From: Methanosarcina acetivorans C2A
Lineage (GTDB): Archaea; Halobacteriota; Methanosarcinia; Methanosarcinales; Methanosarcinaceae
Direction of reading: 5' to 3'
NCBI RefSeq assembly: GCF_000007345.1
Contig: NC_003552.1
Location: forward strand, 5,642,001-5,706,000
Length of the DNA: 64,000 bases
Each line of letters begins with the position of its first letter. The stretch's first letter is position 1. Below are positions 1 through 64,000 of this stretch, in pieces. The translations under genes and the position numbers were made by a program. The notes beneath the pieces are model-generated. The model saw only the letters and a program-made list of their open reading frames with translations. It searched no databases and was not told where the DNA came from.

Positions 1-140
1 GAAGCAATTTCATCAAGCTGCGCTCCAGAATATTTAGAAGTTTCAACTATGCTATTGCCTTCAGCGAAAACCAGAAATGCTGAAAAAGCAGCCAGAGCCA
101 GAAAGGCGGCAAGTACTACGATGGTACTATTTACTTTCAT
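1..140 (-). CDS. Partial exported protein, N-terminus only
   Basis: The reading frame starts at an ATG (138-140, minus strand) and runs off the left edge after about 46 residues. It begins with a charged residue (MKVNST) followed by a long Ala/Leu/Val/Phe stretch ending near AEGNS, a typical Sec signal peptide or membrane anchor. A GGGGG Shine-Dalgarno-like run lies 6 nt before the ATG, which supports this start. The mature part is too short to assign a family, so the function is unknown. Confidence 0.6.
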   Translation of the reverse strand, partial: MKVNSTIVVLAAFLALAAFSAFLVFAEGNSIVETSKYSGAQLDEIA

Positions 141-425
141 TCGAATCCCCCAACCCAGAGAAGACAAACAACAAACTCTCCAACCAAATATAAATCTGCA
201 TTCTTCCTAGAAGAACTTTTTTCTTTTATTTCAATGTTTTGTGCATTGACACTATTAAGTCAATAAAAAAGATAAGGACTCTACTGTAAAATAAAAGAAT
301 GATTATATAAAGTTATACTGAAAAAATAAATAATGAAGTAAAATTAAAGAGTCCTGAAGCCGGGTTTAAAATATGAAACCTTACAAAAAAAAGAAAAAAT
401 ATGAATTAAAAGTAAAAAATATAAA

Positions 426-884
426 TTATTTCTGCTTTTTTGGCTTTGATTTTTCTTTTTGCCTTTCCTTCTGCTGGTTAAAAACAGATGGCAAATGAAG
501 GGCATATGAACCCTCCTCCCTGATTGCCATAACAAGTTCTTTTCGCTCTAAAAGGGAATCCAGATTAAGTTCGTAAGAGCCGGGACCAAGAATCCTTACA
601 GATTCCACTCTCTCTTCATCAGTTTTGCTTTCATTTTCTGATTGCTGCTCCCTGTCTTCTTCTCCTGATGCTAGGGCCTCGTCAATATTCCTGACAACCT
701 CATCCAGAGAGGCTTCTAGATCCAGTTTTTGTTCTTCCAGAGCGGGCCGTCCCTGGTTTTCCAGACCTTCTGGCTCTTTTTTCACATAAAGGAACTTATT
801 CCAGCCGCAGTTAGGGCAGCCGCTGAGGATTACAGAATCCCCGTCTTCAAAAATAGTTCCGCATCTGGTACATCTATGGGGCAT
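426..884 (-). CDS. Zn-ribbon protein (COG3364-like)
   Basis: Small soluble protein of about 152 residues. The N-terminus carries two CxxC knuckles (MPHRCTRCGTIF and SGCPNCGW), a rubredoxin-like zinc ribbon, followed by FLYV. The middle is acidic and low in complexity. The C-terminal third (VRILGPGSYELNLDSLLER) ends in a Lys/Gln-rich tail. This layout matches an archaeal Zn-ribbon family of unknown function in which the ribbon begins at residue 1. I therefore use the ATG at 884, preceded by GGTGA, rather than the upstream one at 902. The gene stands alone. A nucleic-acid or ribosome-linked role is only a guess. Confidence 0.75.
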   Translation of the reverse strand: MPHRCTRCGTIFEDGDSVILSGCPNCGWNKFLYVKKEPEGLENQGRPALEEQKLDLEASLDEVVRNIDEALASGEEDREQQSENESKTDEERVESVRILGPGSYELNLDSLLERKELVMAIREEGSYALHLPSVFNQQKERQKEKSKPKKQK

Positions 885-1045
885 GAGTTCACCGGTAATC
901 AATAATAAGACTTAGTCGCTGTAAATTTTGATCGTACAGTAATAGCTTAATTAATATGTTGGATTAAACTGATTTTTAAATGACCAATTTAGAAGGTACT
1001 TTAACAGACGATGAGGTTTTCTCTTACAGGATTGGCACCTTAAGG

Positions 1046-1167
1046 GATTGACATATTATGGGAATTGACACATTATGGAATTGACACATTATGGAATTGA
1101 CACATTATGGAATTGACACATTATGGAATTGACACATTATGGAATTGACACATTATGGAATTGACAC
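1046..1167. repeat. 16-bp tandem repeat array, six exact copies
   Basis: Six exact copies of a 16-bp unit (AATTGACACATTATGG) run from 1063 to 1158. A degenerate copy flanks them on the left (1046-1062) and a partial copy on the right (1159-1167). The array lies in an otherwise gene-free stretch (885-1517) downstream of the phosphoribosyltransferase gene and upstream of the Zn-ribbon gene, both on the minus strand. It may lie in the promoter region of the Zn-ribbon gene. I see no other gene in this gap; a 96-codon plus-strand frame at 1226-1516 has no recognisable features. Confidence 0.9.
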
Positions 1168-1517
1168 TTATATTAGTATACCTTAAATGATATCTTAAAT
1201 AAATACCTTTAATAAATATGTATATTTGTATTTACAGTTTTTTTATTTAGTAACTTTGACGAAAGATTTGCCTTCAACCTCAAGGTTTTTTGCCCCTACC
1301 GGTTTAAACATCCGCCTTCGGGAGAAGGAAAACTCCATGTTCTTCTTTGGCATGGAAGTACTCAATTTGAAGAGTACTTTCGTCATTTTGTACCTGCTAT
1401 TTGAAGAACTTCATGTTTGTTTTTGGTTCTCTTGTTTCTACAATATAACCATTGATGTGCAAACTGCTGATACGGACTATGGCACACAATCATATCGAGA
1501 CATAAACATACAATAGA

Positions 1518-2243
1518 TTATAGAAGTTTCCAGTACTTCTTCCCGTCAATAACCTGAGAACTGGTTCTATGGGTTCGATCCATCTCTTCCAGAACTTCCG
1601 GGAGCCTGCCGGGCTGGGTAATTTCAAAAACTACCGGGTCGAGGGCATGGTTTATGTAAAGACTGTGTTTGAGATCTTCAAGGCTCCAGAGTTTTTCTGG
1701 GTCTTTTCTCATGTTTTTTGCCAGAATACTTATCATATCTTCCATAAAATTCCATGGATAGACGATCCATGCCCAGTCTTCAAGCCGCTCTCCCACATAA
1801 TCGGGGTCAATTTTCGAGCTCCCCAGATATTGTAAAGAAGCGGTTCGGACCTCTCTGGGATTCCTGGCTTCTACGTAAGCTTTAGCGCTGATCATACTTT
1901 CCCCTGTATCCACAATATCATCTACGATCAGCACTTTTTTGCCCTTAATCACATCGGCCGGAAGAGGGTATCGAATATAAGGCTCACCGGTGTCGATAGC
2001 TGCAGTTCCTGTGTAATGCTCTATTTTAAGGCTTGACAGGTCATCAAGTCCCAGGAAATCACACAGCACACGCCCCGCAAACCAGCCTCCTCTGGCAAGT
2101 GCGATAATAACATCCGGTTCATACTCCGAGCTTTTGATATCTCTTGAAATGTTTCGGCACAGGTTGTAAATGTAGTCCCAGTTCGTAAGCACACATCTAA
2201 ATGATTTTATGTAAAACCCTCCAGAATCCGAAGCCCGGTGCAT
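1518..2243 (-). CDS. Phosphoribosyltransferase (COG2236 type)
   Basis: Type I phosphoribosyltransferase-fold protein of 241 residues as read from the ATG at 2243. The PRPP-binding signature VLIVDDIVDTGES lies at residues 104-116, preceded by DVIIALARGGWFAGRVL, the N-terminal PRTase strand. Family members are annotated as predicted purine or xanthine-type phosphoribosyltransferases that transfer a base to PRPP in the cytosol; the exact base cannot be read from sequence. The N-terminus is uncertain. The first 11 codons contain an in-frame GGAGG seven nt before an ATA codon at 2210, and the family-like sequence (KSFRCVLTNWDYIYNLCR) begins right after it. Confidence 0.8.
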   Translation of the reverse strand: MHRASDSGGFYIKSFRCVLTNWDYIYNLCRNISRDIKSSEYEPDVIIALARGGWFAGRVLCDFLGLDDLSSLKIEHYTGTAAIDTGEPYIRYPLPADVIKGKKVLIVDDIVDTGESMISAKAYVEARNPREVRTASLQYLGSSKIDPDYVGERLEDWAWIVYPWNFMEDMISILAKNMRKDPEKLWSLEDLKHSLYINHALDPVVFEITQPGRLPEVLEEMDRTHRTSSQVIDGKKYWKLL

Positions 2244-2469
2244 TGGTCAGGAGATTTATTGTTTCAGGAGCCTTCAGGTCAGGATTCCACTTTCGAGGAT
2301 ATATAATAGACCATAACTTTAAGTTTTCTTATCTTGTTAAAAAAATAATTCAGAAAAAGACTAAAAAAGAGATGCTTCAAAAACAAATTTAAAACCTTAC
2401 GAACATAATTAGATGAAGTTAAAATATTATTTCAAAAAGCCTTTAACATTAAAGCCCTTCGATTACTGC

Positions 2470-2560
2470 TCCTGAAAGTACAGGCTCAAGAGAGCTTCCT
2501 GAAAGTGAGAAAAATCTAAAATAGGTTTTCCATAGAAAAGTGAGTCCTGAAAGTGAGAAC
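2470..2560 (+). repeat. Direct repeats upstream of FilR1 regulator
   Basis: The motif TCCTGAAAGT occurs three times in the 100 bases before the regulator at 2562. The last two copies extend to TCCTGAAAGTGAGAA. Direct repeats just ahead of a transcription factor gene could be an autoregulatory operator or simple local duplication. The last copy supplies the GTGAG that may serve as ribosome-binding site. The rest of the 2244-2561 gap shows nothing else. Confidence 0.4.
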
Positions 2561-2561
2561 A

Positions 2562-3344
2562 ATGGATAAAATGCTGACAGACCTGCTCTTTATGTCCCAG
2601 AAAAGAAAGGACCTTTTGCTTCTTCTAAGAAACGGAGGGAAAACAATAGAGGAAATTATAGATACTCTTAATGTTACCTCGACGGGAATGCTCCCTCAAA
2701 TAAAAAAATTAAAGGATGATTCACTGGTTTTGCAGGATGAAAAGGAATACAGGCTTACCCCTCTGGCAGAAATTCTGGTTGAAAAAATGCAGCCTCTTCT
2801 TGATATTCTTGAGGTTATCGAGGAAAATAAGGATTTCTGGCAGGAGCGAGACCTGAGTGGTTTGCCTCCAGCATTTCTCGAAAGGCTTAACGAATTAAAA
2901 CCTTATTCTCTTGTAAAACCCGACAACGACAAACTTTTTGAGACTCATTCAGTATTTCTGGAAAACGTGGAAAAATCAAAAGACATCCTTTCTCTGGCTT
3001 CGATATTCCACCCGGTATTTTCGGAGACATTTCTGAGAACTGATGACAAAGATTCCGAAATTACCCTTATAGTAACAAAAAGAATTTATGAAAGGCTGAG
3101 AACCGACTTTGAAAAAAAACTGGAACTTTACCTGAAACAGGAGAAAAAGCGGCTTTTTGTCTGCGACAACGAAGTAAAAATAGCTATGATGACAAAAACC
3201 GAACATTTCATGATGGCAGATTTCCTTACATGGAAAGGAGCCTATGACCGGGAGAGTATCATAAGCTTTGAACCTGCTCCTATAAAGTGGGCTGAAGACC
3301 TCATTCTCTATTATAAAGGTCAGGCTCAGGAGATTAAGAGGTAA
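2562..3344 (+). CDS. Winged-helix regulator with FilR1 domain
   Basis: Transcription regulator of about 260 residues. Residues 1-80 form an ArsR-like winged helix (RKDLLLLLRNGGKTIEEIID, then a recognition helix STGMLPQIKKLKDD and a wing ending RLTPLAEILVEKM). The remainder matches the methanogen FilR1/DUF1724 domain seen in Methanosarcina regulators, including the Msr regulators of methyl-transfer genes: a helical linker (LLDILEVIEENKDFWQERDLSGLP) and an alpha/beta sensor part. The ATG at 2562 is preferred; an in-frame GTG lies at 2553. A second family member is at 59530-60285. The target genes and ligand are unknown. The 3' end overlaps the convergent pseudogene by about 20 bases. Confidence 0.8.
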   Translation: MDKMLTDLLFMSQKRKDLLLLLRNGGKTIEEIIDTLNVTSTGMLPQIKKLKDDSLVLQDEKEYRLTPLAEILVEKMQPLLDILEVIEENKDFWQERDLSGLPPAFLERLNELKPYSLVKPDNDKLFETHSVFLENVEKSKDILSLASIFHPVFSETFLRTDDKDSEITLIVTKRIYERLRTDFEKKLELYLKQEKKRLFVCDNEVKIAMMTKTEHFMMADFLTWKGAYDRESIISFEPAPIKWAEDLILYYKGQAQEIKR

Positions 3345-4116
3345 ATCCTGGCAAAAGAATCATCGAGAGAAGGTTTGGTCTCAACATAAATTATTCCGTC
3401 TCTACAAGCTAAAAAATATCCCGATTTTTCTTTGTAAAGGTTTCCGACTTTATATCCGGAAGTACTGCATTTTTTGTAATCAAGAATCCTTAAACTGAAC
3501 ACCAGCCTGTATAGACCGCTTTTCTTCAACAGAGTAGAATGATACTTCGGAGTACCGTTTAAAAAGTGAAAGACCCTCTCGACACTCCAGTCCTCCCACT
3601 TTATCAGCTTATTATATTCTTCGGGTTTGACTTTTCTGGCCCTTGAGGTAGGACTGGAAACTGGCTGCTTTTTAGTCTCAACACCTCCGTTTTCAAGAGC
3701 TTCCATTGTCTTTCTGAGCAGTTTAATCCCGGCGGAGGCTAATTTTTGACGGATTGCTTTAAATTTCTCCCCTGGACTTAAAAAGACACGTTCCTGATAG
3801 ATGACGTTCCCTGTATCTTCTCTGATAGATGACGTTCCCTGTATCTTCTCTGATAGATGACGTTCCCTGTATCTTCTCCTTTGTCTACGTAGTGCAGGGT
3901 AACCCCTGGATCAAGTATATAATCATAATACTGCCAGAACAGCGGATTTGGTCCCCCGTACTCCGGAAGGTACGAATAATGAATATTAACAGTACCGTAT
4001 GAAGGAACATTGAAGACATTCTCCTTCAATAGGTGAGACATCGAAAACACAACGATAAGATCGGGTTCCAAATTCCTAATATTATTAAAACAAAATTGAA
4101 AGCAAAAGTTAATCAA
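3326..4116 (-). pseudogene. Formyltransferase gene disrupted by 28-bp triplication
   Basis: Two minus-strand frames together encode most of a formyltransferase-family protein. The upstream part (4116 to about 3870) carries the catalytic-domain end: LEPDLIVVFS, NIHYSYLPEYGGPNP, and DPGVTLHYVDKGEDTGNVIYQ. The downstream part (from ~3793 to 3326) carries ERVFLSPGEKFKAIRQ and the C-terminal domain (VKPEEYNKLIKWEDWSVERV). At the junction a 28-bp unit is present three times (about 3794-3877). With one copy the frame would read straight through GEDTGNVIYQERVFL. The two extra copies (56 bp) shift the frame and lead to a stop. The first ~80 residues of the family (formyl-folate site) are also missing, with no homologous remnant upstream. 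Probably inactive. Confidence 0.85.
3794..3877. repeat. 28-bp direct repeat, three copies
   Basis: Three head-to-tail copies of a 28-bp unit (starting TGATAGATGACGTTCCC on the plus strand) interrupt the formyltransferase coding sequence. The copies look identical to each other. Because 28 is not a multiple of three, copy-number change switches the reading frame. A one-copy state would restore continuity of the two frames. Confidence 0.9.
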
Positions 4117-4264
4117 AATTTTTGAATTAAAGATCCATTTTTAATAAAAACCGAGAAAAATAATCCATTGTTAAAACTGCGGACAGAACTGAAGTTTAAG
4201 CAAAAGATAAATTCGAACAGGCTTATCCCTCCATATATAAATTTGAAAGCGAAGAGGAAGATAA

Positions 4265-5107
4265 ATGAAAGGAAGAATAAATAGCAATTCTTTAAAAGCT
4301 GTGAAACTGGTAGCAATCCTGTTCATGATCTTTGCAGTTGCTCTTTCCGGCTGTGTTGACAATGGACAGAATAATACGGATAACCAGACAATAGGTTCGG
4401 CAAACGAGAGCCAGAATACCGGCAATGAAGAATACATATATGGTGTGGCAAATGTTGAAAATATCGATATTCTGACTCTGGAATCTTTCCCCGTGCAGAT
4501 ACACGTGATAGCAGAAGGCCACCTGCCTGATGGATGCACTGAGATTGATGAAATAAAGACTGAAACGGATGGAAATACTTTCAATATCAATATTACGACG
4601 AAACGCCCAAAAGAAGCAATCTGTACCCAGGCTATAGAGAGTTTTACGGAAACGATCCCTCTTGAAGTCCAGGGCCTCAGTGCAGGAAACTATACTGTAA
4701 ACGTTAACGGAGTAAACGGGTCATTCGAACTTGCAGTTGATAACACTCTAGATGAAACTCCCGAAGCTATGCCACCGGAACAGCAGGTAATAACCGAAGC
4801 TGGCAATGGAACAACTATAAGCCTCGAAAAAGGAGAGACTTTTTACCTGAGACTTGAGGAAAACCCAACAACGGGATACTCCTGGGAGCTCAACCTGAGC
4901 CAGGGGCTCAGTCTGGTTTCGGACGATTACTATCCCCCCGAGGCTGAAGAAAGTGAACAGCCCCTTCTTGGTGCCGGAGGAGTTCACCTCTGGGAAATAA
5001 AAGCCGACTCCGAGGGAAAACAGCAGGCAACGGCAATATATAAAAGATCCTGGGAAAATGAAACTGGCACGGAAGACAAATTTATACTTAATGTTGAAGT
5101 GGCCTGA
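4265..5107 (+). CDS. Lipoprotein with chagasin-type protease-inhibitor domain
   Basis: Exported protein of 280 residues. A signal peptide ends in the lipobox ALSGC (Cys at about residue 31), followed by an Asn/Gln/Thr-rich linker, so it is probably lipid-anchored outside the cell. Residues ~75-160 form a first beta-rich domain. Residues ~175-280 match the chagasin (inhibitor I42) fold: the loop motif NPTTGYSW, then GAGGVHLWEIKA and YKRSWE. Chagasins block papain-like cysteine proteases by presenting these three loops. GAGG precedes the ATG by 7 nt. It is the only intact gene between a pseudogene and a repeat-rich spacer. The family call is good; the target protease is unknown. Confidence 0.8.
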   Translation: MKGRINSNSLKAVKLVAILFMIFAVALSGCVDNGQNNTDNQTIGSANESQNTGNEEYIYGVANVENIDILTLESFPVQIHVIAEGHLPDGCTEIDEIKTETDGNTFNINITTKRPKEAICTQAIESFTETIPLEVQGLSAGNYTVNVNGVNGSFELAVDNTLDETPEAMPPEQQVITEAGNGTTISLEKGETFYLRLEENPTTGYSWELNLSQGLSLVSDDYYPPEAEESEQPLLGAGGVHLWEIKADSEGKQQATAIYKRSWENETGTEDKFILNVEVA

Positions 5108-5233
5108 ACTGCAGTCCCGCTTTTTATGCCTCTACTCTCTCTTCTAATTCCCTTTTTATCTTCTCTCGAGTAAGAGGGTAAGGGGCATGAAAATTTTACT
5201 TTCTGTCATCATCAGCCCTGTTTTCGAGCGAGT

Positions 5234-5425
5234 TCACGGGATCCCAAGAGCCTGTTTTAAGTCTTTGAGACAATTGTCGCAAATATAAGATGTACCTATC
5301 TGGGTACACCCGAGTATATTTACATCTTCCTTGTGTTCTTTTTCTTCCGGGCTTCCGGGATAGCTTTCGCAGTAAATTCCACATTTCACTTCACAGTAAG
5401 TTCCGCAGAAGAGACATTTTGTCAT
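5234..5425 (-). CDS. Small Cys-rich protein, probably Zn-binding
   Basis: A 63-residue protein starting at MTKCLFCGTYC. Nine cysteines fall in a metal-site pattern: CLFCGTYCEVKCGIYC at the N-terminus, one central Cys, and CDNC near the C-terminus. The frame stays open upstream to 5611, but that part is encoded by short repeats and looks non-coding. An AT-rich TATA-like box (AATATATTATATC) lies about 25 nt upstream of the ATG, and no Shine-Dalgarno is seen, which fits a leaderless mRNA. I do not recognise the family. Confidence 0.55.
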   Translation of the reverse strand: MTKCLFCGTYCEVKCGIYCESYPGSPEEKEHKEDVNILGCTQIGTSYICDNCLKDLKQALGIP

Positions 5426-5449
5426 AGTATTATTTAGGGCTTCAGATAT

Positions 5450-5745
5450 AATATATTCCCTCGCTCGAATTGCGCCAGCAGAATTGCGGCTCTGCAGCCC
5501 GAGTTTCGTTTCCCGAGTTTCGCTTCCCGAGTTTCGCTTCGGGAGCACGAGGTCTGTTTCGCTCCGCTCAAGCAGACTAATTTGCAGATAAAAATCGGGA
5601 GCTTCGCTCAAGCAGACTGTTTATGGGAAGAAGTGAGCTGTGCTCAAGCGACTAATATTATAGGTAAAAATCGGGAACTTCGCCCAGAAGGACCATTTAT
5701 AAGGACCAATTTATAGTTATAGTCGTGAGCTTCGCTCGCAAAGAG
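5450..5745. repeat. Short repeat-rich non-coding stretch
   Basis: A cluster of GC-rich short repeats. GAGTTTCG(C/T)TTCCC occurs in tandem near 5510-5540, and TAAAAATCGGGA(G/A)CTTCGC recurs at about 5588 and 5667. Variants of AGCTTCGCTCAAGCAGACT recur as well. The composition differs from the AT-rich surroundings. No convincing gene is seen between 5426 and 6187; a 60-codon frame at 5725-5907 overlaps the dispersed element described separately. Confidence 0.6.
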
Positions 5746-5820
5746 GATTACTTGATGGGTAAAAGCAGTAAACTCTGCGTAAGAGGATTAAGTTCCAATT
5801 ATCTTAAATCCGTACAACAT

Positions 5821-5880
5821 CATTCGCTGTATCATGTCGTTCTTTTCTCGCTGGACGCAGGAGAGCGACTTTTCCCATTA
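5821..5880 (+). repeat. Dispersed intergenic element, copy 1
   Basis: About 60 bp that reappear in inverted orientation at 45849-45908, at roughly 78 percent identity by eye. The shared core is TGTCGTTC and GACGCAGGAGAGCG. The flanks of the core can pair (CGCT...AGCG) into a small hairpin. Both copies are intergenic. Confidence 0.6.
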
Positions 5881-6187
5881 AAAAAGAAGAGGAAAGCCAG
5901 AAAGTAAAAAATGGGATAAATCTGAGGGGATGCGATAAAAGTAGAATTAAATATACCTGAAAAAATTCATTTTCGAGTCTATTTTCCTTTAATCAGGGAT
6001 CACCAGAAAACTTGGAGAAATAGGGAAGAACTTAAATAAAATTACAATGAAGTTGAGGAGTTCTTCTGATAAGAGTTTAACTTTCTTAATGCTGAAGAAG
6101 AGAGAGTAGAGCGAAAAGTATATAAACTATCGTTAGTATGTTCTGATAGCTGTCCCTGGCAAAGTGACCTGATCAATAGAACACTGT

Positions 6188-6262
6188 AGCGGGGTGGGGT
6201 AGCCAGGAGATCCCGACGGGCTCATAACCCGTAGACCGATGGTTCGAATCCATCCCCCGCTA
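6188..6262 (+). tRNA. Initiator tRNA-Met (CAU), copy 1
   Basis: Complete 75-nt cloverleaf. The acceptor stem AGCGGGG pairs with CCCCGCT, and the anticodon loop reads CTCATAA. Three G-C pairs (GGG/CCC) in the anticodon stem and an A1-U72 pair mark it as the archaeal initiator. The 3' CCA is not encoded. A TATA-like AAGTATATAAAC lies at about 6115-6126. Confidence 0.95.
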
Positions 6263-6320
6263 TAAAGAGATTTTTTTCAGATCAGTTTCCTTTACCAGCC
6301 TATTCATCCTATAACATTGT

Positions 6321-6395
6321 AGCGGGGTGGGGTAGCCAGGAGATCCCGACGGGCTCATAACCCGTAGACCGATGGTTCGAATCCATCCCCCGCTA
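6321..6395 (+). tRNA. Initiator tRNA-Met (CAU), copy 2
   Basis: Identical over all 75 nt to the copy at 6188-6262 and only 58 nt downstream of it. It has the same GGG/CCC anticodon stem and A1-U72 initiator features. No separate TATA box is obvious in the short spacer, so the two are probably co-transcribed. Confidence 0.95.
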
Positions 6396-6506
6396 TAAAA
6401 AACATTTAGAAATTGATTTTCTTTTTTGTACCAACCATTTGAATTATCGCGGGTTTTTTTACCGTACCTATTGTTCTTCCATACCTCTATTTTTTATATC
6501 CGGGCA

Positions 6507-6665
6507 CTCATTATATTCAGAAAATTCAAATCCTATCTAAAAAACTCCTCATTATATCCAGAAAACTCAAATCCTATCTAAAAAACTCCTCATTATATCC
6601 AGAAAACTCAAATCCTATCTAAACAACTCAAATCCTATCTGAACAACTCAAATTCTACCTAAATC
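6507..6665. repeat. 41-bp tandem repeat, three copies, with 18-bp sub-repeats
   Basis: Three units of 41 bp begin at 6507, 6548 and 6589 (each CTCATTATAT(T/C)CAGAAAA...). They are followed by further copies of the inner sub-unit ACTCAAATCCTATCT up to about 6665. Non-coding AT-rich spacer between the tRNA genes and SRP54. Confidence 0.85.
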
Positions 6666-6850
6666 CTGTCTAATCCCAATCCTATCCAATCCTATCTTAT
6701 ACATTCGATCATACCTTTTTCAAGAATCAGAAACTCAAAGGCTTATTAAGTAAGGATCGCTTTCTTATACAGGGTTAAAATAAATTCAAAAAAAGATCAA
6801 CTTCATACAGGGTAAAAATAAAAGCGAGAAAAAGTAACTCTTGCACAGAC

Positions 6851-6900
6851 TAATAAACGGAACTTACTAATAAACGGAACTTGCTAATAAACGGAACCCA
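6851..6900. repeat. 17-bp tandem repeat, three copies, upstream of SRP54
   Basis: Three near-identical copies of TAATAAACGGAACTTRC at 6851, 6868 and 6885 (the last diverges in its final bases). They end 60 nt before the SRP54 start codon and so sit in its promoter or 5' untranslated region. Nothing else is seen in the 6396-6959 gap apart from this and the 41-bp array. Confidence 0.85.
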
Positions 6901-6959
6901 ATACATTTGGAATTTAATATTTCCTATCCATTCTTAAAATCAAGCAGGACGATTCTCAT

Positions 6960-8282
6960 ATGGTAATGGAAAAACTCGGAGACTCCTTACAGGGGGCACT
7001 CAAGAAACTGATCGGCGCGGGGAGAATTGATGAGCGCACGGTCAATGAAGTAGTAAAAGACATTCAGAGGGCTTTGCTCCAGGCCGATGTTAACGTAAAA
7101 CTTGTCATGGGGATGTCCCAGAGGATTAAAGAACGTGCAATGAAAGAAGAACCGCCTGCGGGTATGAATCCGAGGGAGCACGTAATCCGCATCGTGTACC
7201 AGGAACTGATGGAAATCATAGGGAAGGGGGCGGAGATCCAGCTCAAACCCCAGACCATCATGATGGTGGGGCTGCAGGGGAGCGGAAAAACCACAAGTGC
7301 TGCAAAACTTGCCCGCTATTTCCAGAGAAAAGGACTTAAAGCAGGTGTTGTTGCCGCAGATACTTTCAGGCCCGGAGCTTACCACCAGCTCAAGACTCTC
7401 GCTGAAAAACTCAATGTGGGTTTTTATGGAGAAGAAGGAAATCCCGATGCTGTCGAGATTACCAAAAACGGGCTTAAAGCCCTTGAAAAATACGATATAA
7501 GAATAGTGGATACTGCAGGCAGGCATGCCCTTGAAGCCGACCTGATAGAAGAAATGGAACGGATCCATGCTGTTGCAAAACCCGACCACAAGTTCATGGT
7601 TCTGGATGCAGGCATAGGGCAGCAGGCAAGCCAGCAGGCACATGCTTTCAACGACTCTGTGGGAATCACAGGAGTTATCATCACAAAACTGGACGGGACA
7701 GCAAAAGGTGGCGGAGCCCTTTCAGCCGTTTCCGAAACAAAGGCTCCGATTGCTTTTATCGGAGTTGGGGAAACCCCGGAAGACTTTGAAAAGTTCGAAG
7801 CTGACAGGTTCATTTCAAGGCTGCTCGGAATGGGAGACCTCAAGAGCCTGATGGAAAAAGCTGAAGAGAGCCTGAGCGAAGAAGACGTAAATGTCGAAGC
7901 CCTGATGCAGGGACGCTTCACCCTTAAGGATATGTACAAGCAACTCGAAGCGATGAACAAGATGGGCCCTCTCAAACAGATCATGTCCATGCTCCCAATG
8001 GGTATGGGAGGCATGAAGTTCTCAGACGAAATGTTCCAGGCTACCAGTGACAAAATGAAAAACTACAAGGTCATCATGGACTCGATGACAGAAGAGGAAA
8101 TGACAGACCCAAGGGTCATAGGCGGATCAAGGATCAAGAGGATCTCGAAGGGTTCGGGCTGCAGCTCAGAGGACGTAAGGGAGCTTCTGAAATACCACAA
8201 AACCATGCAGACGGCTTTAAAAGGCTTCAGAGGAGGAAAATTCAATATTCAGAAAATGATGAAGAAGAAAATGGGGATGTAA
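6960..8282 (+). CDS. srp54: Signal recognition particle 54 kDa protein (SRP54/Ffh)
   Basis: GTPase subunit of the signal recognition particle. It binds 7S RNA and signal peptides and targets ribosomes to the membrane through FtsY. The 440 residues are normal for archaea. The N domain is residues 1-95 ([12 protein letters not shown]). The G domain follows: P-loop GLQGSGKTT at 104-112, [11 protein letters not shown] near 135, DTAGRH near 183 and [11 protein letters not shown] near 243. The Met-rich M domain starts near residue 300 ([17 protein letters not shown], and an RNA-binding helix [13 protein letters not shown]). The start at 6960 gives the family N-terminus [14 protein letters not shown] lies about 10 nt upstream. 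It is a single gene with no operon partner here. Confidence 0.97.
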
Positions 8283-8476
8283 TAATCCCCGAGTTCTCTT
8301 TTCTGTCGTTTTCAGAACTTTTTCTTGAGAACTCAGTTTTGAGGACTCATTTATCGCTGCATCTACTTATCGAATTAATACTGATCCCACATTTCACGTA
8401 TTTTTTTTGGATATCAACATTTTGCAATTTGATCGAAAAAAGTGAAAATGAGATAGTGTGGAGAAATTACTAAAAA

Positions 8477-8542
8477 ACATAAACCAAATACTGGCTTTTA
8501 AATCTGACAGAACAGGATGAGTTTGCCCGCTCCGTCAGATTT
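8477..8542 (-). terminator. 3' hairpin region of the 2.9-kres PKD gene
   Basis: Downstream of the PKD gene stop (minus strand) lies an inverted repeat, AAATCTGAC (8500-8508) with GTCAGATTT (8534-8542), followed in the transcript by a weaker CCA/TGG hairpin and a T run. Closely similar sequence occupies the same position after the second PKD gene at 18346-18415. SRP54 converges from the left, so the element may end both transcripts. The rest of 8283-8613 shows nothing. Confidence 0.55.
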
Positions 8543-8613
8543 GAACAATAAATTCTCCACAACCTTAGTATTGAATTTCCATTGTTTTTCAATTTGAAAT
8601 CTTTTTCTCCTCG

Positions 8614-11600
8614 TCAGATCATTCCAAACATATCCACAACATCATCAAAGTCTATCCTCCCATTCCCGTTGAAGTCAAAATACTCCACCGGCATGTTTTC
8701 CTCTATCCAGTCCATGTTGTGGAAGTACGCCACTATATCTACGAAACTGAACTCCCCGTTTCCGGTAAGGTCTTCATAGAGTCCGTCTCCATCGAGATCT
8801 TTAGGAGCATATTCCTGATCAGGAAGGGGAGACAGAAGTGTCACTTCAATTGTCCCTGCCAGGAGAGCTGGTTCGATAGAGTCTCCGGAATCGTCCTCCA
8901 GGCGTTTAACTCCTATAGAAAGATTCGCTGAACCAGATTCCTTTCCAGAAACCGTGAGAGTGGCAAGCATAACATCTGCTGCCCCTTCCTTAACGGAATC
9001 TTCCAGGTCAATAGTCTTCATGTAGATAGAAGTCCCGGGCAGGGTAGAGTTCTCAGTAATCAGAGCCCAGGTCGGGTACTCGATGTCGATTATCTCGGCA
9101 ACAGCCGGATCGTCGATAGCAACGGTCAGGTTGTAGCCTGAAAGACCTGCAGGGAAATTGCTGGCAACGATACTTATTTCAGTAGATTCGTTTTCTGCAA
9201 CTGAGGAACTTGTCGGATCGAAATAGAGTGTAACGGTTGACCCGGAAGCATCGGAAACTTCGATGTAATCCGATTTCAGCTCAAAGTCAGAGCCAGCAGC
9301 ATTTTCCACAGTCAGATTTACGGTATAGTTACCTGCTGATGGGTACGTGTGAGAGGGGTTCTGCTCAGTACTGTTTGCTCCATCCCCGAAGTCCCAGAAC
9401 CAGGATGTTGGAGATCCAGTAGATTCATCACTGAACTGGACAGTCAGAGGAACTTCACCTTCAGTTACATTTGCATTGAAAGCAGCAACGGGTTCTTCAG
9501 GCATAGAAGATTCTGATACAATAATATAATCAGTCTTCACCTCGGAATCGCTCCCAGCTGCATTTGTAACTGTGAGGGTCACGGTATAGTTACCTGCTGC
9601 AGAATAAGTATGCACTGGACTCTGTTCCGATGAAGTTTCGTTGTCTCCGAAGTCCCATACCCAGGCAGTAGGTGAACCTGTTGATTCGTCGGAGAACAGG
9701 ACAGTCAGAGGAACTTCACCTTCAGTTACATTTGCGCTGAAGCCTGCAGTTGGAGCCGTCGGCCCGGATCCTGCATATTTTACACTCATGAGAGCCAGTG
9801 GGATCTTGTAGTACTTTTCTTCCTGTTTGTTGTAGGTAAAAATACTGTATTCTCCGGCCGTGAGCATGGAACTCACGTCCCAGGTATTGTCTCCATAGTA
9901 GCTACCCTGTGGTGTCCCTGAGGTCAGGGTTGTACCCTGGAAAGAATAGATTCCATCCACACTGGCAAGGTAGATCGCAGTGAGATTTGCAGAACTCCAG
10001 CCGCTTGCGAGCGTAGAAGTACCAAATGAAGTCGAACCGGTATATTCCGTATCCAGCGGGTTGACAGTATCATGGCCCTGGTTGACCCAGTAATAAACCT
10101 CATCGGAATCGCCGTCATCGTACGCAACAACCAGCGTCATTGCCTTAACCCTGCCGTCAAAATTAGAATCTATCTTTGAGGTTATGGCTTGCACGTTCAC
10201 GGTTTGCCCGCTGATTTCACCAGTAAGGTCATACCACATCTGATAGTCACTTGTAACACGGTTCAAATGGTCGCTTAACCAGACAGGACCTGTTCCACCT
10301 TCTCCGGGGAACGAGTATGTGGTGTTGAAAGTCTCGTTCTTCTGGAGTTCGTAGGTGCTGTCGCCATCGGCATCAATACTGATTTCCACGTTTCCTCTGT
10401 AATTGTTTTCCATGTGTCCATCATAAACATCAACGTAGAGTCTGGCCCACTTAATATCAGTATATGAAGGCAGAGTAAACGCTTTTTGAGCAGATGTCTC
10501 CATAGCGTAATATGAGTCGTACCAGAGATCACCTGAAACCGTTCCATTCTGGACGTTTGTCAGGGGGATGCCGCCGTTGTAGCTGTCTGAAGTTAGTGGT
10601 GCACTGACAACAACAGGTTCAGTAGAAGTTATTGTGTTACTGCCTCCCGGTCCTGTGGCAGTCAGAGTGACATTGTAACTTCCTTCTGTAACGTATGTGT
10701 GGGTCGGGTTCTGTTCGTTAGAAGTACCACCGTCTCCAAAGTCCCAATTCCAGCTGCTTACACTGCCGGTTGTAGTGTCCGTGAACTGAACTGTGAAAGG
10801 TACCCTACCTGAATTTTCATCGAAAGTAAAACTTGCTACAGGTGCTGAAACGTTCGAAGTCACGGTTATGTAATCAGTTTTTATTGTGAAATTGCTTCCA
10901 CCATAATTTGTGGCAGTGAGTTTTACGGTGTATGTGCCTATGGTTTCATATGTATGAGTCGGATTTTGCTCTGTAGAGGTTTTTCCGTCTCCGAATTCCC
11001 AAGTCCATGAGGTTGGAGTGTTTGTGGATTCGTCCGTAAACTGGACTGAGAGAGGTGCTGTTCCTGTTGTTTGATCTACACTGAAATTTGCTACAGGAGC
11101 AAGAACAACTGAGCCCGCTGTTATGTATCCGGTTTTCTCTTCAGAATCGCTTCCGAACGAGTTCGAGACCGTGAGTTTCACTGTATAGGTTCCTTCGGCC
11201 GTGTAGGTGTGGGTCGGATTTTGCTCAGTGGAGTTTTTCCCGTCTCCGAAGTCCCAGGTCCAGCTGGTCGGGGTGCCGGTAGAGGTGTCAGTGAACTCCA
11301 CGTTTAACGGAGCGTTTCCACTCGTAACATTTGCTGTGAAGTTGGCTTCAGAGGCGGTCACCTGGGTGACTTCAAGAACAGCGTTGGCGAAATTAAAGTA
11401 GCTGGGACCGGTGACTCCAAGTTCATTCTCCCCTCCCTGAAGGGCGTCTGTGACGCTGAAGTACTTGATAGTCGGGTCCGATCCGCCTGTTTTTATTGTA
11501 GGAAGAGATTCTCCATTGAAGTTTATGGAGTTGACATCGCCGTCGTCTGATTCGAGGACAGTAATGGTCCTGGCTGAGAATAGGCTGTCGGTGCTTACGT

Positions 11601-14600
11601 TGTCAAACATTGTATATCCCCAGGCAAGATCGGCACCGTAATCGGCGAGCAGGCAGTCGCTGCCTTCGTTCACCCATATCTGGCGATAAGGTTCGCTGTC
11701 GGCCTCGTAGACCACAATGAGGACAGTGGCGTAGTAAGCATATTTATTTAAAGAATTCGTGGAAGTGAGAACTGCTATGTTGTCGCCGGTTGTGTTCAGG
11801 TATGTGGTTACATCGAAGGCATACTGGCCATTGATGCAGTCTCCGTATTTTGCATCAGCTTCCTGGGTCTCATGACCGTTGAACTGGAGATTGAACCCTG
11901 GATCTCCATACCACGTCGAACCCTGGTATAGCCGGGCCGACTTTATGGTCGCACCGGCGGGGATATCAAGATCATCTGCAGAGAATTTCCTGGTCAGGGT
12001 GACTCCAGATACACCGTATTGGGATCCGTAATTGCCTGATATGGCGACAGCCACCCCAACATTGCCTTCTGCATAGAACAAGTTATTGACTTTATCATAC
12101 CCGTCAGAGAATCGGCCGCCGTTATATCTCTGGCTGGTTGCGGATATGGTCGCATTTTTAGTGTATACGTTGTTTGTCTCGTTGGCCTCGTCTATCTCAT
12201 TTCCTGGATCGACCACGACTGTGATTGGAACGAGGTCTCCGACATGCCAGCGAGCTGTGTCTTTGACACTGATTGTGGTGGAACTTCCGATAGCAAGCGC
12301 CGGTACTGTAATGGTTGTTGTGTTTCCGGCAATCGTAACATTGGCAGTAACCTCACTGGCATCTTCACTACCATGGTTTTCAATGGTTGCAGTAACTGTG
12401 TTGTGGGAGATCGGATACATTGGGGAAGTGACAACGGATACTATGAAGTCAGGAGATGCCTTCATCACTGTTACTTCTGCCAATCCGGTGACTCCCTCTG
12501 CTGAAGCGGTAATGTTGACCTTACCAGGAACATTAGCTGTGAACAGCCCGTTGGAATCAATAGTGCCGATAGTTTCATTACTGCTCGACCAGTTGATTGA
12601 GGTATTACTGATCACATTTCCCAGCTGGTCTACTGCAACTGCCGTAAAGTACTGTGTCTCACTCTGGTTAAGCTGGACCGAGGAGGGGGAAACTGTGAGA
12701 GAGGCAGCGAACAGGGTCACAACTTCGTAGTCCTTTGTCTCAGTGTCGGTGCCGTACTCATTGGTCGCCGTGAGAGTAATCGTGTAGTTCCCGTCCGCGG
12801 CATAGGTGTGCACAGGGTTCTGCTCAGGGGAAGTGGTACCGTCTCCGAAATCCCAGGTCCACTCAGTCGGGAAATTGAAAGACTTATCAGTAAACTGGAT
12901 AGTATGCGGAAAACCATAGATTGGAGTTGCGGTGAAAGAGGCGACGGGCGGTGCAGCAGTCTGCTGCTCCCCACTGAAAGCGGAGGCAAATAGCGGTGTG
13001 GTGCTGTAGGCACGTGCTAAAATGTAGTCCAAATCCATCTTCCCATATTTTCTATAATGTGCTATCTGGATAGGTTTTGTACCACTCACTCCAACATATC
13101 GTGTCGAGTTGGTCCATGTCCCTCCATCCCGGCGCTCTTTAAGAGGTTCATCTGGAGAAATCACAAGTTCCTCTGTGTAATATCCATCTGGGGTATCCGG
13201 GATAATATCTCCATCTGTACTCTTGCTGGACCAGGTTCTTGGTGGAGCCCATCGTAAGTTGCTATACGCTTCACCAGAGTAAATCGCAGAGTTATAGGAA
13301 GAATCATAATTTTCCAGTCCTATTGAAGAACCATTATCAGTATAATCTCTATTTCCAAAACCAACTGATGTAGAATATGTCTTTGATTGTATTCTAAATT
13401 GAAGGATTATTCCGGAAGGAACTGTTGTCCGAGAGAAGATCTCTGCAAAATTACCGGTTCCGGAAGATATGTGGAGACCACCTGAGCTTACGGAAATCCC
13501 ATTGTTCTGAACGAGTTCCCACTTTGTTGTATCCAATACTGTACCATCAAATTGGTCGAAAAGGAAATATGTTGCATTCCCGTTGCTGGTCGTAGTTATT
13601 CCTGGATTCCCGTAACAGATCGTCAGTGTTCCAGGCTGATCTGTGTTCTCTATCCGTACACAGAAACGTGCCTGCTCTGAGGTATAGTCCGGCCAGAGGT
13701 AGTATGCTAATTTGGCCCCGGTGACATCAGTGAATCGCACATCTCCGTAATCATCCCGACAATTATCACCGAGGTAGACATGCCAGACCTTCAGACCATC
13801 CGCATTTTCCTCGTAAGCCGTTCCGTTGCTGCGGTGGACCACAATATCCTGCTGGTATACTGCCCTGTCACTCGCAGAATAGGAAATCTGCTGATTGTAT
13901 TCGTACATGCCTGCATAGATGTGGTCAACTTTTGTCTCAGTGCCGCTGCCATAGGTATTCGTGACCGTGAGGCTGATCGTGTAGGTGCCGGCGCTCATGT
14001 AGGTGTGAACTGGGTGCTGTTCGGTGGAAGTATTCCCGTCACCGAAGTCCCAGGACCAGGATGCAGGGTTAACAGTCGAGGTGTCGTTGAACTGGACCGT
14101 CAGCGGGGCATAACCACCCGTCACGTTCGCGGTGAAGTTTGCCACCGGTACACCGCTGCCTACTGTGATGTAGCCAATCTTCACACAGGTGTTGCTGCCG
14201 TAGCTATTCGTGGCTGTCAGGTTCACCGTGTAATTACCGGCTACTACATAGGTATGCACCGGGTTCTGTTCGGTTGATGTTGTATTGTCTCCGAAGTCCC
14301 AGATCCATGTAGCTGGGTTAATTGTCGAGGTGTCAGTGAACTTGACCGTGAGAGGAGCATTACCACCTGTCTTGTTTGTCGTAAAATTCGCAACTGGCAC
14401 ACCACTACCAACCGATATGTAATCTGTCTTCACACCGGTGTCACTACCATAACTGTTCGTTACTGTTAGGTTCACCGTGTAATTACCGGCTACTACATAG
14501 GTGTGCACCGGGTTCTGTTCGGTTGATGTTGTATTGTCTCCGAAGTCCCAGATCCATGTAGCTGGACTGTTTTTGGAAGAATCGGTGAAATGAACTGTAA

Positions 14601-17451
14601 AAGGGGCATTACCGTTCGTCATGTTTACGGTGAAGTTAGCGATCGGTCCCAGACCCAAAGCCGATGGTGGGGTAGAGCTGTAGGCACGTGCTAGAATGTA
14701 GTCCAAATCCATCTTCCCATATTTTCTATAATGTTCTATCTGGATAGGTTTTGTACCACTCACTCCAACATATCGTGTCGAGTTAGTCCATGCCTCTCCA
14801 TCGCGGCGCTCTTTAAGAGGTTCATCTGGAGAAATCACAAGTTCCTCTGTGTAATATCCACCCGGGGTATCCGGGATAATATCTCCATCCGTACTCTTGC
14901 TGGTCCAGGTTCTTGGCGGAGCCCATCGTAAGTTGCTATACGCTTCACCAGAATAAATCGCAGAGTTATAGGAAGAAGAAAAGCTTTCCAGTCCTATTGA
15001 AGAACCATTATCAGTATAATCTCTATTTCCAAAACCAAGTGACGTAGAATATGTCTTCGATTGTATCCTAAATTGAAGGATTATTCCGGAAGGAACTGCT
15101 GTCCGAGAGAAGATCTCTGCAAAATTACCGGTTCCTGAAGATATATGGAGACCACCCGAGCTTACGGAAATCCCATTGTCCTGAACAGGTTCCCATTTTG
15201 TTGTATCCAATGCTGTACCATCAAACTGGTCGAAAAGGAAATATGTTGCATTCCCGTTGCTGGTAGTCGTTGCTCCTGGATCTCCGTAACAGATCGTCAG
15301 CCTTCCAGGCTGATCCGCTCTCTCCAGCCGCACGCAGAACCGTGCCTCCTCTGAGGTATAGTCCGGCCAGAGGTAGTATGTTAATTGGGTTCCGGTCGCA
15401 TCGGTGAACCTGAGATCTCCATAATCTTCACGGCAACTATCACCCAGGTAGACATGCCAGATCTTCAGGCCGCCTGCATTTTCTTCGTAAGCTGTTCCGC
15501 TAGTGCGGTGAATCATAATATCCTGCTGGTAGATGGCCTGGCCACCTGCAGAGAAGGAGATGTTCTGAGAAAATTTGCACTTGCCTGCATAGATGTAGTT
15601 TGCCTTTGTCTTGATATCGCTTCCGTAGTCATTTGAGACCGTAAAGTTCACGGTATAAAGGCCAGGAGAGATGTAAGTATGCACCGGATTCTGTTCTGTT
15701 GATGTAGTATTGTCTCCAAAGTCCCAGGCCCAGGAAGTCGGGTTAATGGTAGAAGTGTCGAAAAACCGGATTTCAAGTGGAGTATAGCCGCTCACCGTGT
15801 TCGCAGTGAAGTTTGCTATAGGCACACCGCTTCCGACTGTTATGTATTCGGTCTTTATGCTGGAGTTACTGCCTCCGGCGTTTGTGACCGTCAGGTTCAC
15901 TGTGTAATTGCCAGCAGCTGTGTATGTATGTACAGGGTTCTGTTCGGTAGAGATTGTATTGTCACCGAAGTCCCAGTACCATACGGTAGGGCTATTGAGA
16001 GAAGTGTCATTGAACTGGACAGTAAGCGGGGCATTACCTTTTGTTAAGTTAGCCGTGAAGTTTACAATTGGCCGCTTGTAATTTACAAAAATATAATCGG
16101 TTTTTACTTCCTCATCATTTCCGCCACCATTGGATACTGTTAACTTTACCGTGTAATTACCCGGAGTATCATAAGTGTAGGTGGGGTTCTGCATGATACT
16201 GTCCATAGTTCCATCGTTGTTGAAATCCCAGGTCCATGATAGGGGTGAATTCGCGGATTGATCAGTAAAGTTAACCGTAAGTGGTACCTCGCCTGCAGTT
16301 GGGGTAGCGGTGAAATCGGCTACGGGAATGGGAGCTGTAGTCGTCCCTACCAGTGCGGTCAGGGTATTGTTGCTCTCATTCCCTTCATTCACTGCATTTT
16401 CAGGGTCTACGTTTACGGTTAATGTGTAGCTGTTTGCAGTACCGTCGAGTGTCCAGTGGAAGTCAACGTTTGTGCTGTTCTCACTTTCCAGGCTGGTAAC
16501 GGTTTGTGTGTCCACTACTATACCGTCCACCAGAAGCGATACATTGAAGGAAGTTGAGTCTTTGTTGCCCTGGTTTTCGATGGTGGCGGTCATAGTGTTG
16601 ACGGTATTGGGAACTACGGTAACAGGTGTCAGGCTCACCGGTACCAGGTCAGGTATTTTGTACGCTATTGATAGTGCATGGAATACCGGAGAACAGTAAG
16701 CATCGCCTCCCCGTCCTACGTTTACGGTCTGGTTCTCCGCCACAAGAGAGGCCTTTACATTATCCCACCGGATATAGTTGAAGTAGTCACCACTTACCGA
16801 ATCGGCAGGATCTGAAAGGGAATATCCGTTGAAATCCTCGTAATTATACCCAGTCAAGTGGGTTGAATAAAGATTTGCGCTCTGCACATCAGCAAGGTCC
16901 ACGGTCCCATTAAAATATGTGAACGAGTTGTCCACTTCGTCTCCAACGTAATCTCCATAATGAAGCCAGTCAAGACCATCTGCAATCCAGTACTCTATCT
17001 GGGACTTATTTTCGTTTTTCAGCACGACTACAAGAGTAGTGCCGTACTGTCTGCCGTCGCCCCAGGAAGCCGAGTTGATTGTTGCAGTATTTATTTCTCC
17101 GGGAACCACATAATCTGTGACATCATAGGGTATCCATGTTACACCCATACCAGAACTATAGCAAGAAGGGTTAGTAGCGAATGCATTCCCATTGAATATG
17201 GTGGATATTGAAGTAGTGGTAGCAGAAGACGCCCAAACTCCAACGTAGTAACGCGCAAAAACAACTGTCCCATTTGGCACATCAAAGTTGTTTGTAGAGT
17301 ATTTAGACTCCCAGTTTGCTGTGGATGAGACGTACATTTCACCCTGTACTTTGTCGTGAGCTACTGTGGGTAAAGCCGAAGCTGTACAGGCTAAAAGTAG
17401 AATTAACAGTAGAGGGAGTATATAAATAGCATATTTTGAGCTAATGTTCAT
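8614..17451 (-). CDS. Giant secreted PKD/DUF3344/DUF2341 surface protein
   Basis: About 2,945 residues. A signal peptide (YAIYILPLLLILLLACTASA) is followed by a DUF3344 domain (~25-265), a CARDB-like domain (~270-370) and three PKD domains. Then come a DUF2341 domain (~620-930), three PKDs, a second DUF2341 (~1180-1500), one PKD, a Big_2-like and a CARDB domain (~1585-1770), another DUF3344-like domain (~1775-2030), three PKDs, a third DUF3344-like domain (~2290-2560) and two PKDs. The end is cohesin-like (~2740-2860) plus a dockerin-like pair of EF loops (DLDGDGLYEDLTGNG, DFNGNGRIDFDD). I count 12 PKD domains (SWxWDFGDG...HTY...YTVxLTV). No C-terminal membrane helix is seen. The likely role is cell-surface matrix or adhesion. 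The start at 17451 is chosen to match the paralog; an in-frame ATG lies at 17469. Confidence 0.9.
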   Translation of the reverse strand: MNISSKYAIYILPLLLILLLACTASALPTVAHDKVQGEMYVSSTANWESKYSTNNFDVPNGTVVFARYYVGVWASSATTTSISTIFNGNAFATNPSCYSSGMGVTWIPYDVTDYVVPGEINTATINSASWGDGRQYGTTLVVVLKNENKSQIEYWIADGLDWLHYGDYVGDEVDNSFTYFNGTVDLADVQSANLYSTHLTGYNYEDFNGYSLSDPADSVSGDYFNYIRWDNVKASLVAENQTVNVGRGGDAYCSPVFHALSIAYKIPDLVPVSLTPVTVVPNTVNTMTATIENQGNKDSTSFNVSLLVDGIVVDTQTVTSLESENSTNVDFHWTLDGTANSYTLTVNVDPENAVNEGNESNNTLTALVGTTTAPIPVADFTATPTAGEVPLTVNFTDQSANSPLSWTWDFNNDGTMDSIMQNPTYTYDTPGNYTVKLTVSNGGGNDEEVKTDYIFVNYKRPIVNFTANLTKGNAPLTVQFNDTSLNSPTVWYWDFGDNTISTEQNPVHTYTAAGNYTVNLTVTNAGGSNSSIKTEYITVGSGVPIANFTANTVSGYTPLEIRFFDTSTINPTSWAWDFGDNTTSTEQNPVHTYISPGLYTVNFTVSNDYGSDIKTKANYIYAGKCKFSQNISFSAGGQAIYQQDIMIHRTSGTAYEENAGGLKIWHVYLGDSCREDYGDLRFTDATGTQLTYYLWPDYTSEEARFCVRLERADQPGRLTICYGDPGATTTSNGNATYFLFDQFDGTALDTTKWEPVQDNGISVSSGGLHISSGTGNFAEIFSRTAVPSGIILQFRIQSKTYSTSLGFGNRDYTDNGSSIGLESFSSSYNSAIYSGEAYSNLRWAPPRTWTSKSTDGDIIPDTPGGYYTEELVISPDEPLKERRDGEAWTNSTRYVGVSGTKPIQIEHYRKYGKMDLDYILARAYSSTPPSALGLGPIANFTVNMTNGNAPFTVHFTDSSKNSPATWIWDFGDNTTSTEQNPVHTYVVAGNYTVNLTVTNSYGSDTGVKTDYISVGSGVPVANFTTNKTGGNAPLTVKFTDTSTINPATWIWDFGDNTTSTEQNPVHTYVVAGNYTVNLTATNSYGSNTCVKIGYITVGSGVPVANFTANVTGGYAPLTVQFNDTSTVNPASWSWDFGDGNTSTEQHPVHTYMSAGTYTISLTVTNTYGSGTETKVDHIYAGMYEYNQQISYSASDRAVYQQDIVVHRSNGTAYEENADGLKVWHVYLGDNCRDDYGDVRFTDVTGAKLAYYLWPDYTSEQARFCVRIENTDQPGTLTICYGNPGITTTSNGNATYFLFDQFDGTVLDTTKWELVQNNGISVSSGGLHISSGTGNFAEIFSRTTVPSGIILQFRIQSKTYSTSVGFGNRDYTDNGSSIGLENYDSSYNSAIYSGEAYSNLRWAPPRTWSSKSTDGDIIPDTPDGYYTEELVISPDEPLKERRDGGTWTNSTRYVGVSGTKPIQIAHYRKYGKMDLDYILARAYSTTPLFASAFSGEQQTAAPPVASFTATPIYGFPHTIQFTDKSFNFPTEWTWDFGDGTTSPEQNPVHTYAADGNYTITLTATNEYGTDTETKDYEVVTLFAASLTVSPSSVQLNQSETQYFTAVAVDQLGNVISNTSINWSSSNETIGTIDSNGLFTANVPGKVNITASAEGVTGLAEVTVMKASPDFIVSVVTSPMYPISHNTVTATIENHGSEDASEVTANVTIAGNTTTITVPALAIGSSTTISVKDTARWHVGDLVPITVVVDPGNEIDEANETNNVYTKNATISATSQRYNGGRFSDGYDKVNNLFYAEGNVGVAVAISGNYGSQYGVSGVTLTRKFSADDLDIPAGATIKSARLYQGSTWYGDPGFNLQFNGHETQEADAKYGDCINGQYAFDVTTYLNTTGDNIAVLTSTNSLNKYAYYATVLIVVYEADSEPYRQIWVNEGSDCLLADYGADLAWGYTMFDNVSTDSLFSARTITVLESDDGDVNSINFNGESLPTIKTGGSDPTIKYFSVTDALQGGENELGVTGPSYFNFANAVLEVTQVTASEANFTANVTSGNAPLNVEFTDTSTGTPTSWTWDFGDGKNSTEQNPTHTYTAEGTYTVKLTVSNSFGSDSEEKTGYITAGSVVLAPVANFSVDQTTGTAPLSVQFTDESTNTPTSWTWEFGDGKTSTEQNPTHTYETIGTYTVKLTATNYGGSNFTIKTDYITVTSNVSAPVASFTFDENSGRVPFTVQFTDTTTGSVSSWNWDFGDGGTSNEQNPTHTYVTEGSYNVTLTATGPGGSNTITSTEPVVVSAPLTSDSYNGGIPLTNVQNGTVSGDLWYDSYYAMETSAQKAFTLPSYTDIKWARLYVDVYDGHMENNYRGNVEISIDADGDSTYELQKNETFNTTYSFPGEGGTGPVWLSDHLNRVTSDYQMWYDLTGEISGQTVNVQAITSKIDSNFDGRVKAMTLVVAYDDGDSDEVYYWVNQGHDTVNPLDTEYTGSTSFGTSTLASGWSSANLTAIYLASVDGIYSFQGTTLTSGTPQGSYYGDNTWDVSSMLTAGEYSIFTYNKQEEKYYKIPLALMSVKYAGSGPTAPTAGFSANVTEGEVPLTVLFSDESTGSPTAWVWDFGDNETSSEQSPVHTYSAAGNYTVTLTVTNAAGSDSEVKTDYIIVSESSMPEEPVAAFNANVTEGEVPLTVQFSDESTGSPTSWFWDFGDGANSTEQNPSHTYPSAGNYTVNLTVENAAGSDFELKSDYIEVSDASGSTVTLYFDPTSSSVAENESTEISIVASNFPAGLSGYNLTVAIDDPAVAEIIDIEYPTWALITENSTLPGTSIYMKTIDLEDSVKEGAADVMLATLTVSGKESGSANLSIGVKRLEDDSGDSIEPALLAGTIEVTLLSPLPDQEYAPKDLDGDGLYEDLTGNGEFSFVDIVAYFHNMDWIEENMPVEYFDFNGNGRIDFDDVVDMFGMI
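12960..15600 (-). repeat. ~1.67-kb internal duplication (PKDx3 + DUF2341)
   Basis: The DUF2341 coding blocks at about 13010-13560 and 14690-15240 are nearly identical at the DNA level and offset by about 1,675 bp (for example GTAGTCCAAATCCATCTTCC at both). The flanking PKD triplets also match in order. This is an internal direct duplication within one gene. Confidence 0.8.
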
Positions 17452-17469
17452 CACCTTTGGTTTTGTCAT

Positions 17470-18100
17470 CTTGGAAATAAGGAGGCAACCTGATCAGATT
17501 GCCTTGGGAAGAAAGGAGTGTTTTTCTTGTTTCCAAAGTCTGCATAATCTTAGGAACTCCCAGAGTTGCCTGTACGTTCACACTTTCGTTTGCTGGGGGC
17601 CTGTGACTCTATTGAGCCAAATCCGGTTCTAGAAATACTTACTTCTGCTAATTAGCTGGACGGCTTTGACTGCACATTCATTGTGTAGATCACGAATCCA
17701 ACTCAAAGGATGGAATTTCAAAGCAGTGGGGGTATTGAAGTACAGATAGTCTTTCTGGTCAAGAGACCAGCAAAATAGAAGACTGGAAGGTTTGGATCAT
17801 CGGAATCAGGCGGTATTTTTGAATCAGGTGATGTTGAAGTCAATGTATAGTAAGTTGGTATCAGTGCAGTAATAGCCGTGATCTGCTGCGAAGAAGTTAT
17901 TTTATGCAGGCGACTTGTATGGATGAGAGTTCACACATATTCAATAGTACTCAGATCTTTTTCTTCGATATCACCTTCTTGATGATAAAAAAAATTGAAG
18001 TCTCGATCTTTTTTCACAAAATTTGATATGTAAGAGGACCTGTTTATTTTGAAACAGGTCTTCAGAAAAAAGTGTATGAATACCAAGTATTTAAATTAAT
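17470..18100 (-). ncRNA. Conserved ~630-nt untranslated leader of PKD gene 1
   Basis: The stretch between the PKD start codon and a TATA box near 18125 is homologous along its length to the leader of the second PKD gene (22563-23195). It has no minus-strand frame of note. Conserved hairpins include AACTC-CCA-GAGTT (17555-17567), a near-perfect palindrome just before the start codon (17484-17503), and a 9-bp stem near the predicted 5' end (18038-18060). The conservation of non-coding sequence points to an RNA or regulatory function, though shared ancestry by recent duplication could also explain it. Confidence 0.6.
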
Positions 18101-18240
18101 TTAAAAAATAAGAATACTATAAACTTATATATACGATTATTAACACAAACAAATTTATTTGTAACATTAAATCAGCAGACATTGTTTTTCAGAAGCACAA
18201 GTTCTTTTTCTAAAGAGTTTAATCCTTTTGGAGAAAAAAA
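18101..18240 (-). promoter_or_regulatory. Promoter region of PKD gene 1
   Basis: On the minus strand, GTTAATAATCGTATATATAAG gives a TATA box at about 18123-18133, placing the start near 18100. Sequence on both sides (TTAAATTAATTTAAAAAATAAGAATA downstream, and AGAA(G/A)CACAAGTT upstream) is shared with the promoter of the second PKD gene at 23170-23310. Confidence 0.55.
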
Positions 18241-18345
18241 TGCTAAAAAGAGGTAACTATCCAGTAGAGATCAGAACTTTTCTTTAAAAGATCCTTTATA
18301 TCCGATAATTAAAAAGTGAAAACCAGGTGTATGGAGAAATTACTG

Positions 18346-18415
18346 AAAAACATAAGCCAAATGCTGGCTTTTAAATCTGACAGAACAGGATGAGTTTGCC
18401 TTTCCTGTCAGATTT
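18346..18415 (-). terminator. 3' hairpins of PKD gene 2
   Basis: Downstream of the second PKD stop (minus strand) an 11-bp perfect stem, AAATCTGACAG (18373-18383) with CTGTCAGATTT (18405-18415), is followed by a second hairpin (AGCCA-AATGC-TGGCT, 18355-18369) and a T run. This resembles a terminator and is the counterpart of 8477-8542. The 18241-18345 stretch shows no gene. Confidence 0.6.
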
Positions 18416-18488
18416 GAACAATAAATTCTCCACAACCTTAGTATTGAATTTTTCATTGTTTTTCAATTTGAAATCTTTTTCTCCTTGA

Positions 18489-21400
18489 TCATATCATTGC
18501 AAACATATCCACGACATCATCAAAATCGATCCTCCCGTTTCCGTTGAAGTCGAAGTACTCCACCGGCATGTTTTCCTCTATCCAGTCCATGTTGTGGAAA
18601 TAAGCTACTATGTCTACGAAACTGAACTCTCCATTTCCGGTGAGGTCTTCATAGAGTCCGTCTCCATCGAGATCTTTAGGAGCATATTCCTGATCAGGAA
18701 GGAGAGACAGAATGGTCACTTCAATTGTCCCTGTTAGGAGAGCTGGTTCGATGGAGTCTCCTGAATCGTCCTCCAGACGTTTAACTCCTATCGAAATATT
18801 TGCAGATCCTTTCTCCTTTCCAGAAACCGTGAGAGTAGCTAGCACAACTTCTCCTTCTTCTTCCTTAATGGAATCTTCCAGGTCAACGGTCTTCATGTAG
18901 ATCGAAGTCCCTGGCAGGGTAGAGTTCTCAGTAATCAGAGCCCAGGTCGGGTACTCTATACCAACTATCTCGGCAACAGCCGGGTCATCAATAGCAACGG
19001 TCAGGTTGTAGCCTGAAAGGCCTGCAGGGAAATTACTGGCAACGAGACTTATTTCAGTAGATTCGTTTTCTGCAACTGAGGAACTTTCAGGGTCAAAATA
19101 GAGAGTAACGGTTGACCCGGAAATCTCGGAAACTTCTATGTAATCTGTTTTTAACTCAAAGTCAGAACCAGCGTCATTTTCCACAGTCAGATTTACGGTG
19201 TAACTTCCGGCTGAAGCATACGTGTGCACTGGATTCTGTTCCGTTGAGTTTGTTCCATCCCCAAAGTCCCAGAGCCACGAAGTGGGGGAACCTGTGGATT
19301 GATCAGTGAAGTTAACTGTGAGAGGAGCACTACCACTCGTTACATCAGCAGTGAAAGCAGCAACGGGTTCAGGTTCAGGTGTTGAGGGCTCCAATACAGT
19401 GATATAATCAGTCTTCACCTCGAAATCTGTCCCAGCTGAATTTGTGACCGTGAGGTTCGTGGTGTAGTTTCCTGCTACAGAATAAGTATGCACGGGGTTC
19501 TGCTCAGTTGAGTTAGCTCCATCCCCAAAGTCCCAGAACCACGAAGTGGGGGAACCTGTGGACTGGTCGGTGAAATTCACTGTCAGTGGGGCTGTGCCGG
19601 AGGTCGGATCTGCAGTGAAATTCGAGACCGGGGCAACATCACGGAATGCGTAGACCGTATATCCTTTTCCAAAGTAGAGGGTTCCGTCCGAAGCAATCGC
19701 CGGCGATGCATAATTGTAATTACCGTCGGCATAACTCCACTTGACGGTACCATCAGGATTGAATGCGTAGAGTGTTTTACTCCCATAATTATCGATATAG
19801 ATGGTTCCATCAGAACCGATGGTCGGAGTGGTTTGACCAAAAGATCCCGCTTTGGAACTCCATTTAAGGGTACCGTCGGGGTACAATGCGTAGAAATACT
19901 GGTTATTGGATCCAAAGTAGATGGTACCGTCCGACCCGATAGCCGGCGAGGATTTTATAGCTTGAGATGCTGAAGTACCTACGGAGTATGTCCATTTGAG
20001 GGTACCGTCGGGGTTTAGTGCATACAAATTCGCGTTATTGCATCCAAAGTAAATGGTACCATCCGATGCGATTGCCGGTGTGTCATAAATATAATTATTA
20101 GGAGCAGGGATGGAATAGGTCCATTTAAGGGTACCGTCGGCATTAATTGCGGAGAGAGCGCCCCCATAGGTTCCAAGATAAATGGTACCGTCCGACCCGA
20201 TCGCAGGGGAGAAATAGTTATATCCACCATAACTTACAGCGGAATTCCACTTCAGGGTGCCGTCTGGTTTGAGTGCAAAAAGGTTAGTACTCGTTGCGAA
20301 ATAAATAGTACCGTCTGATGCGATTGCCGGAGAAGATATGACAGATTTCGTTCCGACAGGGTAACTCCATTTGATACTGCCGTCGGGATTTATCGCATAG
20401 ACTATTTTATCATTACCTCCGGCATAGATGGTCCCGTCCGATGCGATTGCCGGGGTCGGGAAGCTTTTAGTGCCAATGGAGGTACCCCATTTGAGGGTAC
20501 CATTGGGGTTGATGGCATAGAGAGTTCCGCTCCTATCCCCGATATACATGGTACCATCCGACCCTATTACTGCCCCTTGACCGAGTCTCATTTCGCCTGT
20601 TGTGGTGTAGGTCCATACGACGTTTGCGGTCTGTGGCCCGGTATACGGGGACTGACCGGTGTTTCCGAGATCGTAGTGGAATTTCGGCCACGCCGTATCC
20701 GCAAGACCGCCTTTCCCTGCCTCCGCAGTCACCGTGATATAGGCCGTCTTCAACTCGGAGTCACTTCCTCCACTGTTTGTCGCGGTGAAGGAAACGGTGT
20801 AGTTTCCAGCCGAGGTATATGTGTGAATCGGGTTCTGATCTGTCGAGTTAACGCCGTCCCCGAAGTCCCAGAGCCACTCTGTCGGCATGTTGGTGGACGT
20901 GTCGGTAAAGGTTACGGTTAATGGTGCACCTCCGCTTGTTGGTGTTGCTGTGAAGTTGGCGACAGGCGGGATATAGGCGGTGATATAATCCGTTTTTTCC
21001 TCGCTGTCATTTCCGGCTGCGTTGGCAGTTGTGAGTTTGACAGTGTATTTTCCTGCGGTGATGTAGGTGTGCGCAGGGTTTTGCTCGGTGCTGTTAGTCC
21101 CATCTCCAAAGTCCCAGAACCACTCCGCCGGTAAATTGGCTGACTGGTCAGTGAACTGCACGGTGAACGGTGCGGCACCGCTGGTATTGTCGGCTGTAAA
21201 GGCGGCAACCGGTGTAATTACCTCAACTGTGATGTAATCTGTCTTTACCTCGGAATCGCTCCCTTCTGCATTGGTGACCGTGAGGCTGACCGTATGATTG
21301 CCGACTGAAGTGTAGGTATGAGAGGGGTTCTGGCTTGTGGAATTCTCACCATCCCCAAAGTCCCAGAACCATGAGGTAGGGGAGTTAGTGGACTGGTCAG

Positions 21401-22559
21401 TGAAGTTGACCGTGAGAGGGATCGAGCCGGAAGTCGGCACTGCCGTGAAATTCGCGACCGGGACTTCTACCGAAGCTGAACCGACAAGGACCGTCAGCTC
21501 GTTGTTGGTCTCTTCGGATTCCACCACAGAATTATCAGGATCCACAACCACGGTCAATGAGTAGCTATCCTTGCCGCCTTCAGGTGTCCATTGCAGGTCG
21601 ACAGTGGTGCTGCCGCCAGCTGCAATCCCGGAAACATCCTGCGTATCCACGACAGTCCCGTCCGCAATTAGCGAGACATTAAAAGAGGGTGAATCCTTGT
21701 CTGTGTTTTCGATGGTTGCGGTCATGGTATTGACGGTGCCGGGGGTCACATATGAAGGGGTGAGGCTTGTCGGCACCAGGTCAGGGATTTTGTATGTTAT
21801 TGATAGGCCATGCAATACCGCGGAAGTGTAGTCACCGTCTCCCACTACCTTGATAGTCTGGTTCTCTGCCGTAAGGGAGTCCTTTACATTGTCCCACCTG
21901 ATATAGTTGAAATAGGCGCCACTTACCGAATCGACAGCCCCGGAAAGTGATTCTCCGTTTAGAGACTCGCTACTGTATCCTGTTAGGATGGTTGAGTAAA
22001 GGCTTGCACTGTCGACGTCGTCGAGATCTATGTTAGTGTCGTTGAAATACGTTGTTGAACTACCATAACCAATCACCCAGTCAAGACCCTCCGCAATCCA
22101 GTATTCCACCTCAGGTTTGTTCTCATTCTCCAGTACGACTACAAGGGTGCTGCCGTACTGTCTTCCATCGCCCCAGTGCGAAGAATCAATTGTTGCAGTA
22201 TTTGTTTCTCCTGGTTGCACATAGTCTGTGACATTGAAGGGTATCCATGTTACACCCATACCGGAAATATAATAAGACGGGTTAGTCTCGAATGCATGCC
22301 CGTTGAATGTGGCGGATATTGAACTGGGGGTACCGCTGGCCCATACTCCTACATAATACCGCGCGAAAACAACTGTTCCGTTCGGCACATCAAAGCTGTT
22401 TGTAGAGTAATGGGAATCCCAGTTTGCGGTGGATGCTACGTACATCTCACCCTGCACTCTGTCGTGAGCTACTGTGGGTAAAGCCGAAGCTGTCCCGACA
22501 AAAAACAGGATTAACAGTAGAGGGAATATATAGACAGCATATTTTGATCTAATGTTCAT
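18489..22559 (-). CDS. Secreted PKD/DUF3344 protein with PQQ-like beta-propeller
   Basis: About 1,356 residues, paralog of the larger protein upstream. Signal peptide (YAVYIFPLLLILFFVGTASA), DUF3344 (~25-270), CARDB-like domain (~272-370) and three PKD domains. A beta-propeller of PQQ-like repeats (~624-970) follows: units of about 38-45 residues with AIASDGTIY...ALNPDGTLKWTYS. Two more PKDs, a cohesin-like domain and a dockerin-like EF-hand pair complete it. The last ~230 residues are nearly identical to the larger protein. The DUF2341 blocks of the larger protein are replaced here by the propeller. Start: adjacent GTG and ATG codons at 22562 and 22559. Probably a cell-surface or matrix protein; the propeller could bind a ligand or partner. 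Confidence 0.9.
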   Translation of the reverse strand: MNIRSKYAVYIFPLLLILFFVGTASALPTVAHDRVQGEMYVASTANWDSHYSTNSFDVPNGTVVFARYYVGVWASGTPSSISATFNGHAFETNPSYYISGMGVTWIPFNVTDYVQPGETNTATIDSSHWGDGRQYGSTLVVVLENENKPEVEYWIAEGLDWVIGYGSSTTYFNDTNIDLDDVDSASLYSTILTGYSSESLNGESLSGAVDSVSGAYFNYIRWDNVKDSLTAENQTIKVVGDGDYTSAVLHGLSITYKIPDLVPTSLTPSYVTPGTVNTMTATIENTDKDSPSFNVSLIADGTVVDTQDVSGIAAGGSTTVDLQWTPEGGKDSYSLTVVVDPDNSVVESEETNNELTVLVGSASVEVPVANFTAVPTSGSIPLTVNFTDQSTNSPTSWFWDFGDGENSTSQNPSHTYTSVGNHTVSLTVTNAEGSDSEVKTDYITVEVITPVAAFTADNTSGAAPFTVQFTDQSANLPAEWFWDFGDGTNSTEQNPAHTYITAGKYTVKLTTANAAGNDSEEKTDYITAYIPPVANFTATPTSGGAPLTVTFTDTSTNMPTEWLWDFGDGVNSTDQNPIHTYTSAGNYTVSFTATNSGGSDSELKTAYITVTAEAGKGGLADTAWPKFHYDLGNTGQSPYTGPQTANVVWTYTTTGEMRLGQGAVIGSDGTMYIGDRSGTLYAINPNGTLKWGTSIGTKSFPTPAIASDGTIYAGGNDKIVYAINPDGSIKWSYPVGTKSVISSPAIASDGTIYFATSTNLFALKPDGTLKWNSAVSYGGYNYFSPAIGSDGTIYLGTYGGALSAINADGTLKWTYSIPAPNNYIYDTPAIASDGTIYFGCNNANLYALNPDGTLKWTYSVGTSASQAIKSSPAIGSDGTIYFGSNNQYFYALYPDGTLKWSSKAGSFGQTTPTIGSDGTIYIDNYGSKTLYAFNPDGTVKWSYADGNYNYASPAIASDGTLYFGKGYTVYAFRDVAPVSNFTADPTSGTAPLTVNFTDQSTGSPTSWFWDFGDGANSTEQNPVHTYSVAGNYTTNLTVTNSAGTDFEVKTDYITVLEPSTPEPEPVAAFTADVTSGSAPLTVNFTDQSTGSPTSWLWDFGDGTNSTEQNPVHTYASAGSYTVNLTVENDAGSDFELKTDYIEVSEISGSTVTLYFDPESSSVAENESTEISLVASNFPAGLSGYNLTVAIDDPAVAEIVGIEYPTWALITENSTLPGTSIYMKTVDLEDSIKEEEGEVVLATLTVSGKEKGSANISIGVKRLEDDSGDSIEPALLTGTIEVTILSLLPDQEYAPKDLDGDGLYEDLTGNGEFSFVDIVAYFHNMDWIEENMPVEYFDFNGNGRIDFDDVVDMFAMI

Positions 22560-22562
22560 CAC

Positions 22563-23195
22563 CTTGTTTTCATCATATTTAAAGGAAAAGAGGCAGCCGG
22601 ATAAGGTTGCCTTGGAAAGAAAGGAGTGTTTTTTCTTGTTTCCAAAGCCTGCATAATCTTAGGAACTCACAGAGTTGCCTGTGCACTTATACCGTCGTTT
22701 GCTGGGGTCTGTAACTCTGTTAAGCCAGATCCGGTTCTAGGAATACCTCTGCCGATTAGCTGGACGGCTTTGACTGCATATTCATAGTGTAGACCACGAA
22801 TAAGGCTCAATTAATGGGAGCTCAAAGCAATGGGGTATTGAAGTACGGATAGTCTTTCTGATCAAGGGACCAGTAAAATGGGAAACCATAAGGTATGGCT
22901 CCTTGGAATCAGGTTGTACTATTGAATCAGGTGATTTCGAAGTCTATGCGATAGTAAGTTGGTATCAGTGCAGTAATAGCCGAAATCGGCTGCGCAGAAG
23001 TTATTTTACGCAGGCGAATTATACGAATGCGAGCTCATAAATATTCAACAATTACCCGATTTTTTTCGAGATCACCTCCTTAACAGAAAAAATCTAACTT
23101 TTGATATTTTTTAGAGGGTCTGACTTGTAAGAGGGTCTGTTTATTTTGAAACAGATCATCAGAAAAAAATGTATGAACACGACATATTTAAATTA
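22563..23195 (-). ncRNA. Conserved ~630-nt untranslated leader of PKD gene 2
   Basis: Homologous over its whole length to 17470-18100. Shared blocks include GGAGTGTTTTTTCTTGTTTCC, GCATAATCTTAGGAACTC, TAGCTGGACGGCTTTGACTG and GTAAGTTGGTATCAGTGCAG. Hairpins are kept: AACTC-ACA-GAGTT near 22660-22673, one at 22592-22611 before the start codon, and the stem near the 5' end (about 23134-23157). In the last stem a C-G pair of the other leader is replaced by U-A. No reading frame is present. Confidence 0.6.
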
Positions 23196-23310
23196 ATTTA
23201 AAAAATAAGAATAGTATCAATTTATATATGCGATTATTAACACTAATGAATTGATTTGTAACACCGCCATCATAATACCCTTTTTCAGAAACACAAGTTA
23301 TTATTATAAA
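23196..23310 (-). promoter_or_regulatory. Promoter region of PKD gene 2
   Basis: The minus strand carries GTTAATAATCGCATATATAAA with a TATA box at about 23221-23230, which predicts a start near 23196. It matches the promoter of the first PKD gene base for base around the TATA box. The remaining gap (23311-23775) is AT-rich; a 69-codon plus-strand frame at 23251-23460 overlaps the promoter and has no recognisable motif. I see no gene there. Confidence 0.55.
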
Positions 23311-23775
23311 GAGAGCTCATCCCAAAACCAATTTTATTTCCATATCAATAAGAATTTAAGAACTTTTTTCCTGATCAGTAGATCGATTGATTATTCCAAA
23401 TTCAAGATTTTGGGGCTAATTCTGAGTTTTAGGATCAGCTCAGAGTTTAACTCATATTAGAGGCAGTCTTAAATTCAAACCATTTCTGCGTCTGGAGAAT
23501 GAACATTGTTGATTTTAGCCCACTTTCCACAGTATTTTACCTGGTAGCATTTTTGGAACCGAGTTAAGTAATTTTAACTATCAATGTCTTGATGAAAATT
23601 GACTGACATCGTTTTTGGTCTCTAAGTATCCAACGTAGCTACTTTTACCTCACGCATAAAAGTCCAATAAATCGACGTAAGACTAAAAATAGATAGCAGG
23701 AAAAAATTGTGAAATATGAAATTTAACTGCGGAAACTGGGCTGATCACTAACGAGGTTAATGATCAATGACCGGA

Positions 23776-24345
23776 TTAATACCGGTCACAGACCTCAAAG
23801 AAGTTCGTCAGCAGCTCATCTCCCTTCTTTGTGTGGGAAACTTCAGGGTGCCACTGAACTCCATAAATCGGTTTTGTGGGGTGGCGCATGGCTTCAATCT
23901 CGCAGATATCCGAACGGGCAAGGTGGATAAAGCCTTCAGGAAGAATAGCAACCTCATCGGCATGGGAAGCCCATACGGTTATTTTTGGGCCAAGCCCCCT
24001 GAGTATGTCGTCTTCTTCGATGACTTCGATTTCAATCTCGGCGTATCCGCCTTTTTTCCCTGAGTGTACATGCCCCCCGTAAGCAAGGGCAATTGCCTGG
24101 TGTCCGAGGCAGATTCCGAGAATAGGGATATCGATTTCCCGGACATAATCAAAACAGAGGCCTGCCCTTTCCATCTCCGGGCCTCCGCTCAGGATCAGGC
24201 CATCAGGCTCTTCTGCCAGGATATCCTCTATAGGGGTTACATTGGGAATAATCTTTGTATCCATGTCAAGATCCCGGACAGCCCTGTGAATAAGGTGGCA
24301 GAATTGTCCGTAATTATTAACAACAAGGATTTTTAATTCTCTCAT
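23776..24345 (-). CDS. guaAA: GMP synthase, glutamine amidotransferase subunit
   Basis: Glutaminase subunit of archaeal two-subunit GMP synthetase, 189 residues, full length for the family. It supplies ammonia from glutamine to the ATP-pyrophosphatase subunit (guaAB, not in this window) for XMP to GMP. Class I amidotransferase catalytic triad: Cys79 in GICLGHQ, and His166 and Glu168 in GVQWHPE. The oxyanion strand LILSGGP is at 50-56. GGAAGG lies 4 nt before the ATG. It is a single gene, on the opposite strand from the aro cluster that follows. Confidence 0.93.
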
Positions 24346-24624
24346 AGTTCCTTCCGTTCCTGTTTATAGATATGAAATGCTTCTTTGCTGCAAACTTATT
24401 CTATTAGCCCATGTTATCCTATTTTAATTCTTTTATCTTCCTGGTTTTGCTTCAGCTCCTTTTTACTCTTCAAATCACAGTTTCCGGACTCCGGAGCTAG
24501 TGTTCATGCATCTACTTCAAAAAAAAGATTCTGTGTCAGGGCAACAATCCCAGAATTGGGATAAGGAATATTCATCGAACCCCAACTGTCAAAAAAGAGA
24601 AAACTTTAAGAACTGAACAATCTA

Positions 24625-24638
24625 GTACATAGATGTAC
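24625..24638. promoter_or_regulatory. 14-bp palindrome upstream of aro cluster
   Basis: GTACATAGATGTAC is a perfect inverted repeat in the guaAA-aro intergenic region, about 125 bp before the aro TATA box. It contains TGTACA, which also appears in the leuA promoter palindrome. It could be a regulator site or chance. Confidence 0.35.
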
Positions 24639-24748
24639 ATATTAGTTCAATGCATACATAATTAGTCCATAATTTATCATCTGAATCAGTAATTGCCATC
24701 AAATCCGTAGTAGCTGGAAAAATGAACACGGATCAGGGCTTGAATAAG

Positions 24749-24793
24749 TTTAAATACAAGTAGCGTGCTAGTATGTGACACACTAGCACGCTA
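24749..24793 (+). promoter_or_regulatory. aro promoter with 33-bp operator-like palindrome
   Basis: A TATA box (TTTAAATA, 24749-24756) is followed by a palindrome at 24761-24793. Arms TAGCGTGCTAGT and ACTAGCACGCTA pair perfectly (12 bp). Inside, TGT and ACA pair again around a central G, leaving only one mismatched pair. The expected transcription start, about 25 bp past the TATA box, falls at the palindrome centre. This is the layout of a repressor operator, though an RNA hairpin at the mRNA start is possible. The rest of 24346-24858 shows no gene. Confidence 0.65.
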
Positions 24794-24858
24794 GAAAAGA
24801 TAAATCATACAATTAATAAAAAATCACTGATGTAGTAAACCAATTCAGGGGAATCACG

Positions 24859-25656
24859 ATGTCAGAAATTGGAAAGAAAATCCGCATAGAAAGGCTGATG
24901 AATCGGGAGAGCAGAAACATGGTCATCATTCCCATGGACCATGGGATCTCCGACGGACCTATTGAAGGGCTGATCAATATTACCGACACAGTTAATAGGG
25001 TTGCCGAAGGAGGAGCAAACGCAGTTCTCATGCAGAAAGGCATGGTCAAGTACGGGCACAGAGGATACGGCCATGATATAGGGCTTATTGTGCACATCAG
25101 TGCCTCTTCCGTTCTGAGCCCTGACCCCAATGCCAAAGTACAGGTCTGTACCGTTGAAGAAGTGATAAAAATGGGAGCTGACGCAGTTTCGATGCACATC
25201 AACGTTGGTTCCAATACCGAAGCCGACCAGCTCGAAATGCTCGGAAAAATCTCCAGGGACTGTACGGAATGGGGCATGCCTCTTCTTGCTATGATGTACC
25301 CCAGAGGCAAAAAGATCACAAACCCCCACGACCCTGTAAATGTGGCACATGCTGCAAGGATTGGAGCCGAACTCGGAGCTGACGTTGTAAAAACCGTCTA
25401 CACCGGAGATCCCGACAGTTTCCGAGACGTGGTAAGGGGCTGCCCAGTACCTGTAGTAATTGCAGGCGGGCCGAAGACCTCAACCGACATGGAACTTCTG
25501 GAAATGATTGACGGGGCAATAGAAGCCGGAGCAAGAGGAGCTGCAATAGGAAGAAACGTATTCCAGCACCGGGACCCTGTAAGGCTGACCCGGGCTATCT
25601 GTGAAATCGTGCACCACAGAAGACCTGTGGAAGAAGCGCTTGAGCAGTTAAAGTAA
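24859..25656 (+). CDS. aroA': 2-amino-3,7-dideoxy-D-threo-hept-6-ulosonate synthase
   Basis: First enzyme of the archaeal DKFP shikimate route. It condenses an aspartate-semialdehyde-derived unit with 6-deoxy-5-ketofructose 1-phosphate in place of DAHP synthase. 265 residues, class I aldolase TIM barrel. The expected catalytic residues are visible: Asp27 (PMDHG), Tyr147 (MMYPRG) and the Schiff-base Lys178 (DVVKTVYTG). These align at a constant offset with those I recall for the M. jannaschii enzyme MJ0400. The phosphate loop GGPKTS lies near 198. First gene of the cluster; the DHQ synthase II gene follows after 107 nt. Confidence 0.9.
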
Positions 25657-25763
25657 CAAGAATATTGAAAGCAAAATTAAGCCCTAGGTAAAAAACAAAA
25701 AACGAAAATACCGGATTAATAACCGGAGTAAAATACAGAATTTACGAACGGGGTTGAAAGCCT

Positions 25764-26906
25764 TTGAAAAAGAAAAGCGTCTGGATAAAAGCCGATGAAG
25801 GCGGATGGGAAGAACAGAAAGATAGGATCACTACAGGCCTGGAATCCGGAGCCGACTGTGTACTGGTAAACCCGGGAGATGTGGAAAAGGTCCGTGAACT
25901 GGGAAATATTACGGTAGCAGCCTTTGCCCGTGACAACAAGTCCAGAGCTGACATCGTGGTCGTGGGAAAGAGAGGAGAAGGTGACGGGACAAAACCCCTG
26001 CCTCAGGAAATTCCGGGTTCTTTTGATATAAACGCAGCAACCCTGCTCATGGACAAAGGTGTAACCGTAGGCGGATACGTGGTCATAAAGGACAAGCACT
26101 ATGAACACTTCGCAGCCGAAATGGGAAAAATCTGCGATTATCTGCTGGTTACAGGCACGGACTGGAAAGTTATCCCTCTCGAGAACCTGATAGCTGACCT
26201 CCAGCACCAGAAAGTAAAGATCATTTTCGGGGTAAAAAGCGCAGAGGAAGCAAGACTTGCCTTCCAGACCCTTGAAGCCGGAGCTGACGGAGTCCTTCTT
26301 GACAGCGGAAATCCCCAGGAAATAAAAGATACGATCAAAGCTGCAAGAGAACTGGAAAGCGAAAGTGCCGAACTTGAAGCTGCGGTTGTAACCAGGGTAG
26401 AGCCCCTCGGAATGGGAGACCGGGTCTGTGTGGACACTTGCAACCTCATGCAGCGCGGAGAAGGCATGCTAATAGGTTCGCAGGCAAGCGGGATGTTCCT
26501 GGTAAACTCGGAATCCGATGACAGCCCTTATGTGGCAGCCCGCCCCTTCAGGGTAAATGCAGGTGCGGTTCACTCTTACATCAAAATAGGGGAGAAAACC
26601 CGCTATCTTTCGGAACTCCGGGCAGGAGATCCCGTAACCATCGTAGACTCAAAAGGAAAACAGCGGGAAGGCATAGTTGGCAGGGTCAAGATAGAAAGCC
26701 GCCCCCTGATGCTGATAGAAGCAAAAGCCAGAGACAGGACTTTAACGGCAATCCTGCAAAATGCCGAAACTATCAAACTTGTAGGAAAAGACGGAACCCC
26801 GATCTCGGTTGCAAAACTCGAGAAAGGAGACGAAGTCCTGGTCCGCCTCGAGGAAGGAGCCAGGCATTTCGGCAAAAAAATCGAAGAGACGATTATAGAG
26901 AAGTGA
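25764..26906 (+). CDS. aroB': 3-dehydroquinate synthase II
   Basis: Second enzyme of the archaeal route. It performs NAD-dependent oxidative deamination and cyclisation of the heptulosonate to 3-dehydroquinate. 380 residues, the family's usual size. Recognisable blocks: MKKKSVWIKADEGGWEEQ at the N-terminus, the C-terminal core ESAELEAAVVTRVEPLGMGD, VCVDTCNLMQRGEGMLIGSQ and the substrate segment RPFRVNAGAVHSYI. It starts with TTG at 25764; no ATG gives the conserved N-terminus. It is unrelated to bacterial AroB. It lies directly downstream of its pathway partner. Confidence 0.92.
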   Translation: MKKKSVWIKADEGGWEEQKDRITTGLESGADCVLVNPGDVEKVRELGNITVAAFARDNKSRADIVVVGKRGEGDGTKPLPQEIPGSFDINAATLLMDKGVTVGGYVVIKDKHYEHFAAEMGKICDYLLVTGTDWKVIPLENLIADLQHQKVKIIFGVKSAEEARLAFQTLEAGADGVLLDSGNPQEIKDTIKAARELESESAELEAAVVTRVEPLGMGDRVCVDTCNLMQRGEGMLIGSQASGMFLVNSESDDSPYVAARPFRVNAGAVHSYIKIGEKTRYLSELRAGDPVTIVDSKGKQREGIVGRVKIESRPLMLIEAKARDRTLTAILQNAETIKLVGKDGTPISVAKLEKGDEVLVRLEEGARHFGKKIEETIIEK

Positions 26907-27065
26907 ACCTGGGAGAAACGAACCAGGGAGAAACGAATAACAGCCTGTTCGTAACCAGATTCATAAGCAGATCCATAAACAAATCCATAAACAGATGCCA
27001 ACAGATCCGATCAATCAGATCATAGACAGGTTCATAGCCAGATTCCTTAAGTCCCGGAGCAAGCA
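26907..27065. repeat. Short imperfect repeats between DHQ synthase II and aroD
   Basis: The 159-nt gap holds imperfect repeats: GGGAGAAACGAA twice, and variants of CAGATCCATAAAC several times. No frame or promoter stands out. The aro genes on both sides are probably one transcription unit. Confidence 0.45.
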
Positions 27066-27794
27066 ATGACGCAAATAGGCCCTTTTGACCTTGAAAAAAA
27101 AGCTGCAGTTGTTGCAGTAATCCTTGAAAAGCCTCTTGAAACTTCAAAAAAGGCAGCCGAAAAAGGGGCTGACATCCTCGAAGTCCGGCTGGATTTGCTG
27201 GGGATAAGGAACCCAGAAAGTGCTGCAAAAATAATCAGGGAAATTAAATCCGAAACCGGGCTTCCCGTACTCGTTACCAACCGTTCCGTGGCAGAAGGAG
27301 GAAAGTGGGAAGGGAAAGAGGTAGACCGAACAGAGCTTCTGGTAGCCCTCCTTTCCCTTAAAGACGGACCTGATGCTGTCGATATTGAACTCTCTGCCAG
27401 CAGGGAAGATAGAGATAAAGTTATAAAAGCGGCTAAAGCTCACGGAAAAACCGTAATAATTTCTTCCCACGACTTTTCGAAAACTCCTTCTCCACAGGAA
27501 ATGACGGCAACTCTTGCAGAAATGTTTCTTGCCGAGGCGGATATTGCCAAAATTGCGGTGATGCCCGGGTCAATGGAAGATGTCCTTAACCTGCTGAAAG
27601 TTACGCTGGAATTCAAAAATACAGGGAAAACCGTATGCACCATTGCAATGGGCAAGCCGGGAAAACACACGCGAGTGGTTGCCCCTCTTTACGGTTCTGT
27701 CCTGACATACGCATCGATAGAAAGCAATGCAGTGGCAGCCCCGGGTCAGCTTCCGGTAGATGAAGTAAAGAAGATAATGGAAATGTTAAAATGA
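27066..27794 (+). CDS. aroD: 3-dehydroquinate dehydratase, type I
   Basis: Removes water from 3-dehydroquinate to give 3-dehydroshikimate. 242 residues, type I class. The N-terminal strand and Glu/Arg pair ILEVRLDLLG fit the substrate site. Catalytic His135 is in IISSHDFSKTP and the Schiff-base Lys162 in DIAKIAVMPGS; the C-terminal loop is AAPGQLPV. The stop overlaps the aroE start (ATGA), so translation is likely coupled. Confidence 0.95.
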   Translation: MTQIGPFDLEKKAAVVAVILEKPLETSKKAAEKGADILEVRLDLLGIRNPESAAKIIREIKSETGLPVLVTNRSVAEGGKWEGKEVDRTELLVALLSLKDGPDAVDIELSASREDRDKVIKAAKAHGKTVIISSHDFSKTPSPQEMTATLAEMFLAEADIAKIAVMPGSMEDVLNLLKVTLEFKNTGKTVCTIAMGKPGKHTRVVAPLYGSVLTYASIESNAVAAPGQLPVDEVKKIMEMLK

Positions 27795-28633
27795 AGCGAG
27801 TTTTTGGTGTATTTGGAGACCCTGTAGGTCATTCTCTTTCCCCTGCCATGCATAATTCAGCGTTTTCCGCACTTGGCATGGACTGCATCTACCATGCTTT
27901 CAGGGTCAGGCCGGAAAACCTGAGAAAAGCAATCCTGGGAGCCGAAGCCATGGGATTTGGAGGGCTTAACCTGACAGTCCCGTTAAAAGAAGAAGCTCTG
28001 AAACTGGATTTCATCAGGCCTGACCCCCTTGCCGAGAGAATCGGAGCAGTAAATACCGTAGTTTTCAGTGAAACAGGAGAAATCCGGGGATACAACACCG
28101 ACGGACTCGGAGCAAGGCAGGCTCTTCTCGAAGCTGCAGTGGAAATAAGGGGGTCTAAAGTGGTGGTTGCAGGGGCAGGAGGAGCAGCAAGAGCAGTTGC
28201 TTTCCAGCTTGCAGCCGACGGTGCCGAGATCACCGTAGTAAACCGGACCGAAGAAAGGGCAGTCGAACTTGCAAAAGATGTCGCAGCTGCGTCCCTGCCG
28301 GGAAAAATAAACGGAACCGGGCTTTCGGGGCTAAAGGAACTGCTGCGAGATGCAGACATCCTGATCAATACCACGACTCTCGGGATGCATCCGAACACGG
28401 ATACAACGATTGCGACAGCAGAAGAACTTCACAGCGGCCTTACTGTTTTTGATATTGTCTATAACCCTCTTGAGACCAGGCTTTTAAAGGAAGCAAAGGT
28501 TGCAGGGGCAAAAACCGTAAGCGGGGTTTTAATGCTCGTCTACCAGGGAGCAGAAGCTTTCAAACTCTGGACAGGAGTCGAAGCTCCGGCCGAACTCATG
28601 AAAAAAACCGTCCTGGAGGCTCTGCAGGCTTGA
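27791..28633 (+). CDS. aroE: Shikimate dehydrogenase (NADP)
   Basis: Reduces 3-dehydroshikimate to shikimate with NADPH. 280 residues, full length. Shikimate-site residues: GHSLSPAMHN near 13-22, catalytic Lys67 in NLTVPLKEE and Asp104 in YNTDGLG. The dinucleotide fold GAGGAARAVAF lies near 127-137, followed by NRTEERA, whose Arg suits NADP. The C-terminal part contains TTLGMHP and MLVYQGAEAF. It overlaps aroD by four bases and the next gene by four bases (TTGA). Confidence 0.95.
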   Translation: MKRVFGVFGDPVGHSLSPAMHNSAFSALGMDCIYHAFRVRPENLRKAILGAEAMGFGGLNLTVPLKEEALKLDFIRPDPLAERIGAVNTVVFSETGEIRGYNTDGLGARQALLEAAVEIRGSKVVVAGAGGAARAVAFQLAADGAEITVVNRTEERAVELAKDVAAASLPGKINGTGLSGLKELLRDADILINTTTLGMHPNTDTTIATAEELHSGLTVFDIVYNPLETRLLKEAKVAGAKTVSGVLMLVYQGAEAFKLWTGVEAPAELMKKTVLEALQA

Positions 28634-30060
28634 ACCCGGACCCTGAGAAACCGAGCTCCGGAAAAACGAAGGTTTTGATCCTTGGCGGAACCGGAGAGAT
28701 GGGGCAGTGGTTCACTCGTTTTTTTAAAGAAAGGGGTTATAAGGTTACGGTCTGGGGAAAAGGGGGCAAGGTGGAAGTCGCCAGGAAACTGAATGTACCC
28801 TTTGCTTCGGAACTTGACGCAGCCATCCCTGAAAACGATATAGTAATAGTATCCGTTCCGATCAACGTAACGGAAGAGACCATTGCAGAAGTCGCCCCGA
28901 AGATGAAAGCAGGGAGCCTCCTCATGGATTTTACCTCCACCAAGGTAAAGCCTGTTGAAGCCATGCAGAGGTTTGCACCTGCCGGGGTTGAGATTCTCGG
29001 AACGCACCCCATGTTCGGGCCCACGATTCCCACCATCAGGGGACAAACGGTAATCCTTGTCCCGGTAAAGGAGCGCTCGGAAAAATGGTTTCCGGTAATC
29101 AGGCAGCTTTTTGAGGAAGGCGGAGCCCACGTTGAAATCACGACCGCAGCCGAACACGACAGGCTGGTCTCGGTAGTACAGGGGCTGACGCATTTTGCTT
29201 ATATCTCAATAGGGACGACCATTGACAGGCTTGATTTCGACATCAAGAAATCCAGGAAATTCGTAAGTCCGGTCTACAGTATAATGCTTGACTTTGTGGG
29301 CAGGATCCTGGGCCAGAACCCCTACCTCTACGCCCTGATCCAGATGGAAAACCCGGGTATTCCGGAGGTGCATGAAGCATTTATAGAGGAATGTGAGGAA
29401 CTTTCCAGCCTGGTACGGGCTCATGATGAAGAGGGCTTTGTAAGGAAAATGAAAGCTGCCGCCCGGAAATATGATGATACGGCCCATGCCCTTCGAAGGT
29501 CGGATAAACTGATAAATTCCAGAATAGCCGAGTACGAGACTCTCCTGAACTCTGTCGGAAAAGTCTGCGGCTTTTCTCATGTTTATTCCGGAAGGGTTCA
29601 TGTAGGCACAGTGAAAAAGGTTGGCCCTAATGAAGTAATTCTTACAAAGCTTGCTTCAAAAGGTACATCGCCTCATATAAAAAACAAATTCATAAAACTC
29701 AAGCTTGAAAATCTCCGCCTCCTTTCGGAATCCGAATTGAGAGAGTGGAGAAGAGAAAAACTGGTGCATTCGGTCAGGGATATTTCGGTCCTGATCCCTG
29801 AAGGCGCAGATCCCGAAATTGTCCTCGGGGCAGTAAAAACAGACAAACATCTTGTAGCCTGTCAAATTAGCGATATTTACGATGGGACTGAGAGAACAGA
29901 AGACAAAAATGAAATAAGAGAGACAGGAAGACTCGGCGTGACTTACAGAATAACTATTTTTGGGGACTGCAACGCCGATTCTGTTGAAGCTGAAGTGACA
30001 GCCCTTCTCTGCGGGCTTGGGTGCAGGGTAAGGGAGAAAAACCTGAAGCTGACGGAATGA
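28630..30060 (+). CDS. tyrA: Prephenate dehydrogenase with C-terminal extension
   Basis: Oxidative decarboxylation of prephenate to 4-hydroxyphenylpyruvate for tyrosine. 476 residues. The N-terminal Rossmann part has LILGGTGEMGQWFTRFF. The dehydrogenase core shows DFTSTKVKPVEAM and GTHPMFGPTIP, and a helical domain follows (HDRLVSVVQGLTHF) to ~290. The last ~170 residues form a separate domain ending SDIYDGTERT ... GVTYRITIFGDCNA, which I cannot assign confidently; it is not an obvious ACT domain. The start is TTG at 28630, overlapping the aroE stop. Last gene of the aro cluster. Confidence 0.88.
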   Translation: MNPDPEKPSSGKTKVLILGGTGEMGQWFTRFFKERGYKVTVWGKGGKVEVARKLNVPFASELDAAIPENDIVIVSVPINVTEETIAEVAPKMKAGSLLMDFTSTKVKPVEAMQRFAPAGVEILGTHPMFGPTIPTIRGQTVILVPVKERSEKWFPVIRQLFEEGGAHVEITTAAEHDRLVSVVQGLTHFAYISIGTTIDRLDFDIKKSRKFVSPVYSIMLDFVGRILGQNPYLYALIQMENPGIPEVHEAFIEECEELSSLVRAHDEEGFVRKMKAAARKYDDTAHALRRSDKLINSRIAEYETLLNSVGKVCGFSHVYSGRVHVGTVKKVGPNEVILTKLASKGTSPHIKNKFIKLKLENLRLLSESELREWRREKLVHSVRDISVLIPEGADPEIVLGAVKTDKHLVACQISDIYDGTERTEDKNEIRETGRLGVTYRITIFGDCNADSVEAEVTALLCGLGCRVREKNLKLTE

Positions 30061-30137
30061 AAGAACCTTTTTTCATGGGTAGGGCTTTATAAACAGAGAA
30101 AGCGATATAAACAATAACTAGATAAATATAAAGCATA

Positions 30138-31673
30138 ATGTCCCAGGTTAAATGGAAAATTTCTCTTTTATTTGCACTTATCACTCTCTCTATATTTTTC
30201 TCACTTATTTTAAGCGGTGATAAGTTTGTGGAAAGCAGTGGAAATATAACAACCTCCACTACCGCGACTGGAGTTTCAAGCGAAGATAAGATCACAAATC
30301 TAATAAATAAGCTGGAAACCGGGGACCGTGAAACAGGATTAACCGCTGCAGCCGAACTTGGGGAACTCGGAGAGCCTGCAGCAGATGCCCTTCTTGAGAA
30401 GATCGAGACAGGGAATTCGAGTTCGGGAGAAATAAATAATTATATGTTTCTTGCACTTCTTGAAACCGGAGACGAAAGAGCGGAAACTGTTCTTTCAGGA
30501 AAACTTGAAGAAAAAGAGATTACAGTTAAGGCTTCAGCCGAAAGTACGGTCGATAGCCAGGGGGAAGTCCCGGAAGATGTACTCCAGGCTATAGAAGCAA
30601 AAGACATGGCCATGAGACAGTCTCTTGCAAAGTCCCTTAATATAGAATACGACGAGGAAACAGATCTTCTTGAAGAAGCCCTCAATGCCGAGGAACAGAA
30701 TTCTACTCTCTATACTTCCTTTACGCTTTCAACTTTCGGGTCCGAAGAGACCGGAAATGAAAACGAAATACTTCTTCAAGCCCTTAAAAGTGAAAATGGA
30801 TACGTGAGAGTTGCAGCTGCAATGGCTCTCGGGCAAAAAAAGGAAAAAGCTGCAATAGATCCCTTACTGACGATTATGATGAGAGATTACCCCATGGCAA
30901 GATACAGTGCGGTTATGGCGCTCGGGGAAATCGGAGATGAAAGAGCGGCAGATACCCTGATGACAGAAATGAAAAATAGCGAGAAAGATTACATCAGGAG
31001 CAGCGCTGCAGTCGCCCTCGGGAAAATGGGGGAAGAAGAAGCCGTACCTTATCTTATCGAGAGGTTGAGAGACACAAAAGCTGCTGTAAGGAGTAATGCA
31101 GCCCTCACACTTGGCAGAATGGGAGACGAATCTGCAGTGGAACCCCTGATAGACGTACTGGAAAGCGGAAAAGAAGTCGAAGGCCAAAGAAAAGATACCG
31201 TTAATGCACTTGCGGATGTCCGAAAAAGCGTTGTCCTTGCCCTTGGAGCAATAGGGAGCGAGGAGGCTACGGAAGCATTAATCGGCGTGCTGAAAGATGA
31301 TGAGGAAGCTCTTGAAGTCAGGGTCGCTGCAGCCTCAGCTCTTGGGAATATAGGAAGCCCCGAAGCTGTAAGTACCCTTAAAAAGGTATTTGACAACCAG
31401 AGCATGAATATGGGCATCAGAAACGAAGCCCTTCTCGCCCTTGGCAAAACAAAAAACCAGGAGTCTGCAGAGTTTTTTGTAGAAAAACTGGGAGATGATG
31501 CCTTCAAAGCCAGTGCCGGAGAAGCCCTCATATCCATGGGAGACATTGCAGTCGAACCTCTCATCGAAAACCTGAACACCGAAGACCGGGCAGCTAAGGA
31601 CGAGACCGCCCTGATCCTGATTGAAATCGGGGATCCAAGAGCAGTTGAACCCCTTATTCTGGCTTATCAGTGA
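30138..31673 (+). CDS. Membrane-anchored HEAT-repeat protein
   Basis: 511 residues. One N-terminal hydrophobic segment (ISLLFALITLSIFFSLILSG, residues ~7-26) serves as signal anchor, and the remainder would face outward. From ~residue 55 to the end runs a solenoid of PBS-lyase-type HEAT repeats, about 31 residues each: AAMALGQ...AAIDPLLTIM, AVMALGEIGDERAADTL, AAVALGKMGEEEAVPYL, AALTLGRMGDESAVEPL, AASALGNIGSPEAVSTL. Such repeats bind proteins; no catalytic motif is seen. It follows tyrA by 77 nt but probably has its own promoter. Function unknown. Confidence 0.8.
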   Translation: MSQVKWKISLLFALITLSIFFSLILSGDKFVESSGNITTSTTATGVSSEDKITNLINKLETGDRETGLTAAAELGELGEPAADALLEKIETGNSSSGEINNYMFLALLETGDERAETVLSGKLEEKEITVKASAESTVDSQGEVPEDVLQAIEAKDMAMRQSLAKSLNIEYDEETDLLEEALNAEEQNSTLYTSFTLSTFGSEETGNENEILLQALKSENGYVRVAAAMALGQKKEKAAIDPLLTIMMRDYPMARYSAVMALGEIGDERAADTLMTEMKNSEKDYIRSSAAVALGKMGEEEAVPYLIERLRDTKAAVRSNAALTLGRMGDESAVEPLIDVLESGKEVEGQRKDTVNALADVRKSVVLALGAIGSEEATEALIGVLKDDEEALEVRVAAASALGNIGSPEAVSTLKKVFDNQSMNMGIRNEALLALGKTKNQESAEFFVEKLGDDAFKASAGEALISMGDIAVEPLIENLNTEDRAAKDETALILIEIGDPRAVEPLILAYQ

Positions 31674-31721
31674 TTCGGAAGTACTGAAAAAATTCAAAAA
31701 TAAGCGGCTGAAAAAGCCACA

Positions 31722-31800
31722 TTCCTTTTTTATCCGTATCTGTTACCCGGCACTCTTTTTTATCCGTATCTGTTATCCGGTACTCTTTTTTATCCCTGAA
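31722..31800. repeat. 30-bp tandem repeat between convergent genes
   Basis: Three copies at 30-bp spacing (TTTTTTATCC starting near 31726, 31756 and 31786). The first two are nearly identical through GTATCTGTTA(C/T)CCGG. They lie between the HEAT-protein stop and the convergent ABC operon end. Confidence 0.75.
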
Positions 31801-31841
31801 TCCTGTTATCCCGAAATCCTCTTTATCCTGGATTTATTCCA

Positions 31842-32675
31842 TCAACAGACCTGTTTGACTGCCAGTTCAGCCTTACGTTTTTTATTTTCGGAGAATATGA
31901 AATCCGCTCCTGCCGCCGAGAGCAACGAACTGGTATAAAGGTTCTGGCATTCGACTATTACCTGCTTTCGGGAGCCGTATTCGACTATCTTTCCTAAATT
32001 CATCACGGCAATGTTATCGCATATATAAGCAGCAGCAGCGATGTCATGGGTAATGAAAATGAATGTAATTCCCAATTTTTCATTCATTTCAAGGATCAGG
32101 TTAAGGATATCGACACCTATGGAAGCATCAAGCATGGAAATAGGCTCATCGGCTATTACCAGATCAGGACTGGTAATTATCGCCCTGGCAATGGCCACAC
32201 GCTGGCGCTGCCCCCCGCTGAGGGAACGCGGATACTTATGAAGGTACTCATCAACAGGGGTCAGACCTACGGCTTCAAGGACGCTGCGTACTTTATCGGC
32301 ATTACACGGGCTTTTGTGCTTTATGAGATACGGTTCGGCCACAATTTCTTCGATGGTCATCATATGGCTCAGGGAATCATAAGGGTCCTGAAAAATCACC
32401 TGGACTTCAGGTTTCCTTAATCCGCCGTTCCCGTCTTTCAGGCCGGCAAAGGATATGACTCCTGATGTTGGTTTCAGGAGACCAAGTATTAATTTAGCCA
32501 GAGTAGTCTTGCCACTTCCGCTTTCTCCTATAATTCCAAGTATCCTGTTTTTTTCCACGGAAAGAGACACACCATCAAGAGCGGTGACAGACGAACTGCC
32601 TTTAAATAACCTTTTACTCTTGAACTCCTTTGTGACATTGGCAACCCTGACAAGTTCATTTTCGTTCATTTTCAT
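31842..32675 (-). CDS. Oligopeptide/nickel-type ABC transporter ATPase (OppF/NikE-like)
   Basis: Second ATPase of the five-component importer, 277 residues, cytoplasmic. Walker A GESGSGKTT near 54-62, Q-loop IFQDPYDSL, signature LSGGQRQR, Walker B LVIADEPISMLD and switch His in FITHDIA. The last gene of the operon: its ATG overlaps the stop of the upstream ATPase gene (ATGA). The C-terminal region is short, with a single Cys at the end. The substrate is not readable from the ATPase; see the binding protein and FmdE. Confidence 0.88.
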   Translation of the reverse strand: MKMNENELVRVANVTKEFKSKRLFKGSSSVTALDGVSLSVEKNRILGIIGESGSGKTTLAKLILGLLKPTSGVISFAGLKDGNGGLRKPEVQVIFQDPYDSLSHMMTIEEIVAEPYLIKHKSPCNADKVRSVLEAVGLTPVDEYLHKYPRSLSGGQRQRVAIARAIITSPDLVIADEPISMLDASIGVDILNLILEMNEKLGITFIFITHDIAAAAYICDNIAVMNLGKIVEYGSRKQVIVECQNLYTSSLLSAAGADFIFSENKKRKAELAVKQVC

Positions 32676-33628
32676 CCCTCAACATGACATAGGTGACACG
32701 ACACCCTGGCCCTGCCAGTACATTCGGGAGGTTTTTTCTCCCTGCAAAGCTCGAAACTCCTTTCACATCTTTCCAGAAATTCACATCCCTGATACACTTT
32801 CAGGGTAGACGGAGGCCTGCCGGGTATACCCTTCACCCTTACAGGTTCGACCATGAGGGGTAACCTCGAACTTAACAATTTTTGTGTATACGGATGGCGT
32901 GGACTCCTCAGGATTTCTTCTTTCGTCCCTGTTTCCACGATTCGCCCTGCATACATTATGTAAATCCGGTCACAGATTCTGGAAATCGTGTGCAGGTCAT
33001 GGGAAATAACAAGCAGGGAAGTATTTTTTTCCCGGGCCGTATTCTTCAACAGGTCTATGATTTGCAACTGGATCATTGCATCAAGGGCAGTAGTTGGCTC
33101 ATCGGCAATGATCAGTTCAGGAGAGAGGAGCATGGAAAGAGCAATCATGAGCCTCTGGCGCTGTCCCCCGCTGAATTCATAGGGGAAAGCATTCATCCTT
33201 TCTGGGTCTATAGACACCAGGGAAAGCATATCACGGCTGAGAGCAAGCATTTCTTTTTCAGGCATGTCCACATGGGCCCGGATTGTCTCTATAAACTGTT
33301 TCTTAACACGGACAAGCGGGTTAAGCGCGTTCATGGAAGCCTGGGGTATAAATCCTATATGCCTGCCCCTGAGCTCACGCATTTTTTCCCTGTTGAGTTT
33401 CTGAAGATCCTCACCCATGAAGCGAATCTGCCCTGACATGTGCCGATTCCGGGTATTTATGTCAAGGACGCTCATGGCAAGCGTTGATTTCCCGCAACCC
33501 GACTCCCCTATCAGACCCACGATTTCTCCTCTTTCAACCCGGAGATTCACGTTTTTCAGCACATGGTGAGTCCCCATTCTGGCAGTAAAATCAACTGTAA
33601 GTCCTTCAATATCAAGTACAGGCATCAA
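32672..33628 (-). CDS. Oligopeptide/nickel-type ABC transporter ATPase (OppD/NikD-like)
   Basis: First ATPase, 318 residues. Walker A GESGCGKST, signature FSGGQRQR, Walker B LIIADEPTTALD and switch region VISHDLH. The C-terminal oligopeptide-transporter extension carries a Cys cluster (CEFLERCERSFELC ... CHLC), seen in many OppD/DppD ATPases and able to hold an Fe-S cluster. It starts within the stop of the permease gene (ATGA overlap at 33625), which implies coupled translation. Confidence 0.88.
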   Translation of the reverse strand: MMPVLDIEGLTVDFTARMGTHHVLKNVNLRVERGEIVGLIGESGCGKSTLAMSVLDINTRNRHMSGQIRFMGEDLQKLNREKMRELRGRHIGFIPQASMNALNPLVRVKKQFIETIRAHVDMPEKEMLALSRDMLSLVSIDPERMNAFPYEFSGGQRQRLMIALSMLLSPELIIADEPTTALDAMIQLQIIDLLKNTAREKNTSLLVISHDLHTISRICDRIYIMYAGRIVETGTKEEILRSPRHPYTQKLLSSRLPLMVEPVRVKGIPGRPPSTLKVYQGCEFLERCERSFELCREKKPPECTGRARVSCHLCHVEG

Positions 33629-34455
33629 TAATCACCTTCCAGGGATTGGCCCAGAAGCACAAATCCGAGTACAAGCAGTGTTATGCACATCCCTGCAGGC
33701 AGTAGCCACCACATCCACGCATCCGTGAAAAATATCATAGGATAGGCTATTGCGTACTTTATCATGGTCCCCCAGCTCGGGTAAGAAGGGTCTCCGAGCC
33801 CCAGGAAAGCAAGCCCTGACTCCGACAGAATTGCACGGATGGACTGCATTACAATGGTGGTGACCATGATGGGATACAGGTCCGGAACAATGTGTTTCCT
33901 AACAACATACCAGGGTTCAGCCCCGGATACCCGGGCAAAATCAACATGGCCGGATACCTTGAGGGTCCGGGTTTGGGCCCTGGTGACCCTTGCGCCTACG
34001 GGCCATCCCATAATGATCAGGATGAAAATAATATTCCAGATGCTCGGCCTCAGGTATGCTGCAAGGATAAGGATGAGGGGAAGGTCCGGGATCATAAGGA
34101 AAATATCAACGCCTCTCATCAGGACTCTGTCAAAGGTTCCCCCCACGTAACCTGAAAATACCCCTCCGAGGGTACCTATTACCAGCACTCCGAGCGAAAC
34201 GACAAAGGCGACCGTAAGTGAAGTCCTTGAGCCGTACAGGAGCTCCGTGAAGATGTCCCTTCCCACATCATCGGTACCAAGCGGATGATCATCATCCGGA
34301 GAAAGCAAAGGCTGGCTTGAGATGTCAGAGGCTCCGTAAGGAGCCAGGAAAGGTGCGGATACAGCCATTAAAATGAAAAAAGCCAGAATTGCAAGTCCTG
34401 CGATTCCTTTCGGTGTTTTTAACCGCTGTGAGACAGTTCTTTCGTGCATGTTCAC
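33625..34455 (-). CDS. ABC transporter permease (OppC/DppC/NikC-like)
   Basis: 276 residues, inner-membrane permease. N-terminal helix KGIAGLAILAFFILMAVSAPFLAPYG, then the periplasmic-type loop (SQPLLSPDDDHPLGTDDVGRD), which is the OppC_N signature. Five further helices follow, with the EAA-like coupling loop around VSGAEPWYVVRKHIVPD. It starts at ATG 34455 and overlaps the upstream permease by four bases. Confidence 0.88.
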   Translation of the reverse strand: MNMHERTVSQRLKTPKGIAGLAILAFFILMAVSAPFLAPYGASDISSQPLLSPDDDHPLGTDDVGRDIFTELLYGSRTSLTVAFVVSLGVLVIGTLGGVFSGYVGGTFDRVLMRGVDIFLMIPDLPLILILAAYLRPSIWNIIFILIIMGWPVGARVTRAQTRTLKVSGHVDFARVSGAEPWYVVRKHIVPDLYPIMVTTIVMQSIRAILSESGLAFLGLGDPSYPSWGTMIKYAIAYPMIFFTDAWMWWLLPAGMCITLLVLGFVLLGQSLEGDY

Positions 34456-35450
34456 TCCTGCCCGGCCCTGCCATCAATGTATGAACAGACGATATCAGCT
34501 GCATAGTTGCATGCCAGCACAAAGAGGGCGATAAAAACAAAAGCCCCCTGAAGGACAGGATAATCCCTTTCGATAAAGGCGTTATAGACAAGAAGCCCCA
34601 TTCCGGGATAGGAGAATACAGTCTCCACGAATAAAGCCCCTCCTACCATGAATCCGAGCATTGCGGCTACCTGGTTCACCACGGGCCCGATGGAATTGAG
34701 AAGTATGTGCCTCTTAACATGGCTGTCCTTCAAACCCCTTGCAATATCCATCAGGACATAGGGGCTTTCGAGCTGCTGGGAACAGACATTCCTTACAAGC
34801 AGGTATGTGCCCGGCATCTCAAAAGCCGAAAGGCACACCAGCGGAAGTATCAGGTGGGAAGCAATGTCTTTTACCATGGAGGAAAAGCCCTGATAATCCA
34901 TGTAGGGAGTCAGAGCTCCGGAAACCGGGAACAGGCCCAGTCTGTACCCAAAAAGGAAGATGAGGATCGACCCTAAAAAGAATACCGGAACGGACCGAAA
35001 CAAAGGTAGCCCGATAAGCAGCAGGTTATCCAGCTTTTTTCCCCGATTCCAGGAAGATTCGAGCCCGAGCAAAATCCCCAGCACTGTTGACAGCAGCAGT
35101 GCGGATCCCATCAGGAGCAGGGTCCAGGGCAACCTGCCGTAGATCACATCAACCACAGGCACATTGTAAAATATCGAATAACCAAAATCCAGATGTGCTG
35201 CATCTATCAAATAGTGAACGAACTGTAAGTGCAGGGGGTCGTTTAAGTGATAGTAGTCCATCAGCTTTAATTTTGTCTCCTCATCGATGACCACCGGTAA
35301 GTCGGCACTCTGGCTCCCTAGTACGCTTAACAGCGGACCCCCGGGCATAAAGCGGGGCAGAAAAAAATTGACAGCAAGGATCAAAAAGAATGTGAGGGCA
35401 TACTCGAGCCCTCTTGAGAATATGTGGCCCCACTGAACTCTATCCGACAA
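34452..35450 (-). CDS. ABC transporter permease (OppB/DppB/NikB-like)
   Basis: 332 residues, six predicted membrane helices. N-terminal helix ALTFFLILAVNFFLPRFMPGGP is the family start, and the coupling loop ARGLKDSHVKRHILLNSIGP is near residue 240. The C-terminal helix is VLQGAFVFIALFVLACNYAA. It pairs with the OppC-type subunit downstream. Only 16 nt separate it from the binding-protein gene. Confidence 0.88.
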   Translation of the reverse strand: MSDRVQWGHIFSRGLEYALTFFLILAVNFFLPRFMPGGPLLSVLGSQSADLPVVIDEETKLKLMDYYHLNDPLHLQFVHYLIDAAHLDFGYSIFYNVPVVDVIYGRLPWTLLLMGSALLLSTVLGILLGLESSWNRGKKLDNLLLIGLPLFRSVPVFFLGSILIFLFGYRLGLFPVSGALTPYMDYQGFSSMVKDIASHLILPLVCLSAFEMPGTYLLVRNVCSQQLESPYVLMDIARGLKDSHVKRHILLNSIGPVVNQVAAMLGFMVGGALFVETVFSYPGMGLLVYNAFIERDYPVLQGAFVFIALFVLACNYAADIVCSYIDGRAGQE

Positions 35451-35466
35451 TCACAACACCCGTTCA

Positions 35467-37218
35467 TTACCTTTTTAGTCTGTACAGCATGAAAACAGCT
35501 GCAAATGCCATCAATGCTGTAAGGATTCCGGGAGCGTTCATCGAAGGACTGTCCATTGAACTGGCAGTATCGTTCCCGGCAGAAGCAGTACTCTGACCAT
35601 TCCACTCTCCGTAGATGAAAACCAGTTTGTTGTATTCCGTAGGGACTCCTCCACCCACGCCCCCGGGAGTGTAGAAAAAGCCGTCGAACTTATCCTGGTT
35701 ACAGGCACTGTAAACGTTCCTGTATAGGAGAGGAATTGTCGGAACATTCTCAGCAATCAAAACCTGCATCCGGTCTACGAGCTCCCTACGTTCCTCTTCA
35801 TCTATGGTGCTCATCTGCTGGTTTGCCAGGGATACGAATTCGGTGTTATTCCAGCCCGTGGATGTCGGGAAAGAATTCAACATTCTCGCAGGGTCTGTTG
35901 AGGTACCGTGGGAATAGATAGCCAAGTCAAAGTTGCCTGCATTTACCAGACCGTCCACGGTTTTCGTATCCCCAGGCTTAAGGACCACTCCGATACCCAC
36001 GTCTTTCAGGTAACTCTGGACAAGTTCTGCTATCCTCTGGCTCTGCTGGTCCGAGCTATAAAGCAACTGGAACTCAAGCTTTTCGCCGTCCGGGGTAAGC
36101 CTGATCCCGTCCGAACCCACTTCATCGTATCCTGCCTCATCAAGGATTTTTTCGGCAGCTGCAGGGTCATATGCATACTGTGTTACATTCGGGTTATACC
36201 AGACGGAGTAAGGAGGCACATATCCCGAATTGCCTGCAATTCCTCCGCCGTGAAGTACTTTATTCTGGATTTCCTCGCAGTCAAGGGAATGGTAAATTGC
36301 TTTTCTGATCTCGGTATTTTCAAGAATGGTATTTGCAGGGATGTTGAACCTCAGCCTGTAAACCCAGTATCCGGGACCTTCGATCACTTTCATGTTCTCC
36401 GAATCATCCAGGGCCTGAACCTGGTCCAGGGTAAGGCTGGCTTCGTCTACGTCCCCTACTTTAAGGGAAATCACGGGGTCAGTGGATTTCACAAAAATAA
36501 GAGTGTCAATAGCCGGTTTTCCAAGGAAATAGTTCTCGTTTGCAGAATATTTGTAGGACTGCTGATCTTTGTTGTAATCTTCAAGGATGAAAGGCCCTGT
36601 GCCAATGGCAGCTTCGTCTTCCATATATTTTGTAGGGTCAGAGACGTCTTTCCAGATATGTTCCGGCATGATAGGAATTACGGCAGCTACCTGCTGCATG
36701 AAAGGTGCATACGGCTGGTTGAGCGTTATCCGGACCGTATAGTCATCCAGGGCTTCCACGCTTTCAATGACCGCCGTATTATACCAGCCTGCTCCGATAG
36801 GGCTTATTGCAGCTTTTCCCTGGATGTAATCGTATGTGAAGGTGACATCGTCTGCCGTAAACGGTTCTCCGTCATGCCATGTCACATTTTCCCGCAGGTG
36901 AAAAGTCCAGGTAAGCCCGTCAGGGGAGTTCTCCCAGGAGCTGGCAAGCAGCCCCGTAAAGTTCCCTGTTTCTTCAGGCCAGACAAGCGAGTCAAAACAG
37001 AAACTTGTCATTACATAACCCGGACCTCTCGGGTAAAAGGTTAGGGGTGAAGGAAATCCCCAGTCTCCGCCGCTTGCTCCCCAGGTTGCTTTAAGAACCC
37101 TGGCACTTTCTTCCCCGGAATTTTCCGCAGCTGCAGCCGGGGAAAGGAAAAGCGGACCGAATACGGAACTGATGATAAAGAAGGATAAGAGAAACGAAAA
37201 TGCCTTTACAATCTTCAT
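35467..37218 (-). CDS. Peptide/nickel-type substrate-binding protein, surface-anchored
   Basis: About 583 residues, SBP_bac_5 family extracellular receptor of the importer. Signal peptide IVKAFSFLLSFFIISSVFGP. Body motifs: WPEETGNFTGLLASSWENSP, WTFHLRENVTWHDGEPFTADDV and the hinge segment TGPFILEDYNKD. A Ser/Asp-rich linker and NAPGILTALMAFAAVFMLYRLKR follow, resembling a PGF-CTERM-like sorting signal (here APG) with a helix and basic tail. The start at 37218 is preferred over the ATG at 37245: GAGG lies 8 nt upstream inside the fmdE end, and this start abuts the fmdE stop. Ligand unknown; peptide, nickel or another metal chelate are possible. Confidence 0.88.
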   Translation of the reverse strand: MKIVKAFSFLLSFFIISSVFGPLFLSPAAAAENSGEESARVLKATWGASGGDWGFPSPLTFYPRGPGYVMTSFCFDSLVWPEETGNFTGLLASSWENSPDGLTWTFHLRENVTWHDGEPFTADDVTFTYDYIQGKAAISPIGAGWYNTAVIESVEALDDYTVRITLNQPYAPFMQQVAAVIPIMPEHIWKDVSDPTKYMEDEAAIGTGPFILEDYNKDQQSYKYSANENYFLGKPAIDTLIFVKSTDPVISLKVGDVDEASLTLDQVQALDDSENMKVIEGPGYWVYRLRFNIPANTILENTEIRKAIYHSLDCEEIQNKVLHGGGIAGNSGYVPPYSVWYNPNVTQYAYDPAAAEKILDEAGYDEVGSDGIRLTPDGEKLEFQLLYSSDQQSQRIAELVQSYLKDVGIGVVLKPGDTKTVDGLVNAGNFDLAIYSHGTSTDPARMLNSFPTSTGWNNTEFVSLANQQMSTIDEEERRELVDRMQVLIAENVPTIPLLYRNVYSACNQDKFDGFFYTPGGVGGGVPTEYNKLVFIYGEWNGQSTASAGNDTASSMDSPSMNAPGILTALMAFAAVFMLYRLKR

Positions 37219-37219
37219 T

Positions 37220-37873
37220 TTACCAGCCTCTAGTATATTCCTCATAACAGGATATGCAGACTATCTCTCCATTCTCCATTCTGGCGCGAGATTCTGCAAA
37301 CATTTCCCCGCATTTTGAGCACTTTACCGAATTGAAGATCCTGGCTTTTCGGGGAATTTCCACGTTTACGTGTTTTATGTCAAACATTTCTTCAGCCGGC
37401 ATTTCTCTGATGTACTCCGAGATACAATTAATCCGTGTTCTGAAATCAAGAGTTTCGGAATCAGTAGCCGCACCTGAGATCACTCTGGGACGAAGTTCAC
37501 TTAACTCAGGGTCAAGGTCCTCAATGTTAAAATCGGATTTCAGCACAACCCTGACTGCTTTGCCGCTGTCTCTGCAGATGAAAGTGAAAGCCTGCTTCCC
37601 GTAATCTCTGTAGATGAGGTTGCCTTTCCCAATAGTGCAACCCGTTACAACCTGAACCGCATCAACCCCACAACCATCGTTTTCCACAATAGTTACAAGC
37701 TCTTCATCGATATCCCTGTCAACAGAAAGCTCTTCCATTCCGGCTCTGGCAGCCATATAACCTATAGTCAGCCCCGGACACACATGCCCATGGAACTTTG
37801 AAACCTCGGAAAAGGGTGCTATTTGATTTACCCCTGTGTTTTCGCGCGAACATTCTCCAGACATTTTGATCAT
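37220..37873 (-). CDS. FmdE-family protein with C-terminal Zn ribbon
   Basis: 217 residues. The FmdE domain shows FHGHVCPGLTIGYMAARAGM near residue 28 and NDGCGVDAVQVVTGCTIGKGN near 90, with conserved Cys and His likely to bind metal. The C-terminus is a zinc ribbon (VKCSKCGEMF ... CISCYEEY). FmdE was first seen co-purifying with formylmethanofuran dehydrogenase, but its role remains unclear; it is often found beside metal transport genes. It is the first gene of the Opp-type operon and its end carries the ribosome-binding site of the receptor gene. A TATA-like AAAATATAATATG ~28 nt before the ATG and no Shine-Dalgarno suggest a leaderless mRNA. Confidence 0.85.
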   Translation of the reverse strand: MIKMSGECSRENTGVNQIAPFSEVSKFHGHVCPGLTIGYMAARAGMEELSVDRDIDEELVTIVENDGCGVDAVQVVTGCTIGKGNLIYRDYGKQAFTFICRDSGKAVRVVLKSDFNIEDLDPELSELRPRVISGAATDSETLDFRTRINCISEYIREMPAEEMFDIKHVNVEIPRKARIFNSVKCSKCGEMFAESRARMENGEIVCISCYEEYTRGW

Positions 37874-38082
37874 GAATGTTTACTTTTGTAATACATATTA
37901 TATTTTTCTAAATAATTATTATCAGCAATTAATAAAAGAATTTTTCATATTAGAATTTCAATTATATGATAATCTCTTAGCCGGCATAATTTACCGGAAA
38001 AAGCCCTTGAAAGGTAAATTCGAGGTTTCAGGGAGGGAACGGATTCCGGTCGGAAAGAGAATTGAAGGATAAGAAAAAATAT

Positions 38083-38190
38083 TTTCAGAGCTTGGAGACT
38101 GATTTTCAGAGTTTGGAGACTGCATATAAATGTATTTATTTAGTTGAGCTCAACAAATTTAAATACCCAGATTTATTACATTAAGATAGA
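38083..38190 (+). promoter_or_regulatory. Fec/Btu-type operon promoter with palindrome
   Basis: A perfect 12-bp palindrome, GTTGAGCTCAAC (38143-38154), ends 3 nt before a TATA box (TTTAAATA, 38158-38165). Upstream is a direct repeat TTTTCAGAG(C/T)TTGGAGACTG (38083-38122). The predicted start near 38190 leaves a ~150-nt leader. A repressor at the palindrome would block TFB/TBP binding. No gene is seen in 37874-38338; a 78-codon frame at 37836-38072 overlaps the fmdE promoter and lacks motifs. Confidence 0.5.
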
Positions 38191-38338
38191 AAAGTAACAT
38201 TAAATTGCCTTATTTTTTTAGTTTTTGTAAATTAATATTAGATGACTGTTGGGATACATAAGTTACAATTGTGAAAGCAATGAAAACCGTGGTTATGAGC
38301 AGTGAAACTGTTTACACAGCTCCCGGAGTTTGAAAAAG

Positions 38339-39460
38339 ATGAAGATCAAAACTAAAGTTATCTTTATGGCAGTCATACTGCTAACTTCAGTCGCTTTAAG
38401 CGGCTGTGTGAGTAATTCGGCGGGTGAAGAAAAAAAGGGTGGAAGTTCCAGTTCCGATTCCGGTCCCGTCTCGGCTAAATCCGCTGTAATAATCGTTACT
38501 GACGATATCGGAAGAGAGATACCAGTTCCCTATCCCTGTGAAAGAACCGTGTTTCTGGTTGAAAATGCCATGAACTCGATGTATGCCGTGGGAGGTGCCG
38601 ATGAAATTAGCGGAATAGGAGCTGTCTGGTATGAGGACACAAAGGCACCTTTCTTCAGGGCTATCGACCCGAGTTATGATGAGAAAAGGCTTTCCAGAGG
38701 AAGCGAACAGCCGAGTACCGAAACCATAGCAACGGCAGACCCTCAGGTTGTATTCCTCTGGGCATCGGACTGGGGAAGTGAAGATATAAAAGCAATCGAA
38801 GAGACCCTCAATACCTCTGTCTATGGGGTTTACATCGACAGCCTTGATGACCTGCAGAGGCAGATGAAAACGCTCAGCAAACTCATCGGAAAGGAAGAGC
38901 GCGGAGCAGAAGTTATTGAGCTTATGAATGAAAGTATGGAAAAGGTTACGGATGTAACCGGAGCCCTATCTCCCGAAGAAAAACCGACAGTATACTGGAT
39001 GTGGGGAGATGTATACGGCACTGCAGGCCTGAACAGTACAGCCAACGACCTCGTAGAGAGAGCAGGGGGAGTAAACATCCTCAATAACTGGACGAACGAA
39101 ACAAAGAATGTGGAACACCCTGTCCTGAACCTGGAAGCCCTGCTTGCACTGGATCCGGAGGTCATATACATGTGGAATAACGAAAACCTTGACCCAGTAA
39201 ACATTACTTCCGGAGATACCGTGGACGGAATAGATTTCAGCACATGGAAAGAAATTTCTGCCGTGAAAAACGGAAGAGTGTATGAGATCTCGGATCCTTT
39301 TGTCTATGACTTCCACTCCCCCAGACTGCCCCTTGCAATAATGCATGTTGCAAAAGATTTGCACCCTGACAAATTTGCAGCCCTGAACCTTACAGCAGAA
39401 ACGGATCAGTATTATGTTGACGTGTACGGGGTCCACTATCCGGGATTCGAACCTGCATAA
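38339..39460 (+). CDS. ABC transporter substrate-binding lipoprotein (Fe/cobalamin/metal type)
   Basis: About 373 residues. The lipobox ALSGC at ~residue 24 and a Ser-rich linker imply lipid anchoring. The rest is a class III periplasmic-binding-protein fold: IVTDDIGREIPVP (typical start of the family), ERTVFLVENAMNSMYAVGGADEISGIG, and C-terminal DPEVIYMWNNEN and VKNGRVYEISDPF. The ATG at 38339 is chosen because GGAG lies 10 nt upstream; an in-frame TTG at 38330 is too close to it. Family members bind ferric chelates, cobalamin or oxyanions such as molybdate; which one is not determined. Confidence 0.85.
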   Translation: MKIKTKVIFMAVILLTSVALSGCVSNSAGEEKKGGSSSSDSGPVSAKSAVIIVTDDIGREIPVPYPCERTVFLVENAMNSMYAVGGADEISGIGAVWYEDTKAPFFRAIDPSYDEKRLSRGSEQPSTETIATADPQVVFLWASDWGSEDIKAIEETLNTSVYGVYIDSLDDLQRQMKTLSKLIGKEERGAEVIELMNESMEKVTDVTGALSPEEKPTVYWMWGDVYGTAGLNSTANDLVERAGGVNILNNWTNETKNVEHPVLNLEALLALDPEVIYMWNNENLDPVNITSGDTVDGIDFSTWKEISAVKNGRVYEISDPFVYDFHSPRLPLAIMHVAKDLHPDKFAALNLTAETDQYYVDVYGVHYPGFEPA

Positions 39461-39475
39461 GGAACAGGATCTGGC

Positions 39476-40543
39476 ATGAAATTCCCGGAAAAGGAAAAAA
39501 ACGGGTATCCGGTCTGCAGGCCGGAAATCCCTTTTTGTCTGGAATGGAGAAGCCTGGCATTTATAGGCTTTTTACTTTTGCCCGTACCTGTGTTCTTTTT
39601 CTCGATTTTCCTCGGGACCTACCCTTTATCTCCTCCGGAACTACTCAGGGTTCTTCTATCCCACTTTACTGCATATGAATACAGTTATCCTTCGGTTTAT
39701 GACACCGTTATTTTCAACATCCGGTTCCCAAGGGTTCTGCTTGCCATGATGGCAGGAGCAGCTCTTTCAACTTCAGGAGCCACGTTTCAGGGGATATTCA
39801 GAAACCCCCTCGTAAGTCCTTACATCCTCGGACTTTCTTCGGGAGCGGCTTTCGGAGCTGCACTGTCTATCGCAGTTATCCCTGAACTGCCCGTCCAGGC
39901 AGGGGCGTTTATCTTCAGCCTGGCAGCGCTCGGGTTTTCTTATGTAATGGCAAGGACTGGAGGGCAAACTTCAACTGTTGCCCTTGTGCTTTCGGGGGTA
40001 ATCACTTCATCGGTCTTTGCAGCTCTGCTTTCGATAATTCAGTTTACTACTGACGAAAAAGCCGTCCAGAGTATCGTTTACTGGACCCTGGGCTGCCTCC
40101 ACACCTCACACTGGACAAAGTTTCTGGATTCTTTTCCTCTTGTGCTCGCCGGCTGCCTGCTCATATATCTCCTGCGCTGGAAACTTAACGTCCTCGCCCT
40201 CGGAGAAGAAGAAGCAAAAGCAGTGGGTATGAACGTCGAGCTGTATAAGGCAATATTCATAATCGCGGCTTCCCTTGCAGCCTCGGCGGCCGTAGCCGTA
40301 GCGGGAATTATAGGGCTTCTGGGGCTGATTGTCCCCCACATCCTCAGAATGATCTTCGGCCCGGACCACAGGAAGATCATACCTCTTTCGATCACCTTCG
40401 GAGCTGCATTTCTCGCCCTCGTGGACGATGTTGCAAGGTCTGCCTTCGGGTTTGAAATCCCTGTCGGGATTATTACCACACTTCTCGGAGCTCCCTTTTT
40501 CCTCTACCTCCTGAGGACTACAAAAATAGGGGGATGGGAATGA
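39476..40543 (+). CDS. FecCD-family ABC transporter permease
   Basis: 355 residues with about ten membrane helices. Diagnostic FecCD motif near residue 80: RFPRVLLAMMAGAALSTSG, then FRNPLVSPYILGLSSGA. The coupling region GLIVPHILRMIFGPDHR is near 285. An N-terminal cytoplasmic tail of ~25 residues precedes helix 1. It sits 15 nt after the receptor gene and overlaps the ATPase gene at its end, forming a three-gene importer. Confidence 0.92.
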   Translation: MKFPEKEKNGYPVCRPEIPFCLEWRSLAFIGFLLLPVPVFFFSIFLGTYPLSPPELLRVLLSHFTAYEYSYPSVYDTVIFNIRFPRVLLAMMAGAALSTSGATFQGIFRNPLVSPYILGLSSGAAFGAALSIAVIPELPVQAGAFIFSLAALGFSYVMARTGGQTSTVALVLSGVITSSVFAALLSIIQFTTDEKAVQSIVYWTLGCLHTSHWTKFLDSFPLVLAGCLLIYLLRWKLNVLALGEEEAKAVGMNVELYKAIFIIAASLAASAAVAVAGIIGLLGLIVPHILRMIFGPDHRKIIPLSITFGAAFLALVDDVARSAFGFEIPVGIITTLLGAPFFLYLLRTTKIGGWE

Positions 40544-41418
40544 ACGAAAACCAAAACAAAGGCATATCCGTAGAGAACCTGACACTGAGCTACGAAAAAA
40601 ACCTGGTTTTAAACAATATCAACTTTTCAATTAAAAAAGGGTCGGTAGTAACCCTTGTAGGCCCTAACGGCTGCGGGAAAACGACCCTTCTGAAAATCAT
40701 AAACGGGTTTCTCAGACAGAATGAAGGAACCGTGTATATCGACAGCAGGAATATAGAGGGAATTGCAAACAGAGAGCTTTCAAGGATTCTGGGACACGTA
40801 TCCCAGATGCACAAATCCTCCTTTCCTTTTTCCGTGCTGGACGTCGTACTTACAGGCCGCATGCCCTATATCTCCATGTTTTCAACCCCAGGAAAAGAAG
40901 ATATTGAAAAAGCCTATCAGGTCCTGGAATTTATGGGGATAGCGCATTTTGCCAGGAGACAATACACCCGGATCAGCGGAGGAGAGCGGCAAATGGTTAT
41001 GATTGCAAAAGCTCTTGCCCAGGAGCCTGATTTTCTCCTGCTTGACGAACCGACGTCCTTTCTTGACCTGAAAAACCAGATTCATGTCCTGAAAACCATA
41101 ATCAACCTGGCAAAAACCCGGAATATCACCGTGCTGATGACCCTGCACGAACCAAACCATGCCCTGCTGTTTTCTGACGAGATCATTCTCCTGAGAAAAC
41201 TGCATGGCCCGGAAAACGAAAATATTTCCAGCCGGCATGATCCCAACACGGGAGCTTCTCCTGAAAAAGAGAACATTCTAACTTACCCTGTGGAAAATAT
41301 AGTCAGTTCGGGAGCTCCGGAAAAGGTGATGACCCCCGAAAAAATAAAGGAAGCGTACGGCATAGACGTCGAGATCCTGGAACATAAAGGAAAAAGGATG
41401 ATTATCCCTGAAATTTAA
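40540..41418 (+). CDS. FecE/BtuD-type ABC transporter ATPase
   Basis: About 292 residues. Walker A GPNGCGKTT, Q-loop SQMHKSSFP, signature ISGGERQM, Walker B LLLDEPTSFLD and switch His in TLHEPNH. The C-terminal tail (GAPEKVMTPEKIKEAYGIDVEI) is normal for the family, but a linker of about 40 residues (ENISSRHDPNTGASPEKENI) is inserted before it. The start at 40540 has AGGGGG 6 nt upstream; an ATG at 40534 directly abuts that motif. Drives import by the FecCD-type permease. Confidence 0.9.
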   Translation: MNENQNKGISVENLTLSYEKNLVLNNINFSIKKGSVVTLVGPNGCGKTTLLKIINGFLRQNEGTVYIDSRNIEGIANRELSRILGHVSQMHKSSFPFSVLDVVLTGRMPYISMFSTPGKEDIEKAYQVLEFMGIAHFARRQYTRISGGERQMVMIAKALAQEPDFLLLDEPTSFLDLKNQIHVLKTIINLAKTRNITVLMTLHEPNHALLFSDEIILLRKLHGPENENISSRHDPNTGASPEKENILTYPVENIVSSGAPEKVMTPEKIKEAYGIDVEILEHKGKRMIIPEI

Positions 41419-41576
41419 CTCCAGATTTAGAAATCAAGCTTAGATCCTGTTCATAAGCCCTGTTAAAAAAACCTGATTCTTTTTAATTGAAATTGGAGAT
41501 GGAAAAGGGTAAAACCTCCCATCAAGTACCTGAAAACAAATTCGAATATTCGACCTGAAATTCAGGAAAATAAAAC

Positions 41577-42245
41577 TTAAACCAGGCGAATAAGGTCTTC
41601 AAGGGCAGCCTTAGGGTCTGCAGCTTTCACGATTCCGGAAGCAAGGAGTACACCCTGCGAGCCAAGGTCAAGGGCTGCCCTGAGGTCTTCACCTTTTGAA
41701 ATTCCGGCACCGCAAAGCACTTTTACTCCGGAATTGATCTTTGCAACGGCTTCAACCGAACCGCTGACAACTTCAGGGTCGGCTTTTGAGACAGGAATTC
41801 CACTGCCTATGAGCTCCGGTGGTTCGATTGCTACATAGTCTGGCTCAAGGGCTGCAGCTGCTGCAGTTGTAGGGACGTTATTGGTGCAGATAACCGCTCT
41901 TAGCCCGAATTCTTTTGCCGCCTTTAAGGATGCCTCAATTTCCGCAAGGGTCAGACGCCTTTCAGAGTGGTTGATCAGAGTCCCGACAGCTCCTGCTTCT
42001 TTTATGCATTTTCCGAAAACATGGCCTGTAAAGCTTCCTGCCCCTACTCCGTCCATATGCTGGGAAAAAATCGGAAGTTCAACTTCCGAAGCTACCCTGT
42101 AAATGTCCGGAAGCTGTGGAGCTACTGCAATCTCGATACCTGATTCTTCGGATACGGCTCTGCAGGCTCTGGCAATTTCCACTGCTCCCTGGCCTGTGCC
42201 CTGATTATAAGTCTTATAATTCAGTAAAATGAATGGTGAACCCAA
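41577..42245 (-). CDS. tpiA: Triosephosphate isomerase, archaeal type
   Basis: Interconverts dihydroxyacetone phosphate and glyceraldehyde 3-phosphate. 222 residues, the short archaeal form. Catalytic residues: Lys11 (NYKTYNQ), His93 (INHSERR) and Glu141 (AIEPPELIG). The phosphate loop is GAGISKGED. It starts with TTG at 42245, supported by AGGAGGGG 5 nt upstream and the exact family N-terminus. It lies 60 nt downstream of fae-hps on the same strand, separated by a hairpin with a T-rich tail. Confidence 0.95.
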   Translation of the reverse strand: MGSPFILLNYKTYNQGTGQGAVEIARACRAVSEESGIEIAVAPQLPDIYRVASEVELPIFSQHMDGVGAGSFTGHVFGKCIKEAGAVGTLINHSERRLTLAEIEASLKAAKEFGLRAVICTNNVPTTAAAAALEPDYVAIEPPELIGSGIPVSKADPEVVSGSVEAVAKINSGVKVLCGAGISKGEDLRAALDLGSQGVLLASGIVKAADPKAALEDLIRLV

Positions 42246-42274
42246 AAAATCCCCTCCTGAAAATGAAAAGAAAA

Positions 42275-42308
42275 TGAAAAAGAAAAAGCGTGGAAACCCA
42301 CGCTTTTA
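42275..42308 (-). terminator. Hairpin between fae-hps and tpiA
   Basis: A perfect 10-bp stem (AAAAGCGTGG at 42284-42293 with CCACGCTTTT at 42298-42307) and a 4-nt loop overlap the fae-hps stop. In the transcript it is followed by a T-rich tract (TTTTTCTTTTTC). This looks like an intrinsic-type terminator or attenuator that would reduce tpiA read-through. Confidence 0.7.
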
Positions 42309-43484
42309 GAAGTCGGTCATGACTCTGAACTGGTCAATCTCCGGTTTGTTAAGGGCGTTTATGAACTGTTCGGCAACTTCCCTGACGTCCTTTGCATTGG
42401 TGATGGCACGTCCGACCACGAGGATGTCAGCGCCCTGGCCCAGAGCTACAGGCACCTTATCGAGACGGACTCCGCCTGCAACGGCGATCAGAGCTTTCGG
42501 AGCGATCTTTTTGATCTCGCCAATGTTGCCCCAGGCATGTTCGGTACCTTCGATGTCGATTCCGCGGTGGAGTTCTATGACATCAGGCATGACTTTGAGC
42601 TGCTTTAAGACCGAAATCGGGTCATGCTGGTTGAGAGTGTCCATGACTGCATAGATGCCTGTTTTGTGAGCTTCTTCAATGAGCTTGTCAATGGTGCTGA
42701 TCGGGGCAAGGGCTGAGACCACAATGGCATCGCCTGCAGCGTCTGCAACCATCCTTGCTTCAAGGTTTCCGGTGTCCAGGGTCTTTAAGTCAGCAACGAT
42801 GAAGGCATCGGGCCTGACCTGCCTGATTTTGGAAATCACATCCACGCCGTAGCGCTTGATGAGAGGTGTGCCTGCTTCGATAATGACGTGGTCGCTGTTC
42901 GGGATCTGGGAGATAGCCGAAAGCACGAACTCGAGGTTCGGGTTGTCAAAAGCAACCTGCAGGTATGGCGGGTCCCAGAGCCTGGTGACCTTGAAACCCA
43001 TGATTGCGTGGGTGGACTTGTTGCTTTCCTCGAGAACTTTATTGATGTCCGGGAAGCCTTCAAGAGCGCGCTTGATTGCGAGTTTTGTTGCACCGTAGTT
43101 GTATCTGTAGATCTTGTTATAGTCCTGGGCTTCGGGGTGGATAAAGACGCTTGCTACAACGACAAGGTCCTCAACCTGGTCCTTCGGGATTACACCTTCT
43201 TCTACGGAGTCTGCTACTGCCTTTGCAACTGCCGACTGAGCAGGGCCGAAAATTTTTGCTGCCTGATCCATATTCTTTACGGTAACCTTCGGGATGATGA
43301 GGGTTGAAGGTTTAGGCGGCAGATTTGGCCTGATAACGGAAAGAAGCGGGGTGTGTCCTGCAGAAAGCTGGGTAAGGCCGTTTGCAAAAGCCTGCCCTAC
43401 AGGGCCTCCTTTATCTCCTATCATCAAATCAACATGGGCGAGCTCTGAGCCCTGCCCCATCAATGCTTCTCCTATCTGAAACAT
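42306..43484 (-). CDS. fae-hps: Bifunctional Fae / 3-hexulose-6-phosphate synthase
   Basis: Fusion of 392 residues. Residues 1-~160 are formaldehyde-activating enzyme, which joins formaldehyde to tetrahydromethanopterin ([35 protein letters not shown] with the catalytic His region, [11 protein letters not shown]). Residues ~165-392 are 3-hexulose-6-phosphate synthase, an orotidine decarboxylase-like barrel ([44 protein letters not shown]). In archaea lacking the oxidative pentose pathway the Hps half releases formaldehyde while making ribulose 5-phosphate, and the Fae half captures it. GAGGT lies ~7 nt before the ATG. Confidence 0.97.
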
Positions 43485-43709
43485 ATTTGACCTCGTAAAT
43501 GCGATGAAAGTAATATTAAGTGTTATTAAGTGTTTGATAGTTGGTTGCTTGAGAGCGAATTTGTCTTTAAACTGAGGGTAGTATAACCCTTTTGCCTGCT
43601 AAACGCCAGCCTGATATAAATAATCTTGGATATCCCAAACAGTTTTTCGACAGCTCACAGGTTCTCCGCAATTTGATTCCATAATTACGGAATTTCCGGA
43701 AACTCCTGC

Positions 43710-44324
43710 TTAAAGGAGAATTTTCGGACACATATCGTTCAGGACGCAGACTTCACACTTTGGGGAAATCGGTCGGCAGATGTTCTGTCCTAATTTTACA
43801 AGCAAGAGATTTATATGTTTCCAGTATTTCTGCGGAAAAATTTTTTTTAATTCAAGCTCCGTCTCTTCGGGAGTTTTAGTCTCAACCAGCCCGAGCCTGT
43901 TGGAAATCCTGTGAACGTGTGTGTCCACTGCAAGGGCATCTTTAAGGAAAGCATGGGCAAGTACGCAGTTAGCTGTCTTTCGGCCAACTCCCGGCAACTT
44001 GAGGAGAGTTTCCATATCATCCGGAACTTCGCCATCGTATTCCTCGAGCAGAATCCCGGAAATCTCTTTTATCCTCCCGGATTTGACCCTGTAAAAGCCC
44101 ACATCTTTTATGAGCGCTTCAATTTCTTCAACATCCGCCCCGACCATTTCCTCGGGGGTCGAAAACCTCTCAAAAAGTTTTCTTGCTGCAGGATAGGTGA
44201 CATCGTCCCGAGTCCGATGAGACATGACAGTGGAGATTAACACAAAAAATGGGTCTCTTGAGCCATCAGTATAGCCCTCAGGGTAAAGTTCGAAAAGCCT
44301 CCGCATGAGTTCATCAAGGTCCAT
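43710..44324 (-). CDS. nth: Endonuclease III (DNA glycosylase/AP lyase)
   Basis: Removes oxidised pyrimidines and nicks AP sites in base-excision repair. About 204 residues from the ATG at 44324. The helix-hairpin-helix is LPGVGRKTANC with the catalytic Lys116; catalytic Asp134 is in AVDTHVHR. The C-terminal 4Fe-4S loop C-x6-C-x2-C-x5-C (CRPISPKCEVCVLNDMC) is complete. The frame stays open to 44360, but a TATA-like TTTTATATTAAG lies ~25 nt before the ATG at 44324, which suggests a leaderless mRNA beginning there. Confidence 0.93.
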   Translation of the reverse strand: MDLDELMRRLFELYPEGYTDGSRDPFFVLISTVMSHRTRDDVTYPAARKLFERFSTPEEMVGADVEEIEALIKDVGFYRVKSGRIKEISGILLEEYDGEVPDDMETLLKLPGVGRKTANCVLAHAFLKDALAVDTHVHRISNRLGLVETKTPEETELELKKIFPQKYWKHINLLLVKLGQNICRPISPKCEVCVLNDMCPKILL

Positions 44325-44500
44325 GTCCAGAGTTAGTGTTCTCTTAATATAAAATACCAAATTAAAACCGTAATTCGAGAATCGGGCAAAAAAAGCGGAT
44401 AAAAAATCTTGGAAATAATTTCAAAAGAAAACAGAAAATGTTTTGAGAAAAATAAAGTGTTTGAGAAACAAAAAATGTTTGAGTAAAAAAAATATTAAAA

Positions 44501-44572
44501 AGCCAAGATCCAGATTCGAACTGGAATGAAATCGCTCTGCAGGCGATTGCGTAGCCGCTCCGCCATCTTGGC
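44501..44572 (-). tRNA. tRNA-Cys (GCA), copy 1
   Basis: 72-nt cloverleaf. Acceptor GCCAAGA/TCTTGGC, discriminator U, anticodon loop CTGCAGA (GCA). The T stem is TTCCAG/CTGGA. CCA is not encoded. Its own TATA-like box (AAGTATATATC) lies at about 44602-44613. Confidence 0.95.
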
Positions 44573-44643
44573 ACAGGTAGGTTCTCTTAAACAACTTTAT
44601 TAGATATATACTTTTAGGTCAAATCGAATATTAAAAGAGAAAA

Positions 44644-44715
44644 AGCCAAGATCCGGATTCGAACCGGAATGGAATCGCTCTGCAGGCGATTGCGTAGCCG
44701 CTCCGCCATCTTGGC
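44644..44715 (-). tRNA. tRNA-Cys (GCA), copy 2
   Basis: 72-nt cloverleaf with the same acceptor and anticodon stems as copy 1. The T stem has a G-C pair (TTCCGG/CCGGA) in place of A-U, a compensated change, so both fold normally. A TATA-like TTTATATATTAG lies near 44760-44772. Methanosarcina species charge tRNA-Cys both by CysRS and by the SepRS/SepCysS route, and are known to carry more than one tRNA-Cys. Confidence 0.95.
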
Positions 44716-44877
44716 ATTTTTGAGCACGTATCAGTCGTGTAGATGCAATTAAAGTAATTTCTAATATATAAATATTTAGCTTGAAGCAGCAATTCCGAAA
44801 GAATTTGACAATCAAAACATAAAAAAATATATTGTGTTACCTCCCGGAAAGAGATAACCTAACCGGATAAAAACGGG

Positions 44878-45435
44878 TTAGACAATAGCGCTGAAAAAAC
44901 TGGACACAACAAACATTGCCGCAATTACAGCCAACAAAATAATCACTACAATAGGCAGGAGTACAGCTATCGCCGATTTCACCATGCTTACATCATGTAC
45001 AACCATGCCGCCCACAATGTAAAGATATATTCCGTAAAGCCCGAAGATCCAGCCGATAAAAGGAATCCAGGAGACTACCATTACAGCGGTTGCATAAGAT
45101 ATGAACCTGAAAGTGCCTTCGTAAGTTCCAGATCCTCCAAGCACTTTATAAATAACATAGAGTATTGCGGCTCCGATAAAGATAGAGATGATGCTCATGA
45201 TAAGTGCTACAACCGCAGTTATAATTGCAGTGGAAAAACCAAATTCGGTAATACCGCCGTACCCATACATGCCCCTCATCATTCCGCGGTTAAAAAGTGC
45301 GGTTAAAAGCCAGTATATCAGATAGCTGAGTGCTGCAAAGGTAATAGGTTCATTATATCCTCCGGTCGTTGGCATTCTTCTGTAAAAATCAGACGGCCTT
45401 TGTATAACTTCTTTCCAAGTTTCGATATAATCCAT
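44878..45435 (-). CDS. Yip1-like membrane protein
   Basis: About 185 residues starting MDYIETWKEVIQRPSDFYRRMP, the usual Yip1-domain opening. Five hydrophobic segments follow: FAALSYLIYWLLTALF, IITAVVALIMSIISIFIGAAIL, a helix around TAVMVVSWIPFIGWIF, LYGIYLYIVGGMVV, and IAVLLPIVVIILLAVIAAMF. Archaeal members are of unknown function. The ATG at 45435 has GGGGA 6 nt upstream; the frame stays open to 45486, but that part is less likely to be translated. Stand-alone gene. Confidence 0.75.
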   Translation of the reverse strand: MDYIETWKEVIQRPSDFYRRMPTTGGYNEPITFAALSYLIYWLLTALFNRGMMRGMYGYGGITEFGFSTAIITAVVALIMSIISIFIGAAILYVIYKVLGGSGTYEGTFRFISYATAVMVVSWIPFIGWIFGLYGIYLYIVGGMVVHDVSMVKSAIAVLLPIVVIILLAVIAAMFVVSSFFSAIV

Positions 45436-45686
45436 TATTATCCCCATTAAAAATATGCATGAACCGTATTTAAAGAGATTTGTCATTCAAAAACAAAATC
45501 CATTTTCAGATTTAACAGGGTATTCGGACTACAGAAAACAGGAAGTTTCACCAAACGATTAGAGGTATTCATTTTCGCATGTAATGAAGCCGCACATTTC
45601 AGAAACAAATTCGTCTGTTTCGAGTGTTTCCTTTTTGTTTACCAAATACCTCATTTAAATACGCGGATAAATATCAGCGCCTCCGC

Positions 45687-45705
45687 CAGCTTGTCTGGCG
45701 GCCCT
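45687..45705. other. Small GC hairpin in AT-rich spacer
   Basis: CCGCCAG-CTTGT-CTGGCGG is a perfect 7-bp stem in the gap 45436-46041. The only other structure in the gap is the dispersed element at 45849-45908. No coding frame with recognisable features is present; a 70-codon frame at 45807-46019 runs through the dispersed element. Confidence 0.5.
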
Positions 45706-45848
45706 GCACAAAAGGAATTAAAAGATATTCAAGAGAGATACTGAAATTCATACAGTTTTAACCTTTTTTGCTTTTTTAACTCACAAACGCCCTCAGTAGT
45801 TTTTGCTTGCGGACCTGTTATTTTCATTCTTCGGGCTCTTTTTTGTCT

Positions 45849-45908
45849 TATCGGGAAAGACCGCTCTCCTGCGTCGAGCGGGACATGAACGACACCATAT
45901 GGCGAATA
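45849..45908 (-). repeat. Dispersed intergenic element, copy 2
   Basis: Inverted relative to copy 1 at 5821-5880. It shares TGTCGTTC and GACGCAGGAGAGCG and adjacent bases. Here the stem CGCTC/GAGCG is one pair longer. It lies 130 bp upstream of the STAND-TPR gene. Confidence 0.6.
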
Positions 45909-46041
45909 AGGTTTTATGGGTTAGGATTCAGGAGTTTGAGCCAAGGATTGCTTTTTTCCGAAAATGTCAACCATGTAGATAAACGACCAATAAAATCAAA
46001 ATTCATTAATAGTACATAATCCAAAACTTTACTGATTTTTA

Positions 46042-48120
46042 ATGTATACCCTGATTCTGATTTCAACAATGACAAACTTATCGGAGATCAGAGCACTTGT
46101 TTTGCCTTATTACGAAGACGTTGCTCTAATATGTGCAATAATTACTGCTCTACCTGTACTGGTAGGTATCATACTCTATTTATCCAAGAATCACATTTCG
46201 AAACCTTCGACTCCGAAGGACGCTGAAGCACTTGTAGAGTACAAAAAATATTTCACGGAAAAGGAACTGGAAAAGCTTGAAGTGCCCTATGTTCAAAGAA
46301 TAGAAAACAACATTGAACGAGACGTGATAGAAGAAGCAGCCGATTTTTTAAAGAGTTCAGAGCAAGTTCTCATAATATGTGGGGAAAGCGGGATCGGGAA
46401 AACCAAACTTGCAATTGAAATATCCATAAAAATTAATGAATCCAAAGAACTTACAGGAAATTTCAAATTCAAAGGAAATTGCCTATTTGCAAATCTAAGG
46501 CATTATAAAAACCCCAAGGATATTGAAGAAAAATTAAACGCCAAACTTTCGGAAAAGACGGTACTCATTTTCGATGATTATCAGTATAACATGGAAGTGT
46601 TCAACGAAATAAAAAATAAGGCATTAAGACGAAACTCAAAGCTCATCATTACCACAAGACCGATATTCGTTAAGGCCCTGAAGGAAAAGATAGGGGAAGT
46701 TTCAATCAGAAAAATCAAACTGGGAAGAATGGATATAAACGGGATACTAAAGGACTTGGAAGACGGAGACTTAAAAAAGGTCGAAAGGATTTCGGAAGGA
46801 AATCCTGCAATAGCTCTCCTGGCTCTCGATTACATAAGAGAAGACCCCGACAGGAATGCAAAAGAGGTATTTCAGGGCATCAGAACAAGCAAAGACTTTT
46901 TTGACAAAATCATAAAAGACTTCCAGAAAGAATACGGAGAAGATTTTATAGAATTCCTTGCAGAGGGAGAACTTACTGGCGGAGTGGCAAATATCCCGCA
47001 AGAGTATGAAAAAACAATGATAGAAATGGAAAAAAGCGGGCATATTGCCAAGCATGAATCAAAATACCACCTGACTCCCGATGTCCTATCGGAATATCTG
47101 ATCAACCGAGAATTTTTTTCCGGTACTATTCTGAAACACAGCTTTGAAGAACTCGCCAGAGCAGATAACGGAACCTACATTCTGGAGATGCTTAACTCCA
47201 TAATGAAAATCAAAGATGATAGGGAAATATACCGTAAAGCCGCAGCAAAATTGCTGGAAATCGTTGACCAGCTTGAACCCAATGCCGAACAAAAGAAAAA
47301 AAGAATTAAAACAGGAATAATGGTTTATGACGGATTTGGTAGCTTAAACCTTGTCACAGAAAAACTTAAAGAATTCTGGACAGATTACGACATTCTGCAA
47401 GATGGAAAGGATCTCCTTGACCTAGGAATATTCCTTATAAAGATATCAAAGCCCTACGAAGCCAGAAAATGCCTGGAAAAAGCTGAAGAAATATTCTCAA
47501 AAAACCATGATAAAGTTGGAATTTCTTCTACAAGTCATAGTCTGGGAATTATTTATCAGCAGCAGGGCAACTACGAAGAAGCAGTAAAAAAGTATAACCA
47601 GTCACTGGAAATGAAGGAAGAACTGGGGGACAAAAGCGGAATTGCAATAACACTGTACCAGCTTGGAAATATTCATTATTCTCAGGGCAACTACGAAGAA
47701 GCAGTAAAAAAGTATAACCAGTCACTGGAAATGAACAAAAAACCGGGGGATAAAAGCGGAATTGCAAAAACACTGCACCAGCTTGGAATGATTCATCACG
47801 ATAAGGGCAACTACGAAGAAGCAGTAAAAAAGTATAACCAGTCACTGGAAATAAAGGAAGAACTGGGGGACAAAAGCGGAATTGCAATAACACTGCACCA
47901 GCTTGGAAATATTCATTATTCTCAGGGCAACTACGAAGAAGCAGTAAAAAAGTATAACCAGTCACTGAAAATTAAAGAAGAACTGGGGGACAAAAGCGGA
48001 ATTGCAAAAACACTGCACCAGCTTGATAGGATTAAAAAAGACATGGATAGATTGAAAGAAAAAATGGGAGAAGAAAATTTTGAAAAAGCCTACCAAAAGA
48101 TTGAGAGTAACAACAAATAA
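46042..48120 (+). CDS. Membrane-anchored STAND-like NTPase with TPR repeats
   Basis: 692 residues. A membrane helix (ALICAIITALPVLVGIILYL, ~28-47) is followed by an NTPase domain with Walker A GESGIGKT (114-121), Walker B VLIFDDY (174-180) and an ITTRP sensor (~203-207), the pattern of NB-ARC/STAND switches. A helical/winged region follows (~225-450). TPR repeats run ~500-660: four units of 40 residues, nearly identical (GNYEEAVKKYNQSLE(M/I)KEELGDKSG). Proteins of this layout act as signalling or defence switches: TPRs sense a ligand and the NTPase oligomerises. No effector domain other than the membrane anchor is visible. No Shine-Dalgarno supports either ATG (46042 or 46069). Stand-alone gene beside the rRNA operon. 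Confidence 0.75.
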   Translation: MYTLILISTMTNLSEIRALVLPYYEDVALICAIITALPVLVGIILYLSKNHISKPSTPKDAEALVEYKKYFTEKELEKLEVPYVQRIENNIERDVIEEAADFLKSSEQVLIICGESGIGKTKLAIEISIKINESKELTGNFKFKGNCLFANLRHYKNPKDIEEKLNAKLSEKTVLIFDDYQYNMEVFNEIKNKALRRNSKLIITTRPIFVKALKEKIGEVSIRKIKLGRMDINGILKDLEDGDLKKVERISEGNPAIALLALDYIREDPDRNAKEVFQGIRTSKDFFDKIIKDFQKEYGEDFIEFLAEGELTGGVANIPQEYEKTMIEMEKSGHIAKHESKYHLTPDVLSEYLINREFFSGTILKHSFEELARADNGTYILEMLNSIMKIKDDREIYRKAAAKLLEIVDQLEPNAEQKKKRIKTGIMVYDGFGSLNLVTEKLKEFWTDYDILQDGKDLLDLGIFLIKISKPYEARKCLEKAEEIFSKNHDKVGISSTSHSLGIIYQQQGNYEEAVKKYNQSLEMKEELGDKSGIAITLYQLGNIHYSQGNYEEAVKKYNQSLEMNKKPGDKSGIAKTLHQLGMIHHDKGNYEEAVKKYNQSLEIKEELGDKSGIAITLHQLGNIHYSQGNYEEAVKKYNQSLKIKEELGDKSGIAKTLHQLDRIKKDMDRLKEKMGEENFEKAYQKIESNNK
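47541..48020 (+). repeat. Four 120-bp coding tandem repeats
   Basis: Exact 120-bp periodicity: GGGCAACTACGAAGAAGCAG occurs at 47565, 47685, 47805 and 47925. The copies are nearly identical at the DNA level, including third codon positions. The period is 40 codons, so copy gain or loss keeps the frame. Confidence 0.92.
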
Positions 48121-48265
48121 TTTCCGCTTGCTCTGAATAGTAATGAAAGAACTATGCAATGAGCAAGGCTGTAAGCTATGAAAGAAGCAGTTTCAAAAAC
48201 AACAGCAAAGCACAAAAATCAAGTTCAAAAGCAATTTCAGAATAGAATTGAAAGTATTATAAGGT

Positions 48266-48390
48266 GAGCTTGGCAGCGATCCAGAGTTCCCGAAGGCTCG
48301 CACACTTCAGTACAGTAAGGAACGCGGGCAGGCTTATCTGCTGTGTTCGGGATGGGTACAGGAGTTGCCCTACCGCTATGGCCGCCAAAC
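48266..48390 (-). rRNA. 5S ribosomal RNA
   Basis: Last gene of the rRNA operon. The ends pair (GTTTGGCGGC with GCTGCCAAGC), and the core shows the 5S motifs CCCATCCCGAACAC and CTGTACTGAAGTGTGCGAGC. Length about 125 nt; ends are accurate to a few bases. Confidence 0.93.
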
Positions 48391-48428
48391 TCAACCTATA
48401 AATTGGATATGGAAAAAGTCATGTATAG

Positions 48429-48446
48429 ATGTGCTGCATACTGGAT
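48429..48446 (-). other. 23S processing stem, 3' strand
   Basis: ATGTGCTGCATACTGGA on the plus strand is the inverted partner of TCCAGTATACAGCACAT at 51390-51406. The two strands flank 23S rRNA and would pair in the precursor, forming the archaeal pre-23S processing stem. Confidence 0.75.
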
Positions 48447-48479
48447 TTCGCCTGGACCTGAATTAAGTGAAAGGAACGA

Positions 48480-51378
<2,899 letters not shown>

Positions 51379-51389
51379 TCCAGTAAGCG

Positions 51390-51413
51390 TCCAGTATACA
51401 GCACATATACACG
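51390..51413 (-). other. 23S processing stem, 5' strand, and 16S-23S spacer
   Basis: TCCAGTATACAGCACAT pairs with the 48429-48446 strand. The whole 16S-23S spacer (51379-51556, ~178 nt) contains processing sequences only. I find no tRNA-Ala cloverleaf, which many archaeal operons carry here. Confidence 0.7.
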
Positions 51414-51529
51414 ACTTCATATGCCTGAGCTTCAGCACAGGCTATCCATCCTTCCCCGAAAAACTACTTTCCGGGTGCACTTGATGATTATAAAATTAAT
51501 AGGGGTGAGGATTTGATCGGTTTATCGGC

Positions 51530-51542
51530 ATCTGGGTGATAG
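51530..51542 (-). other. 16S processing stem, 3' strand
   Basis: ATCTGGGTGATAG on the plus strand pairs with CTATCACCCAGA at 53141-53152. The two flank 16S rRNA and form the pre-16S processing stem. Confidence 0.75.
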
Positions 51543-51556
51543 TGTTTTTTCGGCTT

Positions 51557-53034
<1,478 letters not shown>

Positions 53035-53140
53035 TGTTAAGGTATCGCACACTTAAAATTAAAGGTCTTGGTCGCAGAAACTTGCACTAACAACATCAAT
53101 TCAGTTAGTTCATTTTTCGCGATAGATATTTGAAAAACAT

Positions 53141-53152
53141 CTATCACCCAGA
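53141..53152 (-). other. 16S processing stem, 5' strand
   Basis: CTATCACCCAGA pairs perfectly with the strand at 51530-51542. A second small hairpin overlaps here (GATAGAT at 53121 with ATCTATC at 53139). Confidence 0.75.
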
Positions 53153-53254
53153 ATTAACCGAACCGACAAATCCTCGTCAGACAGGAAAGAACTCCTGACT
53201 CCATTAAAAGATGAAAGAGATTTTTGTAATTCAACCCACACAACCACATTGTGT

Positions 53255-53365
53255 GAGGGACAGATAGAAGGCATTTCTTGTATATAAACCTTCTTATTGT
53301 TCTCCCACGAATTTGGACCTGTGAGGGATTACGTATAAGGCATTTCTTGCATATAAGCGTTTTCC
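53255..53365 (-). promoter_or_regulatory. Tandem rRNA promoters P1 and P2
   Basis: Two minus-strand TATA boxes, TTTATATA near 53280-53288 and CTTATATG near 53350-53358, sit in a ~70-bp direct repeat: GTGAGGGA then AAGGCATTTCTTG(T/C)ATATAA, once at ~53256 and again at ~53322. Each would start transcription about 25 nt downstream, giving two pre-rRNA starts near 53326 and 53255. The remaining gap (53366-53715) has CGTTTTTC(A/G)-type short repeats and a doubtful 75-codon frame at 53394-53621, but no gene I can support. Confidence 0.65.
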
Positions 53366-53700
53366 TTCAAGGAAGGTTGAACAAATTTGAAAGATGGAAA
53401 GTGAATGGTTAAAAGATTTCAAAAGAGTTGACCTTTTGAATCCTCACCTTTGTCCGTTTTTATTGGCGACTGCTGTAAAAAACAAACCGCTCAGGCACTA
53501 TTTATTCCGTTTTTCAGGTTTCGTTTTTAAGTACCTGTTCCGTTTTTCGAACTCTGTTTTTCAATTTCCGTTTTTCACCTTCGGGGTGTCTTGTGACGCC
53601 CGAGAAGCAACCCTAACATAGCATATATACTATAAATAATTTTCTGTTGAAAACCTAAAAAAATAAAATTTCAGCTGAACATTTAAAAATATGCATGATG

Positions 53701-53796
53701 TTTATATACCAGAACTGTACATCCATGTAGGTGATTACTATGGATGTACACACTGAAAGAAGGGATCGATTTTTACATCGAACCCATGCAGAATAA
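53701..53796 (+). promoter_or_regulatory. leuA promoter palindrome, RBS loop and overlapping short frame
   Basis: TATA box TTTATATA at 53701-53708. An 11-bp perfect inverted repeat, TGTACATCCAT (53716-53726) and ATGGATGTACA (53740-53750), encloses a 13-nt loop that holds AGGTGA. The predicted start (~53730) falls in the loop. The right arm contains ATG codons at 53740 and 53744. The 53740 ATG opens an 18-codon frame ending TAA at 53794-53796; it overlaps an in-frame internal ATG (53786) of the main gene. Confidence 0.55.
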
Positions 53797-55291
53797 AAAA
53801 GTAACTGTTTTTGACACAACACTGCGTGACGGAGAACAGACCCCTGGAGTATCCCTGACTTCTTCTCAGAAGCTGGAGATTTCTCGTCAACTCGACAAAC
53901 TGGGGGTAGACATAATAGAAGCCGGATTTCCCATATCTTCAGAAGGGGATAAAGAATCCGTAAAATCGATTTCTAATGCTGGGCTTGAAACCACAGTCTG
54001 TGGACTTGCTCGTGTGCTGAAAAAAGATATCGATGCCTGTTTTGAAAGTGATGTTGGCCTTGTGCACACTTTCGTTCCGACCTCGGATGTACAGCGGATC
54101 TATACCATCAAAAAGAGCCAGGAAGAAGTCATTCAACTGGCTGTGGAAGCGGTCCAGTACATCAAAGATCACGGACTGAAGTGTATGTTTTCTGCAATGG
54201 ATGCCACCAGAACCGATCCTGCATACCTCATAGAGGTTTTCAAGGCGGTTCAGGAGGCAGGATGCGATATCATTAACGTGCCGGACACCGTCGGCGTTAT
54301 GGTTCCGTCTGCAATGTACAGGCAGATAAAAGACATTGCAGCTGAAATAACGATTCCGATAGACGTACACTGCCACAATGATTTCGGGCTTGCAGTAGCA
54401 AACAGTCTTATGGCTGTTGAAGCAGGGGCATCTCAGGTACAGGTCACTATTAACGGTATAGGAGAAAGAGCAGGAAATGCTGACCTTGCCCAGACAGTGA
54501 TGAGCCTGGCATCAATCTACGGTATAAAAACCAATATTCGGACAGAATACCTCGTAGAAACCTCGAAAATGATCGAAAACTACACCGGAATCAGGCTTCC
54601 ACCAAACACGCCTGTGGTCGGGCAAAACGCCTTTTCCCACGAGTCGGGAATCCACAGCCAGGGAGTGCTTGAAAAATCCGATACCTTCGAACCAGGTATT
54701 ATGACCCCGGAAATGGTCGGGCACAGACGGCGCATTGTTCTTGGAAAGCATACAGGCAAACACGCAGTCAAACAGTCCCTTGAGTCTGCTGGCGTAAAAA
54801 CCAGTGAAAATCAGCTCGATGAGATTGTGCTCAGGATCAAAGAAATCGCAAACAAAGGGAAACAGATAACAGACGCTGATCTCTATGCAGTTGCCTCTGC
54901 AGTGCTAGGAAAAGCAAGTTCTGAAGAAGAACTGATTAAACTCAAAGAAGTATCCGTCATGACAGGAAACATCCTCACACCTACAGCTGTGGTCAAGGCA
55001 GATATTGAAGGCAAAGAAATAATTGCAGCAAAAACCGGAGTAGGTCCTGTGGATGCTGCCCTTAAAGCCGTAAGGGATATCCTGGGCGAGAGCAACCATT
55101 TCAGGCTCCAGGAATTCAGGATCGATGCTATCACGGGAGGAGCTGACGCTCTTGCCGATGTGTACATAGGTCTCGAAAACGAAAAGGGCAGAATTGTAAC
55201 AGCACGTTCCGCAAACCCGGACATAGTCATGGCTTCCGTAGAAGCCCTCATAAACGCTATGAACCTGCTGTATAAGAAAGAAAAAAGCTAA
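53744..55291 (+). CDS. leuA: 2-isopropylmalate synthase family (LeuA/CimA group)
   Basis: HMGL-like synthase of 515 residues that condenses acetyl-CoA with a 2-keto acid. Catalytic barrel motifs FDTTLRDGEQTPGVSL near residue 23 and VDVHCHNDFGLA near 207; HESGIHSQG and the linker LGKHTGKHAVK follow. The C-terminal LeuA-dimer regulatory domain (~380-515) is present, so leucine or isoleucine feedback is likely. Length and the regulatory domain fit 2-isopropylmalate synthase, but (R)-citramalate synthase is close enough that I cannot exclude it; homocitrate synthase (AksA) is shorter and less likely. The start is ambiguous: ATG 53744 or ATG 53786 (MQNKKVTVFDTTLRDG). Confidence 0.88.
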   Translation: MYTLKEGIDFYIEPMQNKKVTVFDTTLRDGEQTPGVSLTSSQKLEISRQLDKLGVDIIEAGFPISSEGDKESVKSISNAGLETTVCGLARVLKKDIDACFESDVGLVHTFVPTSDVQRIYTIKKSQEEVIQLAVEAVQYIKDHGLKCMFSAMDATRTDPAYLIEVFKAVQEAGCDIINVPDTVGVMVPSAMYRQIKDIAAEITIPIDVHCHNDFGLAVANSLMAVEAGASQVQVTINGIGERAGNADLAQTVMSLASIYGIKTNIRTEYLVETSKMIENYTGIRLPPNTPVVGQNAFSHESGIHSQGVLEKSDTFEPGIMTPEMVGHRRRIVLGKHTGKHAVKQSLESAGVKTSENQLDEIVLRIKEIANKGKQITDADLYAVASAVLGKASSEEELIKLKEVSVMTGNILTPTAVVKADIEGKEIIAAKTGVGPVDAALKAVRDILGESNHFRLQEFRIDAITGGADALADVYIGLENEKGRIVTARSANPDIVMASVEALINAMNLLYKKEKS

Positions 55292-55423
55292 AAAGGCAAG
55301 AAAAAGACTGAAAAGCCGGAAAATAATACCGGAACCGGCACTTGAAGCCTTAAGGATAAGGCAGACACCTGTTAATTTTCGGGTTTGTGTTCCTCAAGCA
55401 TGTATAAAGTAAAATAAAATGAA

Positions 55424-56197
55424 ATGGAATACAAACCCATGCCTTATCCAATCATTGATTCTCACTGTCACCTTGATTTTCCCAAATTCAACCCCGACCG
55501 GGAAGAGGCTATCCACCGCGCCCGGAAAGCAGGAGTTGTCGGAATGGTCAACTCCGGAATTTCCCTGAAAGGCAACCGCATGAGTCTCGAGCTTGCAGAG
55601 AAGAACGAGGACATCCACGCCTCTCTGGGCCTGAGCCCCGACATCGGGAGAGGGGGGACTGATGACGTCATCAACTCAATCCTATCCCAGATCGAAGACA
55701 ATGCCGGAAAAGCGGTGGCGATCGGAGAAGCCGGTCTGGACTTTCAGGACTGCAAAACTAATGAAGAACGAGAACGTCAGACAGCTTCGTTCAAAAAAGT
55801 AATCGAGCTTGCAAAAGACCTGGAAAAACCCCTTGTGGTGCACGCCCGGATGGCTGAAGCCGAGGTCCTGGAGCTTGTCAGAAACGTGGACACCGTAATC
55901 TACCATTGCTATAGCGGTTCCCCTGAGACCATGCAGGAAATTGTGGACGCAGGTTACTATATTTCCCTGGCCACCCTTGTCTGTTTTTCCGAACACCACC
56001 AAGCTCTTGCAGCTGAAGTGCCCCCTGAGAACCTGCTTCTGGAAACCGACAGTCCTTTCCTCTCCCCCCGCAAAGGCAGAAACGAGCCTGCATATATAGT
56101 GGATTCAATTCCGGTTGTAGCGCAACTTAAGGAAATGAAACCTGCAGAAATTGCGAGAACCGTCACTGGAAACGCACGCAGGATTTTCAAGATATGA
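55424..56197 (+). CDS. TatD-family metal-dependent hydrolase (DNase)
   Basis: 257 residues. Amidohydrolase-like TIM barrel with the TatD metal ligands: HCHLDF near residues 14-18, GEAGLDF near 100, VVHARM, VIYHCYSG and LLETDSPFLSP. Bacterial TatD proteins are 3'-5' DNases in DNA repair; the archaeal substrate is unproven. No clear Shine-Dalgarno; alternative start MPYPII at 55439. It precedes the MBL-fold gene on the same strand by ~80 nt. Confidence 0.85.
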   Translation: MEYKPMPYPIIDSHCHLDFPKFNPDREEAIHRARKAGVVGMVNSGISLKGNRMSLELAEKNEDIHASLGLSPDIGRGGTDDVINSILSQIEDNAGKAVAIGEAGLDFQDCKTNEERERQTASFKKVIELAKDLEKPLVVHARMAEAEVLELVRNVDTVIYHCYSGSPETMQEIVDAGYYISLATLVCFSEHHQALAAEVPPENLLLETDSPFLSPRKGRNEPAYIVDSIPVVAQLKEMKPAEIARTVTGNARRIFKI

Positions 56198-56280
56198 AGT
56201 TTTAAAATAGTTTTAGAAAAAAGAAGGAAAAAAACAAAAAGTAAAGGGAAAGCAGAAAAAAAAGCAGAAGAGGAAGAAAT

Positions 56281-56922
56281 ATGGAAGTCCGGTACATCTG
56301 CCCCACAGCCTACGATTCCAGTGTTTACCTTGTAAATGGGAAAGTCCTTATCGATGCGGGAATGAGCAGCGACCTGATCATCAGGGAACTTGAAAAATCT
56401 ATCAAGCTTACTGACCTTGAACTGATCATCCTGACCCACTGCCACTATGACCACACTGCCGCAGCTGCAGAAATTGCGGAGAAGAGCGGAGCAAAAGTTG
56501 GAATCCACAGAGCAGACCTTGAAGGTGTAAACGACGAGTATCTCAGTGTTTCCGTGCTCTTCGGAGACCGTGCCCCGGCTGTCAAACCAACAGTCATCTA
56601 TGAAGAAGGAGACAGAATTCCCATAGGAAACGAGGAGTTTCTCGAAGTTATCCACACCCCGGGACATTCAAAAGGGAGCATCTGCCTCTATGAGCCCGTC
56701 TCAAAAAGCCTCTTTTCGGGAGACACTGTCTTTCCAGGAGGTGGTTTCGGAAGGATGGACTTTGAAGGCTCAGAACCTGAAAAAATGCTTGGTTCCGTAG
56801 AAAAACTCACAAAACTCGATGTAAAAAACCTGTACTCAGGACATGGAGCCCCCAATGATAGGGACGGGAATAAACAGATCATGGCTTCTTATACAATGCT
56901 AAAGATGATGATGGGAGTCTGA
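56281..56922 (+). CDS. MBL-fold metallohydrolase
   Basis: 213 residues. Metallo-beta-lactamase signature THCHYDHTAA at 52-61 (His53, His55, Asp57, His58), further ligands in HTPGHSKGSICLY and FSGDTVFPGGGFGRMDF, and a final His in YSGHGAPND. The fold is that of glyoxalase II-like hydrolases. A thioester or related substrate is plausible but not determined. Likely co-transcribed with tatD and the radical SAM gene. Confidence 0.85.
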   Translation: MEVRYICPTAYDSSVYLVNGKVLIDAGMSSDLIIRELEKSIKLTDLELIILTHCHYDHTAAAAEIAEKSGAKVGIHRADLEGVNDEYLSVSVLFGDRAPAVKPTVIYEEGDRIPIGNEEFLEVIHTPGHSKGSICLYEPVSKSLFSGDTVFPGGGFGRMDFEGSEPEKMLGSVEKLTKLDVKNLYSGHGAPNDRDGNKQIMASYTMLKMMMGV

Positions 56923-56973
56923 AGGCAACGAATAAGGAAAAGAGCTTAAAGATTGGGAGTTCGGAAGCAGACT

Positions 56974-59181
56974 ATGGTAAAAGATACAGCAGTCCCGATA
57001 GAAAATAAAAAATTTACCAGGGAAAAAAAAGATAAAGAAAAGGATAAAAAACCTGATAGAGAAAGAGCTGGCAGGAAAACAGGTTTTTTTGTCCCAAAAA
57101 AAGTAGAGACAGGAAAAAAAGGAAAATTAGGACGAAAATCGGAAGGGAAGGCAGAAGAAAAAGCAGAAGGGAAAGCCGGAATCAGCACCTCAACAATATC
57201 TGAAAGGGCAGTTCTGAAACCCTCAGCAGGAAAAAGAAAAAAAGCAGAATCGGGACCTGGAACCAAAACCGGAAAGAAGGAAAAAAAGCAGAAAAAAAGC
57301 TTTTCTTCATCTCTCCCCGCATCAAAATTTCTCCCGATGAGCCCTGAAGAAGTAAAGGCTCGCGGCTGGAAAGAACTTGACATCATCCTGGTTACCGGAG
57401 ATGCCTATGTGGATCATTCCAGTTTCGGGACTGCAATAATAGGAAGGGTCCTTGAGGATGCCGGCTTCAGAGTGGGAATAATTGCCCAGCCCAGATGGGA
57501 TAACCCTGAGGATTTAAAGAAACTCGGGAGGCCCAGACTCTTTTTTTCCGTAAGCGCAGGAAACACCGATTCAATGGTCAGCAACCTGACTCCGGGCCTT
57601 AAACCCCGGAAAAAGGACGCATATTCTCCCGGAAACAAAACAGGGCTTCGTCCAAATCGCTCCGTGATTATCTATTCCAACAGGATAAAAGAAGCTTTCC
57701 CCAATGTGCCGATAGTGCTCGGAGGAATCGAAGCTTCCCTCAGGCGCTTTGCTCATTATGATTATCTTTCGGATAAAGTCAGGCAGGCAATTCTTGCCGA
57801 CGCCCCCGCAGACCTGGTTGTCTATGGCATGGGCGAACTCCAGATCGTAGAAATTGCAAAACGTCTTCAAGCCGGAGAGGACATCCGGAAGATCAGAGAC
57901 ATCCCCGGCACGGTCTGGAAAATGGAAGTCAGAGCCTGGAAAGAGCTCAAAGAAAAGGGCAAAGGGACGAATGAAGCTGTGGCTAGGGATACAGCCCCTG
58001 AAGCAGCCGAATTTTTTAAGGAATATATCGAAATCCCTTCTTTTTCCGAAGTTTCTCAGGATAAAGCGGCTTTTGCAAAAGCTTTCCGCACATATTTTCT
58101 GGAACAGAATCCCATCACCGGAAAAGGCATTGTCCAGCCTCACCCAAAAACCGTTATTGTGCAGAACAGGCCCATGCGTCCTCTGACAGAAGCGGAACTT
58201 GACCATGTTTATGAGCTGCCTTATACGGGGGAAGCCCACCCCTCCTATACCGAGCCCATCCCTGCCCTTGAGATGGTAAAATTCTCCCTGACAACACACA
58301 GGGGCTGTTTCGGAGGCTGTTCTTTTTGCGCCATCACCCAGCACCAGGGGCGTATGATCACAAGCCGCAGTATCGAGTCCGTCCTGCGGGAAGCAAAGAA
58401 GCTTACGGAAAAGCCGGACTTCAAAGGCATAATCAACGGGGTCGGAGGTCCCACTGCCAATATGTACGGCATGGGGTGCAGATCCTGGGAAAAGCAAGGA
58501 GCCTGCCTGGATAAAGCCTGCCTCTACCCGCGGGTCTGCCCGGCTCTCGATACCAGCCATAAAAAACTGCTCGAATTAATGAAGCGCCTGCGCGAGCTTC
58601 CCGGAGTCAAACATGTCTTTACAGGTTACGGCGTGCGCTACGACCTTGCCCTTGAGGATGAGGAATACCTCGAAGAACTCTGCACCCACCACATAAGCGG
58701 GCAGCTGCGGATTGCACCTGAACATTTCTCAAAGCGAGTAACCGATGCAATGTCCAAGCCGGGAAAGAAAGTTTATGAGAGATTTTCCGAAAAATTTGCC
58801 GCCTTTAACAAAAAATGCGGCAAGGAACAGTACATCGTAAACTATCTTATGTCGGGCCACCCGGGATGTACCCTTAAAGATATGATCGAAATGGCGGAGT
58901 ATTTACGGGACCATGGAGGCTACACCGAACAGGTACAGGACTTTACCCCAACACCCATGACGGTATCAACCTGCATGTACTACACGGGGCTTGACCCGTT
59001 CACAGGCAAAAAAGTGTATGTTGCAAAAGATAAAAAAGAAAAAGCCATGCAAAGAGCCCTTATGCACTACAGGAGCCCTGCAAACTATGAACTCGTATAT
59101 GAAGCCCTGGAAAAAGCAGGAAGGCTTGACCTTGTGGGAAACGCTCATAAGTGCTTGATAAGGAGAAAAGAGAAACAATGA
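56974..59181 (+). CDS. YgiQ-family radical SAM protein
   Basis: About 735 residues. An N-terminal Lys/Glu-rich low-complexity tail covers the first ~110 residues. The YgiQ N-terminal domain begins at FLPMSPEEVKARGWKELDI and includes TGDAYVDHSSFG and PIVLGGIEASLRRFAHYDY. The radical SAM cluster motif HRGCFGGCSFC (CxxxCxxC) lies near residue 445, followed by a DUF3362-type C-terminal region (GYTEQVQDFTPTPMTVSTC). It binds 4Fe-4S and S-adenosylmethionine; the substrate of YgiQ proteins is unknown. The ATG at 56974 has GGAAG 6 nt upstream, better than the TTG at 56953. Confidence 0.9.
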   Translation: MVKDTAVPIENKKFTREKKDKEKDKKPDRERAGRKTGFFVPKKVETGKKGKLGRKSEGKAEEKAEGKAGISTSTISERAVLKPSAGKRKKAESGPGTKTGKKEKKQKKSFSSSLPASKFLPMSPEEVKARGWKELDIILVTGDAYVDHSSFGTAIIGRVLEDAGFRVGIIAQPRWDNPEDLKKLGRPRLFFSVSAGNTDSMVSNLTPGLKPRKKDAYSPGNKTGLRPNRSVIIYSNRIKEAFPNVPIVLGGIEASLRRFAHYDYLSDKVRQAILADAPADLVVYGMGELQIVEIAKRLQAGEDIRKIRDIPGTVWKMEVRAWKELKEKGKGTNEAVARDTAPEAAEFFKEYIEIPSFSEVSQDKAAFAKAFRTYFLEQNPITGKGIVQPHPKTVIVQNRPMRPLTEAELDHVYELPYTGEAHPSYTEPIPALEMVKFSLTTHRGCFGGCSFCAITQHQGRMITSRSIESVLREAKKLTEKPDFKGIINGVGGPTANMYGMGCRSWEKQGACLDKACLYPRVCPALDTSHKKLLELMKRLRELPGVKHVFTGYGVRYDLALEDEEYLEELCTHHISGQLRIAPEHFSKRVTDAMSKPGKKVYERFSEKFAAFNKKCGKEQYIVNYLMSGHPGCTLKDMIEMAEYLRDHGGYTEQVQDFTPTPMTVSTCMYYTGLDPFTGKKVYVAKDKKEKAMQRALMHYRSPANYELVYEALEKAGRLDLVGNAHKCLIRRKEKQ

Positions 59182-59235
59182 AAGTGAAGAACTTAGACAT
59201 ACCGACTTCAAATGAACAGGATCGGAAGGAACCAG

Positions 59236-59329
59236 ATTTTCGGGGAAAATTAATGGTTTCCCTCAAAATTTCGGGGAAAATTAATGGTTTCCCTCAAAAT
59301 TTCGGGGAAAATTAATGGTTTCCCTCAAA
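59236..59329. repeat. 31-bp tandem repeat, three copies
   Basis: CGGGGAAAATTAATGGTTTC recurs at 59241, 59272 and 59303, a 31-bp period. Within each unit GGGAAA and TTTCCC can pair. The array abuts the broken gene copy at 59325-59478. Confidence 0.9.
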
Positions 59330-59478
59330 ACCCCCGGCACTCACGCAGGAAAACTCTCAGTTTCCCGCTTACCTGTCCGCAGTAGGTAGTTAAAGGCCTT
59401 TCCTTGATCTCAATTAGCAGGTTTGCTTCTCCATCCCAGCTAAAATGGGCAACTATGCCGTGCCTTCAAGTACCCCTT
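59325..59478 (-). pseudogene. Truncated copy of the small paralog at 63259-63540
   Basis: About 150 bp nearly identical to the 3' end of the gene at 63259-63540. The minus strand still encodes GIVAHFSWDGEANLLIEI, RPLTTYCGQVSGKLR and FLRECRGF with a stop. One base is missing in CTATGCCGTGCC (the intact gene has GTTGCC), which breaks the frame, and the match ends abruptly near 59478. A gene fragment, not functional. Confidence 0.85.
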
Positions 59479-59529
59479 AATTTCTTGGCTGCAGATCTAC
59501 TCCTCATAAATCAATTCGATGGACTCGCA

Positions 59530-60285
59530 CTAGCACCGCCTGGAGGCTTTAAAGTAATATTCAAAAACGCCTTTGCACCAATCTTTGAATCTACTCCCAT
59601 ACCCGATAAGCACATAATCGCGATCAATCTTCCCATCGGGCCCGGGCAGTGCTAGCATACCAAACCTGTCATTGATGTTAACGATTATTCTAAGTTCATC
59701 TATATAACGGATTTCTATGGCTTTCAAGAGTTTTTCGGGTAAACCCGACAGTAAGTCTTCAGATAGAAAACCTTCACCAAACTTCCAAGGAGAAATAACA
59801 CGGAAATTCACTCCTTCATTGAGCTTCTTTTTTATGAGAGGCATAAAGAAGTGGGGAAAATCATCAGTAAGGTACCAGGCATATTCATGCATCTCCTCTA
59901 AAAGCTGTGTTGTTCTGTTGACCACCGTAAAAACTCCATGAACCTCTTCTGCTTCTTCAAAAGCGTCAAGTTCCCTGAGTAGATGTGGAGGTATAGCAGA
60001 GGTGTCATGATGCAGAAAAAAGTCCGACTTTTGAGCGATAATCTCCAAATTTGGTATTGATGAGACTACAAGCCTTCCAAGAGAAGTGAGGGAATAACAC
60101 CCTTCACTATCTTTACTAATCAGACTGCTTTTAAACAGGCGGTTCAATTGCCTTGCTGCCTCAGGAGACGTAGCGTTTATTGTATTTGTTAGCCGGGTGA
60201 ATGTCAATGATTCTTTCTCCAGAGCCTTCAATATGGCAAGCCTGCTCTCGGATGACAGCTCAGCAAAAAGCTCGTGACTCTTCAT
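59530..60285 (-). CDS. Winged-helix regulator with FilR1 domain
   Basis: About 251 residues from the ATG at 60285 (an in-frame TTG is at 60303). N-terminal winged helix: FAELSSESRLAILKALEKES, TSPEAARQLNRLFKSSLI, wing YSLTSLGRLVVSSIP. The FilR1-type C-terminal domain follows, with the conserved helix HGVFTVVNRTTQLLEEMHEYAW and VISPWKF, then RYIDELRIIVNINDR. It is divergent from the methyltransferase-MFS pair, so it most likely controls that operon and itself. Related to the regulator at 2562-3344. Confidence 0.82.
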   Translation of the reverse strand: MKSHELFAELSSESRLAILKALEKESLTFTRLTNTINATSPEAARQLNRLFKSSLISKDSEGCYSLTSLGRLVVSSIPNLEIIAQKSDFFLHHDTSAIPPHLLRELDAFEEAEEVHGVFTVVNRTTQLLEEMHEYAWYLTDDFPHFFMPLIKKKLNEGVNFRVISPWKFGEGFLSEDLLSGLPEKLLKAIEIRYIDELRIIVNINDRFGMLALPGPDGKIDRDYVLIGYGSRFKDWCKGVFEYYFKASRRC

Positions 60286-60450
60286 GCCTTTACATTCTAA
60301 CAATTATGCTACTTAGTCATACCGATGTAACTACTGTAACATCTGTTCCAGATTTTTCTTAAATAAACGCACTTGAGTATAGCTATTGGTGAAATAAATA
60401 GTCAAGAAGGAATTAGAATACTCATGTAGAATTTTCTGGAAGTTAAAACA

Positions 60451-61056
60451 ATGAACACTATAAAGGCCAGACTGTTAAATAGAAAGGCATCAAGTGCAAA
60501 GAGCAGACCCGATGAAATAGTAAAGATCCTCTCCCTTAAGCCGGGGCAGAAAATTGCGGATGTTGGCTCTGGGGGAGGCCATTTTTCCCTCCTTTTTGCC
60601 AGATATGTCGGCAGTGAAGGAAAAGTATATGCGACCGATACAAACAAGGGATTCCTTGACTTTGTAAGCAACAGTTCGGAAAAAAGCGATTTTCATAATA
60701 TCGTCACCGTGCTTGCTGAGGGGGATAGGTTTCCTTTTACGAATGAGAAACTGGATCTGGTCTTTCTGCGTAACGTGTATCATCATCTTCCCAACAGGGA
60801 AGTCTATTTCAGGGATCTGGCCGCAGCCCTGAGCACTGGAACAAGGGTTGCGATCATCGATTATGACGGCAGAGGTAAATGGAGCTTCCATCGACTCTTC
60901 TGTCACAGTGTCCCAAAGGAGACAATAATCAACGAAATGGCTGTAGCAGGATACTGCCTGGTAGAAGACCACACATTCCTGCCAGAGCAGAGTTTTCTGA
61001 TCTTTTCGGCAGCCAATAATAAAAAGAACTGCAATCAAGAGGGGACCCTGTTTTGA
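60451..61056 (+). CDS. Class I SAM-dependent methyltransferase
   Basis: 201 residues. Motif I IADVGSGGGHFSLLFA near residue 35, acidic ribose ligand in YATDTNKG, and motif post-I FPFTNEKLDLVFLRNVYHHL. C-terminal IIDYDGRGK fits small-molecule methyltransferases of the UbiE/Methyltransf_11 group. Substrate unknown. It overlaps the MFS gene by four bases (TTGA), so they are made together; it could modify a compound that the transporter exports. Confidence 0.82.
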   Translation: MNTIKARLLNRKASSAKSRPDEIVKILSLKPGQKIADVGSGGGHFSLLFARYVGSEGKVYATDTNKGFLDFVSNSSEKSDFHNIVTVLAEGDRFPFTNEKLDLVFLRNVYHHLPNREVYFRDLAAALSTGTRVAIIDYDGRGKWSFHRLFCHSVPKETIINEMAVAGYCLVEDHTFLPEQSFLIFSAANNKKNCNQEGTLF

Positions 61057-62480
61057 AGACAGATGGGATTGCTTCGGACTCGAATATTTTGAATGGAAAA
61101 GAGTATCTAGTCGCGGTTGGAGTTGTGCTGCTGGGGCTCTTCATGTCCGTAATGGATACTGTCATTGTAAACATAGCACTGCCCAGTATAACTGCTTATT
61201 TCGGGAATACGATTTCCGAATCACAATGGGTTGTAACTGCTTATTTGATAACTATCACGGCATTTATGATAGTTTTTGGAAAGCTCTCCACATACACGGG
61301 CCTGAAAAAGATGTTTCTTGGAGGGATTGCTCTTTTTACGGTAAGTTCTCTTGGATGTGGTATGGCTTCTTCTCTTCTTATGCTCATCACCTTCAGGATA
61401 ACTCAGGCAATTGGAGGGGCCATGGCGAGTTCTATCAGTATGGCCCTTATTTATAGGATTAGCCCTCCTGACAAGCAAGGAAAGGCAATAGGTATCATGG
61501 GTGCAACTGTTGCCATCGCAAGCCTTGCAGGTCCGGGTATTGGAGGCATATTGATCGAGATGTTCGACTGGAGAGCCATTTTCCACATTAACATCCCGAT
61601 AGGAATAATTGGACTCTTCATAGGAATTCCTTATCTCAAAGTAACAGATACCAAGAAAAAAGGAGAAAACATCGATTGGATAGGGGCTGTAAGTTTTGCA
61701 GTTGGCATCACATCACTCATGGTCTTGTTCAATGCAATCACTACAAAAGGCCTGTATTCCATGGAGGTTCTGGTTACCTTTACAGTGATGTTTTTCGCAT
61801 TTATGCTCCTGGGATGGAATGAAAGACGGCAGATAGATCCCATGCTTGATACCGGCGTTTTCCGTGAACCGATGTTTTTTCTGCCTCTTTTGAGCACGAT
61901 TCTTTTCTTTGCTGCAGTTTTCATGCTGAACATAACCATGCCTTTCTATCTGGAAGAGGTTCTGGAATTTACCCCGTTACATGTGGGGATGCTGATGATG
62001 GCCATTCCTGTTGTCCTGATAGTTGGCTCTCCGATAGTAGGCTGGCTGTATGACCATTATCTATGGCAACATTTCTCAACCATGGGACTATTAGTAGCCT
62101 TTTCAGCCCTGCTAATATGTGCCTGGGCGATACTGGATGAAAGACTGGGAATAATCTTATTCTCAATGGGTTTGTTTGCAGCTGGATATTCCCTTTTTCA
62201 GAGCCCCAATAATATTGAGATAATGCGGGGATTGCATAAAGACAGAGCAGCTATCGCTTCCAGTATTGCAAACACGGGCAGATATTTTGGAATGGCAATC
62301 GGGGCATCTTTTGCATCTGTAATTCTTTCCATACAGTTCTTGTCTACAGAACTGACAAAGGCATTACCCGAAATCGATATCAACAGCCTGACATTATCCT
62401 CAGGAGTAACGCTGGCTATAGCTGCCCTGCTATGTATAATTGCTGCCTGGCCTTCTTACATAAGGAACAGAAATAATTGA
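61053..62480 (+). CDS. MFS multidrug efflux transporter (DHA2/EmrB-QacA type)
   Basis: 475 residues with about 14 membrane helices. N-terminal helix with motif D1 (SVMDTVIVNIALPSI) and motif A GKLSTYTGLKKMFLGG. Motif C region: GATVAIASLAGPGIGG followed by FDWRAIFHINIPIG, typical of 14-helix proton-drug antiporters. TTG start at 61053 with GAGGGG upstream. Together with the divergent regulator it resembles a drug-resistance cassette. Confidence 0.9.
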   Translation: MKTDGIASDSNILNGKEYLVAVGVVLLGLFMSVMDTVIVNIALPSITAYFGNTISESQWVVTAYLITITAFMIVFGKLSTYTGLKKMFLGGIALFTVSSLGCGMASSLLMLITFRITQAIGGAMASSISMALIYRISPPDKQGKAIGIMGATVAIASLAGPGIGGILIEMFDWRAIFHINIPIGIIGLFIGIPYLKVTDTKKKGENIDWIGAVSFAVGITSLMVLFNAITTKGLYSMEVLVTFTVMFFAFMLLGWNERRQIDPMLDTGVFREPMFFLPLLSTILFFAAVFMLNITMPFYLEEVLEFTPLHVGMLMMAIPVVLIVGSPIVGWLYDHYLWQHFSTMGLLVAFSALLICAWAILDERLGIILFSMGLFAAGYSLFQSPNNIEIMRGLHKDRAAIASSIANTGRYFGMAIGASFASVILSIQFLSTELTKALPEIDINSLTLSSGVTLAIAALLCIIAAWPSYIRNRNN

Positions 62481-62593
62481 CTTACCTTAATCATATAACT
62501 GAAAAGTTTACTCTGAAAAAATATTTGTTACTGTTTAGATCAGATCAGCTACTTAGATTATACAATTGATCACAGTGAAAGAAGGAAACCGAA

Positions 62594-63016
62594 ATGACTC
62601 TTAAGCTTGTAGAAAACCTTCAGAAACTGGGTTTTACAGGTAACGAAGCCAAAATCTACACAGCGCTTGTCTGCTTCAAGCAGGCGCGAGCCAGTGAGAT
62701 TGCAGAAAATGCAGGAGTTCCGAGACCCAAGATATATGGAGCCCTCAGAGGAACGGAGAAAAAAGGCTATGTAAGGATAATTGAAGGCGAACCGACCTTT
62801 TTTTGCTGCGTCCGACCAGAAGAGATCATTTTAAAATTAAGGGCAGATTTTATGCTCTTTTTAAGTGAAACTGCCAGTGAACTTAACGCATTGAACTCCA
62901 CCTCTTTTTCATCTCCAGGAAGGTTTCCAGGAACTAAGAGTAAGGACTTGAAAATTTGTCTAAAAAAAGCAAAATGGGGATTTCAATTTCCAACTCTAAC
63001 TCCTAAAGTTATGTAA
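62594..63016 (+). CDS. Short TrmB-like regulator
   Basis: 140 residues. Residues 1-~95 match the TrmB winged helix: LQKLGFTGNEAKIYTALV, ASEIAENAGVPRPKIYGAL, KKGYVRIIEGEPTFFCCVRPEEII. A coiled-coil start follows, but the C-terminal sensor domain normal for TrmB proteins (~250 residues) is missing; the last 40 residues look random. It may be a truncated remnant or a DNA-binding-only protein. AAGAAGG lies ~9 nt before the ATG. The 63017-63258 gap shows no gene. Confidence 0.65.
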   Translation: MTLKLVENLQKLGFTGNEAKIYTALVCFKQARASEIAENAGVPRPKIYGALRGTEKKGYVRIIEGEPTFFCCVRPEEIILKLRADFMLFLSETASELNALNSTSFSSPGRFPGTKSKDLKICLKKAKWGFQFPTLTPKVM

Positions 63017-63258
63017 GCAGGGCTGTATCGATTCGGTACTTAGTACTCATACATGATCATCGGTTAAGGAATTTTCTTGCTTGACGGTGTCGATTTTGTA
63101 CCAGAAGCCTGCTTAAATTTTGACTCTTTTACATAAAATCGATACTTTGTTCCAGCCTACAAAACAATGAAATTTTTGATGATTGTTGTGGAAATGAAGG
63201 CAATTTGTCAAGGTTCCCCATCTAATAAAAGACGCATGAAATACTTTTCCCTGCTTAC

Positions 63259-63540
63259 TCAATACCCCTGGCATTCACGCAGGAAAGCTCTCAATTTTCC
63301 GCTTACCTGTCCGCAGTAGGTAGTTAAAGGCCTTTTCTGGATCTCAATTAGCAGGTTTGCTTCTCCATCCCAGCTAAAATGGGCAACTATGCCGTTGCCT
63401 TCAAGAACTCCGGAATTTCCAGTTGAAGTTTCAATCCCGTAAGCCTGGAGTTTTTTCTTCATACAGGAAAAAACCTCTGGAGTAACATTTCTAAATTTGA
63501 TGCCCTGACAACCTTCAGTATCAATTTTTCTCTCGCCCAT
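63259..63540 (-). CDS. Small protein of unknown family, paralog B
   Basis: About 93 residues from MGERKIDTEG; an upstream in-frame ATG at 63582 is less likely. Core IKFRNVTPEVFSCMKKKLQAYGIE ... GIVAHFSWDGEANLLIEI ... RAFLRECQGY. It is clearly homologous to its neighbour at 63567-63824, and a broken third copy lies at 59325-59478. AGGAG lies ~11 nt before the start. Small, soluble and of unknown function. Confidence 0.65.
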   Translation of the reverse strand: MGERKIDTEGCQGIKFRNVTPEVFSCMKKKLQAYGIETSTGNSGVLEGNGIVAHFSWDGEANLLIEIQKRPLTTYCGQVSGKLRAFLRECQGY

Positions 63541-63566
63541 ATTTATACCAGGCTCCTGGATTTCCT

Positions 63567-63824
63567 TTAAGAACCGTGGCACTGTCTTACGAATTGTTTT
63601 ATTTTCATGGCTGCGACTTCACAGCTGACAATAAATGGTTTTTCTGTGATTGTAATCGTAAGGATGGACTGCCCGTCCCATTGGAAGTCTGCCACAATCC
63701 CTGACCCCGAGAGTTCTCCTCTATTTCCCGGCGGGACATGGATGCCGGAGTCCTGAAGCTTTTCCTTCATACAATTAAACACCTCAGGAGGTACATTACT
63801 AAACTTTATAGGTCTACAGCTCAT
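63567..63824 (-). CDS. Small protein of unknown family, paralog A
   Basis: About 85 residues from MSCRPIKFSNV, with AGGAGG 6 nt upstream, better than the open frame to 63863. Core PPEVFNCMKEKLQDSGIHV ... GIVADFQWDGQSILTITI ... KQFVRQCHGS. The conserved Cys in (N/S)CMK and the Trp-Asp-Gly turn are shared with paralog B. A TATA-like TTTATAG lies near 63882-63890. The two genes are a tandem duplication on the minus strand; the right edge beyond 63890 shows nothing else. Confidence 0.65.
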   Translation of the reverse strand: MSCRPIKFSNVPPEVFNCMKEKLQDSGIHVPPGNRGELSGSGIVADFQWDGQSILTITITEKPFIVSCEVAAMKIKQFVRQCHGS

Positions 63825-64000
63825 GGTCTTTCCTCCTATAGAAATATCCAAAAAGATTGTCACTCATTTTTTTCGTTCATTCTATAAAGTAATGAGGTTT
63901 CTAAAAAATTAAAATTTGGAGTTTTCACATCAATAAAGGATAGTTCAGAGTTTATTAAGACATTTATAAAAGTTGATTAGGATTCTAGCATCTGATTTCC

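Follow-up and report, generated by a model that had tools for sequence, protein, structure and literature searches.

A 28-bp triplication in what is very probably a decaying formyltransferase-family pseudogene of Methanosarcina acetivorans

Does a tandem repeat that breaks a reading frame in Methanosarcina acetivorans act as a switch, or is it one lesion in a dying gene? The question is raised by a minus-strand formyltransferase gene whose two halves lie in different frames on either side of a short repeat array. The preliminary description of the locus proposed that changes in copy number turn this frame on and off. We analysed the window, a 64-kb part of a single-contig genome of 5,751,492 bases, and examined the locus across 31 Methanosarcina genomes, one per species, with no relative above 92% identity in the SRP54 gene. 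Our results point with high confidence to a decaying pseudogene that acquired a minisatellite private to its lineage, that is, to ordinary gene decay and not to an on/off switch.

The repeat itself is as it was first described. TRF reported a period of 28 bp, 3.0 copies and a 100% match at 3794-3878. Exact comparison of the units at 3794-3821, 3822-3849 and 3850-3877 showed them to be identical (sequence CTGATAGATGACGTTCCCTGTATCTTCT), and beyond the third unit the register continues for 1 bp only (3878). A reconstruction with a single unit gave an unbroken minus-strand frame, ...VDKGEDTGNVIYQERVFLSPGEKF..., in which the two halves join as GEDTGNVIYQ-ERVFL, just as had been claimed; reconstructions with two and three units left the frame broken. 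Division of 28 by three leaves a remainder of one, so the frame is kept with one or four copies and lost with two or three. Extending the reconstruction, a four-copy version would gain 28 residues and stay open, since the unit is free of stops in all frames. The features of the locus are collected in Table 1.

Table 1. Features at the formyltransferase locus, in window coordinates.
Feature	Position	Strand	Remarks	Basis
28-bp unit, three identical tandem copies	3794..3877	-	gene-strand unit AGAAGATACAGGGAACGTCATCTATCAG; shifts the formyltransferase frame	TRF; exact comparison; single unit in relatives
Formyltransferase remnant, 5' part (codons 87 to about 162 out of 318 in the orthologue)	3850..4077	-	the motif region (Asn/His, DTG) lies here; 77% identical to query residues 87-167	PF00551; alignments
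Formyltransferase remnant, about codon 163 to the stop codon	3326..3793	-	in another frame owing to the array; 76% identity to query residues 155-318 (match takes in part of the array)	ORF 3326-3706; alignment
Deletion junction region	4078..4136	-	bounded by the ends of homology to intact loci, at 4077 and at 4137-4153	homology limits; ORF start
FilR1-type regulator gene, 263 aa, intact, convergent	2553..3344	+	same neighbour in relatives	PF08350, 5e-29; orthologues in L003-L006
Intact divergent gene for a lipoprotein with a chagasin-type I42 inhibitor domain	4265..5107	+	promoter-like conserved stretch just upstream (4171-4250)	PF09394, 9.8e-28

We wondered what the gene had been before it was broken. 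The ORF at 3778-4116 matched PF00551 with an E-value of 6.7e-14 and 52.5 bits, and an intact orthologue scored 59.2 bits (cut-off 26.1 in both cases). The match above the curated cut-off confirms the earlier assignment to the formyltransferase family. The methionyl-tRNA formyltransferase model TIGR00460 gave 86.8 bits against an equivalog cut-off of 201.5, which places the gene outside it. More generally, the two intact orthologues that were scanned reached the curated cut-off of none of the NCBIfam equivalogs that they matched. The intact gene is distantly related to methionyl-tRNA formyltransferase, to ArnA and to sugar N-formyltransferases, PseJ among them. The domain and motifs of the PF00551 family (Fmt, the ArnA N-domain, PseJ and other sugar N-formyltransferases) are recognisable in both the remnant and the intact orthologues; unlike the members of that family, however, the window copy is broken.

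In G010, G023 and G020, an intact 318-codon orthologue lies between the FilR1-type regulator gene and the I42-inhibitor lipoprotein gene. Compared with the intact orthologues at the same locus in these and other genomes, the window copy carries disabling lesions. Its homology to them ends at about 4077, which corresponds to codon 87 of 318, so that the N-terminus is indeed missing, as the preliminary description had noted. The two junction points lie about 500-725 bp apart in the intact loci, and the window copy has lost codons 1-86 together with about 260-400 bp further upstream. The deleted upstream sequence probably carried the promoter. Within 4078..4136 we found no similarity to codons 1-86 of the intact gene or to its upstream DNA, and a TTG at 4116, within this non-homologous stretch, is the sole candidate start codon ahead of the remnant. 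Nor was the N-terminal half found to have moved: a search of the genome with the intact protein returned nothing beyond the two pieces of the remnant and a pair of distant paralogues, near 4357332 and 376549.

The 3' end of the distal remnant runs 19 bp into the convergent regulator gene, and a search with this regulator gave four loci, three of them on contigs of G010, G020 and G023. The stretch at 4171-4250 is about 80-88% conserved in most relatives, including ones without the formyltransferase gene, and is probably the promoter and 5' leader of the I42-inhibitor lipoprotein gene. A search for RNA families at the locus found none.

The site was then followed across the genus. The gene is intact in seven of the 31 Methanosarcina genomes (G010, G023, G020, G013, G002, G030 and G004), and all seven orthologues have a single unit at the site: their protein alignment shows no insertion, and the unit DNA was seen directly in several. 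The three-copy array was absent from the other members of the genus searched among these 31 genomes, which gave single-unit matches only. Many other genomes have a decayed or lost gene at the same site, through different lesions. The G009 copy has an internal deletion and frameshifts, those of G012 and G001 have many stops, and that of G015 has stops; G006 and G014 keep 3' remnants only, G007 has a short 3' piece located elsewhere in its genome, and at L085 the formyltransferase gene is completely lost. We infer that the gene has been lost repeatedly in the genus and appears dispensable.

Two further observations concern these remnants. At L016, L018 and L017, the 3' end of the gene (window 3345-3525) persists with stops while the rest is lost, perhaps owing to the abutting 3' end of the convergent regulator gene. 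G001 has two SRP54 loci, L062 (G001:C4) and L029 (G001:C11), which are 86% and 92% identical to that of the window. This suggests that G001 is a mixed assembly of two Methanosarcina species, and its remnant may lie outside the nearer lineage.

How far has the window copy decayed, and in what order did the changes occur? The window copy departs at 18 of the 117 positions that are invariant across the seven intact orthologues, whereas each intact orthologue compared with the other six shows 0-7 departures at invariant positions. Pairwise dN/dS between the window copy and G010 is 0.27, against 0.15-0.27 for closely related intact genes. By these comparisons, the window copy appears to be under relaxed selection, and recently so, since its pairwise dN/dS is only slightly raised. 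The unit holds three of the missense changes, D159N, I160V and C162Y, each of which recurs in every copy. All are private to the window copy, and two of them, D159N and I160V, hit residues that do not vary among the seven intact orthologues. Because they are common to all copies, these missense changes predate the triplication. The N-terminal deletion, the frame-shifting array and the changes at 18 of the 117 invariant positions together bear out the earlier view that the gene is decaying.

One point tells against the pseudogene reading: once the array and truncation are set aside, the 230 codons that are left contain no stop or extra frameshift. Together with the low dN/dS, this implies either that the loss is recent or that a shortened product remained under some constraint for a time. 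In a neutral simulation, the excess of amino-acid changes corresponded to about 0.04-0.08 substitutions per site, a distance at which the chance of remaining free of stops is 12-34%; this is compatible with recent decay and is no proof of it. The absence of any difference across 84 bp upholds the claim that the triplication is recent: since their last homogenisation the copies have diverged by less than about 0.036 substitutions per site. If gene conversion among genome copies is frequent, however, the array may appear too young. We conclude that the decay is recent and that the triplication is likewise recent or recently homogenised.

The same data bear on whether the truncated gene, with one copy of the unit, was still functional, either as a shortened formyltransferase or as a partner protein, and was killed only recently by the triplication alone. 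Such a gene would account for the 230 open codons, the low pairwise dN/dS and the retention of the presumed catalytic Asn/His/Asp region, but it would have had to work with its N-terminal 86 residues gone, nearly half of the formyl-transferase domain, with R128G in the LPEYRGP motif and D159N both at invariant positions, and with no upstream region homologous to that of the intact genes. We consider this very improbable.

We also asked how unusual such an array is in this genome. A published survey found Methanosarcina to be unusually rich in satellites, with 189 in M. acetivorans, and lists NC_003552.1 at 5.75 Mb (PMC6749651). Our own census covered the window and 20 stretches of 20 kb each, 464 kb of the genome in all, and found 107 arrays with a period of 15-60. 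Among them were 17 that were near-perfect and had 2.8 or more copies, about 37 per Mb, and 16 of the 17 lay outside ORFs of at least 120 aa. Three order-1 Markov shuffles of the 464 kb yielded no near-perfect array of at least 2.8 copies, against the 17 observed, showing that the arrays are not due to chance. Perfect, short and head-to-tail (28 x 3), the array at the formyltransferase locus resembles the Methanosarcina satellites of the survey, which are likewise short tandem repeats that occur in large numbers in a genome and whose units mostly measure less than 30 nt (PMC6749651); it differs from them in that it breaks a recognisable former coding sequence. The 28-bp array thus belongs to a common, mostly non-coding class of repeats and happens to lie in former coding sequence.

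Other arrays were seen along the way. In the window, a perfect 31 bp x 3 array occupies 59238-59330, in the intergenic region after a gene ending at 59181; it was not found in eight relatives examined and is apparently private to the genome. Further near-perfect arrays lie at 6507-6629 (41 bp x 3) and 31725-31795 (30 bp x 2.4), as expected from how densely such repeats occur in this genome. G010, too, has an array, a perfect one of 13 bp x 5.4, which lies upstream of its intact formyltransferase gene (L052 1325-1394) and is another sign of array turnover.

We now return to the switch. Bacterial phase-variable (contingency) genes that depend on repeats are otherwise complete, and their repeats are kept across strains. 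The locus is like them in having, inside a reading frame, a tandem unit that is not a multiple of three, with one copy in frame and three out; perfect repeats of such length can alter copy number, and both halves of the gene are otherwise open. A shortened formyltransferase would then be on with one or four copies and off with two or three. Here, however, the gene is truncated: no copy number restores codons 1-86 and the upstream region, the remnant is without a good start codon, and no complete gene exists at any copy number. Nor is the repeat maintained in relatives, where all seven intact orthologues have a single unit and the array is unique among the 31 species, so that no array has been conserved for switching. 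The missense changes at conserved positions, already in place before the triplication, and the mostly non-coding position of comparable arrays in the genome also speak against switching. Phase-variable expression of this kind is very improbable, and we give the same slim chance to one- and four-copy alleles that switch a shortened formyltransferase in natural populations of the species. A literature search joining phase variation, slipped-strand mispairing, archaea and methanogens found no reports. The outcome that the preliminary description had held fatal to its proposal, three copies in all strains and the upstream part of the gene missing everywhere, was not seen, as relatives have an intact gene with one copy.

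Least credible of all is an assembly or cloning error that created the third copy or the entire array in the reference genome: a single genome of the species was compared and short perfect repeats can be mis-assembled, but an array of 84 bp fits within a single Sanger read, and the genome has many similar arrays of differing copy number.

Taken together, these results suggest the following course for the preferred reading, a decaying pseudogene. The ancestor would have had a 318-aa formyltransferase-family gene, which is still whole in several Methanosarcina species. In the lineage leading to the window genome, a deletion would have removed the promoter side and codons 1-86. Then or later, for the order relative to the deletion may have been either, a 28-bp stretch at the DTG motif would have been duplicated and expanded to three copies, shifting the frame, presumably by replication slippage or unequal recombination. 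The array probably has no regulatory role and would persist in the absence of selection to remove it. A neutral minisatellite in a pseudogene is enough to account for all the observations.

The locus is a clean example of gene decay in progress, in which the same gene is whole in some Methanosarcina and broken in various ways in others. The private minisatellite is one lesion among several in a genus-wide decay and has little importance alone. In a satellite-rich genome such as this, a frame-shifting repeat is easily mistaken for a phase-variation switch unless relatives are compared.
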